Of a stretch of 64,000 nucleotides of DNA, positions 1-64,000 are shown in pieces (positions within the stretch are counted from its first letter, which is position 1; each line of letters opens with the position of its first letter). Under the pieces are notes generated by a model, which saw nothing but the letters and a program-made list of their open reading frames with translations, was not told the origin of the DNA and searched no databases. The position numbers and the translations under genes are program-made. The stretch comes from Geobacteraceae bacterium (GTDB taxonomy: Bacteria > Desulfobacterota > Desulfuromonadia > Geobacterales > Pseudopelobacteraceae), in NCBI GenBank assembly GCA_025355965.1, contig JANXYR010000016.1, positions 1 to 64,000 of the forward strand, given 5' to 3'.

Positions 1-102
1 CGGGATGAAGTAGTCAGGTTGGTTAAAGCGACCGGGTTTACCTACGTGTCACTTGATTTACAGGGTTATCGAACTGGGGCTATGAACGAAGAAGTTCTCT
101 GA
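1..102 (+). CDS. larE: LarE-like ATP-dependent sacrificial sulfur transferase, C-terminal end only
   Basis: Only the last 33 codons are in the window, read in frame from base 1 to a TGA at 100-102. The tail contains GFTYVSLDLQGYRTGAMNE, which resembles the conserved C-terminus of LarE proteins (…F.YV.LDL.GYR.GSMN…). LarE is a PP-loop enzyme that supplies sulfur for the nickel-pincer cofactor of lactate racemase and related enzymes. The catalytic N-terminal part lies outside the window, so the call rests on the tail alone. The gene converges on the HU/tRNA transcript and probably shares its terminator. Confidence 0.6.
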   Translation, partial: RDEVVRLVKATGFTYVSLDLQGYRTGAMNEEVL

Positions 103-127
103 CAGCTCAGCAGTGAACAAAAAGCAC

Positions 128-162
128 AAAAAAAACCTATCCAGAAATGGTAGGCTTTTTTT
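128..162. terminator. Bidirectional rho-independent terminator
   Basis: A stem CCTA-CC / GG-TAGG (136-142 with 149-154, one bulged T, loop AGAAAT) is flanked by an A-tract at 128-135 and a T-tract at 156-162. It can therefore act on both strands: for the larE-like gene on the plus strand and for the hup/tRNA-Asp/tRNA-Val transcript on the minus strand. Confidence 0.75.
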
Positions 163-167
163 GTGAA

Positions 168-243
168 TGGTGGGCGAAACAGGGATCGAACCTGTGACAT
201 CCAGCTTGTAAGGCTGGCGCTCTCCCAGCTGAGCTATTCGCCC
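168..243 (-). tRNA. tRNA-Val (anticodon TAC)
   Basis: On the minus strand the 76 nt begin GGGCGAATAGCTC and end in an encoded CCA. The acceptor pairs GGGCGAA/TTCGCCC, the D arm is GCTC…GAGC, the anticodon loop reads CTTACAA with anticodon TAC, and the T arm carries GGTTCGATCCC. It lies 7 nt downstream of tRNA-Asp and is the last element before the terminator. Confidence 0.96.
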
Positions 244-250
244 ATAATTA

Positions 251-327
251 TGGCGGGGTTGACGGGGCTCGAACCCGCGACTTCCAGCGTGACAGGCTGG
301 CACTCTAACCAACTGAGCTACAACCCC
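251..327 (-). tRNA. tRNA-Asp (anticodon GTC)
   Basis: On the minus strand the 77 nt begin GGGGTTGTAGCTC and end in an encoded CCA. The anticodon loop is CTGTCAC, with anticodon GTC and stem GCCAGC-type pairing, and the T arm contains GGTTCGAGCCC. The 5' end is only 19 nt after the stop codon of the HU gene and no terminator separates them, so the tRNA is probably processed from the HU mRNA. Confidence 0.96.
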
Positions 328-346
328 TCAGGAGCTCTACAAGAAA

Positions 347-640
347 CTACTTCTTTTTCTTGGGAACAACGTTAACAGCTTCTTTCAATGTCTTGCCAGG
401 TTTAAACTTGGGGACAGTTGCGGCAGGAATATCAATCTTCTTGCCTGTCTGAGGATTTTGGCCTTTGCGGGCGGCACGTTTAGCAGTGGAGAATGTACCG
501 AAACCGACCAGGCTAAGTTTGTCTCCGCCTTTCAGTGCAGCAGTTACACTGGCAATAAACGCAGAAACAGCTTTCTCAGCTTCTACTTTTTTCAAGCCAG
601 CCTGCTCTGCTACCGAACTAATCAATTCTGCTTTTGTCAC
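347..640 (-). CDS. hup: DNA-binding protein HU
   Basis: This 97-residue histone-like protein matches HU/IHF family length. It starts with the typical MTKAELI and has the GFGTF turn followed by the arm region (R-x-x-R-x-x-QNPQTGKKI) that inserts into the DNA minor groove. The C-terminus is basic (PKKKK), slightly longer than in E. coli HU. HU forms dimers that bend and compact the chromosome. The start is GTG at 638-640 with a strong Shine-Dalgarno GGAGGT five bases upstream. A sigma70-type promoter lies at 685-714. The gene is unusual in being followed at once by two tRNA genes. Whether it is the alpha or beta type cannot be told from sequence alone. Confidence 0.95.
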   Translation of the reverse strand: MTKAELISSVAEQAGLKKVEAEKAVSAFIASVTAALKGGDKLSLVGFGTFSTAKRAARKGQNPQTGKKIDIPAATVPKFKPGKTLKEAVNVVPKKKK

Positions 641-684
641 GTTGCACCTCCAAGTTTTTTGTTTATTAAAACAAAGCGAGCCAC

Positions 685-714
685 TGTTTATCAGATATTC
701 TTAAATAGTGTCAA
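685..714 (-). promoter_or_regulatory. Predicted sigma70 promoter of hup (and tRNA-Asp/Val)
   Basis: Reading the minus strand, a perfect -35 TTGACA (709-714) is followed after 18 bp by TAAACA (685-690). The region between clpX and hup (641-834) holds no other gene; it is AT-rich and contains this promoter. The initiation site would give a leader of about 40 nt ahead of the GTG start. Confidence 0.6.
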
Positions 715-834
715 GTGTTTTTTTTGTGCAAACATGCATATTCTGGGCAGTTGAGCATGTTTATAACAATAAATAGAATTGTTATTGCAGTCTAAATATA
801 AAAAAACGCACTAACATACTGAAATAAAATGTAA

Positions 835-2091
835 TCAGGCCGCCTCTTTTAGCTCCTGTTCATAAACTATTATCGGTTTTTCTTTGTGATATATAACATC
901 TTCATTGATAACTACTTCCTGTACATTCGGTTGTGATGGGACCTCGTACATAATGTCGAGCATCGAATTTTCCAGAATAGCACGTAATCCGCGTGCACCT
1001 GTGTTACGTTTCAAAGCTTCCTTGGCAATGGCAATTAATGATCCATCAGTAAAACGTAAGCGAACTTTCTCGAGATCAAAAAGCTTTTGATATTGTTTCA
1101 CCAAAGAGTTTTTGGGTTCCTTTAAAATCTGTACCAAGGCATCCTCATCTAGCTCCGTTAGAGTGGCAAGCATAGGAAGACGACCAATGAACTCAGGGAT
1201 ATATCCATACTTAAGGAGGTCTTCAGGAGTAAGGCTTTTAAGCAGCTCACCAAGCTTTTTCTCATCACGCTTTTTGATATCTGCTCCAAATCCTAGTGAT
1301 TTCTTTCCTATCCGTTGCTGAATAACAGATTCAAGGCCGGCAAAAGCACCGCCGCAAATAAAGAGGATATTTGTAGTATCAACTTTCATGAACTCAGACT
1401 GTGGGTGCTTTCTGCCACCTTTTGGTGGAATGCTGGCTATAGTGCCCTCAATGATCTTTAGCAGCGCTTGCTGAACCCCCTCACCAGAAACATCGCGGGT
1501 AATAGAAGGTGAATCAGACTTGCGGGCAATTTTATCAATTTCGTCTATGTAGATTATACCTTTTTGGGCCCGTTCTACGTCATAATCCGCTGCCTGCAAC
1601 AGTGTGAGAATAATATTTTCAACATCTTCGCCGACATAGCCGGCTTCAGTGAGATTGGTTGCATCCGCCATCGCAAAAGGTACTTTAAGAATCCTGGCAA
1701 GCGTCTGTGCAAGGAGCGTTTTGCCTGAACCGGTTGGACCGAGTAGCAGAATATTACTTTTCTGCATTTCTACTTCACCTGGCTTACCGCTGGATTCAAT
1801 TCGCTTGTAGTGGTTATAAACTGCAACGGAGAGAACTTTCTTGGCCATTTCCTGGCCAATAACGTACTCATCCAGAATGTCCTTAATTTCACGTGGTTTT
1901 GGAAGTTTTTTCAGGTCTGGCCCCGTGGTCTCTTCTAGCTTCATCTCTTCAGTAATGATGTCATTACAGAGCTCAATACATTCGTCACAGATAAAAACAG
2001 AAGGTCCGGCGATAAGTTTTTTTACATCTTCCTGGCTCTTCCCACAGAAAGAGCAGGTAAGGTGTTCCTGAACGGTGTCACGACGACTCAT
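835..2091 (-). CDS. clpX: ATP-dependent Clp protease ATP-binding subunit ClpX
   Basis: The 418-residue AAA+ unfoldase has full family length. The N-terminal zinc-binding domain shows C13/C16 and C35/C38. Walker A is GPTGSGKT at about 118-125, Walker B is around IDEID at 182-186, the pore loop GYVGED is at 151-156, and the sensor II/arginine region follows. ClpX recognises tagged substrates, unfolds them and feeds them into ClpP. Its ATG overlaps the clpP stop (ATGA arrangement), so the two subunits are translationally coupled. The usual downstream neighbour in relatives, lon, is absent; hup follows after a gap of 194 bp. Confidence 0.98.
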
Positions 2092-2687
2092 AGTGTGTCT
2101 CCAGTAGACTGTTTACGCGTGAAGATGGCATCTATCAGGCCATATTCTTTTGCATCTTCACCAGACATAAAGAAGTCACGCTCAGTGTCTGCTTCAATTT
2201 TTTCCTTTTTCTGTCCCGATAGATCTGCAAGGATTCCGTTTAATTCATCTTTCATGCGCAGGATTTCCTTGGCGTGAATACTGATATCGGATGCCTGTCC
2301 TTGGAAACCTCCCAGTGGTTGATGAATCATAATCCTTGAGTGGCTAAGGCTGAATCGTTTCCCCTTTTCACCGGCAGACAACAATATTGCTCCCATGGAT
2401 GCGGCCTGGCCTACACAAATAGTGGATACGGGAGCTTTTATGTAGCGCATTGTATCAAAAATGGCCATCCCTGCTGTGACAACGCCTCCCGGCGAATTAA
2501 TATACAGATGGATATCCTTATCAGGATCTTCTGCCTCAAGGAACAGTAGCTGAGCAATTATGAGGTTGGCTACCGTGTCGTCAATGGCACCACCAAGAAA
2601 AATAATACGTTCTTTAAGCAGACGGGAATAAATATCATAGGCTCGCTCGCCCCTTCCACTTTGCTCTACAACCATTGGGATATACAT
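2088..2687 (-). CDS. clpP: ATP-dependent Clp protease proteolytic subunit ClpP
   Basis: The 199-residue serine protease has the triad S97 (in GQAASMG), H122 (in MIHQP) and D171. The start is the ATG at 2685-2687 (MYIPMVVEQ), which has AAGGAG six bases upstream. A longer reading frame exists upstream but it would run into tig and lacks family similarity. ClpP forms a double heptamer that docks ClpX. It is the middle gene of tig-clpP-clpX, 10 bp after tig and overlapping clpX by 4 bp. Confidence 0.98.
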
Positions 2688-2697
2688 GTGTTTCTCC

Positions 2698-4008
2698 TTA
2701 GGCTGTTTTGAGCTTCTCTGCGTCAACTTCGGTAATGACGGCATTTTTAATCAGGCAGGTTATCGCCTTGTCTTCTTTGATTTCTGAAATAACCGAGTTC
2801 TTGGCATTTAGATTAGATGAGTAATATTCTTTGATGCGATCAAGCATTTCGGCGTTTCCGGCTGCTATCTTTTCGTAGTGTGAAGCCAGATCTTCGTCAG
2901 TTACAGTTACATTCTCTTTTTCTACCAAAGCCATCAGCAGTAAGCCGCCTTTAACTTTGTCAATAGCGTCTTCTCTGAAGCGTGCGCGGAAACCTTCAGC
3001 ATCAAGTCCCATCATATCAAGTGACATCTGCTGGCTCTTAAGACGGTTTTTCAGGTTCTCGAACATATGGTCAAGTTGCCGCTTAACCATTGATTCAGGA
3101 ACATCAAGTGGGTTTTTCTGAATAAGAGCCTGTATGATTCGCTCTTTAAATTCATTTTCAATGCGATCTGTTTCATGTTTCTCGTGGTACTCAACCATCT
3201 TGGCGTGCAACGCTTCCATGGTTTCATATTCACCAAACTGCTGTGCAAAATCATCATCGAGCTCGGGGAGCTCTTTGCGCTTGATTTCTTTTACGGCAAC
3301 GGTAAATAAACCTTTTTTGCCTGTGGACTCGGTTTCGTCGCCACCTGCAGGAAGTTCAAGGGAAAATTCCTTGGAATCACCTGACTTAAGTCCGAGCAAC
3401 TGTTCTTCAAAACCAGGGATCAGGCGATTGGATCCGACTTCAACCTCAGCTGTCTGAGCACCGCTGTTTTCTTCTGGTGAGCCCTCTACCACAATTGAAT
3501 AATCAACAGATACGGTGTGCCCATTTTCAACGACGGCGGCTTCATCAAGTGGAATAAGCTGCGCCATGTTTTCCTGCATACGCTTCAGTTCGCCCTCTAC
3601 GTTCTCGGGTTTGGCAACATATTTTTCTTTATTTACAATCAAGCCGGTATATTCATTTAACAATATCTGCGGCATGACGTCAAAAACGGCGCTGTATTTA
3701 AATGGAACTCCCGGTTCGAGTATTTCGCTCTCAATGGTGGGAGAATCAATTGGCTCAACTTTGTGCTCATCCATTGCTTTGTACAGTGTGTCCTGGTATA
3801 GACGGCGCATGACGTCATCGCGCATTGCATCACTGTAGGTGCGTTTTATGAGCTGCATTGGTGCTTTGCCGGGACGGAATCCCTGGAGCTTAGCTTTTTT
3901 CTGGATCGCTGAATATGCTTTGTCGATCTCTTCGTTAACCCGTTCAGCGGGAATTTCGATAGTAATCTTTTTTTGAACCGAACTGATGTCTTCGACGTGA
4001 ACCTGCAT
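2698..4008 (-). CDS. tig: Trigger factor, ribosome-associated peptidyl-prolyl isomerase
   Basis: The 436-residue chaperone has the three expected parts. The N-terminal ribosome-binding domain carries a signature variant GFRPGKAP near residue 44. The central FKBP-like domain begins around residue 150 (G-H-T-V-S-V-D-Y). The C-terminal helical chaperone arms cover roughly residues 250-430. It binds nascent chains at the ribosome exit. The ATG at 4008 is preceded by GAGGAT. It is the first protein gene of tig-clpP-clpX and follows tRNA-Leu by 76 bp on the same strand. Confidence 0.97.
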
Positions 4009-4084
4009 GGTGGCTATCCTCTTTTATAGTGAAATTTAATGTTTGCATGTTATGAACTTCGAAACAAACATCGGGAAATCTGGA

Positions 4085-4169
4085 TGGTGCGAGAGAGGAG
4101 ACTTGAACTCCTATACCTTACGGTGCCAGATCCTAAGTCTGGTGCGTCTGCCAATTCCGCCACTCTCGC
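4085..4169 (-). tRNA. tRNA-Leu (anticodon TAG)
   Basis: This 85-nt class II tRNA on the minus strand begins GCGAGAGTGGCGG and ends in an encoded CCA. The anticodon stem-loop CCAGA-CTTAGGA-TCTGG gives anticodon TAG. The long variable arm (CACCGTAAGGTA) typical of tRNA-Leu is present, and the T arm has GTTCAAGTC. It sits upstream of tig on the same strand. Confidence 0.96.
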
Positions 4170-4232
4170 ATCTGTCTTGAGCCATGAAACGATTGATCAT
4201 GGTCGCTGTTTGCTGGGATAATAAGATTTGCA

Positions 4233-4261
4233 AAGATAGGTGATTATTTTGGATAGGTCAA
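4233..4261 (-). promoter_or_regulatory. Predicted sigma70 promoter upstream of tRNA-Leu / tig
   Basis: On the minus strand TTGACC (4256-4261) and TATCTT (4233-4238) are separated by 17 bp, pointing toward tRNA-Leu. An inverted repeat CCATGA…TCATGG (4182-4187/4197-4202) lies between the promoter and the tRNA 5' end and would be in the leader. Confidence 0.5.
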
Positions 4262-4301
4262 GAAATTTATTGAATTAGGTCTGGTATACGGTACTGCTTT
4301 A

Positions 4302-4637
4302 TTATCCACCGGCCAGTTTTACTTTGAAGCCTCGGGCTTGTAATTCTGCTGATAAAGCATCTCGGTGATCACCCTGTATCTCAATAACTCCATCTTTAAC
4401 GGTACCGCCGCAGCCGCATTTTTTCTTTAGGACCCCCGCCAGTTCCTTGGTTTCGGCAGCGGTAAGAGGAACACCGCTGATGACAATGACGGTACCGCCC
4501 CCCCGTCCTTTGACTTCACGCCGCAAGCGCACGAAGCCGTCACTCTTTTGAGTCGCTGTTTTGTGTGCGGGAGTGTTCTGTTTTACCCGCCCAGATTCTG
4601 TTGAATAGACGAGGATGCTGTCGGACCAGTTTGTCAT
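4302..4637 (-). CDS. yciH: SUI1/eIF1-family translation factor homologue (YciH)
   Basis: The 111-residue protein has a C-terminal SUI1 domain. It shows the basic entry strand [16 protein letters not shown], the [13 protein letters not shown] motif, the IEIQGDH strand and a final GF.VKLAGG. Bacterial YciH is related to eukaryotic eIF1 and has been linked to start-site fidelity or stress translation, but its role here is not known. The start is the ATG at 4635-4637, which overlaps the nadE stop (ATGA). A TTG nine bases further upstream is possible but less likely. It is translationally coupled to nadE. Confidence 0.9.
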
Positions 4638-5458
4638 TTTCCCCAATCCCTTGCATATCTGAAATCGCGATCAATAGTACGGTTTGAGACCTTGGCAATG
4701 ACCGGGAGGCGGCGCTTGAAATGAGAGTTTTGAATCTTTGTATATATTGAATCAATAAACTCATTTTCAAAACCCTCTGCAGCAAGTTCCGGCTTCGTCA
4801 GTCGCTGGTCCACCATGCGATACAGGAGTTCATCCACCTGGCGGTATGAGAACCCCAGTTCTTCCTCATCAGTCTGCCCGGCCCAGAGGTCGGCAGAAGG
4901 TTGTTTTTCGATAACCTCAGCCGGTATTCCCATTGTTCTCGATAGTTGCCAAACCTGGCTTTTGTAAATATCACCGATCGGGTTCAGGGCTGAAGCCATA
5001 TCTCCATAGAGTGTGCCATACCCGAGCAGCAGTTCGGTCTTGTTGCTGGTACCGAGCACCAAAGCGCGTAAAAATGCCGACTGATCAAAAAGGATTGTCA
5101 TCCGCTCCCGGGCCATCTTGTTGCCGCGCCGCATATTGTCGGCATCGGGAAAAATATCAAAATAGGCGTCCACCATTGGTGTTATCGGTGTTACAGAAAA
5201 GTTGACGCCGCACGCTGTTGCCACCAGTCTTGCATGTGCTTCACTTTCCGGATTGCTGGTTTTGTAGGGCATACAGATGGCATGAACGTTTTTTGGGCCA
5301 ACTGCTTCTGCGGCGATGAAAGCAACAAGTGCTGAATCAATTCCGCCTGAAAGCCCCAGGACTACTTTGCTGATGCCGACTTTACGGACTTCATCTCTTA
5401 CAAAGCCGACTAGAAGTTTTCTCAGCAATTCCATGTTTGCTTGTAAACCAGCCATCAT
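4634..5458 (-). CDS. nadE: NAD+ synthetase, synthetase (ammonia-using) subunit
   Basis: The 274-residue N-type ATP pyrophosphatase has the PP-loop LSGGIDS at residues 36-42. It also has the synthetase signatures GTSNKTE and GDMA..NPIGD and the [13 protein letters not shown] loop that closes over the active site. It adenylates nicotinic acid adenine dinucleotide and amidates it to NAD+. It lacks a fused glutaminase domain. The gene immediately upstream, overlapping by 4 bp (ATGA), encodes a nitrilase-fold amidase that is the natural ammonia donor. The two together total about 556 residues, similar to fused glutamine-dependent enzymes. Confidence 0.95.
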
Positions 5459-6303
5459 CGCCCCCTTTCGTGCGCGATGCGCCCAAGTTCCTGCATCGTT
5501 ACAAACAGGTTCTCGTCACGCATCATCGGTGAAAAGATACGTTCACGGCGCAGTGCTCCTTCATCAACTTTTGCGGTGACGAAATCCTCATCAAACAATG
5601 CGCCACGTACGATTGATTCTCCCGATGGTGCGATATATTCCGACCCACCCCAAAAATTGACACCATCCTCAAAGCCGACACGATTACTGTAGAGAACCCT
5701 GCAGTTGAGAAACAGTGCGGTGGTAGAGACCAGTTTCTGCCAGGCAGAGGCTGATCCAAGAGAGTCTCCATCGATACCGCGAGCCGGACTGCTTGAAAGG
5801 CAAATAAGAGTTGTTGCACCATCCATGGCAAGAATATAGGAAGCTGACAGGTGCCACATATCCTCGCAGATCAGCATGCCGAAACGGCCAAACTTGGTGT
5901 CGAATGCCCGAAACGCGGTTCCTCTGGCCAGGTAACGCTGCTCATCAAACAGCCCGTAAGTAGGAAGATATACCTTGCGGTGCAAGTGGCGGATAGTGCC
6001 GTCTTCAAGATACAGAGCCGAGTTGAAAAAGTGGTAGTCATCGGTCTCTTCGACAAAGCCGATGGCGATGGATATGCCAAGAGAGAGTTCTATCAGGTGT
6101 AGTATCTCTGGAGAGTCGATTCGTAATGCCACTTCGGGTACAAGATCCTTCAGGAAATAGCCGGACAGGGCAAGTTCGGGGAAAACAATCAGGTCAGCTC
6201 CGGTTTCCTTCGCTTTTGCTATCTGCTCTTCAATGATAGCCAGGTTATCGGCAACGCAGCCAAGCTTTGGTCTTATTTGAGCCAGAACAGCAGTAAAATC
6301 CAT
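5455..6303 (-). CDS. Nitrilase-superfamily amidase, probable glutaminase partner of NadE
   Basis: The 282-residue carbon-nitrogen hydrolase has a recognisable Glu-Lys-Cys triad: E43 (FPELALSGY), K110 (HRKVYLP) and C146 (LICEDMW). These contexts match the glutaminase domain of glutamine-dependent NAD synthetases, including the YLP.YG.FDE…RYLARG segment. It would hydrolyse glutamine and pass ammonia to NadE, whose start codon overlaps this stop. The ATG at 6303 has AGGAG nearby. It could in principle be a stand-alone amidase, but the coupling argues for a two-subunit enzyme. Confidence 0.87.
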
Positions 6304-6355
6304 GGAGACTCCTATTAACCCAGATAAACAGGATTAAGTACGTTGATTTTTCAAT

Positions 6356-6781
6356 TTATTGATAAGCTACATCAAAAGCGTTTTTGATGTGATCAATGGC
6401 GTGTTGGCCGTCAGTATGCAACAGAATGGCAATAACGTCAAACCGTGCGTTGGTGTCATGCAGCCGGTTTTTTGAAAGCCAGGTGAGAGCCGCTTTGGAA
6501 ATCTGACGCTGCTTGAACGGTGTCACCGCCAGTTGCGGTACTCCGTAGGAAAGTCCCCGTCGGGCTTTTACCTCGATAAAGACAAGGCTTTTGTCTACGG
6601 GGTCACGGCCTATTATATCAACTTCGCCACCCTTGCAGCGAAAGTTTCGCTCTACAATCCGATAGCCTCGCTCGATAAGGAAATTTGTGGCCACCTCTTC
6701 ACCAAGCTCGCCGGTTTTTTTGTTGTCGGTGGCGTTAGTAACGGTAGGTGTTTTGGAGAGGAGGCGTGTAAAAAAACTCAT
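6356..6781 (-). CDS. yraN: UPF0102 family endonuclease-like protein YraN
   Basis: From the ATG at 6779-6781 the protein has 141 residues. It shows the Holliday-junction-resolvase-like core of the YraN family: GELGEEVATNFL, the E-V-D-I-I (GGEVDII) metal-site motif and FIEVKARR. A reading frame extends 36 codons upstream but lacks conserved sequence there. YraN proteins resemble nucleases in fold; their cellular role is unsettled. The gene lies 52 bp upstream of the NAD amidase on the same strand and may share the transcript. Confidence 0.88.
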   Translation of the reverse strand: MSFFTRLLSKTPTVTNATDNKKTGELGEEVATNFLIERGYRIVERNFRCKGGEVDIIGRDPVDKSLVFIEVKARRGLSYGVPQLAVTPFKQRQISKAALTWLSKNRLHDTNARFDVIAILLHTDGQHAIDHIKNAFDVAYQ

Positions 6782-6910
6782 TTTGCTACCTATATGGATT
6801 TGCTTGATTTGCGGTTTCGCACTATAACATGAGATTTTAATTTTAACAGCACTTACGGCGAGTTTAAGGTGTGGAAAATATGAACGCAAAACACATAAAA
6901 ATTTCTTGGT

Positions 6911-6939
6911 TTGACGTCAACTTTATTGATAGGTACGAT
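6911..6939 (+). promoter_or_regulatory. Predicted sigma70 promoter of the multiheme cytochrome gene
   Basis: TTGACG (6911-6916) and TACGAT (6934-6939) are separated by 17 bp. About 60 nt follow before the ATG at 7002, which has AAGGAG upstream. The -35 region also contains the palindrome TTTGACGTCAA (TGACGTCA), a possible operator. Confidence 0.5.
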
Positions 6940-7001
6940 TTATTCACTAAGTCGAGTAGTATTTACAATATAATCAATGTAAATTTGTAAGGAGTCTGAA
7001 C

Positions 7002-8750
7002 ATGGAATTTTACTTCAGGTTGTTGATTGTGTCGGTGATACTGTCTACTAACTCTTATGCTACAGACTCCTGCCGCGACTGTCACGAGAATCGTCAGAAG
7101 ATGGCTGCGCTTGGATATGGGGCTTTCGCGGTGACTCAGAATGAGGTTGAAACACAAAGCCGCATGCCTGCCGGTTGCAGCGACTGCCACTTGGGCAATC
7201 CAGAGACTAATGATAAGGTCGCTGCCCACCAAGGCATGGCACGGCTATTGGTGGTACGCAAAAAAGAACTTACAGCTGACACGTCTCCAAGAAAGTTCCC
7301 GCTGGAATTTAGTGCTGATCAGACCAATAGGGTCTTTGTTGTAACTGAGGAAGGTGGCAAAAAGAGCAAGGATTCTTCTGTGGTGGCCTTGTCATGGCAT
7401 GACAAACGAAGCGACTCGCTGACTCAGGATTTTGAGGTCATGAAAAAGAGTTGCGGCGCTTGTCATGAAAAAGAATTTGCCGAGTTTGCCAAGAGCACCA
7501 TGGGAACCAATGGCAAGCAGAGTCAGTACCAGGGTTGGACTAACCCACAGCGTGGCCCTCACAACTGTGGTCCATGGTTCGAGGGAGCGTATGATCAGAT
7601 GCAGGCCAATACAACCGTGCCAATTGACAGGAAGAGCCATGCCATTAACCAGAAAGCCTGTAATACCTGCCATGTCGGTTGCCTGGACTGCCACTACAAC
7701 CCCATGCCTAAAAGCGCGACTGACCCTTCCATGGGAAGTCACACCTTTGTAAAAACACCACCTGTACTAAGCTGCTACGGCAACGGACGTGCCTCCATCT
7801 GCCATGCCGGGCCCGAGGACCGACGACGGGGTGCCGGTTACTTTGGCGGTTCCTTTTCCTTCCCGGAAGGTAATGAGCCAGATGTCCACCTAAAGGCCAA
7901 GGTTGGCTGTCTCGATTGCCATGATAGCTCGAAATCAGATAAAACACTTGGCCATGGCATGATCAAACGTCAGGCTGACAGCTCCTGCAAACGGTGTCAC
8001 TCCGAAGCGGTAAAAAGCCATGCCGGTTCCCTCCACAAGAATCTTTCCTGCGAGGCATGTCACATCCAAAGTGTAGCCGGCTATCAGGGGACTTACTGGG
8101 GGCCTGGTACACTGGCAGGAGCGGCCACCGCATATTTTAAATACAAAGCGTATTATGGAATTATGCCGGAACCAATCCTGATCAAAGACCAGAAGGGGCG
8201 CTGGATACCGGTCAAGCCGTTTCCTATGGCGGTCATGAACCAGAAAAATTCAGCCTACACACCGGGATTGTATTGGCGATTTCAGACAACGTTGCCAGAC
8301 CTGCAGCGAACCGATGATGCTTGGGCATATGTCGGCCTCTTTGGGGGACTTCCGGAAAACAACAAGGCACTGTTATGGATCCAGATGGACAAGATGTCGC
8401 ATAAGCTTGGCAAGAGTCGCAGCTGTGATTCATGCCACGCCGACCTGCAAGGCACTCAACGTCAACCGGTAACATGGGATTACAGTGACCCCGGTGCGCT
8501 ACCATTCGACGGCAGCCATACGGTGGTTGCCGACCGTAAAGGTCTTTCCTTTCGGGATATGCGCTCCGAAAAAATTGAGCCTGATAAGGGTGTAGCCATC
8601 TCTGCGTTCGCAGTGTGGGTCTATCTAAAGGACGTATGGCAGGTGTCAGGTGATTTTTCCTTGCCGGTTATCCGTGACCGGAAAACCTATGACAGTATCA
8701 AGATTAGCACGGAAGCAGCTCGCACGGCCGGTGCGCTGCACAGAAAATAA
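7002..8750 (+). CDS. Secreted multiheme c-type cytochrome (nine CXXCH plus one extended CX8CH)
   Basis: The 582-residue protein has a Sec-type signal peptide (residues 1 to about 20, cleavage near SYA). CXXCH haem motifs are CRDCH, CSDCH, CGACH, CNTCH, CLDCH, CLDCH, CKRCH, CEACH and CDSCH, starting close to the mature N-terminus and ending near residue 485. Between the fifth and sixth lies CYGNGRASICH, a C-(8 residues)-CH motif near residue 257 that could hold a tenth, atypically spaced haem. No lipobox or membrane anchor is seen, so it should be periplasmic or exported. The last 95 residues are haem-free. I do not recognise a characterised family; an oxidoreductase role in extracellular or periplasmic electron transfer is inferred from the haems only. 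Confidence 0.85.
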   Translation: MEFYFRLLIVSVILSTNSYATDSCRDCHENRQKMAALGYGAFAVTQNEVETQSRMPAGCSDCHLGNPETNDKVAAHQGMARLLVVRKKELTADTSPRKFPLEFSADQTNRVFVVTEEGGKKSKDSSVVALSWHDKRSDSLTQDFEVMKKSCGACHEKEFAEFAKSTMGTNGKQSQYQGWTNPQRGPHNCGPWFEGAYDQMQANTTVPIDRKSHAINQKACNTCHVGCLDCHYNPMPKSATDPSMGSHTFVKTPPVLSCYGNGRASICHAGPEDRRRGAGYFGGSFSFPEGNEPDVHLKAKVGCLDCHDSSKSDKTLGHGMIKRQADSSCKRCHSEAVKSHAGSLHKNLSCEACHIQSVAGYQGTYWGPGTLAGAATAYFKYKAYYGIMPEPILIKDQKGRWIPVKPFPMAVMNQKNSAYTPGLYWRFQTTLPDLQRTDDAWAYVGLFGGLPENNKALLWIQMDKMSHKLGKSRSCDSCHADLQGTQRQPVTWDYSDPGALPFDGSHTVVADRKGLSFRDMRSEKIEPDKGVAISAFAVWVYLKDVWQVSGDFSLPVIRDRKTYDSIKISTEAARTAGALHRK

Positions 8751-8805
8751 CCAAAACATTGAAAAAATGTTTCTTATACTTTAGACTCACACCCGTTTGA
8801 TCCAA

Positions 8806-8940
8806 ATGATAATGAGGTTAACCAGCATTGTGAGTGTCGTTTTTTTGTTTATATCTTTGGCAATGGTGGTGCTGGTAGCGGCACTTGTTGGAGCTTTGAC
8901 AGAACAGGTGCCGATTGCCATGGAGACCAGCGCAATATGA
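8806..8940 (+). CDS. Small single-span membrane protein, 44 residues
   Basis: The frame from ATG 8806 (or the in-frame ATG at 8812) to TGA 8938-8940 gives a 44-residue peptide. It has a basic N-terminus (M-R-L-T) and one long hydrophobic stretch of about 25 residues, then a short polar tail. Its stop overlaps the start codon of the LysM gene as ATGA, a sign of translational coupling. No good Shine-Dalgarno precedes either ATG, so expression is uncertain. It could be a small membrane partner of the LysM protein. Confidence 0.45.
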   Translation: MIMRLTSIVSVVFLFISLAMVVLVAALVGALTEQVPIAMETSAI

Positions 8941-9908
8941 CCCGGCGTAGATATACTATTATGGTCGCTCTGCTGCTTTTATCCCTCACAGTACCTGCAC
9001 TGGGCAAAAATTATTCGCTTCACTCTCCCAAACTATGGACCCCGCAGGAAAAAGAGCAGTATGAGAAGGAAAACCCTCCGGTTATTGGCGAGAAAGAACT
9101 GGCTCAAAAGCAAAAGGAGCAGGTGAAAAAAGAGAAGGAACAGGCCGAGAAACAGAAGGAACTTGTTAAAAAGGAAAAAGAGCAGCTTGAGAAGGAAAAG
9201 GAACGGTTAAAAAAAGAAAAAGAGCAGGTCGAGAAGCAAAGGGAAGAGGTAAAAAAAGAAAATGAAAAGGTAAAAAAGGAAAAGGCGCGGATTAAGAAGG
9301 ATCAGATACTGGTCAAGGATGGTGTATCGTATCGCGAGGTGACAGTACAAAAGGGTGATACCTTATACACTATCTCCCGTAAATACAGTAAAGAAGGTTC
9401 CTCGTATCCTGAAACGCTACGGTTTAACGATATTCAGGATCCGGACCAGATCGTTAGTGGTGATGTAATCAAAGTACCTCTGTTTCAGGAGAAGAAAGCG
9501 AAACAACGTGCAGCGGCAAAGCAGCTCAAGCTAACTACGGCATCCGCAAAACAGCAAGCAACAGCCAAAACAGCTGGCAAACCGGTACGCGAACCTTCTC
9601 TGAGTTACGTAAAAGAGTCTAATGTCGGCAAGAATAAAGTGAGTGTTGCACAACCCGCAAAAGCAATAGTCCTGCCACCCGCCACATTACCTGCCATAGT
9701 CTGCATACCGCAGCAGCAAACATTTTCCAACAATTCCACAGCCGGGACGAAACTTTTTGAACAGGCAATCAAATCATATCGCAGTGGTGACTGTCAAACA
9801 GCAATTCAGCTTTTTGGCCGATTTTTGGCCGAGAATAACGCCTCGGCATTGGCGGCGGATGCGAGCCTTTTTATTGCAGACTGCTATCTAAAACTTTCTG
9901 GAAAGTAG
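8937..9908 (+). CDS. Exported coiled-coil protein with LysM domain and C-terminal helical repeat
   Basis: The 323-residue protein has a signal peptide (residues 1 to about 23, ending ALG). A highly charged coiled coil at about residues 35-120 is built of repeated K-E-K-E-Q/K-Q-K-E units. A LysM peptidoglycan-binding domain lies around 130-183 (VQKGDTLYTISRKY…NDI.DPD.I..GD.IKVP). After a low-complexity linker rich in A, K and Q comes a C-terminal TPR-like segment (LFEQAIKSYRSGDCQTAIQLF…AADASLFIADCYLKL) similar to YbgF/CpoB repeats. It probably sits in the periplasm bound to peptidoglycan. Function is unknown; a scaffold for an envelope complex is inferred. It follows the small membrane ORF by overlap and the cytochrome by about 190 bp. 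Confidence 0.8.
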   Translation: MTRRRYTIMVALLLLSLTVPALGKNYSLHSPKLWTPQEKEQYEKENPPVIGEKELAQKQKEQVKKEKEQAEKQKELVKKEKEQLEKEKERLKKEKEQVEKQREEVKKENEKVKKEKARIKKDQILVKDGVSYREVTVQKGDTLYTISRKYSKEGSSYPETLRFNDIQDPDQIVSGDVIKVPLFQEKKAKQRAAAKQLKLTTASAKQQATAKTAGKPVREPSLSYVKESNVGKNKVSVAQPAKAIVLPPATLPAIVCIPQQQTFSNNSTAGTKLFEQAIKSYRSGDCQTAIQLFGRFLAENNASALAADASLFIADCYLKLSGK

Positions 9909-9939
9909 CTCGATACCCAGCGGAAGAGTTCTGCAATGC

Positions 9940-10743
9940 CTAATTACATGTAGTGACATTCAGAAAGTATTTCCGTTGTTGGATATTGGCGGTAGGTGCT
10001 TGGAAGTCGGTTGCAGTAACAACAACCGGATAGGCTCCTGTTGCGACTGACGTGGTCCCGGAAAGCGCCGCACCTGAATTTGAAATTCCGGTAGGCAATC
10101 CAGTGAAAGAGAACGTTACCGGAGGCACTCCACCGTCGGCGAAGAGGGTTGCTGAATAATTTAACCCCTTGCAGGCCTTCGGCAGCTCATTGTTTAAAAT
10201 CCTGATACTCCCTTTTGTAGACCCAAAACAACCCGCCTCTGTCTGCAATTCATTCAGCGTTACGATCCGGTATAGATCTGCATCCGGCTGGAGGCCGGTT
10301 AAAACCCCGCTTGCAATGGAAGGGGTAGAGGCTATGTTCATGTCGTCACCTCCGCTAATGAGCAGAAATGCTACCTCCTGTCCGGTTGTGCTTGTTCTCC
10401 CACAGAGACCACCGCTGGCCGTAGCGGACAGATTACTGTCGTATGCATAGCCAATAGTCTTGCCCCAGGCATCCTGCGGATTGCTGCCGAAGACCCCCAC
10501 ATACTCTCCGGCAACAGGGAGACGGTTATTCCTGACTCCCCAGGCTATTATCATTTTAGCATCTCGCTCCAACTCGGCTTTGGAGTCAGTGATTTTTTTC
10601 TGAGTAACTATGGAACCTAACATTCTGGAACCAGCGCTGACAAGTATCCCTACCAGGGTGAAAAAAATCACCAGATACAGCAGTGCGATGCCGTGTTGGC
10701 TGCGTATAAGTGGTGAAAGTGACACGGTCGAGTCTCGGTGCAT
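9940..10743 (-). CDS. Large pseudopilin-like protein with Ig-like tail (second of a tandem pair)
   Basis: From the ATG at 10741-10743, which overlaps the upstream stop by one base (TAATG), the protein has 267 residues. After a short leader the sequence QHGIALLYLVIFFTLVGIL resembles the divergent prepilin start of MshP/PilX-like minor pilins (a G followed by a hydrophobic helix). The globular part shares motifs with the upstream paralogue: DAWGKTIGYAYDSNL, CGR.ST, LNELQTEAGC and ILNNELPKAC. The end is a putative Ig-like (He_PIG type) domain with PPVTFSFTGLPTGI. It is likely a minor pilin displayed at a pilus tip or an adhesin subunit. Confidence 0.72.
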   Translation of the reverse strand: MHRDSTVSLSPLIRSQHGIALLYLVIFFTLVGILVSAGSRMLGSIVTQKKITDSKAELERDAKMIIAWGVRNNRLPVAGEYVGVFGSNPQDAWGKTIGYAYDSNLSATASGGLCGRTSTTGQEVAFLLISGGDDMNIASTPSIASGVLTGLQPDADLYRIVTLNELQTEAGCFGSTKGSIRILNNELPKACKGLNYSATLFADGGVPPVTFSFTGLPTGISNSGAALSGTTSVATGAYPVVVTATDFQAPTANIQQRKYFLNVTTCN

Positions 10744-11690
10744 TACTGCGGATTGATGGTCAGCACGAACATCTTCTGGGCACAATTATCTCCCGGATCG
10801 GCTGCATTACAGGCGGCGCTGGTGGCTATACCGTCTGCGAAATCGCGGGCCACCACCGTGATCGAATAGGCTCCGGTGGTGGTAGTGGCGGCTGGAAAGG
10901 AGATGGTCAGGCCGGAGGAGGCTGCAGTCCAACTGGCCTCGCTTAGTCCGAGACAGTTGGCGTTTTGAACACCCCCTGTCGGTGCGTTAAATCCTGGTGG
11001 CAGAGTACTGACGCACCATTTGTAGGTGTTAGGGCCTGTGGCAAAGGGTACACCGCCATCGGCGGACAGAGTTACCGAATAGATATTGGGGACGGCCCCG
11101 AAGGGCAACTCATTATTCACAATCTTCAGTGGTGCCCCCTGACAGCCTATTTTACTGCGCAGTTCATCCAACGTCACCCAGCGGACGAGGTCACTATTGG
11201 GGCCGATAACATTAATGGTGCCGGTGGCAGCGCCGGAAGCTGTGATGGGAATGGCACTCAGTGTGCTCTTGAGTGCGGTATTATCTGCAGCACTGAGGAC
11301 AGCAAAAGCCACATTGTTAACAGTTGCTGCAGGGTCAGTTGTGGCCAGAGTCAGGCTGGTTGAGCGTCGTCCGCAGATGGTGTCTTTGGTTGGTGTGGCG
11401 GAGTAGAGGTTGGCATCGTATAGGTAGATCAGATTTCGTCCCCAGGCATCCAGAGGGGATTTGGCAGCAGTAGGAAAGGCGATTTCATTGGGAATGGTAT
11501 TTCTCGACGAAACCCAGCTAATAATGGACTGCAGCGTGGCATCCTCCATATCCCTTGTCTCACGCACCTTGACGAAGGTGGTCAAAGGCCCGATCATACC
11601 GCCACCCAAGCCAATCAGCAGGCCTATGATCACCAGCACGATGGAGAGTTCGATCAGGGAGAAACCGTTTTGATTATTGTACGTTCGCAT
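10743..11690 (-). CDS. Large type IV pilin-like protein with Ig-like tail (first of a tandem pair)
   Basis: The 315-residue protein has a canonical prepilin peptidase site: a short basic leader, then G/FSLIELSIVLVIIGLLIG with the conserved Glu at +5. The globular domain contains DAWGRNLIYLYDANL, CGRRSTSL, LDELRSKIGCQ and IVNNELPFG, all shared with the downstream gene. The C-terminal roughly 110 residues look like an Ig-like fold with paired cysteines. At 315 residues it is twice the length of a major pilin. It is probably processed by the prepilin peptidase and assembled as a minor pilin, perhaps by the MSHA-type machinery encoded at 37-46 kb. Confidence 0.8.
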   Translation of the reverse strand: MRTYNNQNGFSLIELSIVLVIIGLLIGLGGGMIGPLTTFVKVRETRDMEDATLQSIISWVSSRNTIPNEIAFPTAAKSPLDAWGRNLIYLYDANLYSATPTKDTICGRRSTSLTLATTDPAATVNNVAFAVLSAADNTALKSTLSAIPITASGAATGTINVIGPNSDLVRWVTLDELRSKIGCQGAPLKIVNNELPFGAVPNIYSVTLSADGGVPFATGPNTYKWCVSTLPPGFNAPTGGVQNANCLGLSEASWTAASSGLTISFPAATTTTGAYSITVVARDFADGIATSAACNAADPGDNCAQKMFVLTINPQ

Positions 11691-11900
11691 GATGACGGGT
11701 ATACCACAATCGGCAGAATAAACAAAGGGGTGCGATTTTCACTCTTAGCAACATAGATGAAAATCTTGACAAAACTGTTTTAAAAGAACACTAACTTTTT
11801 TATTGGAATAGTTACCTAAAATTTTGATAAAGTGCGTCAGGACGGGACAAGGATTGTTTACAAGAAGAAAAAACCTCAATGAAATGAGAAGAACAATTAC

Positions 11901-12635
11901 ATGCACAATGATTTGTTGATTATTATTCCATGTTTTAACGAAGTTCATAATATTCAGGGGGTTATCGCGGACCTGAGATTGGTAATCGGTAAAGATGTCG
12001 ACATTGTCGTCATAGATGACTGTTCAACAGACGGAACATCCAAGCTGCTTGTAGCGCTCGATGTCATCACAATTACGTTACCATTCAACTTGGGCTACTC
12101 AGGTGCACTGCAGACAGGATACAAATATGCATTCGCGCACGGGTATGAACAGGTATTACAGTTTGACGCAGACGGACAACATCTGGCGTCGGAAATCCAG
12201 ACACTTCTGAATGTACGAAAACAGTACAATGCAGACATCATTATCGGATCTCGTTTCGCTGAATCCGGAAGATCCCATGACTCATTTCTGAAAAGAATTG
12301 CTACTAGCCTGTTTTGTAAATTAATCAAGATCATCACGGGTGAGACCATTTACGATCCAACCTCAGGTTTTCAACTGCTTAATCGAAGTGCACTGGAACG
12401 TTATACAAAGATACATAACTTTCCCTATTACCCTGATGCGAACATAATCATTGAAATGATTCTGAATGGTTTTTCTGTAAAAGAGGTACAGGTTGCCATG
12501 CGGGATCGACAGCGTGGAAACAGCATGCATTCAGGATTGCTTCGCCAGAGTAAATATATGGCTACACTCTTCTACAGTATCTTTATAATCGTGCTGAAAT
12601 ACTTCCCGTCTAAATTACACCATAAGGTCAGGTAA
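11901..12635 (+). CDS. Family 2 glycosyltransferase (dolichyl-phosphate-mannose synthase-like)
   Basis: The 244-residue GT-A enzyme has the N-terminal signature IIIPCFNEVHNI, VVIDDCSTDGT, the DADGQH metal/nucleotide motif and GSRFAESG. These match DPM1-like GT2 enzymes that charge polyprenyl phosphate with a sugar. There are no membrane helices. Six bases downstream lies a DUF2304 membrane protein, a very common partner of this type of GT2. The pair may build a lipid-linked sugar donor. The 210 bp upstream (11691-11900) contain a TTGACA at 11766-11771 but no clear -10 box. Confidence 0.87.
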   Translation: MHNDLLIIIPCFNEVHNIQGVIADLRLVIGKDVDIVVIDDCSTDGTSKLLVALDVITITLPFNLGYSGALQTGYKYAFAHGYEQVLQFDADGQHLASEIQTLLNVRKQYNADIIIGSRFAESGRSHDSFLKRIATSLFCKLIKIITGETIYDPTSGFQLLNRSALERYTKIHNFPYYPDANIIIEMILNGFSVKEVQVAMRDRQRGNSMHSGLLRQSKYMATLFYSIFIIVLKYFPSKLHHKVR

Positions 12636-12640
12636 CCCTC

Positions 12641-13018
12641 ATGTATTGGAACTACCTGTATTTTTCAGTAATAGGTATATTTTTTGTCGTCTATGTATTC
12701 AAGAAAGTGAAGAGAAACGAGTTCTCAGAGGGGAGAAGCATCTTTTGGATAGCCGGTGGCTTTACCATGCTTTGCCTTTCTCTCTTCCCCGTCATTTTTA
12801 TCAAGCTTTCATTGTTATTGGGGATTGTCTATCCTCCATCGTTGTTATTTCTGCTGAGTATCGTTTTCGTAGTTTTTGTTTCATTTCGCCAGGACCAAGA
12901 GATCTCGCAACTGTCGGAGCGAGTGAATGAACTGGCTCAGCGCAACGCATTGCTGGAGCAAGCAATCAGCGCTTTCCGCGCCGAGGAACGCTTGAAGCAG
13001 GATAATATTGGGGAATAG
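12641..13018 (+). CDS. DUF2304 family membrane protein
   Basis: The 125-residue protein has three hydrophobic helices (about residues 3-20, 31-50 and 54-75) followed by a cytoplasmic coiled-coil tail (ERVNELAQRNALLEQAISAFRAEERL). This layout matches DUF2304 proteins, which are nearly always next to a GT2 glycosyltransferase, as here (6 bp gap). It is thought to anchor or assist the GT2 enzyme. The gene is convergent with the large glycan cluster. Confidence 0.85.
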   Translation: MYWNYLYFSVIGIFFVVYVFKKVKRNEFSEGRSIFWIAGGFTMLCLSLFPVIFIKLSLLLGIVYPPSLLFLLSIVFVVFVSFRQDQEISQLSERVNELAQRNALLEQAISAFRAEERLKQDNIGE

Positions 13019-13073
13019 GGGAAATAGGCGACTTCAATGAACCGCAGGTTTTGCTACTAACCCCACCGTTTCA

Positions 13074-14015
13074 TCACAAGAACGACTGGGAAGCTTTGGT
13101 TGTACGCTTGATAAATATGCCATAAAAGAGCAGGTATAGAAAAAATAGAGCCATAAAAGCCACACTGACAACTCTCAAATATACACTGGTAAGTATAGCT
13201 ATTTGATTATCATAACCAAACTGATGCAATAGTCGTACGGTAATCAGTTCAATAATTCCAATGCCACCAGGAATGAACGTCAAAACACCAATTGTAATAC
13301 TTATTGAAAAAATTATAATGACTTTGAGTAATCCGATATCGATGCCGGCAGCTTTGAAAATAAAATAAAAACAATATATGTCACCCAGGTATGCCAGCAA
13401 GGTAATTACACATATCTTTTTCAATATAGCCGATTCAGGGAGTTCAATTTTAGATTTAACCTTATTATATTGTTTTACAAACAGGGCGCGGACTGAAGGC
13501 AGGAATTTGTCAATTAACAGGATTGCAGCAATTGACATCATGATGAATAGAATAAGAAAAAGGCCATATTTAAAGCTTGCGTTAATGACAAGCCAACACA
13601 CACTGAACAAAAATAATAGCAGCAAAAACACAGTTTCTATAATTCTGTCAAATAGCAATCTGATCAGCCGATGCAGGTATGTGCAATTATTATTATCAAA
13701 CTTATTGATAATATACGGAGTTACCAGTTCTCCAAGCTTCATTGGCAAGATCTGGTTGGTAATATTATTGATGATATACATGTTCACGAAAAAAATCAGC
13801 CGAGAGTTAGATGTCCCTCCGGCGAGTAAATTCCATTTATAACCTCTTGTGATAGTTGCAGAAATATATATTAACCAGGCAATAAATATATATTTGTACT
13901 CTAATGTTTGAAATACATTGCGCATTTCATCAATGGTTATGTTTTTAGATACTTGATAAAACAGAAGCAAGCCGCAAAAGAACAGTAATGTGCCAATTAA
14001 TATTCTACTTGTCAT
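13074..14015 (-). CDS. Lysylphosphatidylglycerol synthase TM-domain (UPF0104/AglD-like) membrane protein
   Basis: The 313-residue polytopic protein has about seven to eight hydrophobic helices. It carries the family motifs RGYKWNLL, PMKLGELVTPYII near residue 100 and FIPGGIGIIELI near residue 250. Such proteins often occur with glycosyltransferases and may act in lipid or glycan translocation; the exact activity is unknown. It is the last gene of the 22-gene cluster and overlaps the preceding GT2 by 11 bp. Base composition is strongly AT-rich compared with the flanking housekeeping genes, pointing to acquired DNA. Confidence 0.82.
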   Translation of the reverse strand: MTSRILIGTLLFFCGLLLFYQVSKNITIDEMRNVFQTLEYKYIFIAWLIYISATITRGYKWNLLAGGTSNSRLIFFVNMYIINNITNQILPMKLGELVTPYIINKFDNNNCTYLHRLIRLLFDRIIETVFLLLLFLFSVCWLVINASFKYGLFLILFIMMSIAAILLIDKFLPSVRALFVKQYNKVKSKIELPESAILKKICVITLLAYLGDIYCFYFIFKAAGIDIGLLKVIIIFSISITIGVLTFIPGGIGIIELITVRLLHQFGYDNQIAILTSVYLRVVSVAFMALFFLYLLFYGIFIKRTTKASQSFL

Positions 14016-14841
14016 CGGCTAAATTGATAATATTAGGACAGCTTGCTGTAAGAAGCCCGTTTCTCAACTTGACCATGCCAAAACGTAATAAAATTGTTGA
14101 TACACTCCTCGATATCAACTTAGCCAACAGAGAGTATATTGCTGATACTCTACTGCAACCATGATCAATTGATATATGCGCAATTTCTAAATAACCTTGT
14201 AAAGCGTTATCACTGATTCCACCAGATGACATGTGTACTATAATTTTACCAAAATATCTGAAATTTGCTTGTTGATCTAAAAGCATTTGAAATATTTCAA
14301 AATCGACTGCATAAACGTAATTTTTATTTAATTTATTGATAAATTGGTCGTAAACAGTTTTTTTTACGAAATACGTATTCAAAAATATTGATGGCCATTT
14401 ATATCTATTGTTGTAGATATCAGTATTAGTAGTGAACCATGGATGGCATAAAAAACTAATGTTATTGCTGGTGTCATGATAAATAAAATCGCTATGCAGA
14501 ACATCGCATTGCTCTGTGTTTAAAATATTCCCAATTGAATTCAAAATATCTGGTTCAAGATAATCGTCTGACGGTAATAAAAAAATATAGTCTCCGGTCG
14601 CTGATGCATACCCTTTTAAATTAGCATGCATAGGTCCATCGTCAGGTTCAGATATCCATTTTGTTATAAACGAATCATATTTATTCAGCACATCCAGGGT
14701 GCCATCGGCTGAACCACCATCGACAATTATGTACTCTAGATTACAGTAGTTTTGACTGATAACACTCTTTATTGAGCGCTCCAGCAGAGTCGCTCGATTA
14801 AAGGTGGGGGTAATTATAGTTATTTTTGGGTAGCTATCCAC
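14005..14841 (-). CDS. Family 2 glycosyltransferase
   Basis: From the GTG at 14839-14841, with a GAGG upstream, the protein has 278 residues. The GT-A fold is shown by ITIITPTFNRATLLERSIKS, EYIIVDGGSADGT and the D-x-D-like PSDDYLEPD. EPDDGPMHAN near residue 90 resembles WcaA/colanic-acid type GT2 enzymes. It presumably transfers the cluster's special sugar to a lipid-linked acceptor. It overlaps the guanylyltransferase gene by 8 bp. A longer frame upstream lies inside that gene and is unlikely. The DNA is AT-rich. Confidence 0.83.
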   Translation of the reverse strand: MDSYPKITIITPTFNRATLLERSIKSVISQNYCNLEYIIVDGGSADGTLDVLNKYDSFITKWISEPDDGPMHANLKGYASATGDYIFLLPSDDYLEPDILNSIGNILNTEQCDVLHSDFIYHDTSNNISFLCHPWFTTNTDIYNNRYKWPSIFLNTYFVKKTVYDQFINKLNKNYVYAVDFEIFQMLLDQQANFRYFGKIIVHMSSGGISDNALQGYLEIAHISIDHGCSRVSAIYSLLAKLISRSVSTILLRFGMVKLRNGLLTASCPNIINLADDK

Positions 14842-15529
14842 GCATTGCCTCACAAAATGATCTGTAATCTTCGGGTATGCCAATATCGATAAAATAACCT
14901 TTATGGGCCGCCCCGAATATTTTTTCACCTATTCGGCGCGGCAGCACATCTTTTTCTAATGATATGCTGCCATGTGGGATCTGATGTGCGAAGTCAGAGT
15001 CTAATACATAAATTCCAGCGTTGATTAAACCTTGACCAACCCTCTTTTTTTCATGGAAATTAATAATTTCCGAATTGCTGTCAAGCTCAACATTGCCATA
15101 ACGCGAAATATTCTCCATTGCAACAAGAGCCAATGTCACATTAGCCTGCATCGCTCTGTGATATTGGATTAGAGAACAAATATCTATGTCAAAAAAAGAA
15201 TCACCGTTCATTACAAGGAATGAGTCCTCAGTAACGAGCCGGGATGCCTCACGTATTGCGCCGCCAGTGCCGAGAGGTTCAATTTCAATTGCATATTGAA
15301 TGTTTAATCCCCGGTCTGCGCCATTCCCAAAGTAATCACGAATAACTTCCCATTTATATCCGACACTTAAAATTACATCCCGAATATTTGAACGAATTAG
15401 CTGTCGCATCAGATATTCAAGGAAGGGTTTCCCATTTACCGGTGCCATCGGCTTCGGCATGTCACTTACGACCGACTTGAGCCGCGTACCCATGCCCCCA
15501 GCAAGAATGACTGCCTGCATGTTTCCCAT
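14834..15529 (-). CDS. hddC: Sugar-1-phosphate guanylyltransferase, HddC-like
   Basis: The 231-residue nucleotidyltransferase starts MGNMQAVILAGGMGTRL with PKPMAPVNGKPFLEYL, and has the LGTGGAI loop and NGDSFF metal site. The length and the tail SLEKDVLPRR…GYFIDIGIPEDY agree with D-glycero-alpha-D-manno-heptose 1-phosphate guanylyltransferases. It would make GDP-heptose from the product of the HddA-like kinase two genes upstream. The ATG at 15529 overlaps the NUDIX stop (TGATG) and has AAGGA upstream; a second ATG three codons in is also possible. A glucose-1-phosphate transferase role cannot be excluded, but the kinase supports the heptose call. Confidence 0.8.
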   Translation of the reverse strand: MGNMQAVILAGGMGTRLKSVVSDMPKPMAPVNGKPFLEYLMRQLIRSNIRDVILSVGYKWEVIRDYFGNGADRGLNIQYAIEIEPLGTGGAIREASRLVTEDSFLVMNGDSFFDIDICSLIQYHRAMQANVTLALVAMENISRYGNVELDSNSEIINFHEKKRVGQGLINAGIYVLDSDFAHQIPHGSISLEKDVLPRRIGEKIFGAAHKGYFIDIGIPEDYRSFCEAMRG

Positions 15530-16134
15530 CAGTTTTCCTTCTGTACAGCAGACAGAAATGGCCCCAGAATCAGCGAATACAAAGCAATGTCAGGCAGCAG
15601 ACAGATACTGCCATCCCTCATTGCGGTCGCCACCTCATCAATTGTTAGTAACTCAGTCGCGCAAGATTCAATATCGTGCTGCTCTGGCTGCGCCACTTGT
15701 TTTAACTCTTGCGCGATGAAAAAGTGCGCCTTACAGATACCGCGGGTGCCATCCACCAGATAACTCCCCGCAGAGGTCCAACGTTCCGCTTGAAGGCCAG
15801 TTTCCTCCAAGAGCTCACGTCGAGCTGCATCCAAAGGTGCTTCACCGGGGTCTATACCACCACTGGGTGAGGTCAGGATGATAGTTGCTGCACCATGTTT
15901 GTACATCCGTTCCAACAAAAAACGCCCCTTGTCATCACATACAGCCATAATCACGTAATCCGGCGTCTCGATACGATAATAATCATCAATTACCCTGCCG
16001 CCCGGCAGTCTGATGGTGTCCTCGTGCACCTTCATCCACGGTGGTACATCGATAAGAGTGCGGGAGGATATCTGCTCCCATGGTAGTATTTGGGCTGAAC
16101 CAGAATCTGCAATCAGGAGATCAGGGTACTGCAT
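15529..16134 (-). CDS. NUDIX hydrolase (ADP-sugar pyrophosphatase-like)
   Basis: From the ATG at 16132-16134, which overlaps the kinase gene by 14 bp, the protein has 201 residues. The complete NUDIX box GGIDPGEAPLDAARRELLEETG is present across about residues 98-119, with the REL-EE metal ligands. The preceding strand arrangement resembles ADP-ribose/ADP-sugar pyrophosphatases. Lying between hddA and hddC, it may hydrolyse a nucleotide-sugar or clean up a by-product, but its substrate cannot be read from the sequence. Confidence 0.85.
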   Translation of the reverse strand: MQYPDLLIADSGSAQILPWEQISSRTLIDVPPWMKVHEDTIRLPGGRVIDDYYRIETPDYVIMAVCDDKGRFLLERMYKHGAATIILTSPSGGIDPGEAPLDAARRELLEETGLQAERWTSAGSYLVDGTRGICKAHFFIAQELKQVAQPEQHDIESCATELLTIDEVATAMRDGSICLLPDIALYSLILGPFLSAVQKEN

Positions 16135-17110
16135 AATAGATAACCTGACTGCCAAGCGTGTCGAACCGAAATGGCACATGAAGCAGGGGTGAAAGTGCGG
16201 ATTTAAGTCGATCCTGCTTTTCCGGTTCAATAAAAAACAGGATGAAACCTCCACCGCCTGCTCCTAAAACTTTACCGCCCAAGGCACCGGCAGCCAATCC
16301 TTTTTGGTAGATATCGTCTATTTGCGATGTTGAAACCTTGCTTGAAAGGCTCTTTTTAAGCAGCCACGTTTCATGAAGCAGTTTACCAAAATCATCATAG
16401 CCGTTAGAACTGTTATTAAGAATGTCAATCGCGCTATCTACCATCTGATGCATGGCTGTAAGTTCACTACGCTTTGTGCCGAGTTGTTGCAATTTGTCAT
16501 TTTCAATTTCAACGGCAAAACGGGCAAAGCCTGTAAAGAAAAGCATCAGGTGGTTTTGAAGATGTACTATCTTTTCAGTGGCAATCGTAACCGGATTAAC
16601 CTCTATGTTGTTTGCTGAAAACACGATTTTGTTCAGACCGCCAAAAGCAGCGGCAATCTGATCCTGAGACCCGACCGCCTCCTTGATCATATCCTGTTCG
16701 ACGTGGATGGCATCGAAGGCTAGTCGTTTTTTTGTAATCATCTTTCCCTGGACTGCATATAAAGCATTGAGAAGACCAACTGTAAAGGCTGAACTCGATC
16801 CCAAGCCGGAATGAGAAGGCAGGTCGCCATCATGCTGCATCATAAGGCCTTCTTTGACATCCATGAAGCGGTATACTTCACGGACAGCAGGGTGCTGAAT
16901 TTCACCTATTTCATTAAATGCCTCATGTTTCGAGAAGAAGACTATCTTGTGTTTAAAGTCGAAGAACGGTGGTAACTTGCGGCAGTGCACATAACAGTAT
17001 TTGTCAATGGTTGTCGAAAGCACTGCCCCACCGTTTTCCAGGTACCATGCCGGAAAATCGGTGCCGCCGCCAAAGAAAGAGATCCTGAAAGGGGTGCGCG
17101 TAATTATCAT
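16121..17110 (-). CDS. hddA: GHMP kinase, D-glycero-alpha-D-manno-heptose 7-phosphate kinase-like
   Basis: From the ATG at 17108-17110 (MIITRTPFRISFFGGGTDFP) the protein has 329 residues. The GHMP ATP-binding motif is LPSHSGLGSSSAFTVGLLNAL near residue 95, and the C-terminal motif is GGKVLGAGGGGFILFF. The start and the FGGGTD motif are typical of HddA-type sugar kinases, which phosphorylate C-1 of heptose 7-phosphate. A start 12 codons upstream would overlap the RmlC-like gene by 20 bp. Together with hddC it gives GDP-heptose. gmhA and gmhB are not in the window; the core-LPS copies could serve. Confidence 0.85.
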   Translation of the reverse strand: MIITRTPFRISFFGGGTDFPAWYLENGGAVLSTTIDKYCYVHCRKLPPFFDFKHKIVFFSKHEAFNEIGEIQHPAVREVYRFMDVKEGLMMQHDGDLPSHSGLGSSSAFTVGLLNALYAVQGKMITKKRLAFDAIHVEQDMIKEAVGSQDQIAAAFGGLNKIVFSANNIEVNPVTIATEKIVHLQNHLMLFFTGFARFAVEIENDKLQQLGTKRSELTAMHQMVDSAIDILNNSSNGYDDFGKLLHETWLLKKSLSSKVSTSQIDDIYQKGLAAGALGGKVLGAGGGGFILFFIEPEKQDRLKSALSPLLHVPFRFDTLGSQVIYYAVP

Positions 17111-17126
17111 AAGGCTTGACGATTCA

Positions 17127-17636
17127 TTAAAATCGCCCCTCTTCATCCCTACGGGATAGAATAGGATTTTTTACCGGCCACCAGATATTTAGTTTCGGGT
17201 CGTTCCAAGTGTAGGTAAACTGTCCTTTGGGGTTGTAGTAGGTGGTTTGCTTGTAGTGGAATATTGTAGATTCGCTCAAAACTAAATGGCCATTGCCGTG
17301 TTTAGGTGGCACCAAAACCTGCCAACGGTTCTTGTCAGACAATGTGAATGATTGCCATTTGCCAAAATTGGGCGATTCGGTATCACAGTTCACCACGACA
17401 AAATAAAACTTGCCATACATACAGGAGATCAGCTTCCAGGTTTCTCCGTCGCCGTGGATACCACGGAGAGTACCTTGAGTAGAGACGGAAATATCATCCT
17501 GAATAAAGTTGCAGGTGATGCCTTTCTGTTTGTACTCATCTTCGTTGTAAGTCTCTACATATTCGCCACGAAAATCTTCGAAGATTGACGGCTTTATCAG
17601 TAAAACGCCATCCAGATCCGTTTTGGTGACTTCCAT
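17127..17636 (-). CDS. RmlC-like NDP-4-keto-deoxysugar 3,5-epimerase
   Basis: The 169-residue cupin has dTDP-4-dehydrorhamnose 3,5-epimerase family motifs: the catalytic His in TLRGIHG near residue 60, the HGNGHLVLSE strand, the proposed catalytic Tyr in the HYKQTTYYNP segment near residue 130 and WNDPKLNIWWP at the end. In heptose pathways of Campylobacter, RmlC-like enzymes epimerise GDP-4-keto-6-deoxyheptose, and that role fits next to hddA/hddC and a GDP-sugar dehydratase. The substrate is inferred from context only. Confidence 0.82.
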   Translation of the reverse strand: MEVTKTDLDGVLLIKPSIFEDFRGEYVETYNEDEYKQKGITCNFIQDDISVSTQGTLRGIHGDGETWKLISCMYGKFYFVVVNCDTESPNFGKWQSFTLSDKNRWQVLVPPKHGNGHLVLSESTIFHYKQTTYYNPKGQFTYTWNDPKLNIWWPVKNPILSRRDEEGRF

Positions 17637-17647
17637 AATCTAATCTC

Positions 17648-18619
17648 CTACTTCAACACGTTGGATTTATACCATTCGATGGTTTTTATCATCCCTTCCC
17701 TTACATCGGTTTGAGCTCTGAAACCGAGTTGCTGCTCAGCCTTGCTGACATCAATCAGCCGAATGGGGATCATGGACGGTTTGCTGGGATCGAATTCGAT
17801 CTTCAAGTCACTGCACTCTTCAATCTCCATCAGTATTTCCAGAAGCTGCTTGATGCTGTAACCTTTGCCCAAGCCGATATTCAGCGGATCGTAGGTGTCA
17901 ATCTTCTCCGCGGCAAGCACGAGCGCATCAATGAAATCGTCGATATAGACCAGGTCGCGGATATCATCACCGGTGCCCCATACTTTGAGAGGGTTCTGCC
18001 GCTCAATTACCTTGCGGATGGTTGCTGCCATTACATGGGAAGTTGCTGGATCGAAATCATCATACGGCCCATAGATATTGGACGGTCTGACCACCAGAGA
18101 GGGCATGGGGTTCTTCAGTTTTTGTGAATACATTCGGCAGAGAATCTCCGTATAGCGCTTCATCCAGGCAACCCCGAAATAGATGTCATAGGGGTCGGCG
18201 TCAAACATTTCATCTTCCTTCACCAACCGGTCATCGCTGGGGGGGTAAGCGGCATTACTGCTCAGGAAAACGAACTTCTTCACCTTGGCAAAGTAGGCTG
18301 CCTCCATGATCTGGGCATTCATTATGATATTGGGAGTAACATGCACCAGCGGTGTTGCAGCAATGACGGCAGCTCCGGAGGTATTAGCTGCGCACATGAA
18401 AACATAATCCATACCAGCAACGACATTTTTGCAATCTTCCATGGAGAGCAGGTCACAGGTAACATAGTCGATACTCCCGTCCAAAATTACCGGCGCTTTA
18501 TTATGGATTGTTGCTCGGACGTTTGCACCAAGTGACAACATCCTGTTAATTAGATTTATTCCGATAAAGCCTGTCCCGCCAGCGACCAAAACGTTTTTTT
18601 GCTTAAATACCGTTGACAT
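17648..18619 (-). CDS. NAD(P)-dependent SDR epimerase/reductase with atypical active site (1)
   Basis: From the ATG at 18617-18619, with AGGGGA upstream, the protein has 323 residues. The Rossmann motif is VLVAGGTGFIGINL and the catalytic-Ser strand is FVFLSSNAAYP. Downstream features RPSNIYGPYDDFDPATSHV and the C-terminal YSIKQLLE are typical of extended SDR nucleotide-sugar enzymes. At the usual YxxxK position, the Lys that is followed four residues later by Glu (MKRYTE) has Val rather than Tyr four residues before it; the nearby Tyr is shifted to K-7. It may be a GDP-4-keto-sugar reductase of Fcl type, but the altered site makes the reaction uncertain. Confidence 0.8.
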   Translation of the reverse strand: MSTVFKQKNVLVAGGTGFIGINLINRMLSLGANVRATIHNKAPVILDGSIDYVTCDLLSMEDCKNVVAGMDYVFMCAANTSGAAVIAATPLVHVTPNIIMNAQIMEAAYFAKVKKFVFLSSNAAYPPSDDRLVKEDEMFDADPYDIYFGVAWMKRYTEILCRMYSQKLKNPMPSLVVRPSNIYGPYDDFDPATSHVMAATIRKVIERQNPLKVWGTGDDIRDLVYIDDFIDALVLAAEKIDTYDPLNIGLGKGYSIKQLLEILMEIEECSDLKIEFDPSKPSMIPIRLIDVSKAEQQLGFRAQTDVREGMIKTIEWYKSNVLK

Positions 18620-18635
18620 CACAATCCCCTTATTC

Positions 18636-19352
18636 TTAGTTTCCAATGACACAATAAGCCGCCGGAGCACATGCCCACGGTATTGCTGTAAGTTTGAGGT
18701 GGTTTTTTCTAATAAACTGATCAGCAGCCATTGTTTCACCTGGCCACTCTGGGAAACCATACTCGTCAAAAGCTATGATTCCACCTGGCACCATAAAGTT
18801 GAGTATAGTATCCAAAACTGCATTGGTTGGCTCAAATACATCCATATCCAATATTACAAATCTAAACCGGACTCCTGGATTTTGCTTGATAAAGTCAGGA
18901 AATGAAGTAGTCGCATCGCCTTTAATTATATGAATCCGCTTAGCTATGCTACAATTTGTCCTTTTAAAGTTGTCAAGATCATTTAAAAAGTAATTATTAC
19001 TTTGTTTGAAACCACCAATATGTTTTTGGGGGGTATGAACATCAGATTTATCGAAATCTGTTAAATTAACTATTCCCTCAAAAGTGTCAAACCCATATAG
19101 ATGATGCGACGATGACTCATGTATTTCAAAGCTTGTCTTATTAAATATTTCGAGTAGACGTGCTAAAAAAAAGAACGTTGAACCATTATATAGTCCAAAT
19201 TCAGCGACTGAACCGGGCAATTCGAAGGTTTTCTTATAGAGTTCGTATATTGCTAAATGTCGCTCTACGTGAGACTTGTACAAGTGCCCAGCATATTTTG
19301 ACATTTCAAAAAAAAAGTCTCGTTCGGAACCTGTATCATCAATTATTCTCAT
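18636..19352 (-). CDS. TylF/macrocin O-methyltransferase-like protein (1)
   Basis: From the ATG at 19350-19352 (MRIIDDTGSERDFFF) the protein has 238 residues and overlaps the upstream SDR gene by 14 bp. The SAM-binding strand is VAEFGLYNGSTFFFL and YGFDTFEG is conserved. The metal-site region VILDMDVFEPTNAVLD and FDEYGFPEWPGET are hallmarks of TylF-type enzymes, which O-methylate sugar hydroxyls. The DNA is AT-rich compared with the neighbouring SDR genes, so it may have a different origin. The predicted role is methylation of the surface sugar. Confidence 0.78.
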   Translation of the reverse strand: MRIIDDTGSERDFFFEMSKYAGHLYKSHVERHLAIYELYKKTFELPGSVAEFGLYNGSTFFFLARLLEIFNKTSFEIHESSSHHLYGFDTFEGIVNLTDFDKSDVHTPQKHIGGFKQSNNYFLNDLDNFKRTNCSIAKRIHIIKGDATTSFPDFIKQNPGVRFRFVILDMDVFEPTNAVLDTILNFMVPGGIIAFDEYGFPEWPGETMAADQFIRKNHLKLTAIPWACAPAAYCVIGN

Positions 19353-20343
19353 TTGTTTCCCCCCGAAAATAATTCTTTTTATACTTATATTCGTCCTGAT
19401 TATGGATGAACCACTCCCATGTTTCCTTAAGCCCGTCAATTAGTGAAGTAGTTGGATTATAGTGGATCATTTCTCTTGCCAGAGAAATATCCATTATCCG
19501 TTTGGGAAAGCCTGACGGCTTGGATACATCGAGTTCGTAATTGAATCCCAGAAAGCTATGTAACGTTTCGACAAGCTCTTTTATAGTTACACCAGTGCCG
19601 CTCCCCAGATTGACAAACCCACCTTTGGTCCCATAGTGCAGAGCCTGAATTACCCCTTCTGCCACATCACGACTATAGGCAAAATCCCGGATGGCACTGC
19701 CGTCGCCCCAGACCACTACCGGGTTTTCCTTGTTGAAAATCCGGTACATCAAGGTTGGAATAACCATGGCGTTTTCCGGATCAAAATTGTCACCAGGCCC
19801 ATATACATTACAGGGGCGTACTATGGCAAAATTATCAATTCCGTACTGTTCCTGATATGCCTTTATCTGGAGTTCGGCCATCCGTTTGGCCCAGCCGGGA
19901 AACATATCCATGGGAGGCCCTTCAAGATTTTCGCCTTCGCGAAAGACTTCTGCACTGGAATAGGCACCGATGGAACTGGTGTAGACGATTTTCTTCACTT
20001 TGTTAAGACGGCATGCCTCCAAAAGGTTGGTGTTAAACATCAACAGGGGAACTAAAAAGCTAGCTGGTTTTGATTTGGTGACTTCGACGGAACCCTTGAT
20101 GCCGGCCATGTGAAAGACAAAATCCATATCTTTAGTTAGTTCGCGGCACAGACTGAATTCTGTTAAGTCACCTAATACGTGCTCGGCGCGATCATCAACA
20201 TTCACCTGGTCAAGCGAGACAACCCGCACGTTTGCACCGGCATCACAGAGTATCTTTACCACTTGTCGACCGATTAGCCCGGTACCGCCAGTGATTAGGA
20301 TGTTCCTTCCAGCAAAAGAGTTCAGGACGTTGTTTTGTATCAT
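19339..20343 (-). CDS. NAD(P)-dependent SDR epimerase/reductase with atypical active site (2)
   Basis: The 334-residue extended SDR has the cofactor loop ILITGGTGLIGRQVV, the catalytic-Ser strand KIVYTSSIGAYS and RPCNVYGPGDNFDPENAMV. At the catalytic YxxxK position the sequence reads PGWAKRMAE, that is Pro in place of Tyr. It is related to the SDRs at 17648 and 23809 (shared 'GP.D.FDP' and 'WGDGSA.RDF' segments), so the three are likely paralogues working on similar GDP- or NDP-sugars as epimerase, reductase or isomerase. It starts 21 bp after the second TylF-like gene. Confidence 0.82.
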   Translation of the reverse strand: MIQNNVLNSFAGRNILITGGTGLIGRQVVKILCDAGANVRVVSLDQVNVDDRAEHVLGDLTEFSLCRELTKDMDFVFHMAGIKGSVEVTKSKPASFLVPLLMFNTNLLEACRLNKVKKIVYTSSIGAYSSAEVFREGENLEGPPMDMFPGWAKRMAELQIKAYQEQYGIDNFAIVRPCNVYGPGDNFDPENAMVIPTLMYRIFNKENPVVVWGDGSAIRDFAYSRDVAEGVIQALHYGTKGGFVNLGSGTGVTIKELVETLHSFLGFNYELDVSKPSGFPKRIMDISLAREMIHYNPTTSLIDGLKETWEWFIHNQDEYKYKKNYFRGETNENN

Positions 20344-20364
20344 TTTCTGCTCCCTGGATTAGAT

Positions 20365-21123
20365 CTATTCGACCACGAAATAGGACACCCGCGACGCATA
20401 GCGGTCACGCTTCAATCTGACATTGCGTAGTCCGAGAGTGTCCATCAGCGCGAGCGTTTCTCCGGGTGAATCCGGATCGTTGAGCTCGTCAAAGCCTATC
20501 ACGCTCCCTTTGACCAAGCGAGGAGCAATCATCTCAAGACACTTTTTTGTTGGCTCATAAAGGTCAAAATCAAAATACGCCAATGCCACGATTGTTTGCG
20601 GGTTGTCTACCAGATATCGCTCTATCTCCAAACAGGCATCACCTTTTCTCAGTTCAAACTTTGTTATGTGTCCCAGAGGATTATCCTGTTCCTGGCAGTG
20701 GAGTACCTCCTCAAGATATTCTTTATATCCGGCTGTTACAGCAAGATTGCCCGTATAGATCATGTCGGAAGAACCATCCTGGGAGGCTACAGACGGGAAT
20801 CCCTCAAAGGTATCAAAGCCTATGATCTTACGGTGCCGGTTGAATGGTTCATATATACCCCTTAATGCCGCAAAAAGAGCACTGTTCTGTCCCCATCGCA
20901 CCCCGAACTCCATGACAACACCTGGTACATCAACTGCTAGTTGATAGAGGTGATTCATAAATAGAATTCTTGAGAGATTTTTGGAATTGAGAAATAGGCC
21001 CAAATTTGAGAGGAGTTGATCCTCAGGAATCGGGGTTTCCTTCAAGAGCTTGAGCATATTATGCCGAACCTCTCGTTCATCTGCGCTATCGTACGTTTTT
21101 ATTCCGGTCTCGATTGTCTCCAT
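20365..21123 (-). CDS. TylF/macrocin O-methyltransferase-like protein (2)
   Basis: From the ATG at 21121-21123, with AAGGAT upstream, the protein has 252 residues. Motifs are VVMEFGVRWGQNSALFAAL for SAM, IIGFDTFEGFP, ALAYFDFDLYEPTKKCLE and GFDELNDPDSPGETLAL, as in TylF family sugar methyltransferases. It resembles the enzyme at 18636 in organisation but not closely in sequence, so the two probably methylate different positions or substrates. It lies 27 bp after the aldo-keto reductase pair. Confidence 0.8.
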   Translation of the reverse strand: METIETGIKTYDSADEREVRHNMLKLLKETPIPEDQLLSNLGLFLNSKNLSRILFMNHLYQLAVDVPGVVMEFGVRWGQNSALFAALRGIYEPFNRHRKIIGFDTFEGFPSVASQDGSSDMIYTGNLAVTAGYKEYLEEVLHCQEQDNPLGHITKFELRKGDACLEIERYLVDNPQTIVALAYFDFDLYEPTKKCLEMIAPRLVKGSVIGFDELNDPDSPGETLALMDTLGLRNVRLKRDRYASRVSYFVVE

Positions 21124-21149
21124 ATTTGATCCTTTCAGCCTATACAAAA

Positions 21150-22277
21150 TCAGTCTCGCAGCAAGACCGGCACATCCCGTTCACCATCAAAAGCCAAAAC
21201 CCAAGCCCAGAAGCGAATTCTCCCCTCAGCAAGGTCATATCGAAACGTGCCATCTCCTCCAAGGACAGGAGTGACACGAATTGGCTTTATATCATCATTT
21301 CGTATTATTTCCATCGCCAAATCCATGGGTGACGGAGAATGACCAGCCAAGTTTGCCCGTGCCTCCTCAATGGATTTGTAAACCGCATGGTCACCAGATG
21401 TGTTGGGGGCCGGTCGAATGTGACGCCAAGGGACCAGTTTCACTTCTATCCGGCACTTGGTGTCCATCTGACGTTTTATGTCTGCGGATAGAACAACTTC
21501 AGAAGCTCCGGCGTTTTCTCTTATGTGTTCATCGCATAACGCTTTCGGGATTGGGAGAACCGGCCCTTGTGAACGAAGAAAAGCCAGCACTAATTGGGAT
21601 TGGGTGCATCCAATCATTTGGGCAAATTTGGCAAGGTTTCGACGTACTGCTGCGCTCCCCACCAAGCGCCCTTGATCCAGTGGACTATAGGCAATGAAAA
21701 GAACCCCCTCTTTGACACACCAAGGGATAATCTCATTTTCGGGGGTCCGCTCGAAGAGATTATATTCTGTCTGCACCGAAAAGAGAGGTGTGGAACCAAG
21801 GATGGAGCGGGTGTGCTTTAATTCAGGCAGAGAAAAATTACTGACCCCGATATGGCGAATTTTCCCTTGCTCCCGCAACCGGAGAAGCCCTCCCAAGGTT
21901 TCCTCTAACGGTATCGAAGGGTTGGGCCAATGAATCTGATACAGGTCAATCCGGTCGGTTTTAAGACGACGAAGACTGTTCTCGCAAGCGAGTATCAGCG
22001 CATCTGCAGTCAAATGGCTGGGCGAGACCTTGGAGGCCACAAAAACAGAATCTCGCCTCCCCGCCACAGCTTCTCCCACCAACTCCTCCGAATGTCCCCC
22101 ACCGTAAATCTCTGCAGTGTCAATGAAGGTCATCCCGAGATCAATGCCAAGCCCCAAGGCGGCAATTTGCTCAGAATCACGACTTCTGTCACTGGTAAAA
22201 CGCCCTCCGATGCCCATACAACCTTGCCCGATTGCCGAAACATTTTTATCTCCAATCTCCAGCGGTGGAAGGGTCAT
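21150..22277 (-). CDS. Aldo-keto reductase with C-terminal ParB-like extension (1)
   Basis: The 375-residue protein has two parts. Residues 1 to about 290 form a complete AKR barrel: D48-type FIDTAEIYGGGHSEELVG (Asp and Tyr of the tetrad), VASKVS (Lys), LYQIHWP (His), and GVSNF. The last 80 residues contain IKPIRV…GTFRYDLAEGRIRFWAWVLAF followed by DVPVLLRD. This resembles the ParB/Srx-type fold motif (PI.V…Y.L..G..R..A....VPV.V.D). It probably reduces or oxidises a keto sugar with NADPH. Its start overlaps the next AKR gene's stop by 4 bp. What the extension does is not known. Confidence 0.82.
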   Translation of the reverse strand: MTLPPLEIGDKNVSAIGQGCMGIGGRFTSDRSRDSEQIAALGLGIDLGMTFIDTAEIYGGGHSEELVGEAVAGRRDSVFVASKVSPSHLTADALILACENSLRRLKTDRIDLYQIHWPNPSIPLEETLGGLLRLREQGKIRHIGVSNFSLPELKHTRSILGSTPLFSVQTEYNLFERTPENEIIPWCVKEGVLFIAYSPLDQGRLVGSAAVRRNLAKFAQMIGCTQSQLVLAFLRSQGPVLPIPKALCDEHIRENAGASEVVLSADIKRQMDTKCRIEVKLVPWRHIRPAPNTSGDHAVYKSIEEARANLAGHSPSPMDLAMEIIRNDDIKPIRVTPVLGGDGTFRYDLAEGRIRFWAWVLAFDGERDVPVLLRD

Positions 22278-23413
22278 CGATTCCTCTGTGATTCAAATAT
22301 ATGCGCCAGCACCTTGGCATTTTCATTGAAAACAAGCCGCCAAGCCCAGTATTTTTTCATTTCTCCACCAAAATCATAGCGGTCCAGGTAATACCCGCTC
22401 TCATTCTCTGGCTTGACAAGACGCAAGGGTGATGGCTGAGCGCCTCGGCGAATTCGTTCTGCAAGCAGAGCCGGACTGGGAATCCAGTCGAACCGGTTTT
22501 CCAGCGCTTCTTCACAGGTTGAGTAACCATCCCGCCCATCCAATGGGCCTAATTTGACTTGGGAAAGGCTGATTTCCTGGGGAGGATCGGCGTAGAGACT
22601 CTCCAGGTCATGAATTTCCTTTGGGCTAAGCAAAATTGAAGTTCCCGCAAGATTTTCCCGGAGGTGGTTCAAGCTGCTTGTCTGAAAAACTGGGACAACA
22701 CCATGATGAGACATGACCCAAGCCAAAGCGATCTGATTTTCGGAAACGTCGTGTTTTTCCATTATCTCCGAGAGAATCGGCCTCTTTACAAGGGCTCGGC
22801 ACAATCTTCCCTGGCCTAATGGACTATAGGCAAAAATTTTCTTTCCGGCGCCGTCCGCCCAGGAAAGAAAAGGCTTGGCTGTCTCCGGCTCTGCAACATT
22901 GAATGGCAGTTCCACTGCGGCAATCCGCCCGCCTGATATAGCTTCGTAATCCGACAATTCCTCATAAGAACAGTTCCCCACCCCGAAAAAGCGTATCTTC
23001 CCTTCGGCAAGAAGCCGGGAAATAGTTGCCCAAATCTCTTCGAAAGGTACGAACGGTGTCGGCCAGTGAAGTTGATAAAGGTCAATGTAGTCTGTACCGA
23101 GGCGTCGCAGGCTTCCTTCGATGGCCTGCGCGATACCGGTGGCGGATGCATTGTCCGGATTGAATTTTGTGCAAATAAAGACCGATTCCCGGCAGTTGGA
23201 GAATGCTCTCCCCAGGAGTCTTTCCGAATACCCTCCGCCATATAGTTCAGCCGTGTCAAAAACATTAATCCCCAATTCGTATGCGGCTCGAAAGAGATTG
23301 ATTCTGAATGCGTCAGTTTCCGGAGTAGCCCGTTCAGAAGTCCCCGTTCCAGTGGCTCCAAGCGCCAATCCGGAAATCGGAGTGTTATCAGCAGTTTTAA
23401 GAGATGCTGACAT
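22274..23413 (-). CDS. Aldo-keto reductase with C-terminal extension (2)
   Basis: From the ATG at 23411-23413, preceded by GAGGGG, the protein has 379 residues. The AKR domain has NVFDTAELYGGGYSERLLG (Asp/Tyr), ICTKFN (Lys), LYQLHWP (His) and GVGNCS. The C-terminal roughly 85 residues include PSPLRLV…YYLDRYDFGGEMKKYWAWRLVFNE, which parallels the ParB-like tail of the tandem partner but with a weaker G-x-R motif. The two AKRs are clearly paralogous and probably act on consecutive intermediates or as a heteromer. The start overlaps the upstream hypothetical gene by 17 bp. Confidence 0.8.
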   Translation of the reverse strand: MSASLKTADNTPISGLALGATGTGTSERATPETDAFRINLFRAAYELGINVFDTAELYGGGYSERLLGRAFSNCRESVFICTKFNPDNASATGIAQAIEGSLRRLGTDYIDLYQLHWPTPFVPFEEIWATISRLLAEGKIRFFGVGNCSYEELSDYEAISGGRIAAVELPFNVAEPETAKPFLSWADGAGKKIFAYSPLGQGRLCRALVKRPILSEIMEKHDVSENQIALAWVMSHHGVVPVFQTSSLNHLRENLAGTSILLSPKEIHDLESLYADPPQEISLSQVKLGPLDGRDGYSTCEEALENRFDWIPSPALLAERIRRGAQPSPLRLVKPENESGYYLDRYDFGGEMKKYWAWRLVFNENAKVLAHIFESQRNR

Positions 23414-23819
23414 CCCACCCCTCAAGGCCGTCGGTGTTGAAGTTAGACCTTTCAGCCGATTTCTCACGCTCTCCTGCTTCCTCTAACAGGAGGTTCTTCA
23501 TCCGGTTTCGAATACCGTTGAGTTGGTGGGCCAACTTCAAAAATTCGTTATACCGCTCTACATCCTCTTGCATCCGGTCCTTGAGATACCAAATATGAAC
23601 ATTCATCTGGGCAAGTGCCACCACAATCCGCAATAGCCTTGAAGAGATCGGCATATTCCGCTCTTCGATCAGGAGATCAATGTCATGGCAGATTCGGCGC
23701 ATTTCTTCCGCATAACTTTCTTTCCCTGTAGGAAGAAGTACTTCCTTTATCTGGTCAACCGTTAACCGGTCGATCAATTCTGCAAATGGTGTAAGAAAAA
23801 GTCGTTCCTTATCTGCCAT
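23397..23819 (-). CDS. Small helical protein of unknown function in the glycan cluster
   Basis: The 140-residue protein is predicted all-helical and charged. Notable stretches are ELIDRLTVDQIKEVLL, RLLRIVVALAQMNVHIWYLKDRM and LNGIRNRMKNLLLEEAGE. The spacing and the IRNRMKN ending recall DUF4254-type helical proteins found next to heptosyl- and glycosyltransferases, but I cannot confirm membership. There is no signal peptide or membrane span. It overlaps the SDR gene upstream by 11 bp and the AKR gene downstream by 17 bp, so it belongs to the same operon. Confidence 0.72.
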   Translation of the reverse strand: MADKERLFLTPFAELIDRLTVDQIKEVLLPTGKESYAEEMRRICHDIDLLIEERNMPISSRLLRIVVALAQMNVHIWYLKDRMQEDVERYNEFLKLAHQLNGIRNRMKNLLLEEAGEREKSAERSNFNTDGLEGWDVSIS

Positions 23820-24828
23820 AGTATCGCTCCGCCTTTCTTGACAATAATTCCTTGTTTTTTAAATACCAATCGGCAGTCAGCCGAATTCCTTCAGCTAATG
23901 GTGTCACGGGTAATTTCCCAAAAAATGATTCAGTTTTATCCATTGAGAGAATTCTGGCTGGGTCGCCCGAGGGCTTTGTCTTATCCCAAACTATCGGAAC
24001 ATCGGGAGCAAGAACGGAAACCACGGTTTCAGCCAATTCGCGGATAGTTACTCCGTTGCCGTTCCCCAGGTTTAGCGGCTCGCACACCGGACCTGCGGCA
24101 ACCACCCTTAGTATCCAATCCGCCACATCACGAGAGAATACAAAATCCCGCACCGCCGAACCGTCACCCCACACTGTCAGCGGGTTTTCTCCGTCGAGCA
24201 CTCGCCTGATCAGGGACGGGACAACTTGAGCCGTGGCGGGATCAAAATCATCAAAAGGGCCATAAACGTTGGAGGGTCTAACGATCCGAACGGCATCCCA
24301 GCCATATTCTTTTAGATAGGCTTCCCCCTGCACCTCTCCTATCCGCTTGGCCAGCCCAGGGATACGATCATTTTGCTTCGGCAACCCGTCCCAAAGAGAT
24401 TCCTCCCTTTTTGCTTCAACAGAATAAGGATAACTGCAAATACTTCCAACAAAGAGAAAGCGCTCCGCTCTATGCCGAAAAGCCGCTTCCATCAGATTGG
24501 TCTGGAACCAAAGCATTGGCACCAGATAACTGGCTACCTTGGTTTCACCAATACCAGTAGAGCCCTTTATCCCGACCAGATTAAGCACAATCTCCTGTCC
24601 TTCCGTAGCTGAAAGGCAATTGTCCAGAATTGTCAGGTCAATTTTTCGGAACGACACATTTTCAGGAAGTACCGACTCCGCGTATTCAGTTGAATCCATG
24701 GCCACTACCGTAACCTTTGCTCCGGCCTCCAAAAGCCTTTTCACTGTAGGAAGGCCAATCACTCCGGTTCCGCCTGCAACAAGGACTCGTTTTCCTTTAT
24801 AGAATGAAAGATATTCGGTTTGATTCAT
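23809..24828 (-). CDS. NAD(P)-dependent SDR epimerase/reductase with atypical active site (3)
   Basis: The 339-residue extended SDR has VLVAGGTGVIGLPTV (cofactor), FLFVGSICSYPYS (Ser strand) and RPSNVYGPFDDFDPATAQV. The active-site Lys lies in PGLAKRIGE, with Pro where Tyr is expected, as in the SDR at 19339. The C-terminus (GVTIRELAETVV…FFGKLPVTPLAEGI) is a normal substrate domain. The conserved shift in two of three paralogues argues against random decay. Its stop overlaps the start of the helical hypothetical gene, and its ATG is adjacent to the radical SAM stop. Confidence 0.82.
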   Translation of the reverse strand: MNQTEYLSFYKGKRVLVAGGTGVIGLPTVKRLLEAGAKVTVVAMDSTEYAESVLPENVSFRKIDLTILDNCLSATEGQEIVLNLVGIKGSTGIGETKVASYLVPMLWFQTNLMEAAFRHRAERFLFVGSICSYPYSVEAKREESLWDGLPKQNDRIPGLAKRIGEVQGEAYLKEYGWDAVRIVRPSNVYGPFDDFDPATAQVVPSLIRRVLDGENPLTVWGDGSAVRDFVFSRDVADWILRVVAAGPVCEPLNLGNGNGVTIRELAETVVSVLAPDVPIVWDKTKPSGDPARILSMDKTESFFGKLPVTPLAEGIRLTADWYLKNKELLSRKAERYYGR

Positions 24829-26738
24829 CAGAAGTCCTCTCCGGCAAGGAGTCGTTTGGTAAGATTTTCAGTGCCAAAACCGACCTGTAGTATATCAAGA
24901 CGGCATATACAATCAGGAGATGCCCCGGAATCGATAAGGTCATTGTATAGCTTGTTGGCATAGCGAGTAAGAGGGATGACAAACCCGTGCCCCTCCAAAG
25001 CCAGTTTTATAATGACTTCTTTCCCAGCGTCCAGCACCGGCAGCCCCTGATAGAGTCGTTCCTGCTTGCGCTTGTCGGCATCGAGAAAACCTGCTATCAG
25101 GAGTTCTTCCAAAAGCCGCTCTCGCTGCGCTTCAAACTCCGCTTCGTTCATGCAAGGGACTACGAACACCGGCACTCGCTCTTTCCTCATCCAATTGAAG
25201 GCCCGATAATTACGCGGATAGTCACGTCGGACATGTTCAAATGCCAGCGGAGTCATATTCATCGCTTGATTGCAGAGCCTACAGGATAACTTGAAAACCC
25301 CCAAAATGCGTTGATTGAAGTTGCCATATTCAACAATGCTATTGCAATGCGGACAACGAATGGTCATCGATTCAGCACCATTATCTTGCTTATATCCGGA
25401 TATAAATTCTCCGAAATTATCATTATCCATCAATGCGCCTTGAACCTCCTTCTGGAGCAAAAACCAATCTTTTTGAGATAGCCGGCTCATATTGGGCGGG
25501 TCGTAAACACATTTTTCAAGAAAAGAGAGTTCATCAAGCCCGCACTTTTTGAATTCATTTTCCCAGAGTTCGGAGCCTGGATAGGGACGCACAAAACCCA
25601 AAGTAATATGGTAATCGGCATGACTCTTCCAAAAGGCAATGGTCTCGCGTGCGCTCTCAACTGTTTCTGCAGGATCTCCAAAAATAAAATACCCTTGAAT
25701 CCCAATTCCACTTGCGCGAGAAAGTTGAAGAGCCCGGTCAATTTGCTCTTTGGAAATAAACTTTTTCATGCTCCGAAGAACTTCATTGCTGGCGCTTTCA
25801 AATCCGTAACTTACAATAAAACATCCCGCATCTTTCATTACCTGAAGCATTTCTTCATCAACAAAGTCAACACGAAGCTGGCACATCCATCGGACAGGAC
25901 GCGACAATTCTTTCATTCTACGACATATTTCAAAAAGGCGGTCTCGATCGCACGCAAGCAATTCATCAAAAATAGCTACGTTACGAACGTCATGTTTTGA
26001 AATAACATACTCAATCTCTGACATGAAATTATCTACAGACCTGCTGCGATATTTTTGTCCTAAAGGATGATAGCAAAACGTGCAGTTGTATGGACAACCG
26101 CGGCTTGAAATTATCGGATAAAAACGGGGATGATCACTTATATATAGATAGAGATTATCGTTCGGTTGTTGAAGAGAGAGGTATTCTTCAATACCGAAAC
26201 CCTCAAGGTCAGGAAACGGTAGCGAATCAAGATTCATGATGGGGGAACGAGCATTGGTCAAGAATACGGTGCCATCCTCCTTTCGGTACCCGATTCCATC
26301 AACAGCGCTGAGTTCAATGGGTATCCGCCCTAATAGTTGATCTGCTAGTTCGACAGCCGTTAGCTCTCCCTCTCCAAGGATAATGAAATCCGGTTTTAAG
26401 AAATCGAACATCAATTTTGGAGACGCAGTGACAATCCCACCACCAACCACTACCAAAGACTCTGAAGAAGATTCCCGCACCACGGACACAAGGCGACGAA
26501 TCTGTTGATAATGTGCCGACAATCCTCCCGTTAGGATCAGTTTAGGCTGCAAGGAAGCTGCTACTTTTGTCAAGCGTTCATAACACTCCTCCCCACCTTG
26601 ATTAAGATTAATAACGGTGACTAAGTGACCAGCTCGAGCAAGGCATGACGACACATAGGCCATCCCTAAAGGGAACTCATAGTAACTTTGCCTTTTAAGG
26701 GGGACATATCGCGGGACAACCATCAAAATATTTGACAT
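24828..26738 (-). CDS. B12-binding radical SAM enzyme with zinc-ribbon-like C-terminal region
   Basis: The 636-residue protein has an N-terminal cobalamin-binding Rossmann domain (about 1-150; YYEFPLGMAYVSSCLARAGH). The radical SAM domain carries CPYNCTFC near residue 217, in the context SRGCPYNCTFCYHP. Beyond residue 400 come two CxxC pairs (CPHC … CRLC), a likely zinc ribbon, and an unassigned roughly 130-residue end. Class B enzymes of this kind methylate unreactive carbons or rearrange carbon skeletons. In a sugar cluster it could C-methylate or otherwise alter the sugar or its side chain. The substrate is unknown. It follows the transketolase/methyltransferase fusion by 1 bp. Confidence 0.85.
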   Translation of the reverse strand: MSNILMVVPRYVPLKRQSYYEFPLGMAYVSSCLARAGHLVTVINLNQGGEECYERLTKVAASLQPKLILTGGLSAHYQQIRRLVSVVRESSSESLVVVGGGIVTASPKLMFDFLKPDFIILGEGELTAVELADQLLGRIPIELSAVDGIGYRKEDGTVFLTNARSPIMNLDSLPFPDLEGFGIEEYLSLQQPNDNLYLYISDHPRFYPIISSRGCPYNCTFCYHPLGQKYRSRSVDNFMSEIEYVISKHDVRNVAIFDELLACDRDRLFEICRRMKELSRPVRWMCQLRVDFVDEEMLQVMKDAGCFIVSYGFESASNEVLRSMKKFISKEQIDRALQLSRASGIGIQGYFIFGDPAETVESARETIAFWKSHADYHITLGFVRPYPGSELWENEFKKCGLDELSFLEKCVYDPPNMSRLSQKDWFLLQKEVQGALMDNDNFGEFISGYKQDNGAESMTIRCPHCNSIVEYGNFNQRILGVFKLSCRLCNQAMNMTPLAFEHVRRDYPRNYRAFNWMRKERVPVFVVPCMNEAEFEAQRERLLEELLIAGFLDADKRKQERLYQGLPVLDAGKEVIIKLALEGHGFVIPLTRYANKLYNDLIDSGASPDCICRLDILQVGFGTENLTKRLLAGEDF

Positions 26739-26739
26739 T

Positions 26740-28659
26740 TCAGGCTCCTTTACTGAGAGGGCGCCAGACTACAAATGAGTATCCCTCGTGATATAGGCCG
26801 CCGAATGTTCTTTGGACTTGAAGTATCTCTACTGATTTAGTTTTCTCTAGTTCTTTTAAAGTAGCAAGAAATCCGTCAAGATACTTCCTGGTGTCGGAAT
26901 AACGCTTGATCAGATAATCAGAAAGGGTTGGTTCGGAATACAACTCATTCATGGTTTCGAAGTGGATGCATATCGCCGGGGATTTTTCACGGAGAAACGA
27001 GAGGAACGGACCAAACCCGGCACCCAGCTGCTCAAGTGCGCCTATTGTGAAGACGCCGTCGTCTGCTGACAAATCCAGGCCGGAATCTGGGGTGAACATA
27101 TCGAATTTTATACCTCTGAGATTGATTCCTTGAGCCTTGGCGAGTTGATCAACAATGTTGCAGGATGATTCTGCCCAGTCCAAGCCACAAAGGGGTTTCC
27201 CCGGAAAAAGCTTTGAGAGGTGCAGAAGGTTAAGACCGGTCCCACAGCCAAATTCAAAGACAGAACGCACTCCGGAAAAATATTTTCGAAATAGTACATC
27301 TCGCATCACCTTAACCATTGCAGTCTCGAAATCAGGGTTTGATGGCAGGATAAAAGAGCCTTGCATCCTCATCACCTGCCCCTTGCGAACAAATTTCGGA
27401 AGCAGTGTTTCGGGATCGTTGCCTGATCGCTCAAATTCCAGCAGATTCTCGCTCCAGCCACGCTCCCATGCAACCTGTTTTCCCGGCCCGGATACAGACA
27501 ATTTGCCTGAGTCGATGGTGTTCAGTATTTGAAGGAGAAGACTCTCCCTCTTTGCTCCATCCACTATTACGTAATCAAAATCGGTGCTGTTGATAAAATT
27601 GCAAATTTCGTCGGTGAACTCTTCTTCCGGAACCCCAAGTAAACGGGAAAAACCAGAAATATCAAGAGAGTGGACGTCACTGATTGATGATTTGAAATTC
27701 ATTGAGCTTTCCATTGTTACACAAGAAACTCGATGTAATTCCAGCATGATGCGAGAGAGTAGCGAATCCATATCGAGCCCAAGCTGCCTCTTCATCCACT
27801 CCCGATCCCCATACCCATCAGGATACACATCCGGAATTCCCAAGCGTTTCACCGGTATCATCAAGCCTTCGTCAGCAAACAACTCTACAACTGCCCCACC
27901 CATACCACCCGGCAACGTGTGCTCTTCCAATGTCACCACAAAATCATAGTCTATCGCAATTTCAACAAGCTCATTGGAAACTGGTTTCAGTCGGTATAAA
28001 TCCACAACTCCTGCATTGACACCAGCTGCTTGTATCGCATCTGCGAGTTCCAACGAGACATGCGTCATGCATCCGGTAGCAATGATAAGTAACTTAGATC
28101 CTTTCCTGATATATGCAAGGCCCTTTGACAAATCATCATCAGCTCTATGCAGCATAGGCCAGGCACCTTTATCCAGGCGGACATATACCGGACCAGTGGC
28201 GTGGTAGGCTTGTTGGGCAGCAGCTTTGGCAGTCATCTGTTCACTTGGGTTATAGATAACCATACCTGGCAGCGCTCTCATTATAGAAACATCTTCAATT
28301 GCATGATGGGTAGGTCCGTCGTTTGAGTATGTGAATCCAGCACCTGCACCGACAATGGTAATGGGAAGGTTCATAACACAGAGATCAACCTTGATCTGTT
28401 CAAGGCAACGAAGTGTAATGAATGGAATGATGGCGTAGACAAAGACTTTTTTCCCAGACAATGCGAGTCCTGCCGCGGCACTGATCAAGTTCTGTTCGGA
28501 AATACCTACGTTGACAAAGCGATCGGGGAAATCTTTTCGGAACCTTTCCAGGCTAAAGGCTCCCATGTCGGCTGTCATGAGTACGACATTCACGTCCTTT
28601 TCAGCTAATTGGTAAAGTTCATCGAAAAAAGCATCTCTTATATCTATCAAGTCAGGCAT
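26740..28659 (-). CDS. Fusion of transketolase C-terminal subunit with a SAM-dependent methyltransferase
   Basis: The 639-residue protein has two domains. Residues 1 to about 310 are the pyrimidine-binding and C-terminal parts of a transketolase: RFVNVGISEQNLISAAAGLALSGKKVFVY with the TPP-activating Glu (ISEQN), THHAIEDVSIMRALPGMVI, and the C-terminal VVTLEEHTLPGGMGGAVVE. After a linker, residues about 400-639 hold a class I methyltransferase: SVFEFGCGTGLNLLHLSKLFPG, CGLDWAESS and an acidic DGVFTIGALEQLG. A stand-alone TkC at 29547 lacks the second domain. It pairs with the TkN subunit encoded 18 bp upstream. Two-carbon transfer and methylation on one substrate are inferred. Confidence 0.85.
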   Translation of the reverse strand: MPDLIDIRDAFFDELYQLAEKDVNVVLMTADMGAFSLERFRKDFPDRFVNVGISEQNLISAAAGLALSGKKVFVYAIIPFITLRCLEQIKVDLCVMNLPITIVGAGAGFTYSNDGPTHHAIEDVSIMRALPGMVIYNPSEQMTAKAAAQQAYHATGPVYVRLDKGAWPMLHRADDDLSKGLAYIRKGSKLLIIATGCMTHVSLELADAIQAAGVNAGVVDLYRLKPVSNELVEIAIDYDFVVTLEEHTLPGGMGGAVVELFADEGLMIPVKRLGIPDVYPDGYGDREWMKRQLGLDMDSLLSRIMLELHRVSCVTMESSMNFKSSISDVHSLDISGFSRLLGVPEEEFTDEICNFINSTDFDYVIVDGAKRESLLLQILNTIDSGKLSVSGPGKQVAWERGWSENLLEFERSGNDPETLLPKFVRKGQVMRMQGSFILPSNPDFETAMVKVMRDVLFRKYFSGVRSVFEFGCGTGLNLLHLSKLFPGKPLCGLDWAESSCNIVDQLAKAQGINLRGIKFDMFTPDSGLDLSADDGVFTIGALEQLGAGFGPFLSFLREKSPAICIHFETMNELYSEPTLSDYLIKRYSDTRKYLDGFLATLKELEKTKSVEILQVQRTFGGLYHEGYSFVVWRPLSKGA

Positions 28660-28677
28660 TTATTCACCGCACCCTTT

Positions 28678-29517
28678 TTATTGTGCCGGCATCTTTGCGG
28701 CAAGCTCGGCTCTGGCAATAACCAACTCTTCGGCATTTGGTACCGAGTGATGCCACTTGAGAACCTTTTCCATAAAAGATACACCCTTGCCTTTAATGGT
28801 ATTGGCAACAATTGCGCGGGGTCGCGCCGATGATGGTTTCGGCTCAAAAGCTGTCAACAGTTCCTGAAAGGAATGCCCATCTACCTCTTCGACTTCCCAA
28901 CCAAAAGACGCAAGTCGTTCACCCAATGGGTCGAGCGGTGCACAATCCTCAGTGAAATCGAGTACACACTGACGATTTCGGTCAACGATAAGAGTAAGGT
29001 TTGAAAGTTGGTGACTGGCCGCAAACACCAGGGCCTCCCAGACGGATCCTTCATTGCACTCACCATCTCCAACAAGAACGAATACACGATAATCCGCTCC
29101 GTCCATTTTAGCAGCAAGAGCCATTCCGGCACCGATTCCAAGACCATGTCCCAATGAGCCGGTATCGGCCTCAATGCCGGGAACTTTCCGATCCGGATGG
29201 CCGCCGAGTATGCTGCCGTTGCAACAGTAACGGGCCAACTCTGAGGAATCAAAAAAACCAAGATCAGCTAGCACAGCGAAAAGAGCTGATCCTGAATGCC
29301 CTTTGCTTAAAATGAAACGATCCCGCAAGGGCCAAAATGGGTCCGCTGGATCGTAGCGTAATATCCCGCCGTAATACAGTGTAACAAGGATATCAAGGCA
29401 TGAGTAGGCGCCACCAATGTGCCCTTTTTTAGCAGCAGCAACCATCTCAAGCACAGACAAACGCAGCTCGGCGGATTTATTTGCAAGTATGTTAATCCGG
29501 CTCGTTTCCGCCACCAA
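28678..29517 (-). CDS. Transketolase N-terminal (TPP-binding) subunit (B)
   Basis: The 279-residue half-transketolase has GHIGGAYSCLDILVTLYYGGIL, the SKGHSGSALFAVLADLGFF motif, GSLGHGLGIGAGMALAAK and the TPP/Mg motif GDGECNEGSVWEAL…VDRNRQ. It ends with ANTIKGKGVSFME and a tail without the pyrimidine domain, so it must pair with a C-terminal subunit, most likely the fused protein just downstream. The start is GTG at 29515-29517 behind GGGG. TPP enzymes of this type move two-carbon ketol units between sugars. Confidence 0.9.
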   Translation of the reverse strand: MVAETSRINILANKSAELRLSVLEMVAAAKKGHIGGAYSCLDILVTLYYGGILRYDPADPFWPLRDRFILSKGHSGSALFAVLADLGFFDSSELARYCCNGSILGGHPDRKVPGIEADTGSLGHGLGIGAGMALAAKMDGADYRVFVLVGDGECNEGSVWEALVFAASHQLSNLTLIVDRNRQCVLDFTEDCAPLDPLGERLASFGWEVEEVDGHSFQELLTAFEPKPSSARPRAIVANTIKGKGVSFMEKVLKWHHSVPNAEELVIARAELAAKMPAQ

Positions 29518-29546
29518 GTACCCCCATCAAATGAGCTTCAATTGAT

Positions 29547-30500
29547 TTATTGACCATCTAAAGTCTTTATCTGCTCGATAATTCTATCAACACTAAGCCC
29601 GGCGACCTCGTGAAGATGCTTGCGATCCCCAACCTCAAAAATGTACGCGTCGTTAAAGCCCAGAGGATAAACAGGTTTGGGCGTTTTTGATGAGAGCGTA
29701 AGTGAAGCAACCAGAGAGTCAAGCCCTCCTCGCCAGATAAATCCTTCTTCCATGGAAACCAGAATATCGTAGGTGCTTAATTCGGACTTCAGCTTTGAAG
29801 TGTTCAGATCTTTCAACAGGAACAGATCGACCAATCCTACTAAACACCCTTCCTTACTGAGGGCATCAGCAACCTGTAAAGCGACATGGGTCATATACCC
29901 CGTTGAAACAAGACAGATCTTTTTACCTCTGCGCAGCGAGCTGAACCCATCATTAAATAGTGGCTGGTTTTCTGGGGGATACAGGCGGGGGAGGGCCTTG
30001 CCATCAAGACGAATGTAGCATGGCTTGTTGTTGGAAATGGCATACGTAGCAATGTCACTCATGAATGAAGCATCCGAAGGCGAGACAACGCTCACATTCG
30101 GGAGGAGTCGCATAAGCGCTATATCTTCCAGACAGTGATGGGTAGGTCCGGTAACATCGTAACTGAGCCCGGCACCTACACCGATTAGATTGACATTTAC
30201 TTCTCTTGTCTGAGCCATCAGTGCCAGGCTGATTCGTATCTGTTCAAAAGATCGCATCGTTAAAAATGGCGCTATTGCGTATGCAAAAACGGTGTACCCT
30301 TCGAGCCCCAAGCCTGCTGCAACTGATATTAGATTTTGCTCTGCAATCCCTACATTGATGAATCTATCCGGGAAATCCTCCCTGAGTTGATCCAGTGCAG
30401 GAGAGCCGAAATCTGCAGAAAGGAAAAATATTTTATCGTTTCCTTTCATTCGTTGATAGATTTCTTCAATAAGAATATCCCTCATCACTTCAGGTTTCAT
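29547..30500 (-). CDS. Transketolase C-terminal (pyrimidine-binding) subunit (A)
   Basis: The 317-residue subunit contains RFINVGIAEQNLISVAAGLGLEGYTVFAY (Glu in AEQN activates TPP), DVTGPTHHCLEDIALMRLLPN, RLDGKALPRL and LVSMEEGFIWRGGLDSLV. It has no extra methyltransferase domain. Its start codon overlaps the TkN(A) stop by 4 bp, giving a tightly coupled heterodimer with the protein encoded at 30497-31336. It is related to the N-terminal half of the fused protein at 26740, showing that the pair was duplicated within the cluster. Confidence 0.9.
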   Translation of the reverse strand: MKPEVMRDILIEEIYQRMKGNDKIFFLSADFGSPALDQLREDFPDRFINVGIAEQNLISVAAGLGLEGYTVFAYAIAPFLTMRSFEQIRISLALMAQTREVNVNLIGVGAGLSYDVTGPTHHCLEDIALMRLLPNVSVVSPSDASFMSDIATYAISNNKPCYIRLDGKALPRLYPPENQPLFNDGFSSLRRGKKICLVSTGYMTHVALQVADALSKEGCLVGLVDLFLLKDLNTSKLKSELSTYDILVSMEEGFIWRGGLDSLVASLTLSSKTPKPVYPLGFNDAYIFEVGDRKHLHEVAGLSVDRIIEQIKTLDGQ

Positions 30501-31336
30501 GGATGGTTCTCCCCTGTAAGGGCATCAATCTCCTCAGGTTTAAGTGCCCGTATGTGGCACAATGAATCTCCTTCGAGCTTGGGAACCCCTTTCCCTTTTA
30601 TTGTGTTTGCAATAACAACCTTTGGCTTTCCGGCATGAAGACAGGAGGCTTCTGCCAATGCAGCATGCAGCTTTTCAATATCATGTCCATCTACAGAAAA
30701 ATATTCCCAACCAAAACAGCTGAACTTGTCTTCTATTGGTTCCAGATTTATGATTTTCGAACAATAGTCGAGCATGCATATTTTATTATTATCGATAATT
30801 AAAACCAGATTATCCAGTTTGTGGTGGCTGGCAAACATGATTGCCTCCCACACAGAACCTTCATTCAGTTCACCATCACCAAGGAGTACATATACAGAGC
30901 GATTATTTCCCTTAGCTTTTAAAGCAAGCGCGAGACCACAAGCAACTCCGACTCCATGCCCCAACGAACCGTTGATAGTCTCATAGCCGGGAATGGAGTT
31001 GTCTGGAATATCGCCAAGTATCGAACCACTTTTCCCAACTTTGGCAAGCTGGTCTTTAGGAAAATAGCCAAGATCTGCCAAAATCGGGTAATAGGAAACA
31101 CTTCCATGAGCTTTGCTGATAATGAAGCGATCTCTCTCTTCGTCATAAGGTTTTTCGGGGTTAAACTGTAAAATATTGCCATAGTGGAGAGCTACAAGTA
31201 TCTCCACACAGGATAAAGCTGAGGCAACCCTAATGCCTGGAGCAATTTTATGAATCTTCAAAGTTTCTGATCTGATCCAGCGACACTTTTCCTTGAGGTC
31301 GGTAGCTGAAATCTTCTCAGGCTTGTTTTCTTGCAT
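30497..31336 (-). CDS. Transketolase N-terminal (TPP-binding) subunit (A)
   Basis: From the ATG at 31334-31336, with AAAGGA upstream, the protein has 279 residues. Motifs are RVASALSCVEILVALHYGNIL, SKAHGSVSYYPILADLGYF, GSLGHGVGVACGLALALK, the TPP motif GDGELNEGSVWEA…IDNNK and ANTIKGKGVPKLE. An upstream in-frame start seven codons earlier is possible. It pairs with the TkC subunit that overlaps its stop. It follows the dehydratase gene by 31 bp, suggesting that the ketol acceptor is a sugar nucleotide or a precursor in the same pathway. Confidence 0.9.
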   Translation of the reverse strand: MQENKPEKISATDLKEKCRWIRSETLKIHKIAPGIRVASALSCVEILVALHYGNILQFNPEKPYDEERDRFIISKAHGSVSYYPILADLGYFPKDQLAKVGKSGSILGDIPDNSIPGYETINGSLGHGVGVACGLALALKAKGNNRSVYVLLGDGELNEGSVWEAIMFASHHKLDNLVLIIDNNKICMLDYCSKIINLEPIEDKFSCFGWEYFSVDGHDIEKLHAALAEASCLHAGKPKVVIANTIKGKGVPKLEGDSLCHIRALKPEEIDALTGENHP

Positions 31337-31367
31337 TTGTATTCCTTTCATCGGCAATTCATGACAA

Positions 31368-32378
31368 CTATCTTACAAGATGATATTTCCCTGTATTGAC
31401 TCGTTCACGCCAGTAATCAAGCAGGTCCTGCATAGTTTTCTCAAACGACATCTCAGGTTCCCACCCTGTGTGGGTCCGGAATTTGGTCGTGTCAGGTACC
31501 TGAAGATCCGCATCCAGAGGGCGCAGCCGAGCCTGTTCAGTTTCTACACGGATGCTGTCCCGGAAGGTCGAGATTGAGACCAGATGCTTGAGCATATCTT
31601 CTACGGTACAGGAAAACGACCCTCCGATATTGTAATATGCACCGGGAACGGGATTAATAGTTACGAGCATATAATATGCCCGTACTGCATCACGAACATC
31701 CGCCCATGTCCTCATGGAGTGCAGATTCCCTGTCTTGACTACCGGCGGTATCAGACCCTGCTCAATCATGGCGATCTGCTTGGCAAACGTGGATTCGGCA
31801 AACACATCGCCACGCCTTGGACCGGTGTGGGTGAACATGCGCGTTATAAGCACCTTCTGGCCATAAGCCTCGGCATGAAAGCGTCCTACCAGATCGGTCC
31901 CGGTTTTTGATATGGCGTAAGGAGAAGCGGGGTGGAAGGAACATTCCTCGTCAATGGGAAGCTTCTCCAGAGGGACGCGCCCAAAGACCTCGGACGAGGA
32001 GCAGACATGGATAATCGGATCAATACCGGGACAGCGGCGTAATGCTTCCAACAGACGTTCCGTACCAAGTATGTTGGTGTCTAGTGTTTGGATGGGAGCG
32101 GTAAAGCTGGTTGAAGGATAGCTTTGGGCCGCCAGATGAAATACAAAGTCAGGACGGGATTCTTCTACTGCATTCACCAGTGAGATATAGTCGCACAGAT
32201 CTCCGTTGATAAAATGAAGCCGGTCCTTACGATTGGCCCGGTCAAGCAAGTGGCTGACGTTATCCAGAGGACTGCGCCAGCGGCACATGCCGTAAATGTC
32301 CCAATCCGTATTTTCCAATAGAAAATCTGCGAGATGTGATCCAACCATGCCGGTGATTCCGGTTATAAGAGCTCTCAT
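31368..32378 (-). CDS. GDP-mannose/GDP-heptose 4,6-dehydratase-like SDR
   Basis: The 336-residue extended SDR has ALITGITGMVGSHLADFLLE, a GMCRWRSPLDNVSHL segment that fits NADP-type binding in GDP-mannose dehydratases, CSSSEVFG, the intact catalytic SPYAISK (YxxxK) and RTWADVRDAVRAYYML. GDP-mannose 4,6-dehydratase (Gmd) and the Yersinia/Campylobacter GDP-heptose 4,6-dehydratases belong to one family. Because hddA and hddC are in the same cluster, GDP-heptose is the more likely substrate. Rmd-type reductases also look similar, so the reaction is not certain. It is downstream of the radical SAM gene by about 55 bp. Confidence 0.82.
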   Translation of the reverse strand: MRALITGITGMVGSHLADFLLENTDWDIYGMCRWRSPLDNVSHLLDRANRKDRLHFINGDLCDYISLVNAVEESRPDFVFHLAAQSYPSTSFTAPIQTLDTNILGTERLLEALRRCPGIDPIIHVCSSSEVFGRVPLEKLPIDEECSFHPASPYAISKTGTDLVGRFHAEAYGQKVLITRMFTHTGPRRGDVFAESTFAKQIAMIEQGLIPPVVKTGNLHSMRTWADVRDAVRAYYMLVTINPVPGAYYNIGGSFSCTVEDMLKHLVSISTFRDSIRVETEQARLRPLDADLQVPDTTKFRTHTGWEPEMSFEKTMQDLLDYWRERVNTGKYHLVR

Positions 32379-32433
32379 ATTAATATGTCACCTTTGCCGT
32401 CATTAGGTTCGTCAGGTGTTTTAATGAAGTTTG

Positions 32434-33840
32434 TTATGGCTTCGCTTCAAGCTTTTGTGCGGCAATGCTTTTTAAAAAATCAAATCCCATCACTGCATAC
32501 CCTCTAAATTCATCCCATGAGCGCATCTCAAAAAGTTTTTTTAACAGATATTGCGGTCTCAAGTAGAAGCGTCTATGCGCTTCCCGGCTGTATTCAACCA
32601 GCCGTTCCAAAGGGAATGCCCCTTCATATATATTGTAACTCGAACCGGCAGCCATCGGATGTTTAATGCTTTCGTTATTCGAACGATCTGTGAATTGATG
32701 GGAGAAGTCATTGTACATTTTGCTGCCTGGCATCAAATTCATAATTCCCCACGACACAAAATCCGGATCCAGCTTTAGGGCCAGTTGAATGGATTTTTCG
32801 ATAGTCTGCTCATTTTCACCCGGCAGTCCAAGCATGAAAAACGCGAGAATTCTGATACCATGCTTTTGGGTGAGCCTGAAAGCCTTTTCAACATCATCCA
32901 AAGTGTAGCCTTTATTGGCATGTTTCAGTACTTCAGGATCACCGGATTCCACACCGTATGAAATCGTATAGCAACCCGCCCGTTTCATTTTTCCCAACAA
33001 CTCGTCATTGACAAGGTCAACACGTGTTGTACAAGACCAATCCAGCTTGATGCCCTGCCTGATAATCTCATCACAAATTTCGCTGGCTCTATTGACGTTC
33101 AACGTGAAGTCGTCGTCATAAAACCGATATTCCTTTATCCCATAAGTTCCTATAAGGTGTTTCAACTCCCGTACTACGTTGTCCGGTGATAATGCTCTGT
33201 ATGTAGCTCCAAAAACCGATTTGGAACAGTAAATGCAATTATAGGGGCATCCCCTGCTGGTAATCATGGTCATATATGGCGCTTTACGTCCATATGGGAG
33301 GTGTGTCCTGTATCTATTCAGAGGGAACAGATGCCGCGCCGGCATGGGCAGGTCGTTGAGATCTACTATCAGGTCAGCGGGTTTGTTTACGATAATTTCA
33401 CCATTTAGGCGGTAGGCAATTCCATTGATTGTTGATAAATCAGGATGCCCGCTTGATAAAGTTCTAACAAGGTTAAGAAAGGTGATTTCACCTTCTCCGA
33501 TGACTACATAGTCTATTGCGGGATTTGCAAGACATTCCAGGGGCAAGGCTGATGAATGCGGACCGCCGACAACCACCGGCACATTGATGGTGGCCTTTGC
33601 AAGCGCGGCAACCTCCATTGCCGCCGGAGCCATCGTAGATGTCATGGTAATGCCGATAATATCGGGCCGACTTCTCAGAATTGCAGCCGAAAGTTCTTCA
33701 TGCCCCAATCTCTCTGCCCAGGCGTCAACGACAGTTACATTGATCTGATTTTGCTCTAAAATGGCGGCAATATACGCAAGCCCCAGAGGTAGAACAGGAT
33801 AAGGAGATTCAGAGTAGGGGTTTATAAGGAGAATATTCAT
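32434..33840 (-). CDS. B12-binding radical SAM enzyme
   Basis: From the ATG at 33838-33840 (MNILLINPYSESPYPVLPLGLAYIAAILEQ) the protein has 468 residues. The cobalamin-binding domain covers about residues 1-140, with VVVGGPHSSALP and VIGEGEITFLNLV. The radical SAM core has SRGCPYNCIYCSKSVFG near residue 198. This is the BchE/phosphonate-methylase-like layout. It lacks the zinc-ribbon end of the other radical SAM protein in the cluster. It probably makes a C-C bond or methylates carbon on a glycan precursor; the substrate is unknown. An upstream start six codons earlier is possible. Confidence 0.85.
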   Translation of the reverse strand: MNILLINPYSESPYPVLPLGLAYIAAILEQNQINVTVVDAWAERLGHEELSAAILRSRPDIIGITMTSTMAPAAMEVAALAKATINVPVVVGGPHSSALPLECLANPAIDYVVIGEGEITFLNLVRTLSSGHPDLSTINGIAYRLNGEIIVNKPADLIVDLNDLPMPARHLFPLNRYRTHLPYGRKAPYMTMITSRGCPYNCIYCSKSVFGATYRALSPDNVVRELKHLIGTYGIKEYRFYDDDFTLNVNRASEICDEIIRQGIKLDWSCTTRVDLVNDELLGKMKRAGCYTISYGVESGDPEVLKHANKGYTLDDVEKAFRLTQKHGIRILAFFMLGLPGENEQTIEKSIQLALKLDPDFVSWGIMNLMPGSKMYNDFSHQFTDRSNNESIKHPMAAGSSYNIYEGAFPLERLVEYSREAHRRFYLRPQYLLKKLFEMRSWDEFRGYAVMGFDFLKSIAAQKLEAKP

Positions 33841-33871
33841 AGATTGGGCCCTGAGCAATCAACCAAATGAA

Positions 33872-35863
33872 TCAGCGATTAATTATTTTTTTTATCAGTA
33901 ATATGTTACTGATTTCCAGATTACGTTTGTATTTGGGATTGTCTGGCGCCAGGGCGACAGCCTTGGCAAACTGCGCCCTGGCTTTTGCCCGCTCGCCGGT
34001 TTTGAGGTAAAGGCCGCCTAGCATATTGGCGGCTTCATGAAATTTACTGTTAAGCTCCACTACCCGTTCGGCTGCCTGGATGGCTTTGTCAATGTGGTCA
34101 AACTTTTCATAGAGCCTGGCAAGGTTATAGATTATCCCATCATTATCCGGACTAAGCGCAAGCGCTTTTTCAAAGCTCGCCTCTGCACGCTCAAAATTCC
34201 CCATCTTCGCATATACCATGCCTGTTGTGTTGAGTATGTTGTGGTCCTTGTCGTTCTTTTTGGCCGGGTCGGTCAAAACCCTCAGGGCATCCTCGTCCCG
34301 TTCAAGTTTCATATAAGTGAGGGCAAGCAGGTTTACTCCAGTGGATGTACCTGGCGCGGCTTTGACTACTTTTTCCAACTCTACGCGGGCTTCATCGAAC
34401 CTGCCAAGATCGTAGTATGAGATTGCGAGGTTAAGGCGAGCATCATCGTAAGCTGGGGCAAGTTCGATTGCTTTTTTAAAGTACGGGATCGCTTCACTGT
34501 TCATTCCGGCCCCTGCCTTTATATGACCGACAGCGTTGTTTGGGCGCGGCTTGCCGGGGCTTTTTTTAAGAACATCCTCCCAGAGTTTAGAACGGCTTTC
34601 CCACACCTTGTTTCGGTTATAAGTTGCCACGGCATAGGCAAGCGTGGCGGTTGAGAGTATGCCGACCGTTACGGCCGGTATCAGCCTATGCCTGGGACGT
34701 GCTCGTTCCATGAAGTACGCAGCAAGGGAGACCGCAGCCAGTATCATTCCGAATGACGGGAGGTATACGCGATGCTCAAAGATCACATCCAAGATCGGAA
34801 TCAGGCTGGACTCTACCGATAGTGACAGATAGAACCAGAAAATGCCGAAACCGGCAATAGCCAACAGCCCCTCACCCTCCTTGTGCCTGTAGCGGATCAG
34901 GAGCCAGCAGGCGGCTGTCAGGAGGGAGATGTGCAGTGCAAGCGAACTCAGTACCTTTGGGCTAAAAAAGCTGACGGAAATACGGTAGTGATAATCAAGA
35001 TTCTGATTTATGGGGAGAATCAGCAGCCGCAGATAGGTGGCGACAACCCGGAACTGGGTGAGAAGATACTGGGTGCGGGTAATGCAACCGGTCTCTGCTG
35101 ACGCCTTGTCGAAGATCTCCGTGAACCCGGTTTCCTGGCCAATCCCACTCCCCATAGCTGCAATCGTCACAAGTGGTATCAGCAAGGCAGCCGCAGCGAA
35201 AGGGACCATGCGTATAGCAACGGTTCTGGCACTGCTTTTGAAGAAGGTGATTTCGCATAGAAGCGCCATAAACGGGAGGGTCAGGGCGGTTTCCTTGCTT
35301 TTCACCGCGCAGAGGGCGGCAATGAATGAGCCGATCAGCCAGAGGGAATGTCGTTCTCCGGCATTCTCGCGTATGCGCCCCTTAAGATAGAGCAGAATCG
35401 CAAGAACATAGAAGAGGGCCGCCATGGATGACATCCGCTGGACCATGTATGTGACAGCCTGGGTCTGCACCGGATGCACCGCGAAGAGGATGGCGGTAAA
35501 GAACGCCGTCATGCTGCCGCAGGTCGTCCAGCCGCAAAACGCCTCATCCGGCAATTTCAGTTTTAAAATTGTTCTTGCGAGGTAGTACACGGAAACAGAT
35601 GCGAGCAGGTGCACCAGAAGATTAAACAGGTGATAGCCTGTCACTTCCATGCCGCCGATCCGGTAGTTAATGAAAATCGTAAAATAGGGTAACGCCCTCT
35701 GAGTGAACAGAAGATTTTTAGGCATTCCCCCGCTAACTCTGGTTATCGCCAACGTATCGTCAAATACCATTGGCCCCGTCAGGCTGTTCGAGTAGCAGAG
35801 CGCAGCAAGCAGAACGATGATCGACAATCCGAGAAGGGTGGAGTAGTTCGCGCGTATCTTCAC
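33872..35863 (-). CDS. Polytopic membrane protein with C-terminal TPR repeats (TMTC/PMT-like)
   Basis: The 663-residue protein has about ten hydrophobic helices in residues 5-405, with the FDD motif in the first luminal loop (MVFDDTLAI) and HPVQTQAVTYMVQRMSSMA. This layout resembles GT-C glycosyltransferases and eukaryotic TMTC proteins. From about 430 there are six TPR repeats (A-I-PYFKKAIELAPAYDDARLNLA and similar). It could transfer a sugar or oligosaccharide to a protein. The start is GTG at 35861-35863 with GAGG upstream. It lies right after the pilin gene and its terminator, so pilin is an obvious candidate acceptor, but that is inference. Confidence 0.8.
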   Translation of the reverse strand: MKIRANYSTLLGLSIIVLLAALCYSNSLTGPMVFDDTLAITRVSGGMPKNLLFTQRALPYFTIFINYRIGGMEVTGYHLFNLLVHLLASVSVYYLARTILKLKLPDEAFCGWTTCGSMTAFFTAILFAVHPVQTQAVTYMVQRMSSMAALFYVLAILLYLKGRIRENAGERHSLWLIGSFIAALCAVKSKETALTLPFMALLCEITFFKSSARTVAIRMVPFAAAALLIPLVTIAAMGSGIGQETGFTEIFDKASAETGCITRTQYLLTQFRVVATYLRLLILPINQNLDYHYRISVSFFSPKVLSSLALHISLLTAACWLLIRYRHKEGEGLLAIAGFGIFWFYLSLSVESSLIPILDVIFEHRVYLPSFGMILAAVSLAAYFMERARPRHRLIPAVTVGILSTATLAYAVATYNRNKVWESRSKLWEDVLKKSPGKPRPNNAVGHIKAGAGMNSEAIPYFKKAIELAPAYDDARLNLAISYYDLGRFDEARVELEKVVKAAPGTSTGVNLLALTYMKLERDEDALRVLTDPAKKNDKDHNILNTTGMVYAKMGNFERAEASFEKALALSPDNDGIIYNLARLYEKFDHIDKAIQAAERVVELNSKFHEAANMLGGLYLKTGERAKARAQFAKAVALAPDNPKYKRNLEISNILLIKKIINR

Positions 35864-35888
35864 TTATTGCCTCGCATTAAAAGGTTAA

Positions 35889-35920
35889 CAAAAAAAAAGG
35901 GAGGCATGTAAATGCCCCCC
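35889..35920 (-). terminator. Strong rho-independent terminator downstream of the pilin gene
   Basis: On the minus strand GGGGGGCAT…ATGCCTCCC forms a GC-rich hairpin (35899-35920) followed by a run of nine T (35890-35898). It lies 22 bp after the pilin stop and only about 27 bp before the GTG of the TPR membrane protein. The glycan cluster downstream must therefore rely on read-through or a promoter further upstream. Confidence 0.88.
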
Positions 35921-35941
35921 TGGATAGATGATGATAACTTT

Positions 35942-36649
35942 TTAGAATGGTTTTTCAAATGCCCATACAGCTCCAAAATGGCCAGTAGTACTCCAGACGC
36001 CAGTTGCATGTACTATAGAAGCGGCACTCGCATATCTATCTGCCCTGCCACCGGCTGATATTGTGGAGGCTGCATTAACTAGGTTAGCCGATGTGACAAG
36101 GGCTCTGAACGAACCAAGCCCCTGATCTGCCGCGCCATCGATTGCCGTATCTACAGTTTTGATCAACTCCATTTCATCTGAAGTCAAATCAATAGTATCA
36201 TCGCAGGTAGCAGTTTTACATATAGTCAAGGTGTTAACCAACCGTCCTGTCGTATCCGAATCGGCAGTACCAAAATAAATCCAAAAGGCGTTACCGCCTA
36301 CCATAACTGGGTTTGTAGGAAGAGCAGCCATATTCCCATTTAGCTCAACATCCACAATTGCTGTTTGAGTATTGCCTTCAGTATCCATTATCAGACCACT
36401 TTTCCCTGCATCACCAGGGAATCGGCCATTTCTGTCCATATAGCCAAATGCGGCAATTTTCCAGGCATTCATAGCTGTTGTAACCTGCTTTGCCCGGGAG
36501 TTCAGCAACAGATCCTGACCCTTGATGATAGCGGCAATAATAATTCCGATAATCACCAGAACGATCGCCATTTCAATCAGTGAAAAGCCCTTACTGTTCC
36601 TCAGTTTTGCCATCATGCCAGGTGCTTTCTGCTTGTCCATGGAATCCAT
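35942..36649 (-). CDS. Type IV pilin (MSHA-like prepilin)
   Basis: From the ATG at 36647-36649, with AAGGAG upstream, the protein has 235 residues. The class III leader of about 20 residues ends NSKG, cleaved before FSLIEMAIVLVIIGIIIAAIIKG, with the conserved Glu at +5. The globular domain has two Cys near CKTATC and no homology I recognise. It is longer than a typical major pilin (about 150). It stands between its own promoter and a strong terminator, as expected for an abundant product, and follows the MSHA-type assembly genes on the same strand. It is likely the shaft subunit or a major component of this pilus. Confidence 0.85.
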   Translation of the reverse strand: MDSMDKQKAPGMMAKLRNSKGFSLIEMAIVLVIIGIIIAAIIKGQDLLLNSRAKQVTTAMNAWKIAAFGYMDRNGRFPGDAGKSGLIMDTEGNTQTAIVDVELNGNMAALPTNPVMVGGNAFWIYFGTADSDTTGRLVNTLTICKTATCDDTIDLTSDEMELIKTVDTAIDGAADQGLGSFRALVTSANLVNAASTISAGGRADRYASAASIVHATGVWSTTGHFGAVWAFEKPF

Positions 36650-36701
36650 TTTAGCTCCTTTTCCGTATTTAATTAAGACATAAAATAAAATTCTATATTT
36701 C

Positions 36702-36730
36702 CTAATATAATGTTCAACTCGGCTTGTCAA
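36702..36730 (-). promoter_or_regulatory. Predicted sigma70 promoter of the pilin gene
   Basis: On the minus strand a perfect TTGACA (36725-36730) is followed by TATTAG at 17 bp (36702-36707) or TATATT at 15 bp (36704-36709). The leader of about 45 nt is very AT-rich and ends in a strong ribosome binding site. It gives the pilin a transcript separate from the assembly operon. Confidence 0.55.
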
Positions 36731-36791
36731 GATAATTAATGCATAATTTTGTATAAATTACATATAATATGATAATACTTAGCCCAATTTT

Positions 36792-37853
36792 CTATTCTTC
36801 CAGCCGTACGAGCTTCCCTTTTACCTCCCTTTTTAAAGCTGAACTTGCATTTGGCAGTGCCATTATTTGCCGGTAGGTTCTGACCGCTTCAATTCTGTTC
36901 CCCTTGCGTTCATAAATCCTGGCCATCCCTTGTAGAGCCAGTGGATCATCGGTAGCTGCCAACTGGCGGTATGTTGCCTGCGCAGCGTCGAGGTTTCCTG
37001 CCCTTTCATGCAGTATACCCAGGTTTATCACAAGAGTCCGGTTGCTCGGGTCCAGCGCGCTGGCAAAGGTAAAAAGACGCAGGGCCTTCTGGGTGTTTCC
37101 CTTTGACGAATTACCAATAGCAGCATTGATTAGAGCGAGGACATAATCCGGTTTCTTGGCCAGCGCTCGTTCAGCCTCCTGTATGCCTTCGTCGAACATA
37201 CCAAGATTATTGAGGGCGGCGGCGACGTTGCTCATAATCTTATAATTATCAGGATCAATATCCAGTGCCTTGCGATAGTTGGTAAGTGCTGATTTCCAAT
37301 CGGATGCCTGCTCCGCTGAACGCGCTGCATAGAGCAGAGAATCTCGTGCCGCAGTGTCAATTTTGCGTGGCGCAACAGCTTTCTGTCGAGGTGGTGCAGG
37401 TGCCTGAAGTTTTTGCCTCTCTATTTTTTGCACCGTGTGTTGCGAATTTATTGCCTTATGTGGTCGGGCTCTTTTCTTTAACGGTTCCGGCTCAGTCGGC
37501 TCTCCCAGTGTTATCCTTGCTTTATTTGCCTGCTCAAGTGGTGGTGCTGCTGCAGGTGGTGGCAAGGCAACTTGCGGCACAGCTGTACTGGGTGTAACAA
37601 CCTTGACAGGTGTCGTCTGCTGTGTTTTCTTGCCTAACAGGCTGAGTTTTGCTGTTACGAAAACACCAAGAGCGGTTAAAGCAACCAATACAAGCGATAT
37701 TTTGACGTATCGGTTATTTAATGAGCGAACTGGAGAAGAAATTCCCTGCGCCTTGGAAAGAGTCGGAGGGACATTAAGGGGCAACGGTGATTCATTGCCG
37801 CCGTTTGATGAACTCGTTTTGTTCTTTGAAAGGAGATCTGCGAGAAGACTCAT
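36792..37853 (-). CDS. mshN: TPR protein of the MSHA-type pilus operon (MshN-like)
   Basis: The 353-residue protein has a short cytoplasmic N-terminus and one membrane span near residues 50-70 (ISLVLVALTALGVFVTAKL). A proline/alanine-rich linker follows (70-165). From about 170 there are five TPR repeats (WKSALTNYRKALDIDPDNYKIMSNVAAAL and successors). This one-span plus TPR layout is that of MshN. It ends the assembly operon; the pilin gene follows after a promoter. It probably works with the MshM ATPase encoded 54 bp upstream, by analogy to the Vibrio system. Confidence 0.78.
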   Translation of the reverse strand: MSLLADLLSKNKTSSSNGGNESPLPLNVPPTLSKAQGISSPVRSLNNRYVKISLVLVALTALGVFVTAKLSLLGKKTQQTTPVKVVTPSTAVPQVALPPPAAAPPLEQANKARITLGEPTEPEPLKKRARPHKAINSQHTVQKIERQKLQAPAPPRQKAVAPRKIDTAARDSLLYAARSAEQASDWKSALTNYRKALDIDPDNYKIMSNVAAALNNLGMFDEGIQEAERALAKKPDYVLALINAAIGNSSKGNTQKALRLFTFASALDPSNRTLVINLGILHERAGNLDAAQATYRQLAATDDPLALQGMARIYERKGNRIEAVRTYRQIMALPNASSALKREVKGKLVRLEE

Positions 37854-37907
37854 GCAATGTACTGGCTGTTCATCATTGGATTGTCCTCGTTATTAAGTAG
37901 TAAGGGG

Positions 37908-39590
37908 TTATTTTTCCTGTTTCAGCACCGGGCGAAAATAGCCGGATGCCGCCTGATACAGATATAGCAGCGTCTTGGGTCCCGGTCTCCCGGTAACTTC
38001 AAGCCCCTTTAAACCCTGAAACGATTTGAGAGCGTCCACTGTTTTTTGATCAAATACCCCGCTTTTTTCAACGGCTATGCCGGCATTGCCCAGTAGTTTC
38101 TGGAGGCCGATAGTAGCAGCGGTGCGGTCTCCATTCGGAAGCCAGGCTGGAATCTTTTCATAGTTTTTCCACAAAATAACCGCTTTACCGTGCCAGATAC
38201 TTTCCAATTCATTTCTCGTGAGCCGTTGCTTTCCACCAAGCCCCGGAGATATGACGTATTCACCGTTAGAGACTCCAGTTAGTGCGGTGTAGATTTCCTT
38301 GTCATTATCGGACGGCTTTATATGCAGTATCAGCGGATATCCCATTTCGATAATCCCCTCTGCGTTGCCGTCAAAGCTGATCAATTCCATTCCGCGTTGC
38401 AGTGCCAGGCTCGCAAGGTATTTATTCGGTACATCTTTCTTTTTAGTAAATTGAGGAATCAGAGGGAGATTCCATACTGTTGCCATGGCGTTGAACGATT
38501 GAAAAACTGTCTGATTGGCATCGGCCACCGTGGTTTCTTTTGAGACGGTCGCCGCAAAGGAAAGTGGTGCAGGTGCTACAACGTTTTTATCTGCCGGTTG
38601 CGGAGGAACCAGACTGCTCTGTGCCGTTACAGGCTTTTCGACAGCCGTCTGGTTGACAGCTTTAGGGGGTTTGCTTGTAAAAAAGTATATTGCAGCTCCT
38701 ATGGCAATCGCTGTAAATACAGCTGCTGTGGCAACCGCAACCGTACGAAAGGGAAAAACACGGGGGGTATGAACAGGAACGGTAGCCTCCATGACGTCCG
38801 TTGCTCCCTGTTCGATGTGTTTCTCAAGGACTTCGTTGCTTTTCTCCAGAAAGGCGGCCATGAGGCCCCGCGAGGCGAGCAAGTTTATGGTACGGGGGAT
38901 GCCTTTGGACAGGTTATAGATCAGCTCCTTAGCCTTCTGGTTGAAAAGCAGGGAGCTGTTCCCCCCTTTGATCAGCCTCGTATTGATGTAGTCAGAGGTC
39001 TCGGGCGCGGTGAGCGGTTTGAGTTTGACGCGGACCGTAATGCGCTGGTTCAGTTGCCGCAGAGGGTTTCGGAGCAGTTTGTTGGACAGTTCTGGCTGAC
39101 CGATAAGGATTATTTGAAGCAACTTTTCTTTTTCAGTTTCGAGGTTGGACAGAAGCCTAAGCTCTTCAAGGGTGCTTTCCGGAAGTTCCTGGGCTTCGTC
39201 CACAATGATGGCTACCCGTTTGTCATGTGACGCATGGGTGAGGAGGAAGTCACGGAACGATTTCAGCATTTCGTTTTTACTGTCGCTTAGTGGTATCTTG
39301 AAATCATCCAGTATCGCCCGGAAAAATTCGTCGGCTGAAAGCCGTGGAGTCATAATCAGGGCAATCTCGGCTTTTTCTTTCCACTTTTCGGTGAAGAGCC
39401 GCAGGATTGTTGTCTTTCCTGTCCCTGGTTCTCCGGTTAGAATGCAAAATCCTTCTTTATGCGTCACACAGTATTCAAGTGAGAGAAAGGCTGTTGAATG
39501 AGCCGGTGAATTGTAAAAGTAGGCGGTATCCGGCGTAAGACGGAACGGGTCATCGTTGAGATTAAAAAAAGAGAGGTAATCCGTTGCCAT
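37908..39590 (-). CDS. mshM: ExeA/MshM-like AAA ATPase with C-terminal peptidoglycan-binding domain
   Basis: From the ATG at 39588-39590 the protein has 560 residues. The start DYLSFFNLNDDPFRLTPDTAYFY is typical of ExeA/GspA. Walker A is GEPGTGKTT near residue 51, Walker B IVDEAQ near 126, and the sensor is IGQPEL. A membrane span lies near 280-300 (TVAVATAAVFTAIAIGAAIYFF). At the end is a PG_binding_1-type domain (QKLLGNAGIAVEKSGVFDQKTVDALKSFQ). Such proteins couple ATP use to insertion of the secretin through the peptidoglycan. Vibrio MshM is shorter; the peptidoglycan-binding end here resembles GspA/ExeA fusions. Confidence 0.85.
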   Translation of the reverse strand: MATDYLSFFNLNDDPFRLTPDTAYFYNSPAHSTAFLSLEYCVTHKEGFCILTGEPGTGKTTILRLFTEKWKEKAEIALIMTPRLSADEFFRAILDDFKIPLSDSKNEMLKSFRDFLLTHASHDKRVAIIVDEAQELPESTLEELRLLSNLETEKEKLLQIILIGQPELSNKLLRNPLRQLNQRITVRVKLKPLTAPETSDYINTRLIKGGNSSLLFNQKAKELIYNLSKGIPRTINLLASRGLMAAFLEKSNEVLEKHIEQGATDVMEATVPVHTPRVFPFRTVAVATAAVFTAIAIGAAIYFFTSKPPKAVNQTAVEKPVTAQSSLVPPQPADKNVVAPAPLSFAATVSKETTVADANQTVFQSFNAMATVWNLPLIPQFTKKKDVPNKYLASLALQRGMELISFDGNAEGIIEMGYPLILHIKPSDNDKEIYTALTGVSNGEYVISPGLGGKQRLTRNELESIWHGKAVILWKNYEKIPAWLPNGDRTAATIGLQKLLGNAGIAVEKSGVFDQKTVDALKSFQGLKGLEVTGRPGPKTLLYLYQAASGYFRPVLKQEK

Positions 39591-39606
39591 GCTCTGTAAA
39601 AACCTC

Positions 39607-40824
39607 CTAGCCTTTTCCGACTTTGGAAACCAGATCGTAAATCGGGAGCAGCAGTCCCATGATGATGATGCCGAACAATCCACCGATTACTGTCATGACC
39701 AGTGGTTCAATTATCTTGCCCAGGTTCTCGGTGGCATCGTCCAATTTCTTGGTGTAGTACTTAGCCAGAAAATCCAGCTGTTTGTCAAGGGTTCCGCTCG
39801 TTTCTCCGATGCGAATCTTGCTGATGACCAGAGGAGGAAGTATCTTTTGCTGTTCGAGTGATTCGGCAATCGGGTTGCCGTTAAGGACATTTTCTTTCGC
39901 TTTGAGGAGGTTCACTCCAAAATATTCATTCCCAAGAGCCGGAATTATCAGGTCAAAGAGCCTTTTTAACGGGATGCCAGCCGCAATCAGCATCCTGAAC
40001 TGCTCCGCGAAAGTAGCCAGCAGCTTATTGAATAAAATAATTTTCACAACCGGCAAGTTTACCAGGATCCGATCCATCTCATACCTGATTGCAGGCTGTT
40101 TGCCCAGCAGAAATATGGCTAGCGGCACCAGAACCAGCGCAAGCGGTAAAAGCTCCCAGTGTGCCCGAAACAGGTTGCTGGAGTTTATGAGAAACAGTGT
40201 CAGTGGGGGAAGTTTACCCCCCATGCTCTTCAGAGTCGAGGTCATGCTGGGTATAACGAACAGCATCCAGAAAATCAGGGCACCGATGGTCGCAGTAAAA
40301 GCAAAAAGTGGATACATAAGAGCCTTTTTAATGGCACTCGACAGGTTTTGCAATCTTTGAAGATGTTCGGTCGCTTCCCGCAAACTCTCATCCAGGCACC
40401 CGGTTTCTTCACCAACCGCGACCAATGTTTTGATGATGTCCGGAAAGACCGCCCCCTGGGCTCCCAGTGCAGTAGATACGGTACTTCCACTCTTCAAACG
40501 GAGCTGGATATCAATCAGTACAGGCTTGAAAGAACTGTTGGTCGTAGTTGCTATGAGGTCGTCCAGACAGGTGATAATCGGAACACCTGACTTCAACATA
40601 ACCGAAAAGCTCCCCGTGAACTCCAGAATATCGGATCGTTTGATCTGCAGTCCGAGAAAAAACCTTCTGAGAAAGGCGAGCTGATCAGCGGTTTCTCGGA
40701 TCGAGATGATATATAGTCCTCTGGCGCTTATATCTTGAGAAGCTGCTTCCGCCGTTTCGGCAGCAATGTTTCCCCTGACGATTTTGCCGGAATAGTTGGT
40801 TGCACGGTACGCGAAATTTTTCAT
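39607..40824 (-). CDS. mshG: Type IV pilus/T2SS inner-membrane platform protein (MshG/PilC/GspF)
   Basis: The 405-residue protein contains two T2SSF domains. It has the start YRATNYSGKIVRG, TGSFSVMLKSGVPIITCLDDL and, in the second domain, EQFRMLIAAGIPLKRLFD and KIRIGETSGTLDKQLDFLAKYY. Three hydrophobic helices lie near 170-190, 220-240 and 380-400. It anchors the assembly ATPase at the inner membrane. It overlaps mshE by 4 bp, giving the coupled order mshL-mshE-mshG. Confidence 0.93.
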   Translation of the reverse strand: MKNFAYRATNYSGKIVRGNIAAETAEAASQDISARGLYIISIRETADQLAFLRRFFLGLQIKRSDILEFTGSFSVMLKSGVPIITCLDDLIATTTNSSFKPVLIDIQLRLKSGSTVSTALGAQGAVFPDIIKTLVAVGEETGCLDESLREATEHLQRLQNLSSAIKKALMYPLFAFTATIGALIFWMLFVIPSMTSTLKSMGGKLPPLTLFLINSSNLFRAHWELLPLALVLVPLAIFLLGKQPAIRYEMDRILVNLPVVKIILFNKLLATFAEQFRMLIAAGIPLKRLFDLIIPALGNEYFGVNLLKAKENVLNGNPIAESLEQQKILPPLVISKIRIGETSGTLDKQLDFLAKYYTKKLDDATENLGKIIEPLVMTVIGGLFGIIIMGLLLPIYDLVSKVGKG

Positions 40825-42497
40825 CCAACCACTCTTTGGACCTCTTGGAGGGTAGTGTGACCAGCGACGACCTGATTGAGCCCTTCTGTGAAGAGAGGCA
40901 CCAATCCCCCGCGCTGTGCAGCCTGAAAAATTGCTTCCATAGAGGCGCCGGCATAGATCTGTTCTTTGATCTCTGTATTCATGATCATGACTTCGGCAAT
41001 GGATGTTCTGCCGGCAAAACCGCTATTACCGCATCTGCTGCATCCAGTGCCGCGATAGGCCCTGGTGACATCCATACCCGCTCTGTGGAAGATCTTCCGC
41101 TCTTTTTCGCTCAGTTCATATTCCTCTTTGCAATAATGGCATATACGGCGTACCAGACGCTGGGCCAGGACTGCCAGCAGGGTCGATGAAAGCAGAAGCT
41201 TGTCCATACCCAGTTCCAGAAGACGTGGTATGGAGGCGACCGCATCAGTTGCGTGGAGGGTGGAAAGCAGCAGATGACCGGTAATGGAACCACGAATGGC
41301 GATCTGGGCCGTTTCCTTGTCACGTATCTCGCCCAGCAGCATGACGTCGGGGTCTTGACGCATGAACGTTCTCGCTGATGATGCAAAGGTGTAGCCGGTC
41401 TTTTCGTTTACTTCAGTCTGGCGAACGAAGTTCAGGCGATATTCGACCGGATCCTCAATCGTAATGACATTTTTCTCCAGCAGGTCTATCTCGCGGAGGC
41501 AGGAGTACAGTGTTGTAGTTTTACCGCTGCCGGTTGGTCCGGTGATGAGTATGATGCCGTGAGATTTGTTGAAAAGCTGCCGCATTGTGTCGACAATATT
41601 TTCGTTGAGTCCCAACGTGGAAATATGTTTGAGAGCGCCGTTCGTGGAAAGAACCCTGATGACAATATTTTCACCATAGATGGTGGGGGCTGTAGATATA
41701 CGCAGATCGTATTTCTTTTTTAAAAATGCCAGTGTGAATGAGCCATCCTGGGGAAGCCTCTGCTCCGTGATGTCGAGTTCGGCCATGATCTTGATGCGCG
41801 AGGCCAGCGACGTCTGTATGATCTTCGGCAGACAATGGCCGTAGGTTAGTACGCCATCAATACGATAGAAGATGTGCAATACCTCATCTGACGGGGTCAT
41901 ATGGATGTCGGACGCCATTTTAAGAATGCCGTCCATGATGAGAAGTTCGGTCAGTTCAGGGACTATGGCCCCCGGTATGGCCTCGCCGTTCTTGAGCGTC
42001 TCTGCAAATTCTTCCAAGCGTTGCTGCACGGAGTTTTTTGAAAAATAGTAAGCTCGCTCAAAGATGTCCCCGTAGGCTTCCTGGTCGACAAGGTAAACCT
42101 TGGGCGGCTTGCCGGTCAGGCGGAGCACGCTGTCTACCGCTACGACGTTGCTGGGGGTCATAATCCCGATGGAGAGGATTCCATCTTCCAGTTCCAGCGG
42201 AATATATCCGTTAGTCAGAGACGTTTCTTTTGGGATGAGACGCAGGGCCTGTTCGGACAGTGTGAATGTGTGGAGATCAAGGTATTCGAGACCGGACTGC
42301 AGGGCGATTGTCTGGGCAAATTCCTGAGACGTCAGGAATCCGAGCGATATGAGCGTTTCACCCAGTATGGTGCCTGTCACCCGCTGCTGGATAAGGGCAA
42401 TTCTGAGCTGCTTGGCGCTGATCTTCCCGGTTGATATCAGGAGATCCCCAAGGTTGTTAGGAGCAGGTATCACGCGCGGTTCACCTGTGTACTTCAC
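40821..42497 (-). CDS. mshE: Type IV pilus/T2SS assembly ATPase (MshE/GspE-like)
   Basis: The 558-residue ATPase has an N-terminal MshEN domain (about 1-150: GDLLISTGKISAKQLRIALIQQ, LGETLISLGFLTSQEFAQTIA), which in MshE binds cyclic di-GMP. The motor domain has Walker [11 protein letters not shown] near residue 320, the Asp box, Walker B (VMLLGEIRDKETA) and a zinc site formed by CHYC … CSRC. It powers pilus extension. The N-terminal motif pairs suggest cyclic di-GMP control of piliation, as described for Vibrio MshE. It overlaps both mshL and mshG by 4 bp. Confidence 0.93.
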   Translation of the reverse strand: MKYTGEPRVIPAPNNLGDLLISTGKISAKQLRIALIQQRVTGTILGETLISLGFLTSQEFAQTIALQSGLEYLDLHTFTLSEQALRLIPKETSLTNGYIPLELEDGILSIGIMTPSNVVAVDSVLRLTGKPPKVYLVDQEAYGDIFERAYYFSKNSVQQRLEEFAETLKNGEAIPGAIVPELTELLIMDGILKMASDIHMTPSDEVLHIFYRIDGVLTYGHCLPKIIQTSLASRIKIMAELDITEQRLPQDGSFTLAFLKKKYDLRISTAPTIYGENIVIRVLSTNGALKHISTLGLNENIVDTMRQLFNKSHGIILITGPTGSGKTTTLYSCLREIDLLEKNVITIEDPVEYRLNFVRQTEVNEKTGYTFASSARTFMRQDPDVMLLGEIRDKETAQIAIRGSITGHLLLSTLHATDAVASIPRLLELGMDKLLLSSTLLAVLAQRLVRRICHYCKEEYELSEKERKIFHRAGMDVTRAYRGTGCSRCGNSGFAGRTSIAEVMIMNTEIKEQIYAGASMEAIFQAAQRGGLVPLFTEGLNQVVAGHTTLQEVQRVVG

Positions 42498-44083
42498 TCA
42501 TTGTCAACAATATGAGGCCGCAGGAGCAGCACCAGCTCGGAGCGCGACTCCGTGTTGTTTATTCTGGTGAAGAGTTTGCCAAGGTACGGGATGTCGCCGA
42601 TGAACGGTATCTTTTCTTCGTTTAAGGAACCTTTCTTGGAAATCAGTCCACCTATTATGACCATTTGCCCGTCACGCAACTTGACCGTGGTCGTCATTTC
42701 CCGAAGGGCAACCGTGGGAATGGTTATGGTAATCTGGTTGCCGGCGGTGCCGAAGGTTTTATCCTTCAGGTCTATCAGATCGGAAGTTATTGGAGTTATA
42801 TTGAGGGTGATGTCGCCTTTTTCGGAGATGTAGGGTACGATGCCGATGATCATCCCGGAAAGGACACTGGAAGTTTCAGGGGTGAAGCTGATCGAGTTGG
42901 CCGCGGAAGTGCCAACTCCTGTTGTTGTGGTGGTGGTAACTTTGGAGATAAAGCTGGTGTTGGTGCCGACGGTCAGAATGGAAGCGTGCCCGTTCATGAC
43001 ATTGATCTTTGGGTTAGAGAGGGTTTTAATGTCACCCTGCGTCTTGAGGGCGGTTAAAAGCCCCTGAAAATTGGCTTTGGTAATGCCGACCTGGAACTTG
43101 GAGCCACTGGCTGCTGTCGCGGTTGCATCGCTCTGCTTGGTGCTGCCGACGTTCAGGGAGCCAAAAGCTGCGTTGAATGTTCCACCCAGCTCTTTGTAGT
43201 TTTCGAGAAAAGACCAGTCGATGCCAAAGTTCATGCCTTCACTCAATGAAACCTCAATGATTCTCGCCTCGATCATTACCCCCCGGTTGAGGACCTTCCT
43301 GACGTTATCCAGATACTGTTCCACCTTTTCCAGGTTTTTCCGGGAGGCGGTCACCATGATGGTTCCGGTGAGCCGGTTGATGGTGATTCTCTGCTGGTTA
43401 TTGGTCGCTTTTGATTTTGAATCAGCGGTATCCTTCTTGTCCATTATGCCGGCCAGAGATGTTTCCATGGTTCCCCAGAAATCCTGCGCCTTTGGGTCGG
43501 CTGTGCTACTCGATGAAATAGCCCCGCTCATGCCTGATCCGGAGATATTTCCACCGACATTCACCGCGTATGTATTGGTCAGTGCGGGGTGTCCCAATTC
43601 GAAAATTCTGGTTCCGGTCGATTCAACCTTAAGAACGTTATTGGTAATGGTGTAGAAACAATCTGCGCTGGAGAAGATGGCCTTCAGGGCATCCTCGGCG
43701 GATGCGTTTCGAAGGGACAGGGTCATTGGCTGATCAAGGGCGACATCCTTGTCAACCAGAAGATTAAGTCCTGTTGCATTGGCGATAATATGCAGGACAT
43801 CGCCAAGCGTGCTGTTTCTAACTACAATATCGACTATCCTTGTCTTAAGCGGAACAATCTCTTCCGTCATGGAAACAAAAGCCGGGGGTTGTTGTTCGCC
43901 TTGAGGTGTTTTAGGCTCAACCTTCCACTCCGGTGAGCGGGGAATGCTATCCTTTATGAGATGTTCATCGGACTTCGCGGCCTGTCTGTTCGCCGAGCAG
44001 GATGCCAGGACAGCCATAGTCACGAGCATCAGAATATAACTCAATGACTTGGCAGCAGTATTTATTATTCTGTGGTTAGCCAT
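42494..44083 (-). CDS. mshL: MSHA-type outer-membrane secretin, lipoprotein (MshL)
   Basis: The 529-residue protein has a lipoprotein signal with lipobox VLASC (Cys near residue 29). An STN/secretin N-domain follows (about 85-150, ILVRNSTLGDVLHIIANATGLNLLVD-like). A linker is rich in S/G. The secretin domain lies at about 265-525, with VMIEARIIEVSLSEGMNFGIDW, a serine/threonine-rich gate region and the end VPFIGDIPYLGKLFTRINNTESRSELVLLLRP. It forms the outer-membrane pore for the pilus. It overlaps the MshK-like gene by 19 bp. Confidence 0.92.
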   Translation of the reverse strand: MANHRIINTAAKSLSYILMLVTMAVLASCSANRQAAKSDEHLIKDSIPRSPEWKVEPKTPQGEQQPPAFVSMTEEIVPLKTRIVDIVVRNSTLGDVLHIIANATGLNLLVDKDVALDQPMTLSLRNASAEDALKAIFSSADCFYTITNNVLKVESTGTRIFELGHPALTNTYAVNVGGNISGSGMSGAISSSSTADPKAQDFWGTMETSLAGIMDKKDTADSKSKATNNQQRITINRLTGTIMVTASRKNLEKVEQYLDNVRKVLNRGVMIEARIIEVSLSEGMNFGIDWSFLENYKELGGTFNAAFGSLNVGSTKQSDATATAASGSKFQVGITKANFQGLLTALKTQGDIKTLSNPKINVMNGHASILTVGTNTSFISKVTTTTTTGVGTSAANSISFTPETSSVLSGMIIGIVPYISEKGDITLNITPITSDLIDLKDKTFGTAGNQITITIPTVALREMTTTVKLRDGQMVIIGGLISKKGSLNEEKIPFIGDIPYLGKLFTRINNTESRSELVLLLRPHIVDNE

Positions 44084-44550
44084 ATATCCTTCCCGGTTTT
44101 TCGCAACAGCACCCGAGTGTTCTCAATTTTTACAATCACGCCGCTATTAAGTGTTGAACCTTCGTGAACAACATGGTTGTCAATGATGGCCATTCTCGTG
44201 GAACCAGCGAAATATATCATGGAAACGACCGGGAGGCTACCCAAAGAAAGTTGCAGCTTACTTTTTGCGTTTAAGGCCGCAGGGTTGGGTGCGGAAACCG
44301 GCTTGACGCTTTTAACCAGGACGTCACCATTTGGTTTTGAAGTTACACGTAAAGGGGAGGGCAACCCGGAAAAAATGACCTGTGTCTGCGGCGACGACAA
44401 GGCAACCGGCTTGCTTGAAAAAGCTATCAGCTCTTTTTCAGAAAGGGTCGGATCGGTATTGGGCAGTTTCCTAATAAAAAGTATGGCCGGTATAGCTATC
44501 ACCAGGAATAATACCGTAAGTATTGTAGTGATAGTTCGGTCGAGGGTCAT
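44065..44550 (-). CDS. mshK: MshK-like pilus assembly protein
   Basis: The 161-residue protein has one N-terminal membrane span (ITTILTVLFLVIAIPAILFI) and a periplasmic domain. Its end, MIYFAGSTRMAIIDNHVVHEGSTLNSGVIVKIENTRVLL, resembles the conserved patch in MshK/GspB/PilP-type proteins (an S-G-S-R-A-IIDG…V.EGD style motif). It probably bridges the inner-membrane platform and the secretin. It overlaps mshJ by 4 bp and mshL by 19 bp. The name is given from position and this motif, not from close identity. Confidence 0.68.
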   Translation of the reverse strand: MTLDRTITTILTVLFLVIAIPAILFIRKLPNTDPTLSEKELIAFSSKPVALSSPQTQVIFSGLPSPLRVTSKPNGDVLVKSVKPVSAPNPAALNAKSKLQLSLGSLPVVSMIYFAGSTRMAIIDNHVVHEGSTLNSGVIVKIENTRVLLRKTGKDIWLTTE

Positions 44551-45101
44551 GGTTTTGTTTTCCCGCTGGTTATCACTTTACCAGTGATATTGAATGAGTA
44601 CCCACTGGTCCCCTTTACGTCTGATTGCGTAATGGCAACGGAGCTGACAGGAGTCAGGGGAAAAACGGACCCATGAAGATAGCTGATGGCATTAAGCAGG
44701 TTATTGAAATTCGGGTTGCTGAACGAGAGGGTGTACTGGAGCGAAGCCTCTCCCCCCCCTTTGGCCACTGCGGTGATGGTCATGTCATCCGGGTTGAGGC
44801 GCGCCTTTATTTCTTCTACCTTGCCATAGATAACCATCTCGGGAGACATGATTTGAGCACCTTGACCAAACTGCGATTTCAGCGCCGCCAGGACGTGCCT
44901 CCGATTCGCATTGGCCTCCTTGACCCGTGTGAGCCCACCCTGTGCCCTTGTCAGATTATCAAAAGTACTCTCAAGTTGTCTGCGGTTTCTTTGTGCTGTT
45001 ACAAAGGCGATAGCCACAATCAAAAAAAGCCCAGCCACTACGAAAAAACGATTCTTCAATGGCTTGAGATTGTTTTCATATCTGTTCTCGATAGGGTTCA
45101 T
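44547..45101 (-). CDS. mshJ: PilO/MshJ-like pilus alignment protein
   Basis: The 184-residue protein has a short cytoplasmic start and one membrane span (about 20-38, FFVVAGLFLIVAIAFVTAQ). A coiled coil (QLESTFDNLTRAQGGLTRVKEANANRRHVL) precedes a small ferredoxin-like periplasmic domain. This is the PilO/GspM topology found in MshJ. It joins the PilM/PilN-like protein encoded upstream (4 bp overlap) to form the alignment complex. Confidence 0.75.
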   Translation of the reverse strand: MNPIENRYENNLKPLKNRFFVVAGLFLIVAIAFVTAQRNRRQLESTFDNLTRAQGGLTRVKEANANRRHVLAALKSQFGQGAQIMSPEMVIYGKVEEIKARLNPDDMTITAVAKGGGEASLQYTLSFSNPNFNNLLNAISYLHGSVFPLTPVSSVAITQSDVKGTSGYSFNITGKVITSGKTKP

Positions 45102-46480
45102 TTAGTCTGTTGCCCTCCACTGCTGTAGCGGGTCTGTATGCTGAAAGTTTTTTGCTTTATGTCAACGCTGCTGGATGATACCGCGTAACCTGCGAGTTTC
45201 GCGACATGTGAGACGAGTTTTTCAAAGGATGCCTGGGTGTTGCTGTAGCCGGAAACGTTTATTGCCCCTACGATCCGGACCGGCAGGGGGCCCACTCCAC
45301 TCTGAATGGTGATCCCCTTGATTACGTACTCCGGGGATACTGGCAGGACCAGAGCCGCCAGAGCTTTTGCCGGATTGGTTGAAGAATTGTATTTGTTGGT
45401 AAAATCCAGCGGCTGTTTGAGAAGATTTACTTCCGCATCCAGTTTATTAAAGGTAGCAATTTCACTTCCTGAGCCGCTTAATTCTATTCTTAATCTGCCG
45501 ATTTTAGACTTCAGTTCATAAATTATCATCGTTTCCGTCACGAGATACCCACCCAGAAGCAGGGTCAGGACAAGCATAAGTATGGCTGCTGCTGTGAGAA
45601 GCTTTTTGTGAGTGGTGAAGGCCACGTAGTCTGAAGGCAGGATATTGCCGACGCGAGGGGATCTGAAATAGTGCAGAGCGGCGGCAAGTGGGGCTATGTA
45701 ATCAGTAATAACATCATGTGGCACATTTGCAAGTACCGCTGGAAGCGAAAATCTTAAGGGTACGGAGAGAAGTGCGGATTGTTCGTCTGATATTTCTGTT
45801 TGATCGAGCATGACCGCTTCCACAGGCCTGACACGAAGGGTTTGGAAACAGTAATCCAGGGTCATGTTTATATTCTGGAAATCAATAGGGAGCAGCTCAG
45901 CATCTGACGATGGTATCTTGCGGATAAATTCGAGTTCATTGTTTTCTCCTACCAGTAGAAGCTTCTCTCCAGGAAGAGACGCAATGAATATGCGTGCCTG
46001 GGTTGCGTCATCAAGGCAGGTCAAGGCGATAAGCTTGAAAATGGAATATGGGGCGGCGTAGATGTGTGAAATTACCTTGCCGTGATTGTTGAATATCGAC
46101 AGGAAGCTGGATAGAAAGTCATCGACATAACTGAAAACCGCTATTTTGTTAAACACTTTGGAGTCAATTGTAGCTTGGCCGACAGCAGTGTGGAAAGTGG
46201 AGAAGGAGGTCAATTCGGCATGAAGTTTTTGCGCTTCGGCACGAACCAGTTTGTCGTATTGCCTGCTGGCTGCGGGAGGAAGGTAGACAATATCCTGGTG
46301 GAATGACAACGGATTGCAGCAGATGATAAAACTTTTTTCCCTGCAATTTGAGAGATAGTCATCCAAGTCGTCGAGAGGGAATGTACGGGCATCTTTAATT
46401 GTTGCCATGCCGCCGGAAATGCAGGCATTTACGACTTGGACAATCTTACCATCGAAGAAAAAAGAAGATATGCTGGTCAT
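45098..46480 (-). CDS. mshI: PilM-PilN-like fused pilus assembly protein (MshI-like)
   Basis: The 460-residue protein has a cytoplasmic actin-like/GspL-type domain (about 1-280), one membrane span (about 295-317, LLTAAAILMLVLTLLLGGYLV) and a periplasmic PilN-type domain with a coiled-coil start and a compact end (STNPAKALAALVLPVSPEYVIKGITIQ…). It is the first gene of the operon I-J-K-L-E-G-M-N. The 250 bp upstream (46481-46730) hold no convincing gene and no clear -35/-10 pair. MshI would recruit the ATPase and align the other membrane parts. Confidence 0.78.
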   Translation of the reverse strand: MTSISSFFFDGKIVQVVNACISGGMATIKDARTFPLDDLDDYLSNCREKSFIICCNPLSFHQDIVYLPPAASRQYDKLVRAEAQKLHAELTSFSTFHTAVGQATIDSKVFNKIAVFSYVDDFLSSFLSIFNNHGKVISHIYAAPYSIFKLIALTCLDDATQARIFIASLPGEKLLLVGENNELEFIRKIPSSDAELLPIDFQNINMTLDYCFQTLRVRPVEAVMLDQTEISDEQSALLSVPLRFSLPAVLANVPHDVITDYIAPLAAALHYFRSPRVGNILPSDYVAFTTHKKLLTAAAILMLVLTLLLGGYLVTETMIIYELKSKIGRLRIELSGSGSEIATFNKLDAEVNLLKQPLDFTNKYNSSTNPAKALAALVLPVSPEYVIKGITIQSGVGPLPVRIVGAINVSGYSNTQASFEKLVSHVAKLAGYAVSSSSVDIKQKTFSIQTRYSSGGQQTK

Positions 46481-46730
46481 TGTTCACTTGTTAATGAATT
46501 ACTCATCACGCAGAGTGACATTAAATTCAGAGGTTGTTCATCTGATTGCAATTTAAAGATGTGCAGTTGTATAAGCAGTTGGATGGGCAAGGCATAAACC
46601 TTTCGAAAAAAACTTTGAACGGATACGCTAGCAAGTGTCGAGACATTCCTTGAATAACTTTCAGCAAAATAACATAAAAACAAACGATAAACAATCCTGA
46701 TTCAGTGCATATTTGCCAATAATATTCACG

Positions 46731-48470
46731 TTATGGCTGTTTCTGCAGGAAGTCGGCATCATCAAAACAGCCATTTTTATTCAGACCACGAATGCGGTAA
46801 TACTTATCCAGCTCCTCTTCAAACCTAACCTTGTCAAGTGGTTGGATGCTGATGTCATCACCGCTGCTACCTTGCTCCGTAAAAAAGCGCTCCGGTAGGA
46901 TATCGTCGGCGCGCGTAAAACCGTTGTTGCAGTTGTAAAAGCGCTCGGTCTGCACAATACGCCGACCGATCTCTGACAGACGCTGCGGCGAATATGATAC
47001 TCCGGTGACTGCGGTCAACAGTTCGGCATATTCTTCAAGGCTGGCGCCGAAGAAGGCAAATTGGCAGGCGACCAGAGAATTTACAGCAGCGTTGGTGTCT
47101 TCGGCGATGCTGATGATGCGGGCTTTGCCGGAGAATGAAAAACGGTTGGTCGGTACCGGCTTGCGCAATATTTCGTGAGAAATGGGATAGGCGCTCAGGT
47201 GGCAGCCACCGTGATTGCTTGTGCCGTATGACAGAGCCATGCCGTACGCTCCACGCGGATCGTAACCTGGCAGTTCCAATGATTTAACGCTCATGGAAAG
47301 CTCAGGGTGCTCCAGTATTTTTGCGAGGCGGCGGGAACCAAGCGAGAGACTTTTGCCATCACCACGCCGCAGGGCAATATCGGACAGCAATCCTGGAATC
47401 TCACCGGCTGTCGGAAATGCTCCCCTTATTTCTCCCCAGACCGAAAGAGTGGCAGCAGCAGAAATACTGTCCATTCCCAGCTTGTTGCAGATGTCATTCG
47501 CCGTAATAATGGTGTGCAGATCATCTATATTGTTAAGCGCGCCGAAACCGGAAAGGGTTTCATATTCCGGGAGTGGTTTTCCGGTTTTGGAAATTTTCAT
47601 ACATTGGATAGGGCAGTCGTAGCAGCCGCTCTTCCTTGTATCGTAAGCATCTTTGATGGTTGGGGCGGAATAGTTGGCAGAATGTTCGAAGTAAGTTTTG
47701 CGAAAGTTTTCAGTCGGGACCATACGACGCTGTGCAATCAGATCTACGAGTACCGGTGTGCCGAATTCGGAGAGACCCAATGGGCCGAATATGACCGGGG
47801 AAGCCTTAAACAGCCGCATGATGTCCTGTCTTGTTTTGTCAAACATTGCCGGATCAGCTATAGAGGTTTTATGGTCACCGTTCACTGTCACTGCTTTAAG
47901 GTTTTTACTCCCCATGACGGCACCCAGTCCGCCGCGACCGACCGAATTTCCCCCGTCTATCATAATGTTAGCAAACAGGACGCCGTTTTCACCAGCCGGA
48001 CCAATAGCTGCTACGCTCCCCAGATCTTTGAGCGCGGCAACGGTTGTCGGAGTATCGCATCCCCATAGGTGGTCTGCCGGTAAAATTTCAATCTTATCTG
48101 GCGCTACGGACAATACGACCGGGCAGGGACTGCTCCCGGTTATAAAAAGTGCATCTACGCCGATCGCTTTCAGTCGCCATGGGAATCTCCCTCCGGCTGA
48201 AAAGTCGTAGATTGTGTCGGTCAAAGGTGAACGTGAAACAATAGAAAGGTGCGCAGAAGCCGGAGCTCCGGTGCCGCATAATGGACCTACGGCAAAGATC
48301 AACGGCATGGCGGGATCGAACGGGTCGAGTTGATAATACTCACGCATCAGCCGAACACCAAGGCCACGGCCTCCCAGATACTCCTCTAGCAGTATGCGGG
48401 GGATTTCGTCAAAGGATGACTTTCCGGTTGTCAAGTCAACCCGGAGTATCGTGCCGTTCCATCCGTTCAT
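46731..48470 (-). CDS. aor: Tungsten aldehyde:ferredoxin oxidoreductase family protein
   Basis: From the ATG at 48468-48470 (MNGWNGTILRVDLTTGK) the protein has 579 residues, normal for AOR. It shows the pterin-binding GGRGLGVRLM, the VGRGGLGAVMGSKNLKAV loop and the [4Fe-4S] ligands CYDCPIQC near residue 288. A distal fourth Cys lies in the D-T-N-A-A-V-N-S-L-V-A-C stretch near 490. AORs oxidise aldehydes to acids with ferredoxin as acceptor and carry a tungsten bis-pterin. No ferredoxin or pterin gene is adjacent. It follows gph without a gap, in a yhbY-gph-aor run. Confidence 0.9.
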   Translation of the reverse strand: MNGWNGTILRVDLTTGKSSFDEIPRILLEEYLGGRGLGVRLMREYYQLDPFDPAMPLIFAVGPLCGTGAPASAHLSIVSRSPLTDTIYDFSAGGRFPWRLKAIGVDALFITGSSPCPVVLSVAPDKIEILPADHLWGCDTPTTVAALKDLGSVAAIGPAGENGVLFANIMIDGGNSVGRGGLGAVMGSKNLKAVTVNGDHKTSIADPAMFDKTRQDIMRLFKASPVIFGPLGLSEFGTPVLVDLIAQRRMVPTENFRKTYFEHSANYSAPTIKDAYDTRKSGCYDCPIQCMKISKTGKPLPEYETLSGFGALNNIDDLHTIITANDICNKLGMDSISAAATLSVWGEIRGAFPTAGEIPGLLSDIALRRGDGKSLSLGSRRLAKILEHPELSMSVKSLELPGYDPRGAYGMALSYGTSNHGGCHLSAYPISHEILRKPVPTNRFSFSGKARIISIAEDTNAAVNSLVACQFAFFGASLEEYAELLTAVTGVSYSPQRLSEIGRRIVQTERFYNCNNGFTRADDILPERFFTEQGSSGDDISIQPLDKVRFEEELDKYYRIRGLNKNGCFDDADFLQKQP

Positions 48471-48476
48471 AAGCAA

Positions 48477-49130
48477 TTACGGTAGGCCCGCAACAATGGT
48501 TGCAAGCAATTCATGAGGAGAACAGGCTAAAGCATAAGCACCTGTCAGTTCGTCATTGTCGCCAAATCCCCAGGTACAGCCAATAGAAGCGATACCGGCT
48601 CGTTTAGCGGCTTCAATGTCGTTGATGCTGTCACCAACCATAACACACTCATGATGCGCAACTCCGAGTTTCTCAGCTACTTCCAGCAAGGGGAGGGGGG
48701 AAGGTTTCCTCTCCGGGTAGGTATTTCCACCACATATGCTTTCAAACAGGTCATAAATCCCGAAAGCCTGAAGTATAAGCATGCTCAAATCTTCATTTTT
48801 ATTCGTAATAAGCGCCAGCTTGATATCACGAGCTGCAAGCCCATGGAGCACATCCAGTATTCCAGGATATAGCCTGCTTTTGTCGGCAATATGTTGTCTG
48901 TTGAAGTCTAAAAACAGTTCGAGAGCGTGGTCAATATCGGTATCTGATAGATCAGGTAGAATCTGCTGTACTAGATGCCGCGCGCCTTTGCCGACTTTGA
49001 GACGCACAGTGTCCATTGTCAATGGCGGATGAGAGTATGCACACCTGGCAAAATTAGCGGCATCTGTCAAATCTTCCAGAGAGTCAACCAAGGTGCCATC
49101 AAGGTCAAACAGAACGGCCCGGATAATCAT
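48477..49130 (-). CDS. gph: Phosphoglycolate phosphatase-like HAD hydrolase
   Basis: The 217-residue HAD protein has motif I VLFDLDGTLVDSLEDL near the start, motif II (ALITNK), the motif III Lys in YPERKPSP and motif IV MVGDSINDIEAAKRAG. The cap sequence fits the Gph group, which removes phosphate from 2-phosphoglycolate, for example after DNA repair. Specificity within HAD cannot be fixed from sequence. It overlaps yhbY by 4 bp (ATGA) and abuts the AOR gene. Confidence 0.87.
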   Translation of the reverse strand: MIIRAVLFDLDGTLVDSLEDLTDAANFARCAYSHPPLTMDTVRLKVGKGARHLVQQILPDLSDTDIDHALELFLDFNRQHIADKSRLYPGILDVLHGLAARDIKLALITNKNEDLSMLILQAFGIYDLFESICGGNTYPERKPSPLPLLEVAEKLGVAHHECVMVGDSINDIEAAKRAGIASIGCTWGFGDNDELTGAYALACSPHELLATIVAGLP

Positions 49131-49459
49131 GCAGAGGTTGAATTCGCTGGCGATTTGAGAGGTGGGTCTGCTTTTGGAAGAATGATCACTGGTGTTTTAG
49201 CAGGTCGGTATAGGAGGAACGTCTTGCCCAGGATCTGCGCAACATCAGCATGACAGGCTTCGGCCAGAGCTCCTGAAGCTTCATGTTTATCCAGCATGCA
49301 GCTTTCAAGGAGCTTCACCTTGATTAATTCGTGATGGTCAAGGGATGCATTGGCTTCTGCGATCAAAGCAATTTCAATCTCTTTCTTGCCGATCTGGATA
49401 AGCGGTTTCAGTTTGTGCCCAAGGGCTCGCAGATGTCGTTTTTGTTTTCCGGTCAGCAT
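49127..49459 (-). CDS. yhbY: CRM-domain RNA-binding protein YhbY
   Basis: The 110-residue protein has the CRM (KH-like) fold signature: LTGKQKRHLRALGHKLKPLIQIGKKEI near the start and HELIKVKLLE in the centre. YhbY associates with precursor large ribosomal subunits. It is the first gene of a three-gene run with gph and the AOR gene. The C-terminal tail (PADPPL-type, low complexity) extends about 10 residues beyond the fold. Confidence 0.92.
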   Translation of the reverse strand: MLTGKQKRHLRALGHKLKPLIQIGKKEIEIALIAEANASLDHHELIKVKLLESCMLDKHEASGALAEACHADVAQILGKTFLLYRPAKTPVIILPKADPPLKSPANSTSA

Positions 49460-49551
49460 AAGTTTGTAAACTCCTGATGGTGCAAGGTGAAAGAATATCA
49501 GATGCTATATCATATTGAGTGAGCCGCTGGCAAATCACAATTCCAAGCGGT

Positions 49552-51657
49552 TTAGCTATCCCCGCTGGACAGCCCGTTTTGCTGAAGAAGACGTTCCAGT
49601 TCATCCAGAGTGGAAATAGCAGGGTAGCAGGTGCCCTGACAGCAAAGTGAGAGAGATAGTGGAGTTGGCCGGTCCTCACACCGGACAATCAGGTTCTTTA
49701 TAGAGCTGTTATGCAGAGCTGTGTTGAGCGCGAAGGCCTCAGGAGTATCGGTCTCTCCTGAAAATGTGGCTATTGTCGGTTCACTGCCCAATTGTGTGAG
49801 GATCTGCAAAGCACCGAGATGTCCAAGCGGGTTTTGCTGGATTTTGTTCATTATTTCGGCCAGCGCAGAGCGTGCAAATTCAAGCAACTCAGGATTGTCA
49901 TCGATCCATGCCAAACGGTATAGCACGTGAGCAGTGCTGGTAAGAGCAGATGGCGTCACTCCGTCGTGGTCGGAAGATACCCTGGCTGGCATCTGTTCGG
50001 CGTCATGTCCTGTCAGGGTGAATTCGCCGGTGTCAGGATCTCTGAAGGTGTTTAGAATGTCTTCGATAAGTCGCCTGGCTTCCGTCTGCCAGATACAGTC
50101 GAGAGTGGCTTCGTAAAGATCCAGAAGTCCACCGGCTAAAAATGCGTAGTCCTCCAGGAAAGCGGGGATATCTGAAGCTCCGTTTAGATAGCTGCGCAAC
50201 AGTCTGCCATCGGCGCGGCGGAGAGAACGGAGGATGAATAAAGCCGACCGTGCGGCGCTGGCAATCTGCTCTGAATTATTGAATACAACCCCGGCGGTGG
50301 CTAATGCCGAAATCATCAAACCGTTCCAGGATGTGATGATCTTATCGTCCCTGAGTGGGCGGATACGCCCTTCGCGATGAAGCAACAGCTTGGTTCGGCA
50401 CTTTTCCAACTGCTCGTATGTATCTTCGGCATCCAATTTGTGCTCATGGCAAAATTCATTGAGAGCGGTCGGTGCTGTAAGGATAGTCTGTCGCTCAAAG
50501 TTTCCCTCACCGGTCACTGCATGGAAGCGACAGAACAGCTCGGCGCCTGAACCGAGGCGGTCGTCAATTTCACGCTTGTCCCACAGATAAAACTTGCCTT
50601 CAACACCCTCTGAATCAGCATCCAGAGCCGAACAAAAAGCGCCTTCGTCAGACTGAAGCTCACGCTCCACAAACGAGAAGATATCTTCCGCTATTGTTTG
50701 GTAAAAAGGTTCCTCGGTGGCTTTGTAGGCTTCGATCGCTACCAGGGCAAGCATGGCTTGGTCGTAGAGCATCTTTTCAAAGTGCGGTGCCAACCAGGTG
50801 CTATCAACTGAATAGCGGTGTAACCCGCCGCCAAGCTGATCCCAAATGCCTCCATAACGCATCTGCCGCAGAGTGTGGAGAGCCATTTCCAACCCTTCTG
50901 GACATTGTTTGATAAGCCAGCTCAAATAAAACGGCATCGGAAACTTAGGGGCACCCCCAAATCCACCGTTCTTCGGATCATAAATTTTTTTCAATAGCTG
51001 CAAAGACTTTTCAGTAACGGCTGTTATATCAGGGGCCATCGCATATGGTTGCCGATCGCGTGCATCCTTAAGCGCCTCCATAATTCCCTGACAGTTTCTT
51101 TCGATCATATCCGGCTTCTGCCGCCAGAGAGTGGCAATGTTAGTCAGCAACTCCATCAGGCCACTCATGCCGTTTCGCCCACGTTTGGGGAGGTAGGTTA
51201 TCGTCATGAAAGGGTGTTTGTCAGGAGTCATGAAAATATTCAGTGGCCAGCCACCACTGCCGGTCAGCGTCTGTGCAACAGCCATACAGAAATCGTCAAT
51301 GTCAGGGCGTTCTTCACGATCAACCTTGATGCAGACAAAATGGTGATTAAGCAGGGCAGCAACCTCATTGTCCTCAAATGATTCATGAGCCATAACATGG
51401 CACCAATGGCAGGTGGCGTAGCCTATTGAAAGCAGGATAGGCAGGCTTTCTCTACGTGCTCTGTCAAAGGCTGCTGCTCCCCATTCATACCATGCAACTG
51501 GGTTTTCTGCATGCTGCAGCAGGTAGGGAGAACGGGCAAAGATAAGGCGGTTGAAGCGTTGGCCGCCGTCGGCGGGGAGTGTAGTTGTATCGATCGCCAT
51601 CAGGCCTGCAACGTATGCGGCGGTGTTCTGTGAGGAAAGCATATCGGTGGGACTCAT
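49552..51657 (-). CDS. DUF255 thioredoxin-fold protein with six-hairpin glycosidase-like region (YyaL/SPATA20 type)
   Basis: The 701-residue protein matches the widespread YyaL/SSP411 family. The N-terminal DUF255 domain includes [33 protein letters not shown] (CxxC-type C-H-W-C), DREERPDID and [11 protein letters not shown]. The remainder is alpha/alpha-toroid-like, with [26 protein letters not shown] and [14 protein letters not shown]. Its biological function is not established. It is transcribed after the chemoreceptor gene 11 bp upstream on the same strand. Confidence 0.88.
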
Positions 51658-51667
51658 GTGGGCGGGA

Positions 51668-53767
51668 TTAGAGCCTGAAATTGGCCATTTCCTCCTGAAG
51701 TACCTTCACCTGCAGGGAAAGGTTCTCAATTACATCGTTGAGCGCTTTTGTAGATATTGCATTGGAGTGAGCTGAATTCTGGATTTCACCTATTGATTGG
51801 ACTATCTGATCACTGCTACTGCTCTGTTCGTTTGTGGCTTGTTTGATCTGGCGGATCATGTTGGTAGTTTGCTCCGTATTATTGGCTATGAAGTTACTCA
51901 CAGTAGCCTGTTCTCTTATAGACATATTGACTTCTCCGGTGAGTGATTTCATGATCTCAGCCGACTCCCTGATTAGCTCACTTCCTTTGCTCTGTTCGTT
52001 GGTGGCATTGGCAATCTGTTTGACCATTTCTGAAACATGCTCAATTGATTCGCTGATCATATGGCTTCCTTTGGCCTGTTCGCCGGTAGCCTTGGCGATC
52101 TGTTTCATACGTTCAGTGGATAGCTGTATCCCGACGACTATTTTCTGTAATGCACCTTCGGATTCTTTAGAAAGTCGCTCACCGTTAACAATGCTTTTTT
52201 CAGCCATGACTATGGTGTTAGTCGCCCTATGAGTATCATTTTGAACCGCCTCGATCACATGGGCAATCTCCATGGTGGACATCTTGGTCCGATTTGCAAG
52301 CTCCTTGATTTCATCAGCTACAACAGCAAACCCTTTTCCGTGCGAACCTGCCTGGGCTGCGATGATTGAGGCATTGAGAGCTAAAAGATTTGTCTGTTCT
52401 GCTACATCGTTGATCACCTCAAGAATTTTGCCGATATCACCAGCCTTGGCATCAAGTGATGTGATTGCTTCGCTCGTCAGGCCCGAGGCATTGCGGATCT
52501 CTTGTATTCCAATTATGGTTGCTTCAACCGATTCCTTGCCCAATCTAGCGTCGTTCAGTAGTCCTTCTGAAATAGCGGCAGTTTCAAGTGCATTTCGCTC
52601 GACTTCATTTATTGAATAGTTCATTTCAACTATTGAACTTGATGTTGAGTCGGCAATGTCTGAAAGTTGCTGTACACTGCCATTGATTTGTTTGACTGTT
52701 GCGGCCATCTCGTTGATAGAGCAACTGACATCTGCTACAGATTTATCAAGTCCCTCTACGTCAAGAACAACTGCCTCGATGTTAGCTGCCATTTCAAGCG
52801 TCGAGGCTGAGCTTTCGTTTGCCGAAATGGAAAGATTTTCTATACTATGTGCCACACTCTGGATGGAAGAGGTTATTTCCATTACGGCGCAGGATGTCTC
52901 TTTGACCCCTGTAACCTGGATTTCAGAGGCTGCAACGACAAGTTGGGTTGTTGCAGCAATTTGTGCAGAGGCCGATTGTAACTCACCGGAGGTGCTTGTA
53001 AGCTTTACTACCATGTTACTGAGCTTGGTCACCATGGTGTTAAACTCTGACGCCAACTTGCCAAGTTCATCTTTGGTACCGACCTGTATATTTTGTCTAA
53101 GGTCACCAGTTCCCACCTTGGAAACCGCTGAGACAAGTTTTTCAAGGGGTCTTAAAACACGCTGGAATGCAATTGCAATTGTGACGATCATCCCGATCAT
53201 TCCAGTCAGTAACAAGCCTGAAATTGCCAAACGACCTTTTAGAATTGTTTCTTTATTTTCCTTTATTGATGCTACCAACTCTTTGTCCTGCTCTTTTTTC
53301 GCCTGATCGATTAATTCCTTGATGTCTCGCCATATTTCAGTATCTTCGCTGACCGCTAACATTGCCTGGTCGCGTTTTCCTTCCTTAATCAGTTCGACTA
53401 TACGGCCTTTAATCGGGTCGGCCGTGGTCCAAAGAACGACCGCTTCTCCCATAAGCTTCCCAGCTTTGCCACCGTTCACTTTACGTGATTCATTAGCCTT
53501 AGTGATGAATTCTTGCCGTGTTTTTTCAAATGTTATAGCCGCTAAATCATCTTGCGGATCGATCACCATAGTTCTTAAGGCGATGCCTGCGCGCAGGCCA
53601 ATGCTGTACGTTTGGTCAACAGCTCTGGAAAATGCAAAATCTCTGGTGATCAAATGTTCAAGCTTGTCGCCTTGGTAGTTGCTGAACGCAATGAAGCCAA
53701 TCATGACTAAAAATAAGATAATGGCATTGGCAACGCTGAAAGTGATTATAGTAGCCCTAATAGTCAT
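51668..53767 (-). CDS. Methyl-accepting chemotaxis protein
   Basis: The 699-residue receptor has an N-terminal membrane span (about 8-30) and a periplasmic four-helix bundle of about 155 residues (4HB_MCP type). The second span lies near 185-205, followed by a HAMP domain ([23 protein letters not shown]). A long cytoplasmic signalling coil has the tip [37 protein letters not shown] near residue 470. The tip has SII where EAA is common, a small deviation. The C-terminal repeats [15 protein letters not shown] suggest methylation helices. The ligand is unknown. The promoter is at 53855-53884. Confidence 0.92.
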
Positions 53768-53854
53768 GCCTGATTCTCCTGGTGATTCTGGTCAATAAAG
53801 TCCAAGGGACATTGGTACACTTGAAAAAGATAGGGATCTGAATTTTCGGGCAGA

Positions 53855-53884
53855 ATAATACCACCCATAACAAGCTGTCGTCAA
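53855..53884 (-). promoter_or_regulatory. Predicted sigma70 promoter of the chemotaxis receptor gene
   Basis: On the minus strand TTGACG (53879-53884) and TATTAT (53855-53860) are 18 bp apart, about 88 bp before the ATG at 53767. The intergenic region 53768-53979 shows nothing else that I can name. Confidence 0.5.
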
Positions 53885-53979
53885 AGCTATTGTTAGTGGA
53901 GGTTATAAGTATATTCCAGATAGCTTAATATTTGCTCAGCCCATAGGCCAATGAGTCCGGTGGTAAGTAGAATCTAACC

Positions 53980-55986
53980 CTATTCTCCCAACATCCGTGC
54001 AAAAAAATCCTCTGCAAGATCTATTGGTGCTGCCGTGCCACTATCACCATCACCCGAAGCACAATTTAGCAGATGCTCCGGTATCTCCGCCAGAAACCGA
54101 CTCGGTTTTTGTCCCTCCACCGCACCGTATTTGCGGCGAGTCATGCAGCGTGATATAGTCAGGTATTTTCTGGCGCGCGTGATGCCGACGTAACAAAGAC
54201 GGCGCTCTTCTGCTACGGTCGGGTCCTCTTCGATCGAGCGTTTGTGCGGCAGCAGATTCTCTTCCACACCGACCAGCCAAACATGGCTGAATTCCAATCC
54301 TTTGCTGGAGTGCAGCGACATCAGCGTAACGGCATTAGTACCATGTTCCTTGCCATCCTCGGTCGGCTTGTCTTCATCCATCAGCGATATTCTTTCAAGG
54401 AATGCCGACAAATTGGCCCGTGGAGTTTGTTCTTCGTAAGCAGCCAGCGAGTTGACGACCTGCTCGATATTTTCAATCCGCTTACGACTCTGTTTGGCAT
54501 CGTTCAGGGTTCGATACAGCTCATCCTCAATGCGTAAACGGTTGAAAAGGGCATTGACCTGCGCCCCCATGTTGATATTGCTGAAACCGGCTATGACATC
54601 TTTCATCATGGCGTGAAACCCGATCACCGTTTTTCCGCACGACGGTGAAAGCTCTCCTATTTCGCCCGCCCGCCCAAGTGTTTCGAACAGCGGCACGTTA
54701 TGATTCATCGACCACTGGTTCAGTTTTATCAATGTTGTGTCGCCGATTCCACGGCGTGGAAAGTTGATGATGCGCAGCAACGATGCCTCATCGCTGGGGT
54801 TGTCGATCACTTTTAGATAGGCAATGGCATCCTTGACCTCTTTGCGTTCGTAAAACTGTTGCCCACCGATGACTACATAAGGGATGCGCTCCAGACGCAA
54901 CTTTTCCTCAAAGGCCCGGCTCTGTGCGTTGGAACGATAGAGGATTGCCAGATCCGCCCAGCGCAGCTTGTCGCGGTATTGCTCCAGCATAATCTGTTCC
55001 ACAACTTTTACCGCTTCATCTTCCTCGCTGTCAGCCACAATCAGATCGATCTCGCGTCCCTTTCCGTCAGATGTCCAGAGCGCTTTATCCGTCCGCACGG
55101 TATTGTTTCTTATTACGCTGTTGGCGGCATCCAGAATCGCTCCGGTGGAGCGGTAGTTTTGTTCCAGTTTGATGGTTACACAGCCGGGGTGGTCCTGGGC
55201 AAAATTTAGAATATTCTCCACCTCGGCGCCACGCCAGCCATAAATTGACTGGTCATCATCGCCGACGACGCAGATATTGCCATGTTTTTTAGCAAGTAGC
55301 GAAATTAGCAGATATTGCGATGCGTTGGTGTCCTGGTATTCGTCAACCATTATATAGCGGAAGCGCTCCTGCCAATGGGCGAGGATAGCCGGAGTGCTTT
55401 GCAACAGACGTACGGAGAGCATGATGATGTCATCGAAGTCGATGGCGTTAAACCCCTTCAGCAGCTCTTGATAACGTGGATAGACAGCGGCAACCGCAAT
55501 CTCCAAAGGATCATTTCTGTCCGGGGTAAACTCTTTCGGTCCAATCAGGCGGTTTTTTAGGCCAGATATTTTCCAGAGAATCCGGTCGGGATCGATTTTT
55601 TTCGGGTCGATGTCACGTTCGCGCACGGCCTGACGAATAACACCTGCCTGGTCGGAGGTGGAGTAGATCGAAAAGTTCGGCTTGAAGCCAAGCGCCCGGA
55701 TGTCGCGCCGGAGGATGCGGACACCCAGTGAATGAAAGGTAGAGATGACGATACCCTTGGCAATTGATCCCGCCATGCCGATCACACGTTCGTTCATTTC
55801 GCGGGCGGCCTTGTTGGTAAATGTTACCGCCAGGATATTTTCAGCCGGAACGCGCAGATCTTTCAAAAAATGGACGATGCGGGTGGTAATTACCTGGGTT
55901 TTACCGGAGCCGGCCCCGGCTAGGAGCAGCAAAGGCCCATTGATGGTGTTGACGGCACGTTGTTGTTGTGGATTTAGCTTTTTCAT
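53980..55986 (-). CDS. UvrD/Rep/PcrA-family ATP-dependent DNA helicase
   Basis: From the ATG at 55984-55986 (MKKLNPQQQRAVN) the protein has 668 residues, close to Rep. All SF1A motifs are present: LLLAGAGSGKT (I), TFTNKAAREM (Ia), VDEYQDTNASQY (II), VGDDDQSIYGWRGA (III), LEQNYRST (IV), LMSLHSSKGLEF (V) and VGITRARK (VI). It is a 3'-5' helicase for repair or replication restart. A 44-codon upstream extension is open but not conserved. The HSSKGLEF and EENLLPH forms fit Rep/UvrD alike. Confidence 0.93.
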   Translation of the reverse strand: MKKLNPQQQRAVNTINGPLLLLAGAGSGKTQVITTRIVHFLKDLRVPAENILAVTFTNKAAREMNERVIGMAGSIAKGIVISTFHSLGVRILRRDIRALGFKPNFSIYSTSDQAGVIRQAVRERDIDPKKIDPDRILWKISGLKNRLIGPKEFTPDRNDPLEIAVAAVYPRYQELLKGFNAIDFDDIIMLSVRLLQSTPAILAHWQERFRYIMVDEYQDTNASQYLLISLLAKKHGNICVVGDDDQSIYGWRGAEVENILNFAQDHPGCVTIKLEQNYRSTGAILDAANSVIRNNTVRTDKALWTSDGKGREIDLIVADSEEDEAVKVVEQIMLEQYRDKLRWADLAILYRSNAQSRAFEEKLRLERIPYVVIGGQQFYERKEVKDAIAYLKVIDNPSDEASLLRIINFPRRGIGDTTLIKLNQWSMNHNVPLFETLGRAGEIGELSPSCGKTVIGFHAMMKDVIAGFSNINMGAQVNALFNRLRIEDELYRTLNDAKQSRKRIENIEQVVNSLAAYEEQTPRANLSAFLERISLMDEDKPTEDGKEHGTNAVTLMSLHSSKGLEFSHVWLVGVEENLLPHKRSIEEDPTVAEERRLCYVGITRARKYLTISRCMTRRKYGAVEGQKPSRFLAEIPEHLLNCASGDGDSGTAAPIDLAEDFFARMLGE

Positions 55987-56097
55987 TGGTAAAGATGTAC
56001 CACGGAGTGCAGCAGTGAGGCAATTTTGTTTAAATTTAATATTATTAATAGATGCAGACACTGTTTGAATAGTTGGCTTGGTCCGGCTGATGCTTGT

Positions 56098-56126
56098 TTG
56101 ACAAAAAATGTATAGCATTTTTTACT
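56098..56126 (+). promoter_or_regulatory. Predicted promoter of the HesB-like selenoprotein gene with embedded inverted repeat
   Basis: TTGACA (56098-56103) and TTTACT (56121-56126) are 17 bp apart and point to the ATG at 56174. Between them lies a perfect inverted repeat AAAAAATG-tatag-CATTTTTT (56103-56123), which may be an operator or a hairpin. The divergent helicase gene starts at 55986, so this region could also serve it. Confidence 0.45.
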
Positions 56127-56173
56127 TTATATTGATATATATGGTTTTATAGATACTTCAAAGGAGTGTTGCC

Positions 56174-56461
56174 ATGAAGATTACTAATGCAGCGAAGACG
56201 GCTTTGGAGCCGATTCTGGCCCAAAACCCCGGCAAGGTGTTGAGGGTGGTGTTTGAAGGTTTTGGTTGAGGCGGCCCCCGTCTGGGGTTGGCTCTGGATG
56301 AGCCGAACGAAAATGATAACAGGTTTAATTTGAGCGGTATTGAGCTGCTTGTTGAAGAAAAGCTGAACCCATTTCTGGAAGGGCAGATGATAGACTTTGT
56401 AAACTTCGGTTATGGGGAAGATTTTGTAATTTCTCCGGAGGGTGGCTCTTCCTGCGCTTAA
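56174..56461 (+). CDS. HesB/IscA-like selenoprotein (UGA at 56267-56269 read as selenocysteine)
   Basis: The reading frame starts at ATG 56174 with AAGGAG seven bases upstream. It runs 95 residues to TAA 56459-56461, interrupted only by an in-frame TGA at codon 32. Read through, it gives MKITNAAKTALEPIL…VLRVVFEGFGUGGPRLGLALDEP…, ending GGSSCA. The position after GFG in HesB/IscA-like proteins is normally Cys, and HesB-like selenoproteins with U at this place are known from Geobacter relatives. Conserved sequence continues after the TGA without a frame change, and a bacterial SECIS-like hairpin follows at the right distance. The family binds or delivers Fe-S clusters. A terminator follows at 56492. 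Confidence 0.9.
56287..56308 (+). promoter_or_regulatory. Bacterial SECIS element (predicted)
   Basis: GUU-GGCUC (56287-56294) pairs with GAGCC-G-AAC (56300-56308, one bulged G), closing a loop UGGAU (56295-56299). The loop starts 25 nt after the UGA, within the 16-37 nt range used for bacterial SECIS searches, and its second base is G. An alternative hairpin GGCCCC/GGGGUU lies closer to the UGA (loop CGUCU) but is nearer than usual. Confidence 0.65.
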
Positions 56462-56491
56462 TGGATGCATGAACAAATAGAAAAAACTATT

Positions 56492-56523
56492 ACGGGGAAG
56501 TCGGATGCGGTCTCCCCGTTTTA
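56492..56523 (+). terminator. Rho-independent terminator of the selenoprotein gene
   Basis: The arms ACGGGGA (56492-56498) and TCCCCGT (56513-56519) form a 7-bp stem followed by TTTT, 30 bp after the TAA. The selenoprotein thus has its own single-gene transcript. Confidence 0.8.
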
Positions 56524-56865
56524 GTTTCAAAAATTTGAGCCGGACAAATAGAGCCAGATTTTTGTCAATGACAGAGCAAAGTCCTTCCTGTTACACACCC
56601 TAATCCCCATTAACCAATTATAAATTCAGGTCTTCCCTAGAACGTCCCCACTACGGACACCCTCATATTACCTTGTTTTTTGCGTTTAGCCACAACTATG
56701 GTCCCAGACGGAAAATGCATCACGGCTGCAGCATTTACTATTGAACAGCTTGTTCTTCGGATATAAAGGAAGCTTGGCAGTGCAAAATATGTATCATGCG
56801 CTTGCGATTGAGCGGAAACTATGTAGTATTGATATATCATCTATCTATCATCAGGGAGTTTTACT
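56524..56865. other. Intergenic region between selenoprotein and ppk, no clear gene
   Basis: About 340 bp. A short minus-strand frame (56637-56840) ends in residues VSVVGTF preceded by KRKKQGNMR; it looks like a decayed fragment and has no good start or ribosome binding site. A GGAG at about 56854-56857 serves the ppk GTG start. No convincing promoter or repeat was found. Confidence 0.5.
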
Positions 56866-59289
56866 GTGTCGGAACTGGAAAATAACTCGTTGTATACCAC
56901 ATCTATGGATATCGCCGGCAGCAGTTCGCTTCTTGCTGATGTTAGCGAAATTACCAATTCGAAGTTACCTAAATCAAATGCTGCCAAACCGAAGTACGGC
57001 AAACCCAAGAACTCCAAACAGAAGGTCGCCAAAAAGAAAGTTTCCAAGTTGAAGTCGGGTAATACAAAAACTGCCGCGTTATCGGGTACCAAAGTTAAGA
57101 ATACAACATCGAAAGGCTTGAAACACGTCTCTGCCAAAGCGAAGGCTGCTACTAAAGTAAAGAACGATAATTCTCCTCAGGAAACTGCACCGTTTGATCT
57201 GCATGACAGCCAGTGGTTCTTGAACCGAGAGCTGACCTGGCTGTCGTTTAATCGGCGTGTACTGCACGAAGCCGAGGATCTGCGCACACCTTTGCTGGAG
57301 CGACTTAAATTTATTGCCATTGTCAGCGGCAATCTGGATGAGTTCTTTATGAAACGTATCGGCGGCCTGAAACAGCAGATCGGTGCCGGGATGCGGGAGT
57401 TGTCGCTTGATGGGCGTACTGCACGCCAACAGGTGACCGAATGTTACGCTGAAATCCGCGATCTTGAAGCGCGCAAGGAACAGTCATTTTGCGAAATATG
57501 CGCTCTACTGGAAGAAAAAAACATTCTGATTGAGCGCTATGATGAGTTGACCGCCAAGGAGAAGAAGCTGCTGAGAGAGTTCTACTACACAAATATCTTT
57601 CCGCTTCTGACGCCGCAATCAATCGATCCTGCCCATCCATTTCCCTTTATTTCGAATCTGTCGCTTAATCTTTTAGTGGCACTACGCTATCCAAAGGCCA
57701 AGCAGAATTCACTGGTACGGATCAAGGTGCCGGTTAATGCCGGAACTCCACGCTTTATCAGGATCGGCAAAGGGGAACATTTTATCCGGCTTGAAGAGGT
57801 CATGATGAACAACCTGGATATGCTTTTTCCGGGCATGGAGATCGTGTCGTGTGAGCTTTTCAGGGTGACCAGAAACGCCAATACCGAACAGGATGAAGAA
57901 GAGGCGGACGATCTGATGGCGATGATCGAATCGGAGCTGAAAGAACGCAAGTTTGCCCCGATCGTACGGCTTGAAATCGGTGCCGGTATGGATCCGGTAC
58001 ATCGTGGCCGCCTGGCAGCGGAGCTGGAACTGGATGAAGCGACTGACGTTTTTGAAGTTCCCGGCTTGCTTGCGATGCGTGATCTGTTCGAATTGGCACG
58101 ACTCGATTTTGCTAGGTTACATGATCCCCCGCATCATCCGATAGATCATCCGCAACTGCAAATGTCTCGCAATATCTTCCATATCATTCGTGATGCCGGT
58201 GCGATTTTACTACAGCACCCTTATGAGTCCTTTTCAACTTCGGTCGAGCGTTTTTTGCGTGAGGCGGCGACCGATCCCAAAGTTCGCGGCATCAAGATGA
58301 CGCTCTATCGCACCTCGCGCCAGAGCCGTATCATTGATGCCCTGATTCTGGCAGCGCACAATGGCAAACAGGTTGCTGTAGTTGTCGAGCTGAAGGCCCG
58401 GTTTGACGAGGCGACTAATATCAGCCTCGCGGAGCGGATGGAAGAAGCCGGGGTACACGTTACGTATGGTGTCGTAGGCTTAAAGACTCATTGCAAAGTC
58501 ATTATGGTCGTGCGCCAGGATTACAACGGCCTGCGTCGTTATCTGCACATCGGTACAGGTAATTATCATGCCGATACCGCACGGTTATACAGTGATGTTG
58601 GGATATTAACCTGTGACCCGATCATCGCCGAAGATGTTACGGAGCTGTTCAATTTTCTCACTACCGGCTTCATGCTCAAACGTAAATATTCAAAGCTTGC
58701 TCCTGCTCCACGGATGCTGAAAAAAGCGCTGCTTGATAAAATTGAGCGTGAAATCATTTTGCATCAGGCTGCTGGTGGCGGCCTGATTCAGTTTAAAATA
58801 AACGCCCTGGAGGATGGAGATGTCGTGCGAGCGCTATACCGGGCCTCAACGGCAGGTGTCAAAATAGATCTGATTGTCCGTGACACCTGTCGTCTGCGCC
58901 CCGGAATCGTCGGGCTTTCTGATAATGTCAGGGTGGTCAGTGTCGTTGGGAGGTTTCTTGAACATGCCCGTATCTACTATTTCCACAATGGCGGTGCCGA
59001 AGAATATTTTATCGCTTCTGCTGATGCCATGAAGCGAAATCTGGAGGCACGGGTTGAGATCCTTTGCCCGGTGGAGCCGCCTGAGTTGACCAAAGAGATG
59101 CGCACGATATTTGAAACACATCTGGCCGATCAGCGCTCTGCATGGGATATGCAACCTGATGGAAGTTACGTTCAGCGTACTCCTGCTGAAGGGCAGGGTG
59201 AGGGGAGCCATCGGCTTTTGATTGCAAGAGCTGAAAAGCGGGTCAAAGATAATCTGAAAAAAAAGAAGATCAAAAAAACAAGAAAATAG
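56866..59289 (+). CDS. ppk: Polyphosphate kinase 1 with a lysine-rich N-terminal extension
   Basis: The 807-residue enzyme starts at GTG 56866 behind GGGAG. Residues about 110-807 are canonical PPK1: WFLNRELTWLSFNRRVLHEA, SGNLDEFFMKR, the phosphorylated-His region LHIGTGNYHADTARLYSD, RQSRIIDALILAA and FIASADAMKRNLEARVEI. Residues about 32-105 form a low-complexity tail with more than 20 lysines in KPK, KKK and AKAK units, like histone H1 tails. PPK1 makes polyphosphate from ATP. The tail is absent from typical PPK1 and could bind the polyanionic product or nucleic acid; this is inference. Confidence 0.93.
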   Translation: MSELENNSLYTTSMDIAGSSSLLADVSEITNSKLPKSNAAKPKYGKPKNSKQKVAKKKVSKLKSGNTKTAALSGTKVKNTTSKGLKHVSAKAKAATKVKNDNSPQETAPFDLHDSQWFLNRELTWLSFNRRVLHEAEDLRTPLLERLKFIAIVSGNLDEFFMKRIGGLKQQIGAGMRELSLDGRTARQQVTECYAEIRDLEARKEQSFCEICALLEEKNILIERYDELTAKEKKLLREFYYTNIFPLLTPQSIDPAHPFPFISNLSLNLLVALRYPKAKQNSLVRIKVPVNAGTPRFIRIGKGEHFIRLEEVMMNNLDMLFPGMEIVSCELFRVTRNANTEQDEEEADDLMAMIESELKERKFAPIVRLEIGAGMDPVHRGRLAAELELDEATDVFEVPGLLAMRDLFELARLDFARLHDPPHHPIDHPQLQMSRNIFHIIRDAGAILLQHPYESFSTSVERFLREAATDPKVRGIKMTLYRTSRQSRIIDALILAAHNGKQVAVVVELKARFDEATNISLAERMEEAGVHVTYGVVGLKTHCKVIMVVRQDYNGLRRYLHIGTGNYHADTARLYSDVGILTCDPIIAEDVTELFNFLTTGFMLKRKYSKLAPAPRMLKKALLDKIEREIILHQAAGGGLIQFKINALEDGDVVRALYRASTAGVKIDLIVRDTCRLRPGIVGLSDNVRVVSVVGRFLEHARIYYFHNGGAEEYFIASADAMKRNLEARVEILCPVEPPELTKEMRTIFETHLADQRSAWDMQPDGSYVQRTPAEGQGEGSHRLLIARAEKRVKDNLKKKKIKKTRK

Positions 59290-59482
59290 ACGATGTTTTA
59301 AGTGTTGTAAAATTCCAGTGTAAGTGTGCAAAAATATAATTCATAACGCTGCGGCATTTAGCAAAAAAACTGTTGCAATAGAACTGGTTTATACCTAATA
59401 TTCTACACATATTTTAAATAGACGGTAATGGCTGTAATTTAAATGACTTGTGTCAGCATAATCTTCTGAAAGGGGGTTAGGT

Positions 59483-60619
59483 ATGAGTATGCAAAATAAC
59501 GGTGATGAATCAGTTGAATCAGAACAAGGTTTAGAAAAACTGGAATACTCAGTCGGAGAGATTCTCAAGCAGCGTGGGGTGTCCAGGCGTGACTTCCTTA
59601 AATTCTGCACTGCAATGACGGCAGCGATGTCGCTGCCGGCGTCGTTTGCTCCTTCTATTGCCCAAGCTTTGGATGAGGTCAAGCGTCCGACGCTGGTCTG
59701 GTTGAATTTCCAAGATTGTACCGGAGATACCGAGGCGCTGCTGCGTGCCGCCAATCCGACTGTTGGTGAGATTATCCTTGATATTTTGTCGGTTGATTAT
59801 CATGAGACGATCATGGCCGCCGCCGGGCATCAGGCCGATGAAGCGCTGGAAAACACAATTACCAAGTACAAAGGTAAATACCTCTGTGTTGTCGAGGGCT
59901 CCATCTCCATGAAGGATGGCGGTGTTTATGGCTGCACGAGTGGCAAAACACATCTGGAAATCGCCCGGCGTGTTTGTGGGAGTGCCCTGGCGACAATTGC
60001 CATTGGCACCTGTGCTTCTTATGGCGGTATTGCCGCCGCTGCCCCAAACCCGACCGGTGCTGTCGGTGTCAAAGATGCTGTGCCTGGTGCTACCGTCATC
60101 AATCTACCCGGTTGTCCGTGCAACGCTGATAACCTGACCGCCACGATTGTGCATTATCTGGTGTTTGGCAAGATCCCCGCCATGGACAGCAAGGGACGTC
60201 CGCTGTTCGCGTATGGCAAGCGTATTCATGACAACTGCGAGCGTCGGCCGCATTTCGATGCCGGACAGTTTGTTGAGCATTGGGGTGACGATGCCCATCG
60301 CAAAGGTTTCTGTCTCAACAAGATGGGATGTAAGGGGCCCGCAACATTTCACAACTGCCCAACCCAACGCTACAACGAAAAAACCAGCTGGCCGGTTGCT
60401 TCCGGTCACGGTTGTGCCGGTTGTTCGGAACCGCAATTTTGGGATACCATGTCGCCAATGTACCAGCGGTTACCTAATGTTCCCGGCTTCGGTATTGAGG
60501 CGACCGCCGATAAGATTGGTCTTGGTCTGGTGGCAGGTGCCGCTGCGGCCTTTGCTGTCCATGGTGTTTTGAGTGCGCTGCGCAAAGACAAAAACCCTGC
60601 AGAAACGAAGGAGGGATAA
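59483..60619 (+). CDS. hyaS: [NiFe]-hydrogenase small subunit, Hya-like, Tat-exported
   Basis: The 378-residue protein starts at ATG 59483 behind AAAGGGGG. A twin-arginine signal SRRDFLKFCTAMTAAMSLP is near residues 34-52. The Fe-S ligands of the small subunit can be followed: the medial [3Fe-4S] site in FHNCP…SGHGCAGCSEPQFWD and the distal site from HDNC to FCLNKMGCKG. The proximal site reads QDCTGDTE, with Asp where the second Cys of CxxC is normally found; the other two Cys (GTCASYGG, PGCPC) are present. The end has a membrane helix (GLVAGAAAAFAVHGVL). It sends electrons from H2 oxidation toward the cytochrome b subunit. Confidence 0.92.
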   Translation: MSMQNNGDESVESEQGLEKLEYSVGEILKQRGVSRRDFLKFCTAMTAAMSLPASFAPSIAQALDEVKRPTLVWLNFQDCTGDTEALLRAANPTVGEIILDILSVDYHETIMAAAGHQADEALENTITKYKGKYLCVVEGSISMKDGGVYGCTSGKTHLEIARRVCGSALATIAIGTCASYGGIAAAAPNPTGAVGVKDAVPGATVINLPGCPCNADNLTATIVHYLVFGKIPAMDSKGRPLFAYGKRIHDNCERRPHFDAGQFVEHWGDDAHRKGFCLNKMGCKGPATFHNCPTQRYNEKTSWPVASGHGCAGCSEPQFWDTMSPMYQRLPNVPGFGIEATADKIGLGLVAGAAAAFAVHGVLSALRKDKNPAETKEG

Positions 60620-60622
60620 ATT

Positions 60623-62320
60623 ATGTCCAGGATTGTTGTAGATCCGATTTGCAGAATTGAAGGGCACCTTCGCATTGAAGCCGAGGTCGAAGGGGGCTTC
60701 ATAAAAGATGCCTGGAGTTCAGCTACCATGTTTCGAGGTATCGAGAAAATCCTACGTGGGCGCGATCCCCGCGATGCCTGGTTCTGGACGCAGCGTTTCT
60801 GTGGCGTTTGTACCACCGTCCATTCGATTGCTTCCATCCGGGCCGTTGAAGATGCCCTCAAAATCAAGATCCCGCCCAATGCCCAGTTGATTCGTAACAT
60901 CATCATGGGTATCCAGAACGTGCAGGATCACGTCATTCACTTTTATCATCTGCATGCGCTTGACTGGATAGATATAACGTCCGGTCTGAAAGCAGACCCG
61001 ACCAAAACAGCCGCTCTGGCTGCGTCTCTTTCCGATTGGCCGAACAACTCTGCCACCTATTTCAAAGCGGTGCAGGACAAGGTGAAGGCTTTTGTTGCGT
61101 CAGGCCGTCTGGGCCCATTTGCCAACGCCTACTGGGGGCACCCCGCTTATAAACTGCCGCCTGAAGCAAATCTAATGGCAACCGCCCATTATCTTGAAGC
61201 GCTGGAGTGGCAAAAAGATGTCATCAAGATTCACGCTATTTTGGGGAGCAAGAATCCCCATCCGCAGACTTTTTTGGTTGGTGGCATGTCAATTCCGATC
61301 GATCCAGATTCCCAGAATGCTCTCAATGCCGACAAACTCTTTGAGATCAAACGTTTGCTGAAAAAGGCTCAGGATTTTGTAGAAAAAGTGTATATCCCGG
61401 ATCTGTTGGCAATAGCTTCCTTCTACAAGGAATGGGCCGGTATCGGTGCTGGCGTTGGCAACTATCTTTCATATGGTGAATTTCCGGATGCCAATGGCAA
61501 TCTCTGGTTCCCTGCCGGCGCACTGCTGAATAAGGATCTCTCTAAAGTCATCCCGGTTGATCAGGGCAAAATAGCTGAGTACGTCGATCACTCCTGGTTT
61601 GAAAACAGCGCCGGAGCGGGTAAGGGTTTGCACCCGTTCGAAGGGGAGACCGAAGCGCAATACACCGGACCAAAGCCGCCGTACAAGAACCTTGACACGA
61701 CTGTGAAATATTCATTTGTGAAGGCACCGCGTTATGAAGAGAAATCGATGGAAGTCGGTCCACTTGCCCGTGTTCTTGTGGCCTACGCTTCCGGACAAAA
61801 AGAGACCAAGGCGGTTGTAGATCTGGTACTTGGCAAACTGGGAGTCGGTGCCCCCGCACTTTTCTCTACACTTGGTCGCACCGCTGCCAGGGGTATTGAT
61901 GCTCTGTTGGTTGCCCAGCAGACACCGAAGTGGCTGGATGAATTGATCGGTAATATCTCCAAGGGTGATTACCGTATCCACAACAACGAGAGTTGGGATC
62001 CCTCCACCTGGCCTGCTGAAGCCAAAGGATACGGTTTCCATGAGGCTCCACGTGGTGCGCTTGGCCACTGGATCAAGATCAAGGATAAGAAAATTCTCAA
62101 TTATCAGGCGGTTGTTCCTTCCACTTGGAACGCATCACCGAGGGACGCCAAAGCGCAACGCGGACCGTATGAAGCCGCTCTGGTCGGAACGCCGGTCGCT
62201 GACGAGAATAAACCGCTTGAAATCCTGCGTACCATTCACTCCTTTGATCCCTGTCTTGCCTGTGCTGTCCATGTGATGGATGTCAACGGTAATGAGGTGG
62301 TCAAGGTCAAGGTATCCTAG
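60623..62320 (+). CDS. hyaL: [NiFe]-hydrogenase large subunit, Hya-like
   Basis: The 565-residue catalytic subunit has the L1 motif RFCGVCTTVHSIASIRAVEDAL near residue 57 and the L2 motif DPCLACAVHVMD near residue 545; all four Ni-Fe ligand Cys are present and none is coded by UGA. A C-terminal peptide of about 15 residues after the His is expected to be cut by a maturation protease, but no protease or hyp genes are in this window. It starts 3 bp after the small subunit gene. With the cytochrome b it forms a membrane-bound uptake hydrogenase, periplasm facing. A G. sulfurreducens Hya homologue is linked to oxidative-stress defence. Confidence 0.95.
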   Translation: MSRIVVDPICRIEGHLRIEAEVEGGFIKDAWSSATMFRGIEKILRGRDPRDAWFWTQRFCGVCTTVHSIASIRAVEDALKIKIPPNAQLIRNIIMGIQNVQDHVIHFYHLHALDWIDITSGLKADPTKTAALAASLSDWPNNSATYFKAVQDKVKAFVASGRLGPFANAYWGHPAYKLPPEANLMATAHYLEALEWQKDVIKIHAILGSKNPHPQTFLVGGMSIPIDPDSQNALNADKLFEIKRLLKKAQDFVEKVYIPDLLAIASFYKEWAGIGAGVGNYLSYGEFPDANGNLWFPAGALLNKDLSKVIPVDQGKIAEYVDHSWFENSAGAGKGLHPFEGETEAQYTGPKPPYKNLDTTVKYSFVKAPRYEEKSMEVGPLARVLVAYASGQKETKAVVDLVLGKLGVGAPALFSTLGRTAARGIDALLVAQQTPKWLDELIGNISKGDYRIHNNESWDPSTWPAEAKGYGFHEAPRGALGHWIKIKDKKILNYQAVVPSTWNASPRDAKAQRGPYEAALVGTPVADENKPLEILRTIHSFDPCLACAVHVMDVNGNEVVKVKVS

Positions 62321-62335
62321 GGGAGGAGACCACTC

Positions 62336-63001
62336 ATGCCAAAAACACCAAAATATAAACATTATATATGGGAGTTGCCGGTACGCATCAACCACTGGGC
62401 CAATGTATTCTCTATCGTGATCCTGGCAGTGACTGGTTTCTTCATCGGTTCTCCATACAACTTCGGCGGATCTGCTTCGGATTTTAGTATGGGTTGGCTA
62501 CGTTTCGTCCATTTTGCAGCCGCATACGCCTTTGCGGTCAGCGTCGCTTCCCGTGTGATCTGGTCATTGATCGGCAACAAGTACGCTTGTTGGCGTGAGT
62601 TTTTTCCTTTCGCCACTGTTTCCGGGCGTAAAAAGATGGTCACAATGTTTCGCTACTACATGTTTATGGAAAAAAAGGTGCCGGAAACTTTTGGACACAA
62701 TCCTATGGCTACCACCGCCTATACGATTCTGTTCTGTCTATATATATCAATGATCCTGACCGGCTTCGCACTGTATGCCCAACACGACCCTGGTGGGCTA
62801 ATGCACAAATCGCTCGAGTTTATGTACATGCTTTTCAGTAGTCAAGGGATGCGTCTGGCACATCATCTCGGCCTATGGCTTATCGCTGGATTCATTGTTA
62901 ATCATATATATAGCGCTGTATTGATGGACATAAAAGAACATGACGGTGAAATATCAAGCATTTTTAGCGGATTTAAATACCGTATCAAAAAGCCGGATTA
63001 A
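62336..63001 (+). CDS. hyaB: [NiFe]-hydrogenase cytochrome b subunit
   Basis: The 221-residue protein has four to five membrane helices. Likely haem-binding His residues include H19 (RINHWANV), H61 near the second helix (FVHFAAAYAF) and H183/H184 (RLAHHLGLW) with another in NHIYSA. The start YIWELPVRINHW is typical of hydrogenase b-type cytochromes. It takes electrons from the small subunit into the quinone pool. It is the last gene of the operon, 16 bp after the large subunit. Confidence 0.92.
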   Translation: MPKTPKYKHYIWELPVRINHWANVFSIVILAVTGFFIGSPYNFGGSASDFSMGWLRFVHFAAAYAFAVSVASRVIWSLIGNKYACWREFFPFATVSGRKKMVTMFRYYMFMEKKVPETFGHNPMATTAYTILFCLYISMILTGFALYAQHDPGGLMHKSLEFMYMLFSSQGMRLAHHLGLWLIAGFIVNHIYSAVLMDIKEHDGEISSIFSGFKYRIKKPD

Positions 63002-63179
63002 AATAATTTCCCGCTAATATGGTGTTGAATGTGGAAAGTATACTTAACAACATGAATTAACACTGGAAGTTTTCATAATCGCATGCTATTAAGTACCGTT
63101 TTGATTAATTACATTAGCTAATAACTTTTGCATATCAAAACTTACTGCATGTGCTGTGAAAACTTGGGGGTTCAGTGTT

Positions 63180-64000
63180 ATGAATTTAAGTATTAAAGCC
63201 AAATTAATGGGTATTACATCGGTCTTACTTCTCCTGATGGTGGTTGTCGGAGGTATCGGTCTTGTCGGCTTTAGCCAGAGCAACAGAGCTCTGGAAGGTG
63301 TGTACCAGGTCAACATGAAGAATACCGGCCTGTTATCCAAAATTGACGGTTTGATGCGCGCTAACCGTATTCAATTGTTGCTGTCACTTCAGCACGATCC
63401 CAAAAGTGAATTTAGCGCTTTGCATGATCACCCTACCGATCAGCATTCCGATCTTATCAAAAAAAATATTGCGACTATTGACCAACTCTGGAGTGATTAC
63501 TCCAACAGTTTAACACTCAAGACATCTCGTGATCTTGCAGACGTTTTTCATAAAGATCGTTCCATATTTGTCAAGGAAGGGTTGGAGCCAGCTTTGAGTG
63601 CGGCGCTGGCTAACAATTTCCATGAAGCATATCGCTTGACCTTTGATGTAGTCAACCCGGCCATTCAGAAAGCCAACAAATCCATGGAAGCACTTATGCA
63701 GAATGAGGTTGATCTTGCCAAGGCAGCTTATGTGAAAAGCCAGCAACAATATTCCCTGTTTCGTAACGTAATAGTCGGGTCAATACTTGTTGCGCTTGTG
63801 TGCGGACTAACTCTTGGGACGTTAATTGGTGGTTCCATAGGGCGTTCATCAGTGTTGCTCAAGAATATTGCTTCACAGCTGGCATCAGGTAACCTGACGG
63901 TTCGTGCCAAAGTTACTTCAAGTGATGAATTAGGGGTTATCGGGGATAGTTTTAACCAGATCGCCAACACACTCCAGTCGGCCATGGAGCGGATTCAATC
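63180..64000 (+). CDS. Methyl-accepting chemotaxis protein, N-terminal part (cut by window end)
   Basis: The frame opens at ATG 63180 and stays open to the end of the window (273 codons). It has MNLSIKAKLMGITSVLLLLMVVVGG (first membrane span), a TarH/4HB_MCP sensor of about 160 residues, a second span near 193-215 (VGSILVALVCGLTLGTLIGG) and a HAMP domain (LKNIASQLASGNLTVRAKVTSSDELGVIGDSFNQIANTL). The signalling tip is outside the window. It belongs to the same broad type as the receptor at 51668. Bases 63002-63179 hold no recognisable element except the upstream ribosome site. Confidence 0.9.
   Translation, partial: MNLSIKAKLMGITSVLLLLMVVVGGIGLVGFSQSNRALEGVYQVNMKNTGLLSKIDGLMRANRIQLLLSLQHDPKSEFSALHDHPTDQHSDLIKKNIATIDQLWSDYSNSLTLKTSRDLADVFHKDRSIFVKEGLEPALSAALANNFHEAYRLTFDVVNPAIQKANKSMEALMQNEVDLAKAAYVKSQQQYSLFRNVIVGSILVALVCGLTLGTLIGGSIGRSSVLLKNIASQLASGNLTVRAKVTSSDELGVIGDSFNQIANTLQSAMERIQ

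Follow-up and report, generated by a model that had tools for sequence, protein, structure and literature searches.

A small gene interrupted by an in-frame UGA in a stretch of Geobacteraceae DNA most probably encodes a functional HesB-like selenoprotein. The whole stretch analysed, 64,000 nucleotides long, is called the window here, and comparison with related sequences gives this reading a probability of about 0.95–0.97. The UGA is almost certainly read through, because the UGA and a hairpin on its 3' side are conserved in relatives and the insertion machinery is present in the genome. SelB and the Sec-tRNA would bind the hairpin 3' of the UGA, selenocysteine (Sec) would be inserted at residue 32 without termination, and the product would be a protein of 95 residues with the IscA/HesB fold. 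Sec32 and the tail cysteine, Cys94, may then form a redox or metal/Fe-S-handling site, like the cysteines of IscA. The coordinates are listed in Table 1.

Table 1. Features of the gene and its surroundings, in window positions.
Feature	Position	Strand	Description
Ribosome binding site AAGGAG	56161..56166	+	From sequence; a similar site lies 5' of the start in the close relatives displayed
HesB-like selenoprotein gene (most probable reading)	56174..56461	+	95 codons, then TAA; frame conserved in relatives
In-frame UGA, predicted Sec32	56267..56269	+	Same alignment position as the internal Cys in IscA-type proteins
SECIS hairpin (from comparison)	56288..56306	+	Core stem GGCUC/GAGCC, 56290-56294 with 56300-56304; loop UGGAU, 56295-56299
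Cys94 codon, tail cysteine	56453..56455	+	Column 94 near-invariant, at least 90% of 25 rows
Possible terminator hairpin, then UUU	56492..56522	+	RNAfold; absent from the list of the consensus scanner

Translation of the frame with UGA as Sec gave a protein of 95 residues with Sec at residue 32. An earlier reading made from the letters alone (the sequence-only reading) had described a 95-codon frame whose sole interruption was the UGA at 56267, and a peptide, GFG-U-GGPRLGLALDEP, continuous across it. Both were reproduced by the translation. The spacing between AAGGAG and the ATG is 7 nt by a count made by eye. The terminator of the sequence-only reading was retained in part. Its hairpin folds in RNAfold, with the main stem pairing 56492-56498 with 56513-56519 before UUU, and it is rated only as possible because it is missing from the output of the consensus scanner. 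The adjoining gene is presumably helicase-like. A neighbour of this kind recurs at L041, L075, and L076, and different neighbours are found at L040, L042–L045, L077, and L078 (neighbours were inspected at 10 of the 14 listed loci). Since the neighbours vary among loci, no function was derived from the gene context.

The core stem of the hairpin begins 20 nt 3' of the UGA. The core covers 56290-56304 and two outer pairs extend it to 56288-56306. A SECIS-like hairpin had been proposed at 56287-56308; the element is real, with pairs conserved in the Sec forms, and its extent was corrected. As expected of a bacterial SECIS, the apical loop 3' of the UGA (UGGAU) carries G. Sec and Cys forms of the gene were counted twice. 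The first count, made with a motif pattern that missed rows, comprised distinct stretches of 90 bases, 81 from Sec and 26 from Cys forms, and the exact hairpin was present in 78 and 0 of them, respectively. A profile-based recount used distinct stretches of 42 bases, 92 from Sec and 33 from Cys forms, with the exact hairpin in 76 and 0; one Sec row, with N or too short, was excluded before the pairs were counted, leaving 91. Of the 91 distinct Sec forms, 90 have all five core pairs, versus 2 of the 33 Cys forms, and the loop UGGAY is found in 91/91 versus 13/33, in a sample that is non-random (Sec rows are mainly best matches, Cys rows were sought deliberately) and whose rows are related, the counts not being independent events. 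A compensatory change from C-G to U-A, with both sides altered, occurs in three Sec forms, and G-U pairs preserve the stem in others. One core pair is broken in one relative (L028). Codon usage is in keeping with the hairpin. Where Ala is the encoded residue, the codon is GCT in 80/80 Sec forms compared with 6/24 Cys forms in the first, smaller count, and GCT makes up 23% of the Ala codons in six neighbouring genes of the window.

Folding with RNAfold depended on the stretch supplied. For the 48 nt from the UGA, the best structure was not the SECIS, at –18.2 kcal/mol versus –18.1 kcal/mol with the SECIS enforced. The probability of the SECIS core pairs was about 0.04 in a 64-nt stretch and 0.997 once the first 15 nt were omitted; these 15 nt are roughly the part covered by the ribosome. 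Set side by side, the 91 Sec and 33 Cys forms, a comparison contributed by this study, indicate that the hairpin behaves as a SECIS and is kept almost solely where the UGA exists.

The predicted protein matches the family profile with an E value of 1.6e-16. The UxGP motif given for HesB-like selenoproteins in one review (PMC13188914) is present as U-G-G-P at residues 32–35. The IscA/HesB models are matched, yet for each model listed the score falls short of the curated threshold, for example 60.4 for NF038090 (cut-off 85), 34.4 for TIGR01911 (66.35), and 25.3 for Pfam PF01521 (26.3). None of the 141 genomes of the order exceeds the NF038090 cut-off. All 25 rows of alignment A1 match both NF038090 and TIGR01911 at E ≤ 0.001, and the missed cut-offs of these two models are a matter of model threshold rather than a biological feature. 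The protein thus shares with the HesB-like selenoprotein family (TIGR01911 HesB_rel_seleno; NF038090 IscA_HesB_Se) the IscA/HesB fold, Sec in UxGP, and a SECIS after the UGA, and differs in belonging to a subclade beneath both NCBI selenoprotein cut-offs. Standard annotation may therefore overlook the gene. The tail of this subclade is short and has one Cys, whereas HesB-like relatives such as L051 and L057 have Cys-rich tails.

The AlphaFold model has a mean pLDDT of 86.4, and its IscA-like fold is confident except for the tail. Its best PDB match is E. coli IscA (1r94), with a TM score of 0.81. Profile alignments place Sec32 opposite the GCSG cysteine of E. coli IscA (1s98), and likewise opposite the internal cysteines of AQ_1857 and HI1723. 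In both AQ_1857 and HI1723, a tail Cys corresponds to Cys94; the alignment with E. coli IscA ends before the tail. The A-type Fe-S carriers IscA, SufA, and ErpA therefore have the same fold and the same internal cysteine position. They differ in that the window protein carries Sec in place of the internal Cys and a single tail Cys, and it lies far under the IscA, SufA, and ErpA equivalog cut-offs. IscA has three conserved cysteines, one internal and a fixed pair at the C-terminus, which act as metal or Fe-S ligands. Only Sec32 and Cys94 are found at such positions in the window protein.

By analogy with IscA, we tentatively favour a redox or Fe-S-handling site formed by Sec32 and Cys94 as the function. 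The alignment of Sec32 with the internal cysteines and the near-invariance of Cys94 support such a site, in which Cys94 may work together with Sec32. The tail containing Cys94 has a pLDDT below 50 in the model, so the contact between the two residues is putative only. It is also possible, at rather less than even odds, that the selenoprotein uses the IscA fold as a selenium store or as a peroxidase- or reductase-like enzyme and does not handle Fe-S. The tail varies by subclade from one Cys to Cys-rich, unlike the fixed pair of IscA. Besides, for Methanococcus maripaludis the role is reported as unclear, and an unpublished observation is cited in which a mutant with the gene disrupted remained able to fix nitrogen (PMC11097638). 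Against this stands the placement of Sec at the Cys position of IscA-type proteins.

The identity of the residue inserted at the UGA was considered next to the selenocysteine machinery. Three genes of the same genome score above their curated cut-offs: selA with 600 bits, selB with 364 bits over the frame, and selD with 384 bits. Two tRNA-Sec genes were found by the Rfam model and ARAGORN. A search for selA, selB, selC, and selD, suggested by the sequence-only reading, thus found the complete set. That reading had also held that the gene would prove a working Sec system. The gene alone is insufficient for such a claim; the sel genes and a second candidate Sec gene add support to it. The tRNA-Sec was detected in 59 of the 76 genomes of the bacterial family. 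Of the 18 genomes that carry the gene, 16 are among these; the two misses (G130 and G133) are assemblies of 79% and 73% completeness. The downstream frame is evidently translated, and the DNA letters are silent on which residue is inserted, so the UGA might instead be decoded as Cys or Trp, or be passed by near-cognate suppression. This is very improbable and was rejected on account of the full sel set and a hairpin that is specific to the TGA forms and shows compensatory change. Also, the HesB-like protein of M. maripaludis was reportedly identified as a selenoprotein by mutagenesis and 75Se labelling (PMC11097638).

A protein search found the gene in 18 of the 141 genomes of the order, inside two of 29 genera, and no match in the other 123; no Cys form was found among the 141. 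All 18 carriers have TGA at the same codon. The copy is full length in 17 of them, and that of G133 is broken by assembly Ns. The sequence-only reading had taken Cys to be usual for the family, which does not apply near the window, where every copy found in the order has TGA. Cys forms occur in more distant groups, often adjoining a Sec copy. None of the homologues inspected ends at the UGA, the outcome that would have spoken against read-through. Scanning named genomes turned up 30 loci across several phyla, most of them with TGA at the Sec codon. Sampling across the phylum gave profile matches at E ≤ 1e-12 in 204 of 395 genomes, Cys-only genomes among them; of the matches listed, the majority carry a single TGA. 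The earlier description of the family as small is therefore outdated. In one genome, a fragment (L037, G127:C45:5912-5995) matches only residues 63–90 of the protein, with the Sec position outside it; it is possibly a decayed second copy.

Downstream of the UGA, dN is less than dS in all eight pairwise comparisons between the window and close relatives, with ratios of about 0.09–0.42. Upstream of it, dN is also less than dS against these eight relatives. The comparisons indicate that selection at the protein level persists 3' of the UGA. Such selection speaks against a pseudogene or a sequencing error, in which a Cys codon would have mutated to TGA and the frame would be decaying. A one-base change does turn TGT or TGC into TGA, and the draft assembly consists of 86 contigs. 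Nevertheless, the 18 carriers come from separate assemblies and have the same TGA, and the hairpin is kept in the TGA forms and not in the Cys forms. With the common TGA and the conserved hairpin, this explanation was rejected as highly improbable.

A frame bridged by a single UGA is weak evidence on its own. The window contains 52 comparable frames, each made of two parts, of at least 20 and at least 50 codons, that a single TGA links into a total of at least 95. For this reason, evidence must come from relatives, and it is the conservation in relatives that, on the sequences compared, makes the 56174-56461 frame real. A meaningless chance frame, for which these 52 frames would speak, can be practically disregarded given the profile match, the homologues in several phyla, and the IscA fold.

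The sequence-only reading had called the family a known one, and the literature bears this out. HesB-like selenoproteins were already in print by 2005–2006 (PMC1242214, PMC1794560). Eleven members were given in 2006, with Geobacter sulfurreducens and Desulfuromonas acetoxidans among the organisms (PMC1794560). They also appear in PMC1914089 and are covered in reviews (PMC9312934, PMC13188914). Since the family is published and its Methanococcus member has been labelled, the window gene belongs to an already known family. This study adds a well-supported selenoprotein gene and points to a subclade lying below the thresholds of the curated models.

In distant relatives, Sec and Cys copies stand in tandem on one strand at 20 loci (L048, L050, L052–L056, L059–L061, L096, L105, L130, L133, L135–L139, and L143), 58–177 bp apart, the distances varying with the start codons chosen. 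At least five further loci with both forms (L128, L129, L134, L140, and L144) lie outside the 20 measured. One Mailhella-like group supplies nine of the 20, and the pairs therefore represent fewer than 20 independent events. The Sec/Cys label changes seven times on a tree, and at least five changes are forced by well-supported branches; the tree was built from the first count alone, 107 rows, with few columns, several long branches, and unsure single forks. The tree indicates that the tandem pairs arose repeatedly, several times. Such pairs are absent from the titles and abstract openings of the literature matches listed, although they may still be published, and the only "tandem" in the available part of PMC9312934 is in a reference on another protein. 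The repeated pairs give a starting point for working out what the family does biochemically. HesB-like selenoproteins might be one half of a Sec/Cys couple, with the single-copy form of the window acting alone through Sec32 and Cys94. We regard this as unlikely; if true, it would be consistent with a hetero-oligomer of the Sec and Cys forms or with a switch that responds to selenium.

The same genome also contains a candidate selenopeptide cassette adjoining selA. On contig C50, a 102-codon frame (L073:4281-4589) has two in-frame UGAs, both within SGUGG, and we take it to be SbtA-like. The radical SAM gene 3' of it matches SbtM (TIGR04082, 688.7 bits, cut-off 350), and the two genes make up the cassette. 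Nothing relevant to this selenopeptide system was found among the literature matches listed. SbtM is present in 21 of the 76 genomes of the bacterial family. The two tRNA-Sec genes (L010:1497-1594 and L011:1501-1598, contigs C28 and C50) differ from each other. They are identical at 88 of 102 aligned positions, and paired changes were seen by eye in the acceptor and anticodon stems. One adjoins selB and the other lies directly 3' of sbtM. More than one tRNA-Sec is found in seven of the 76 genomes, and in G080 the only tRNA-Sec found likewise adjoins sbtM.
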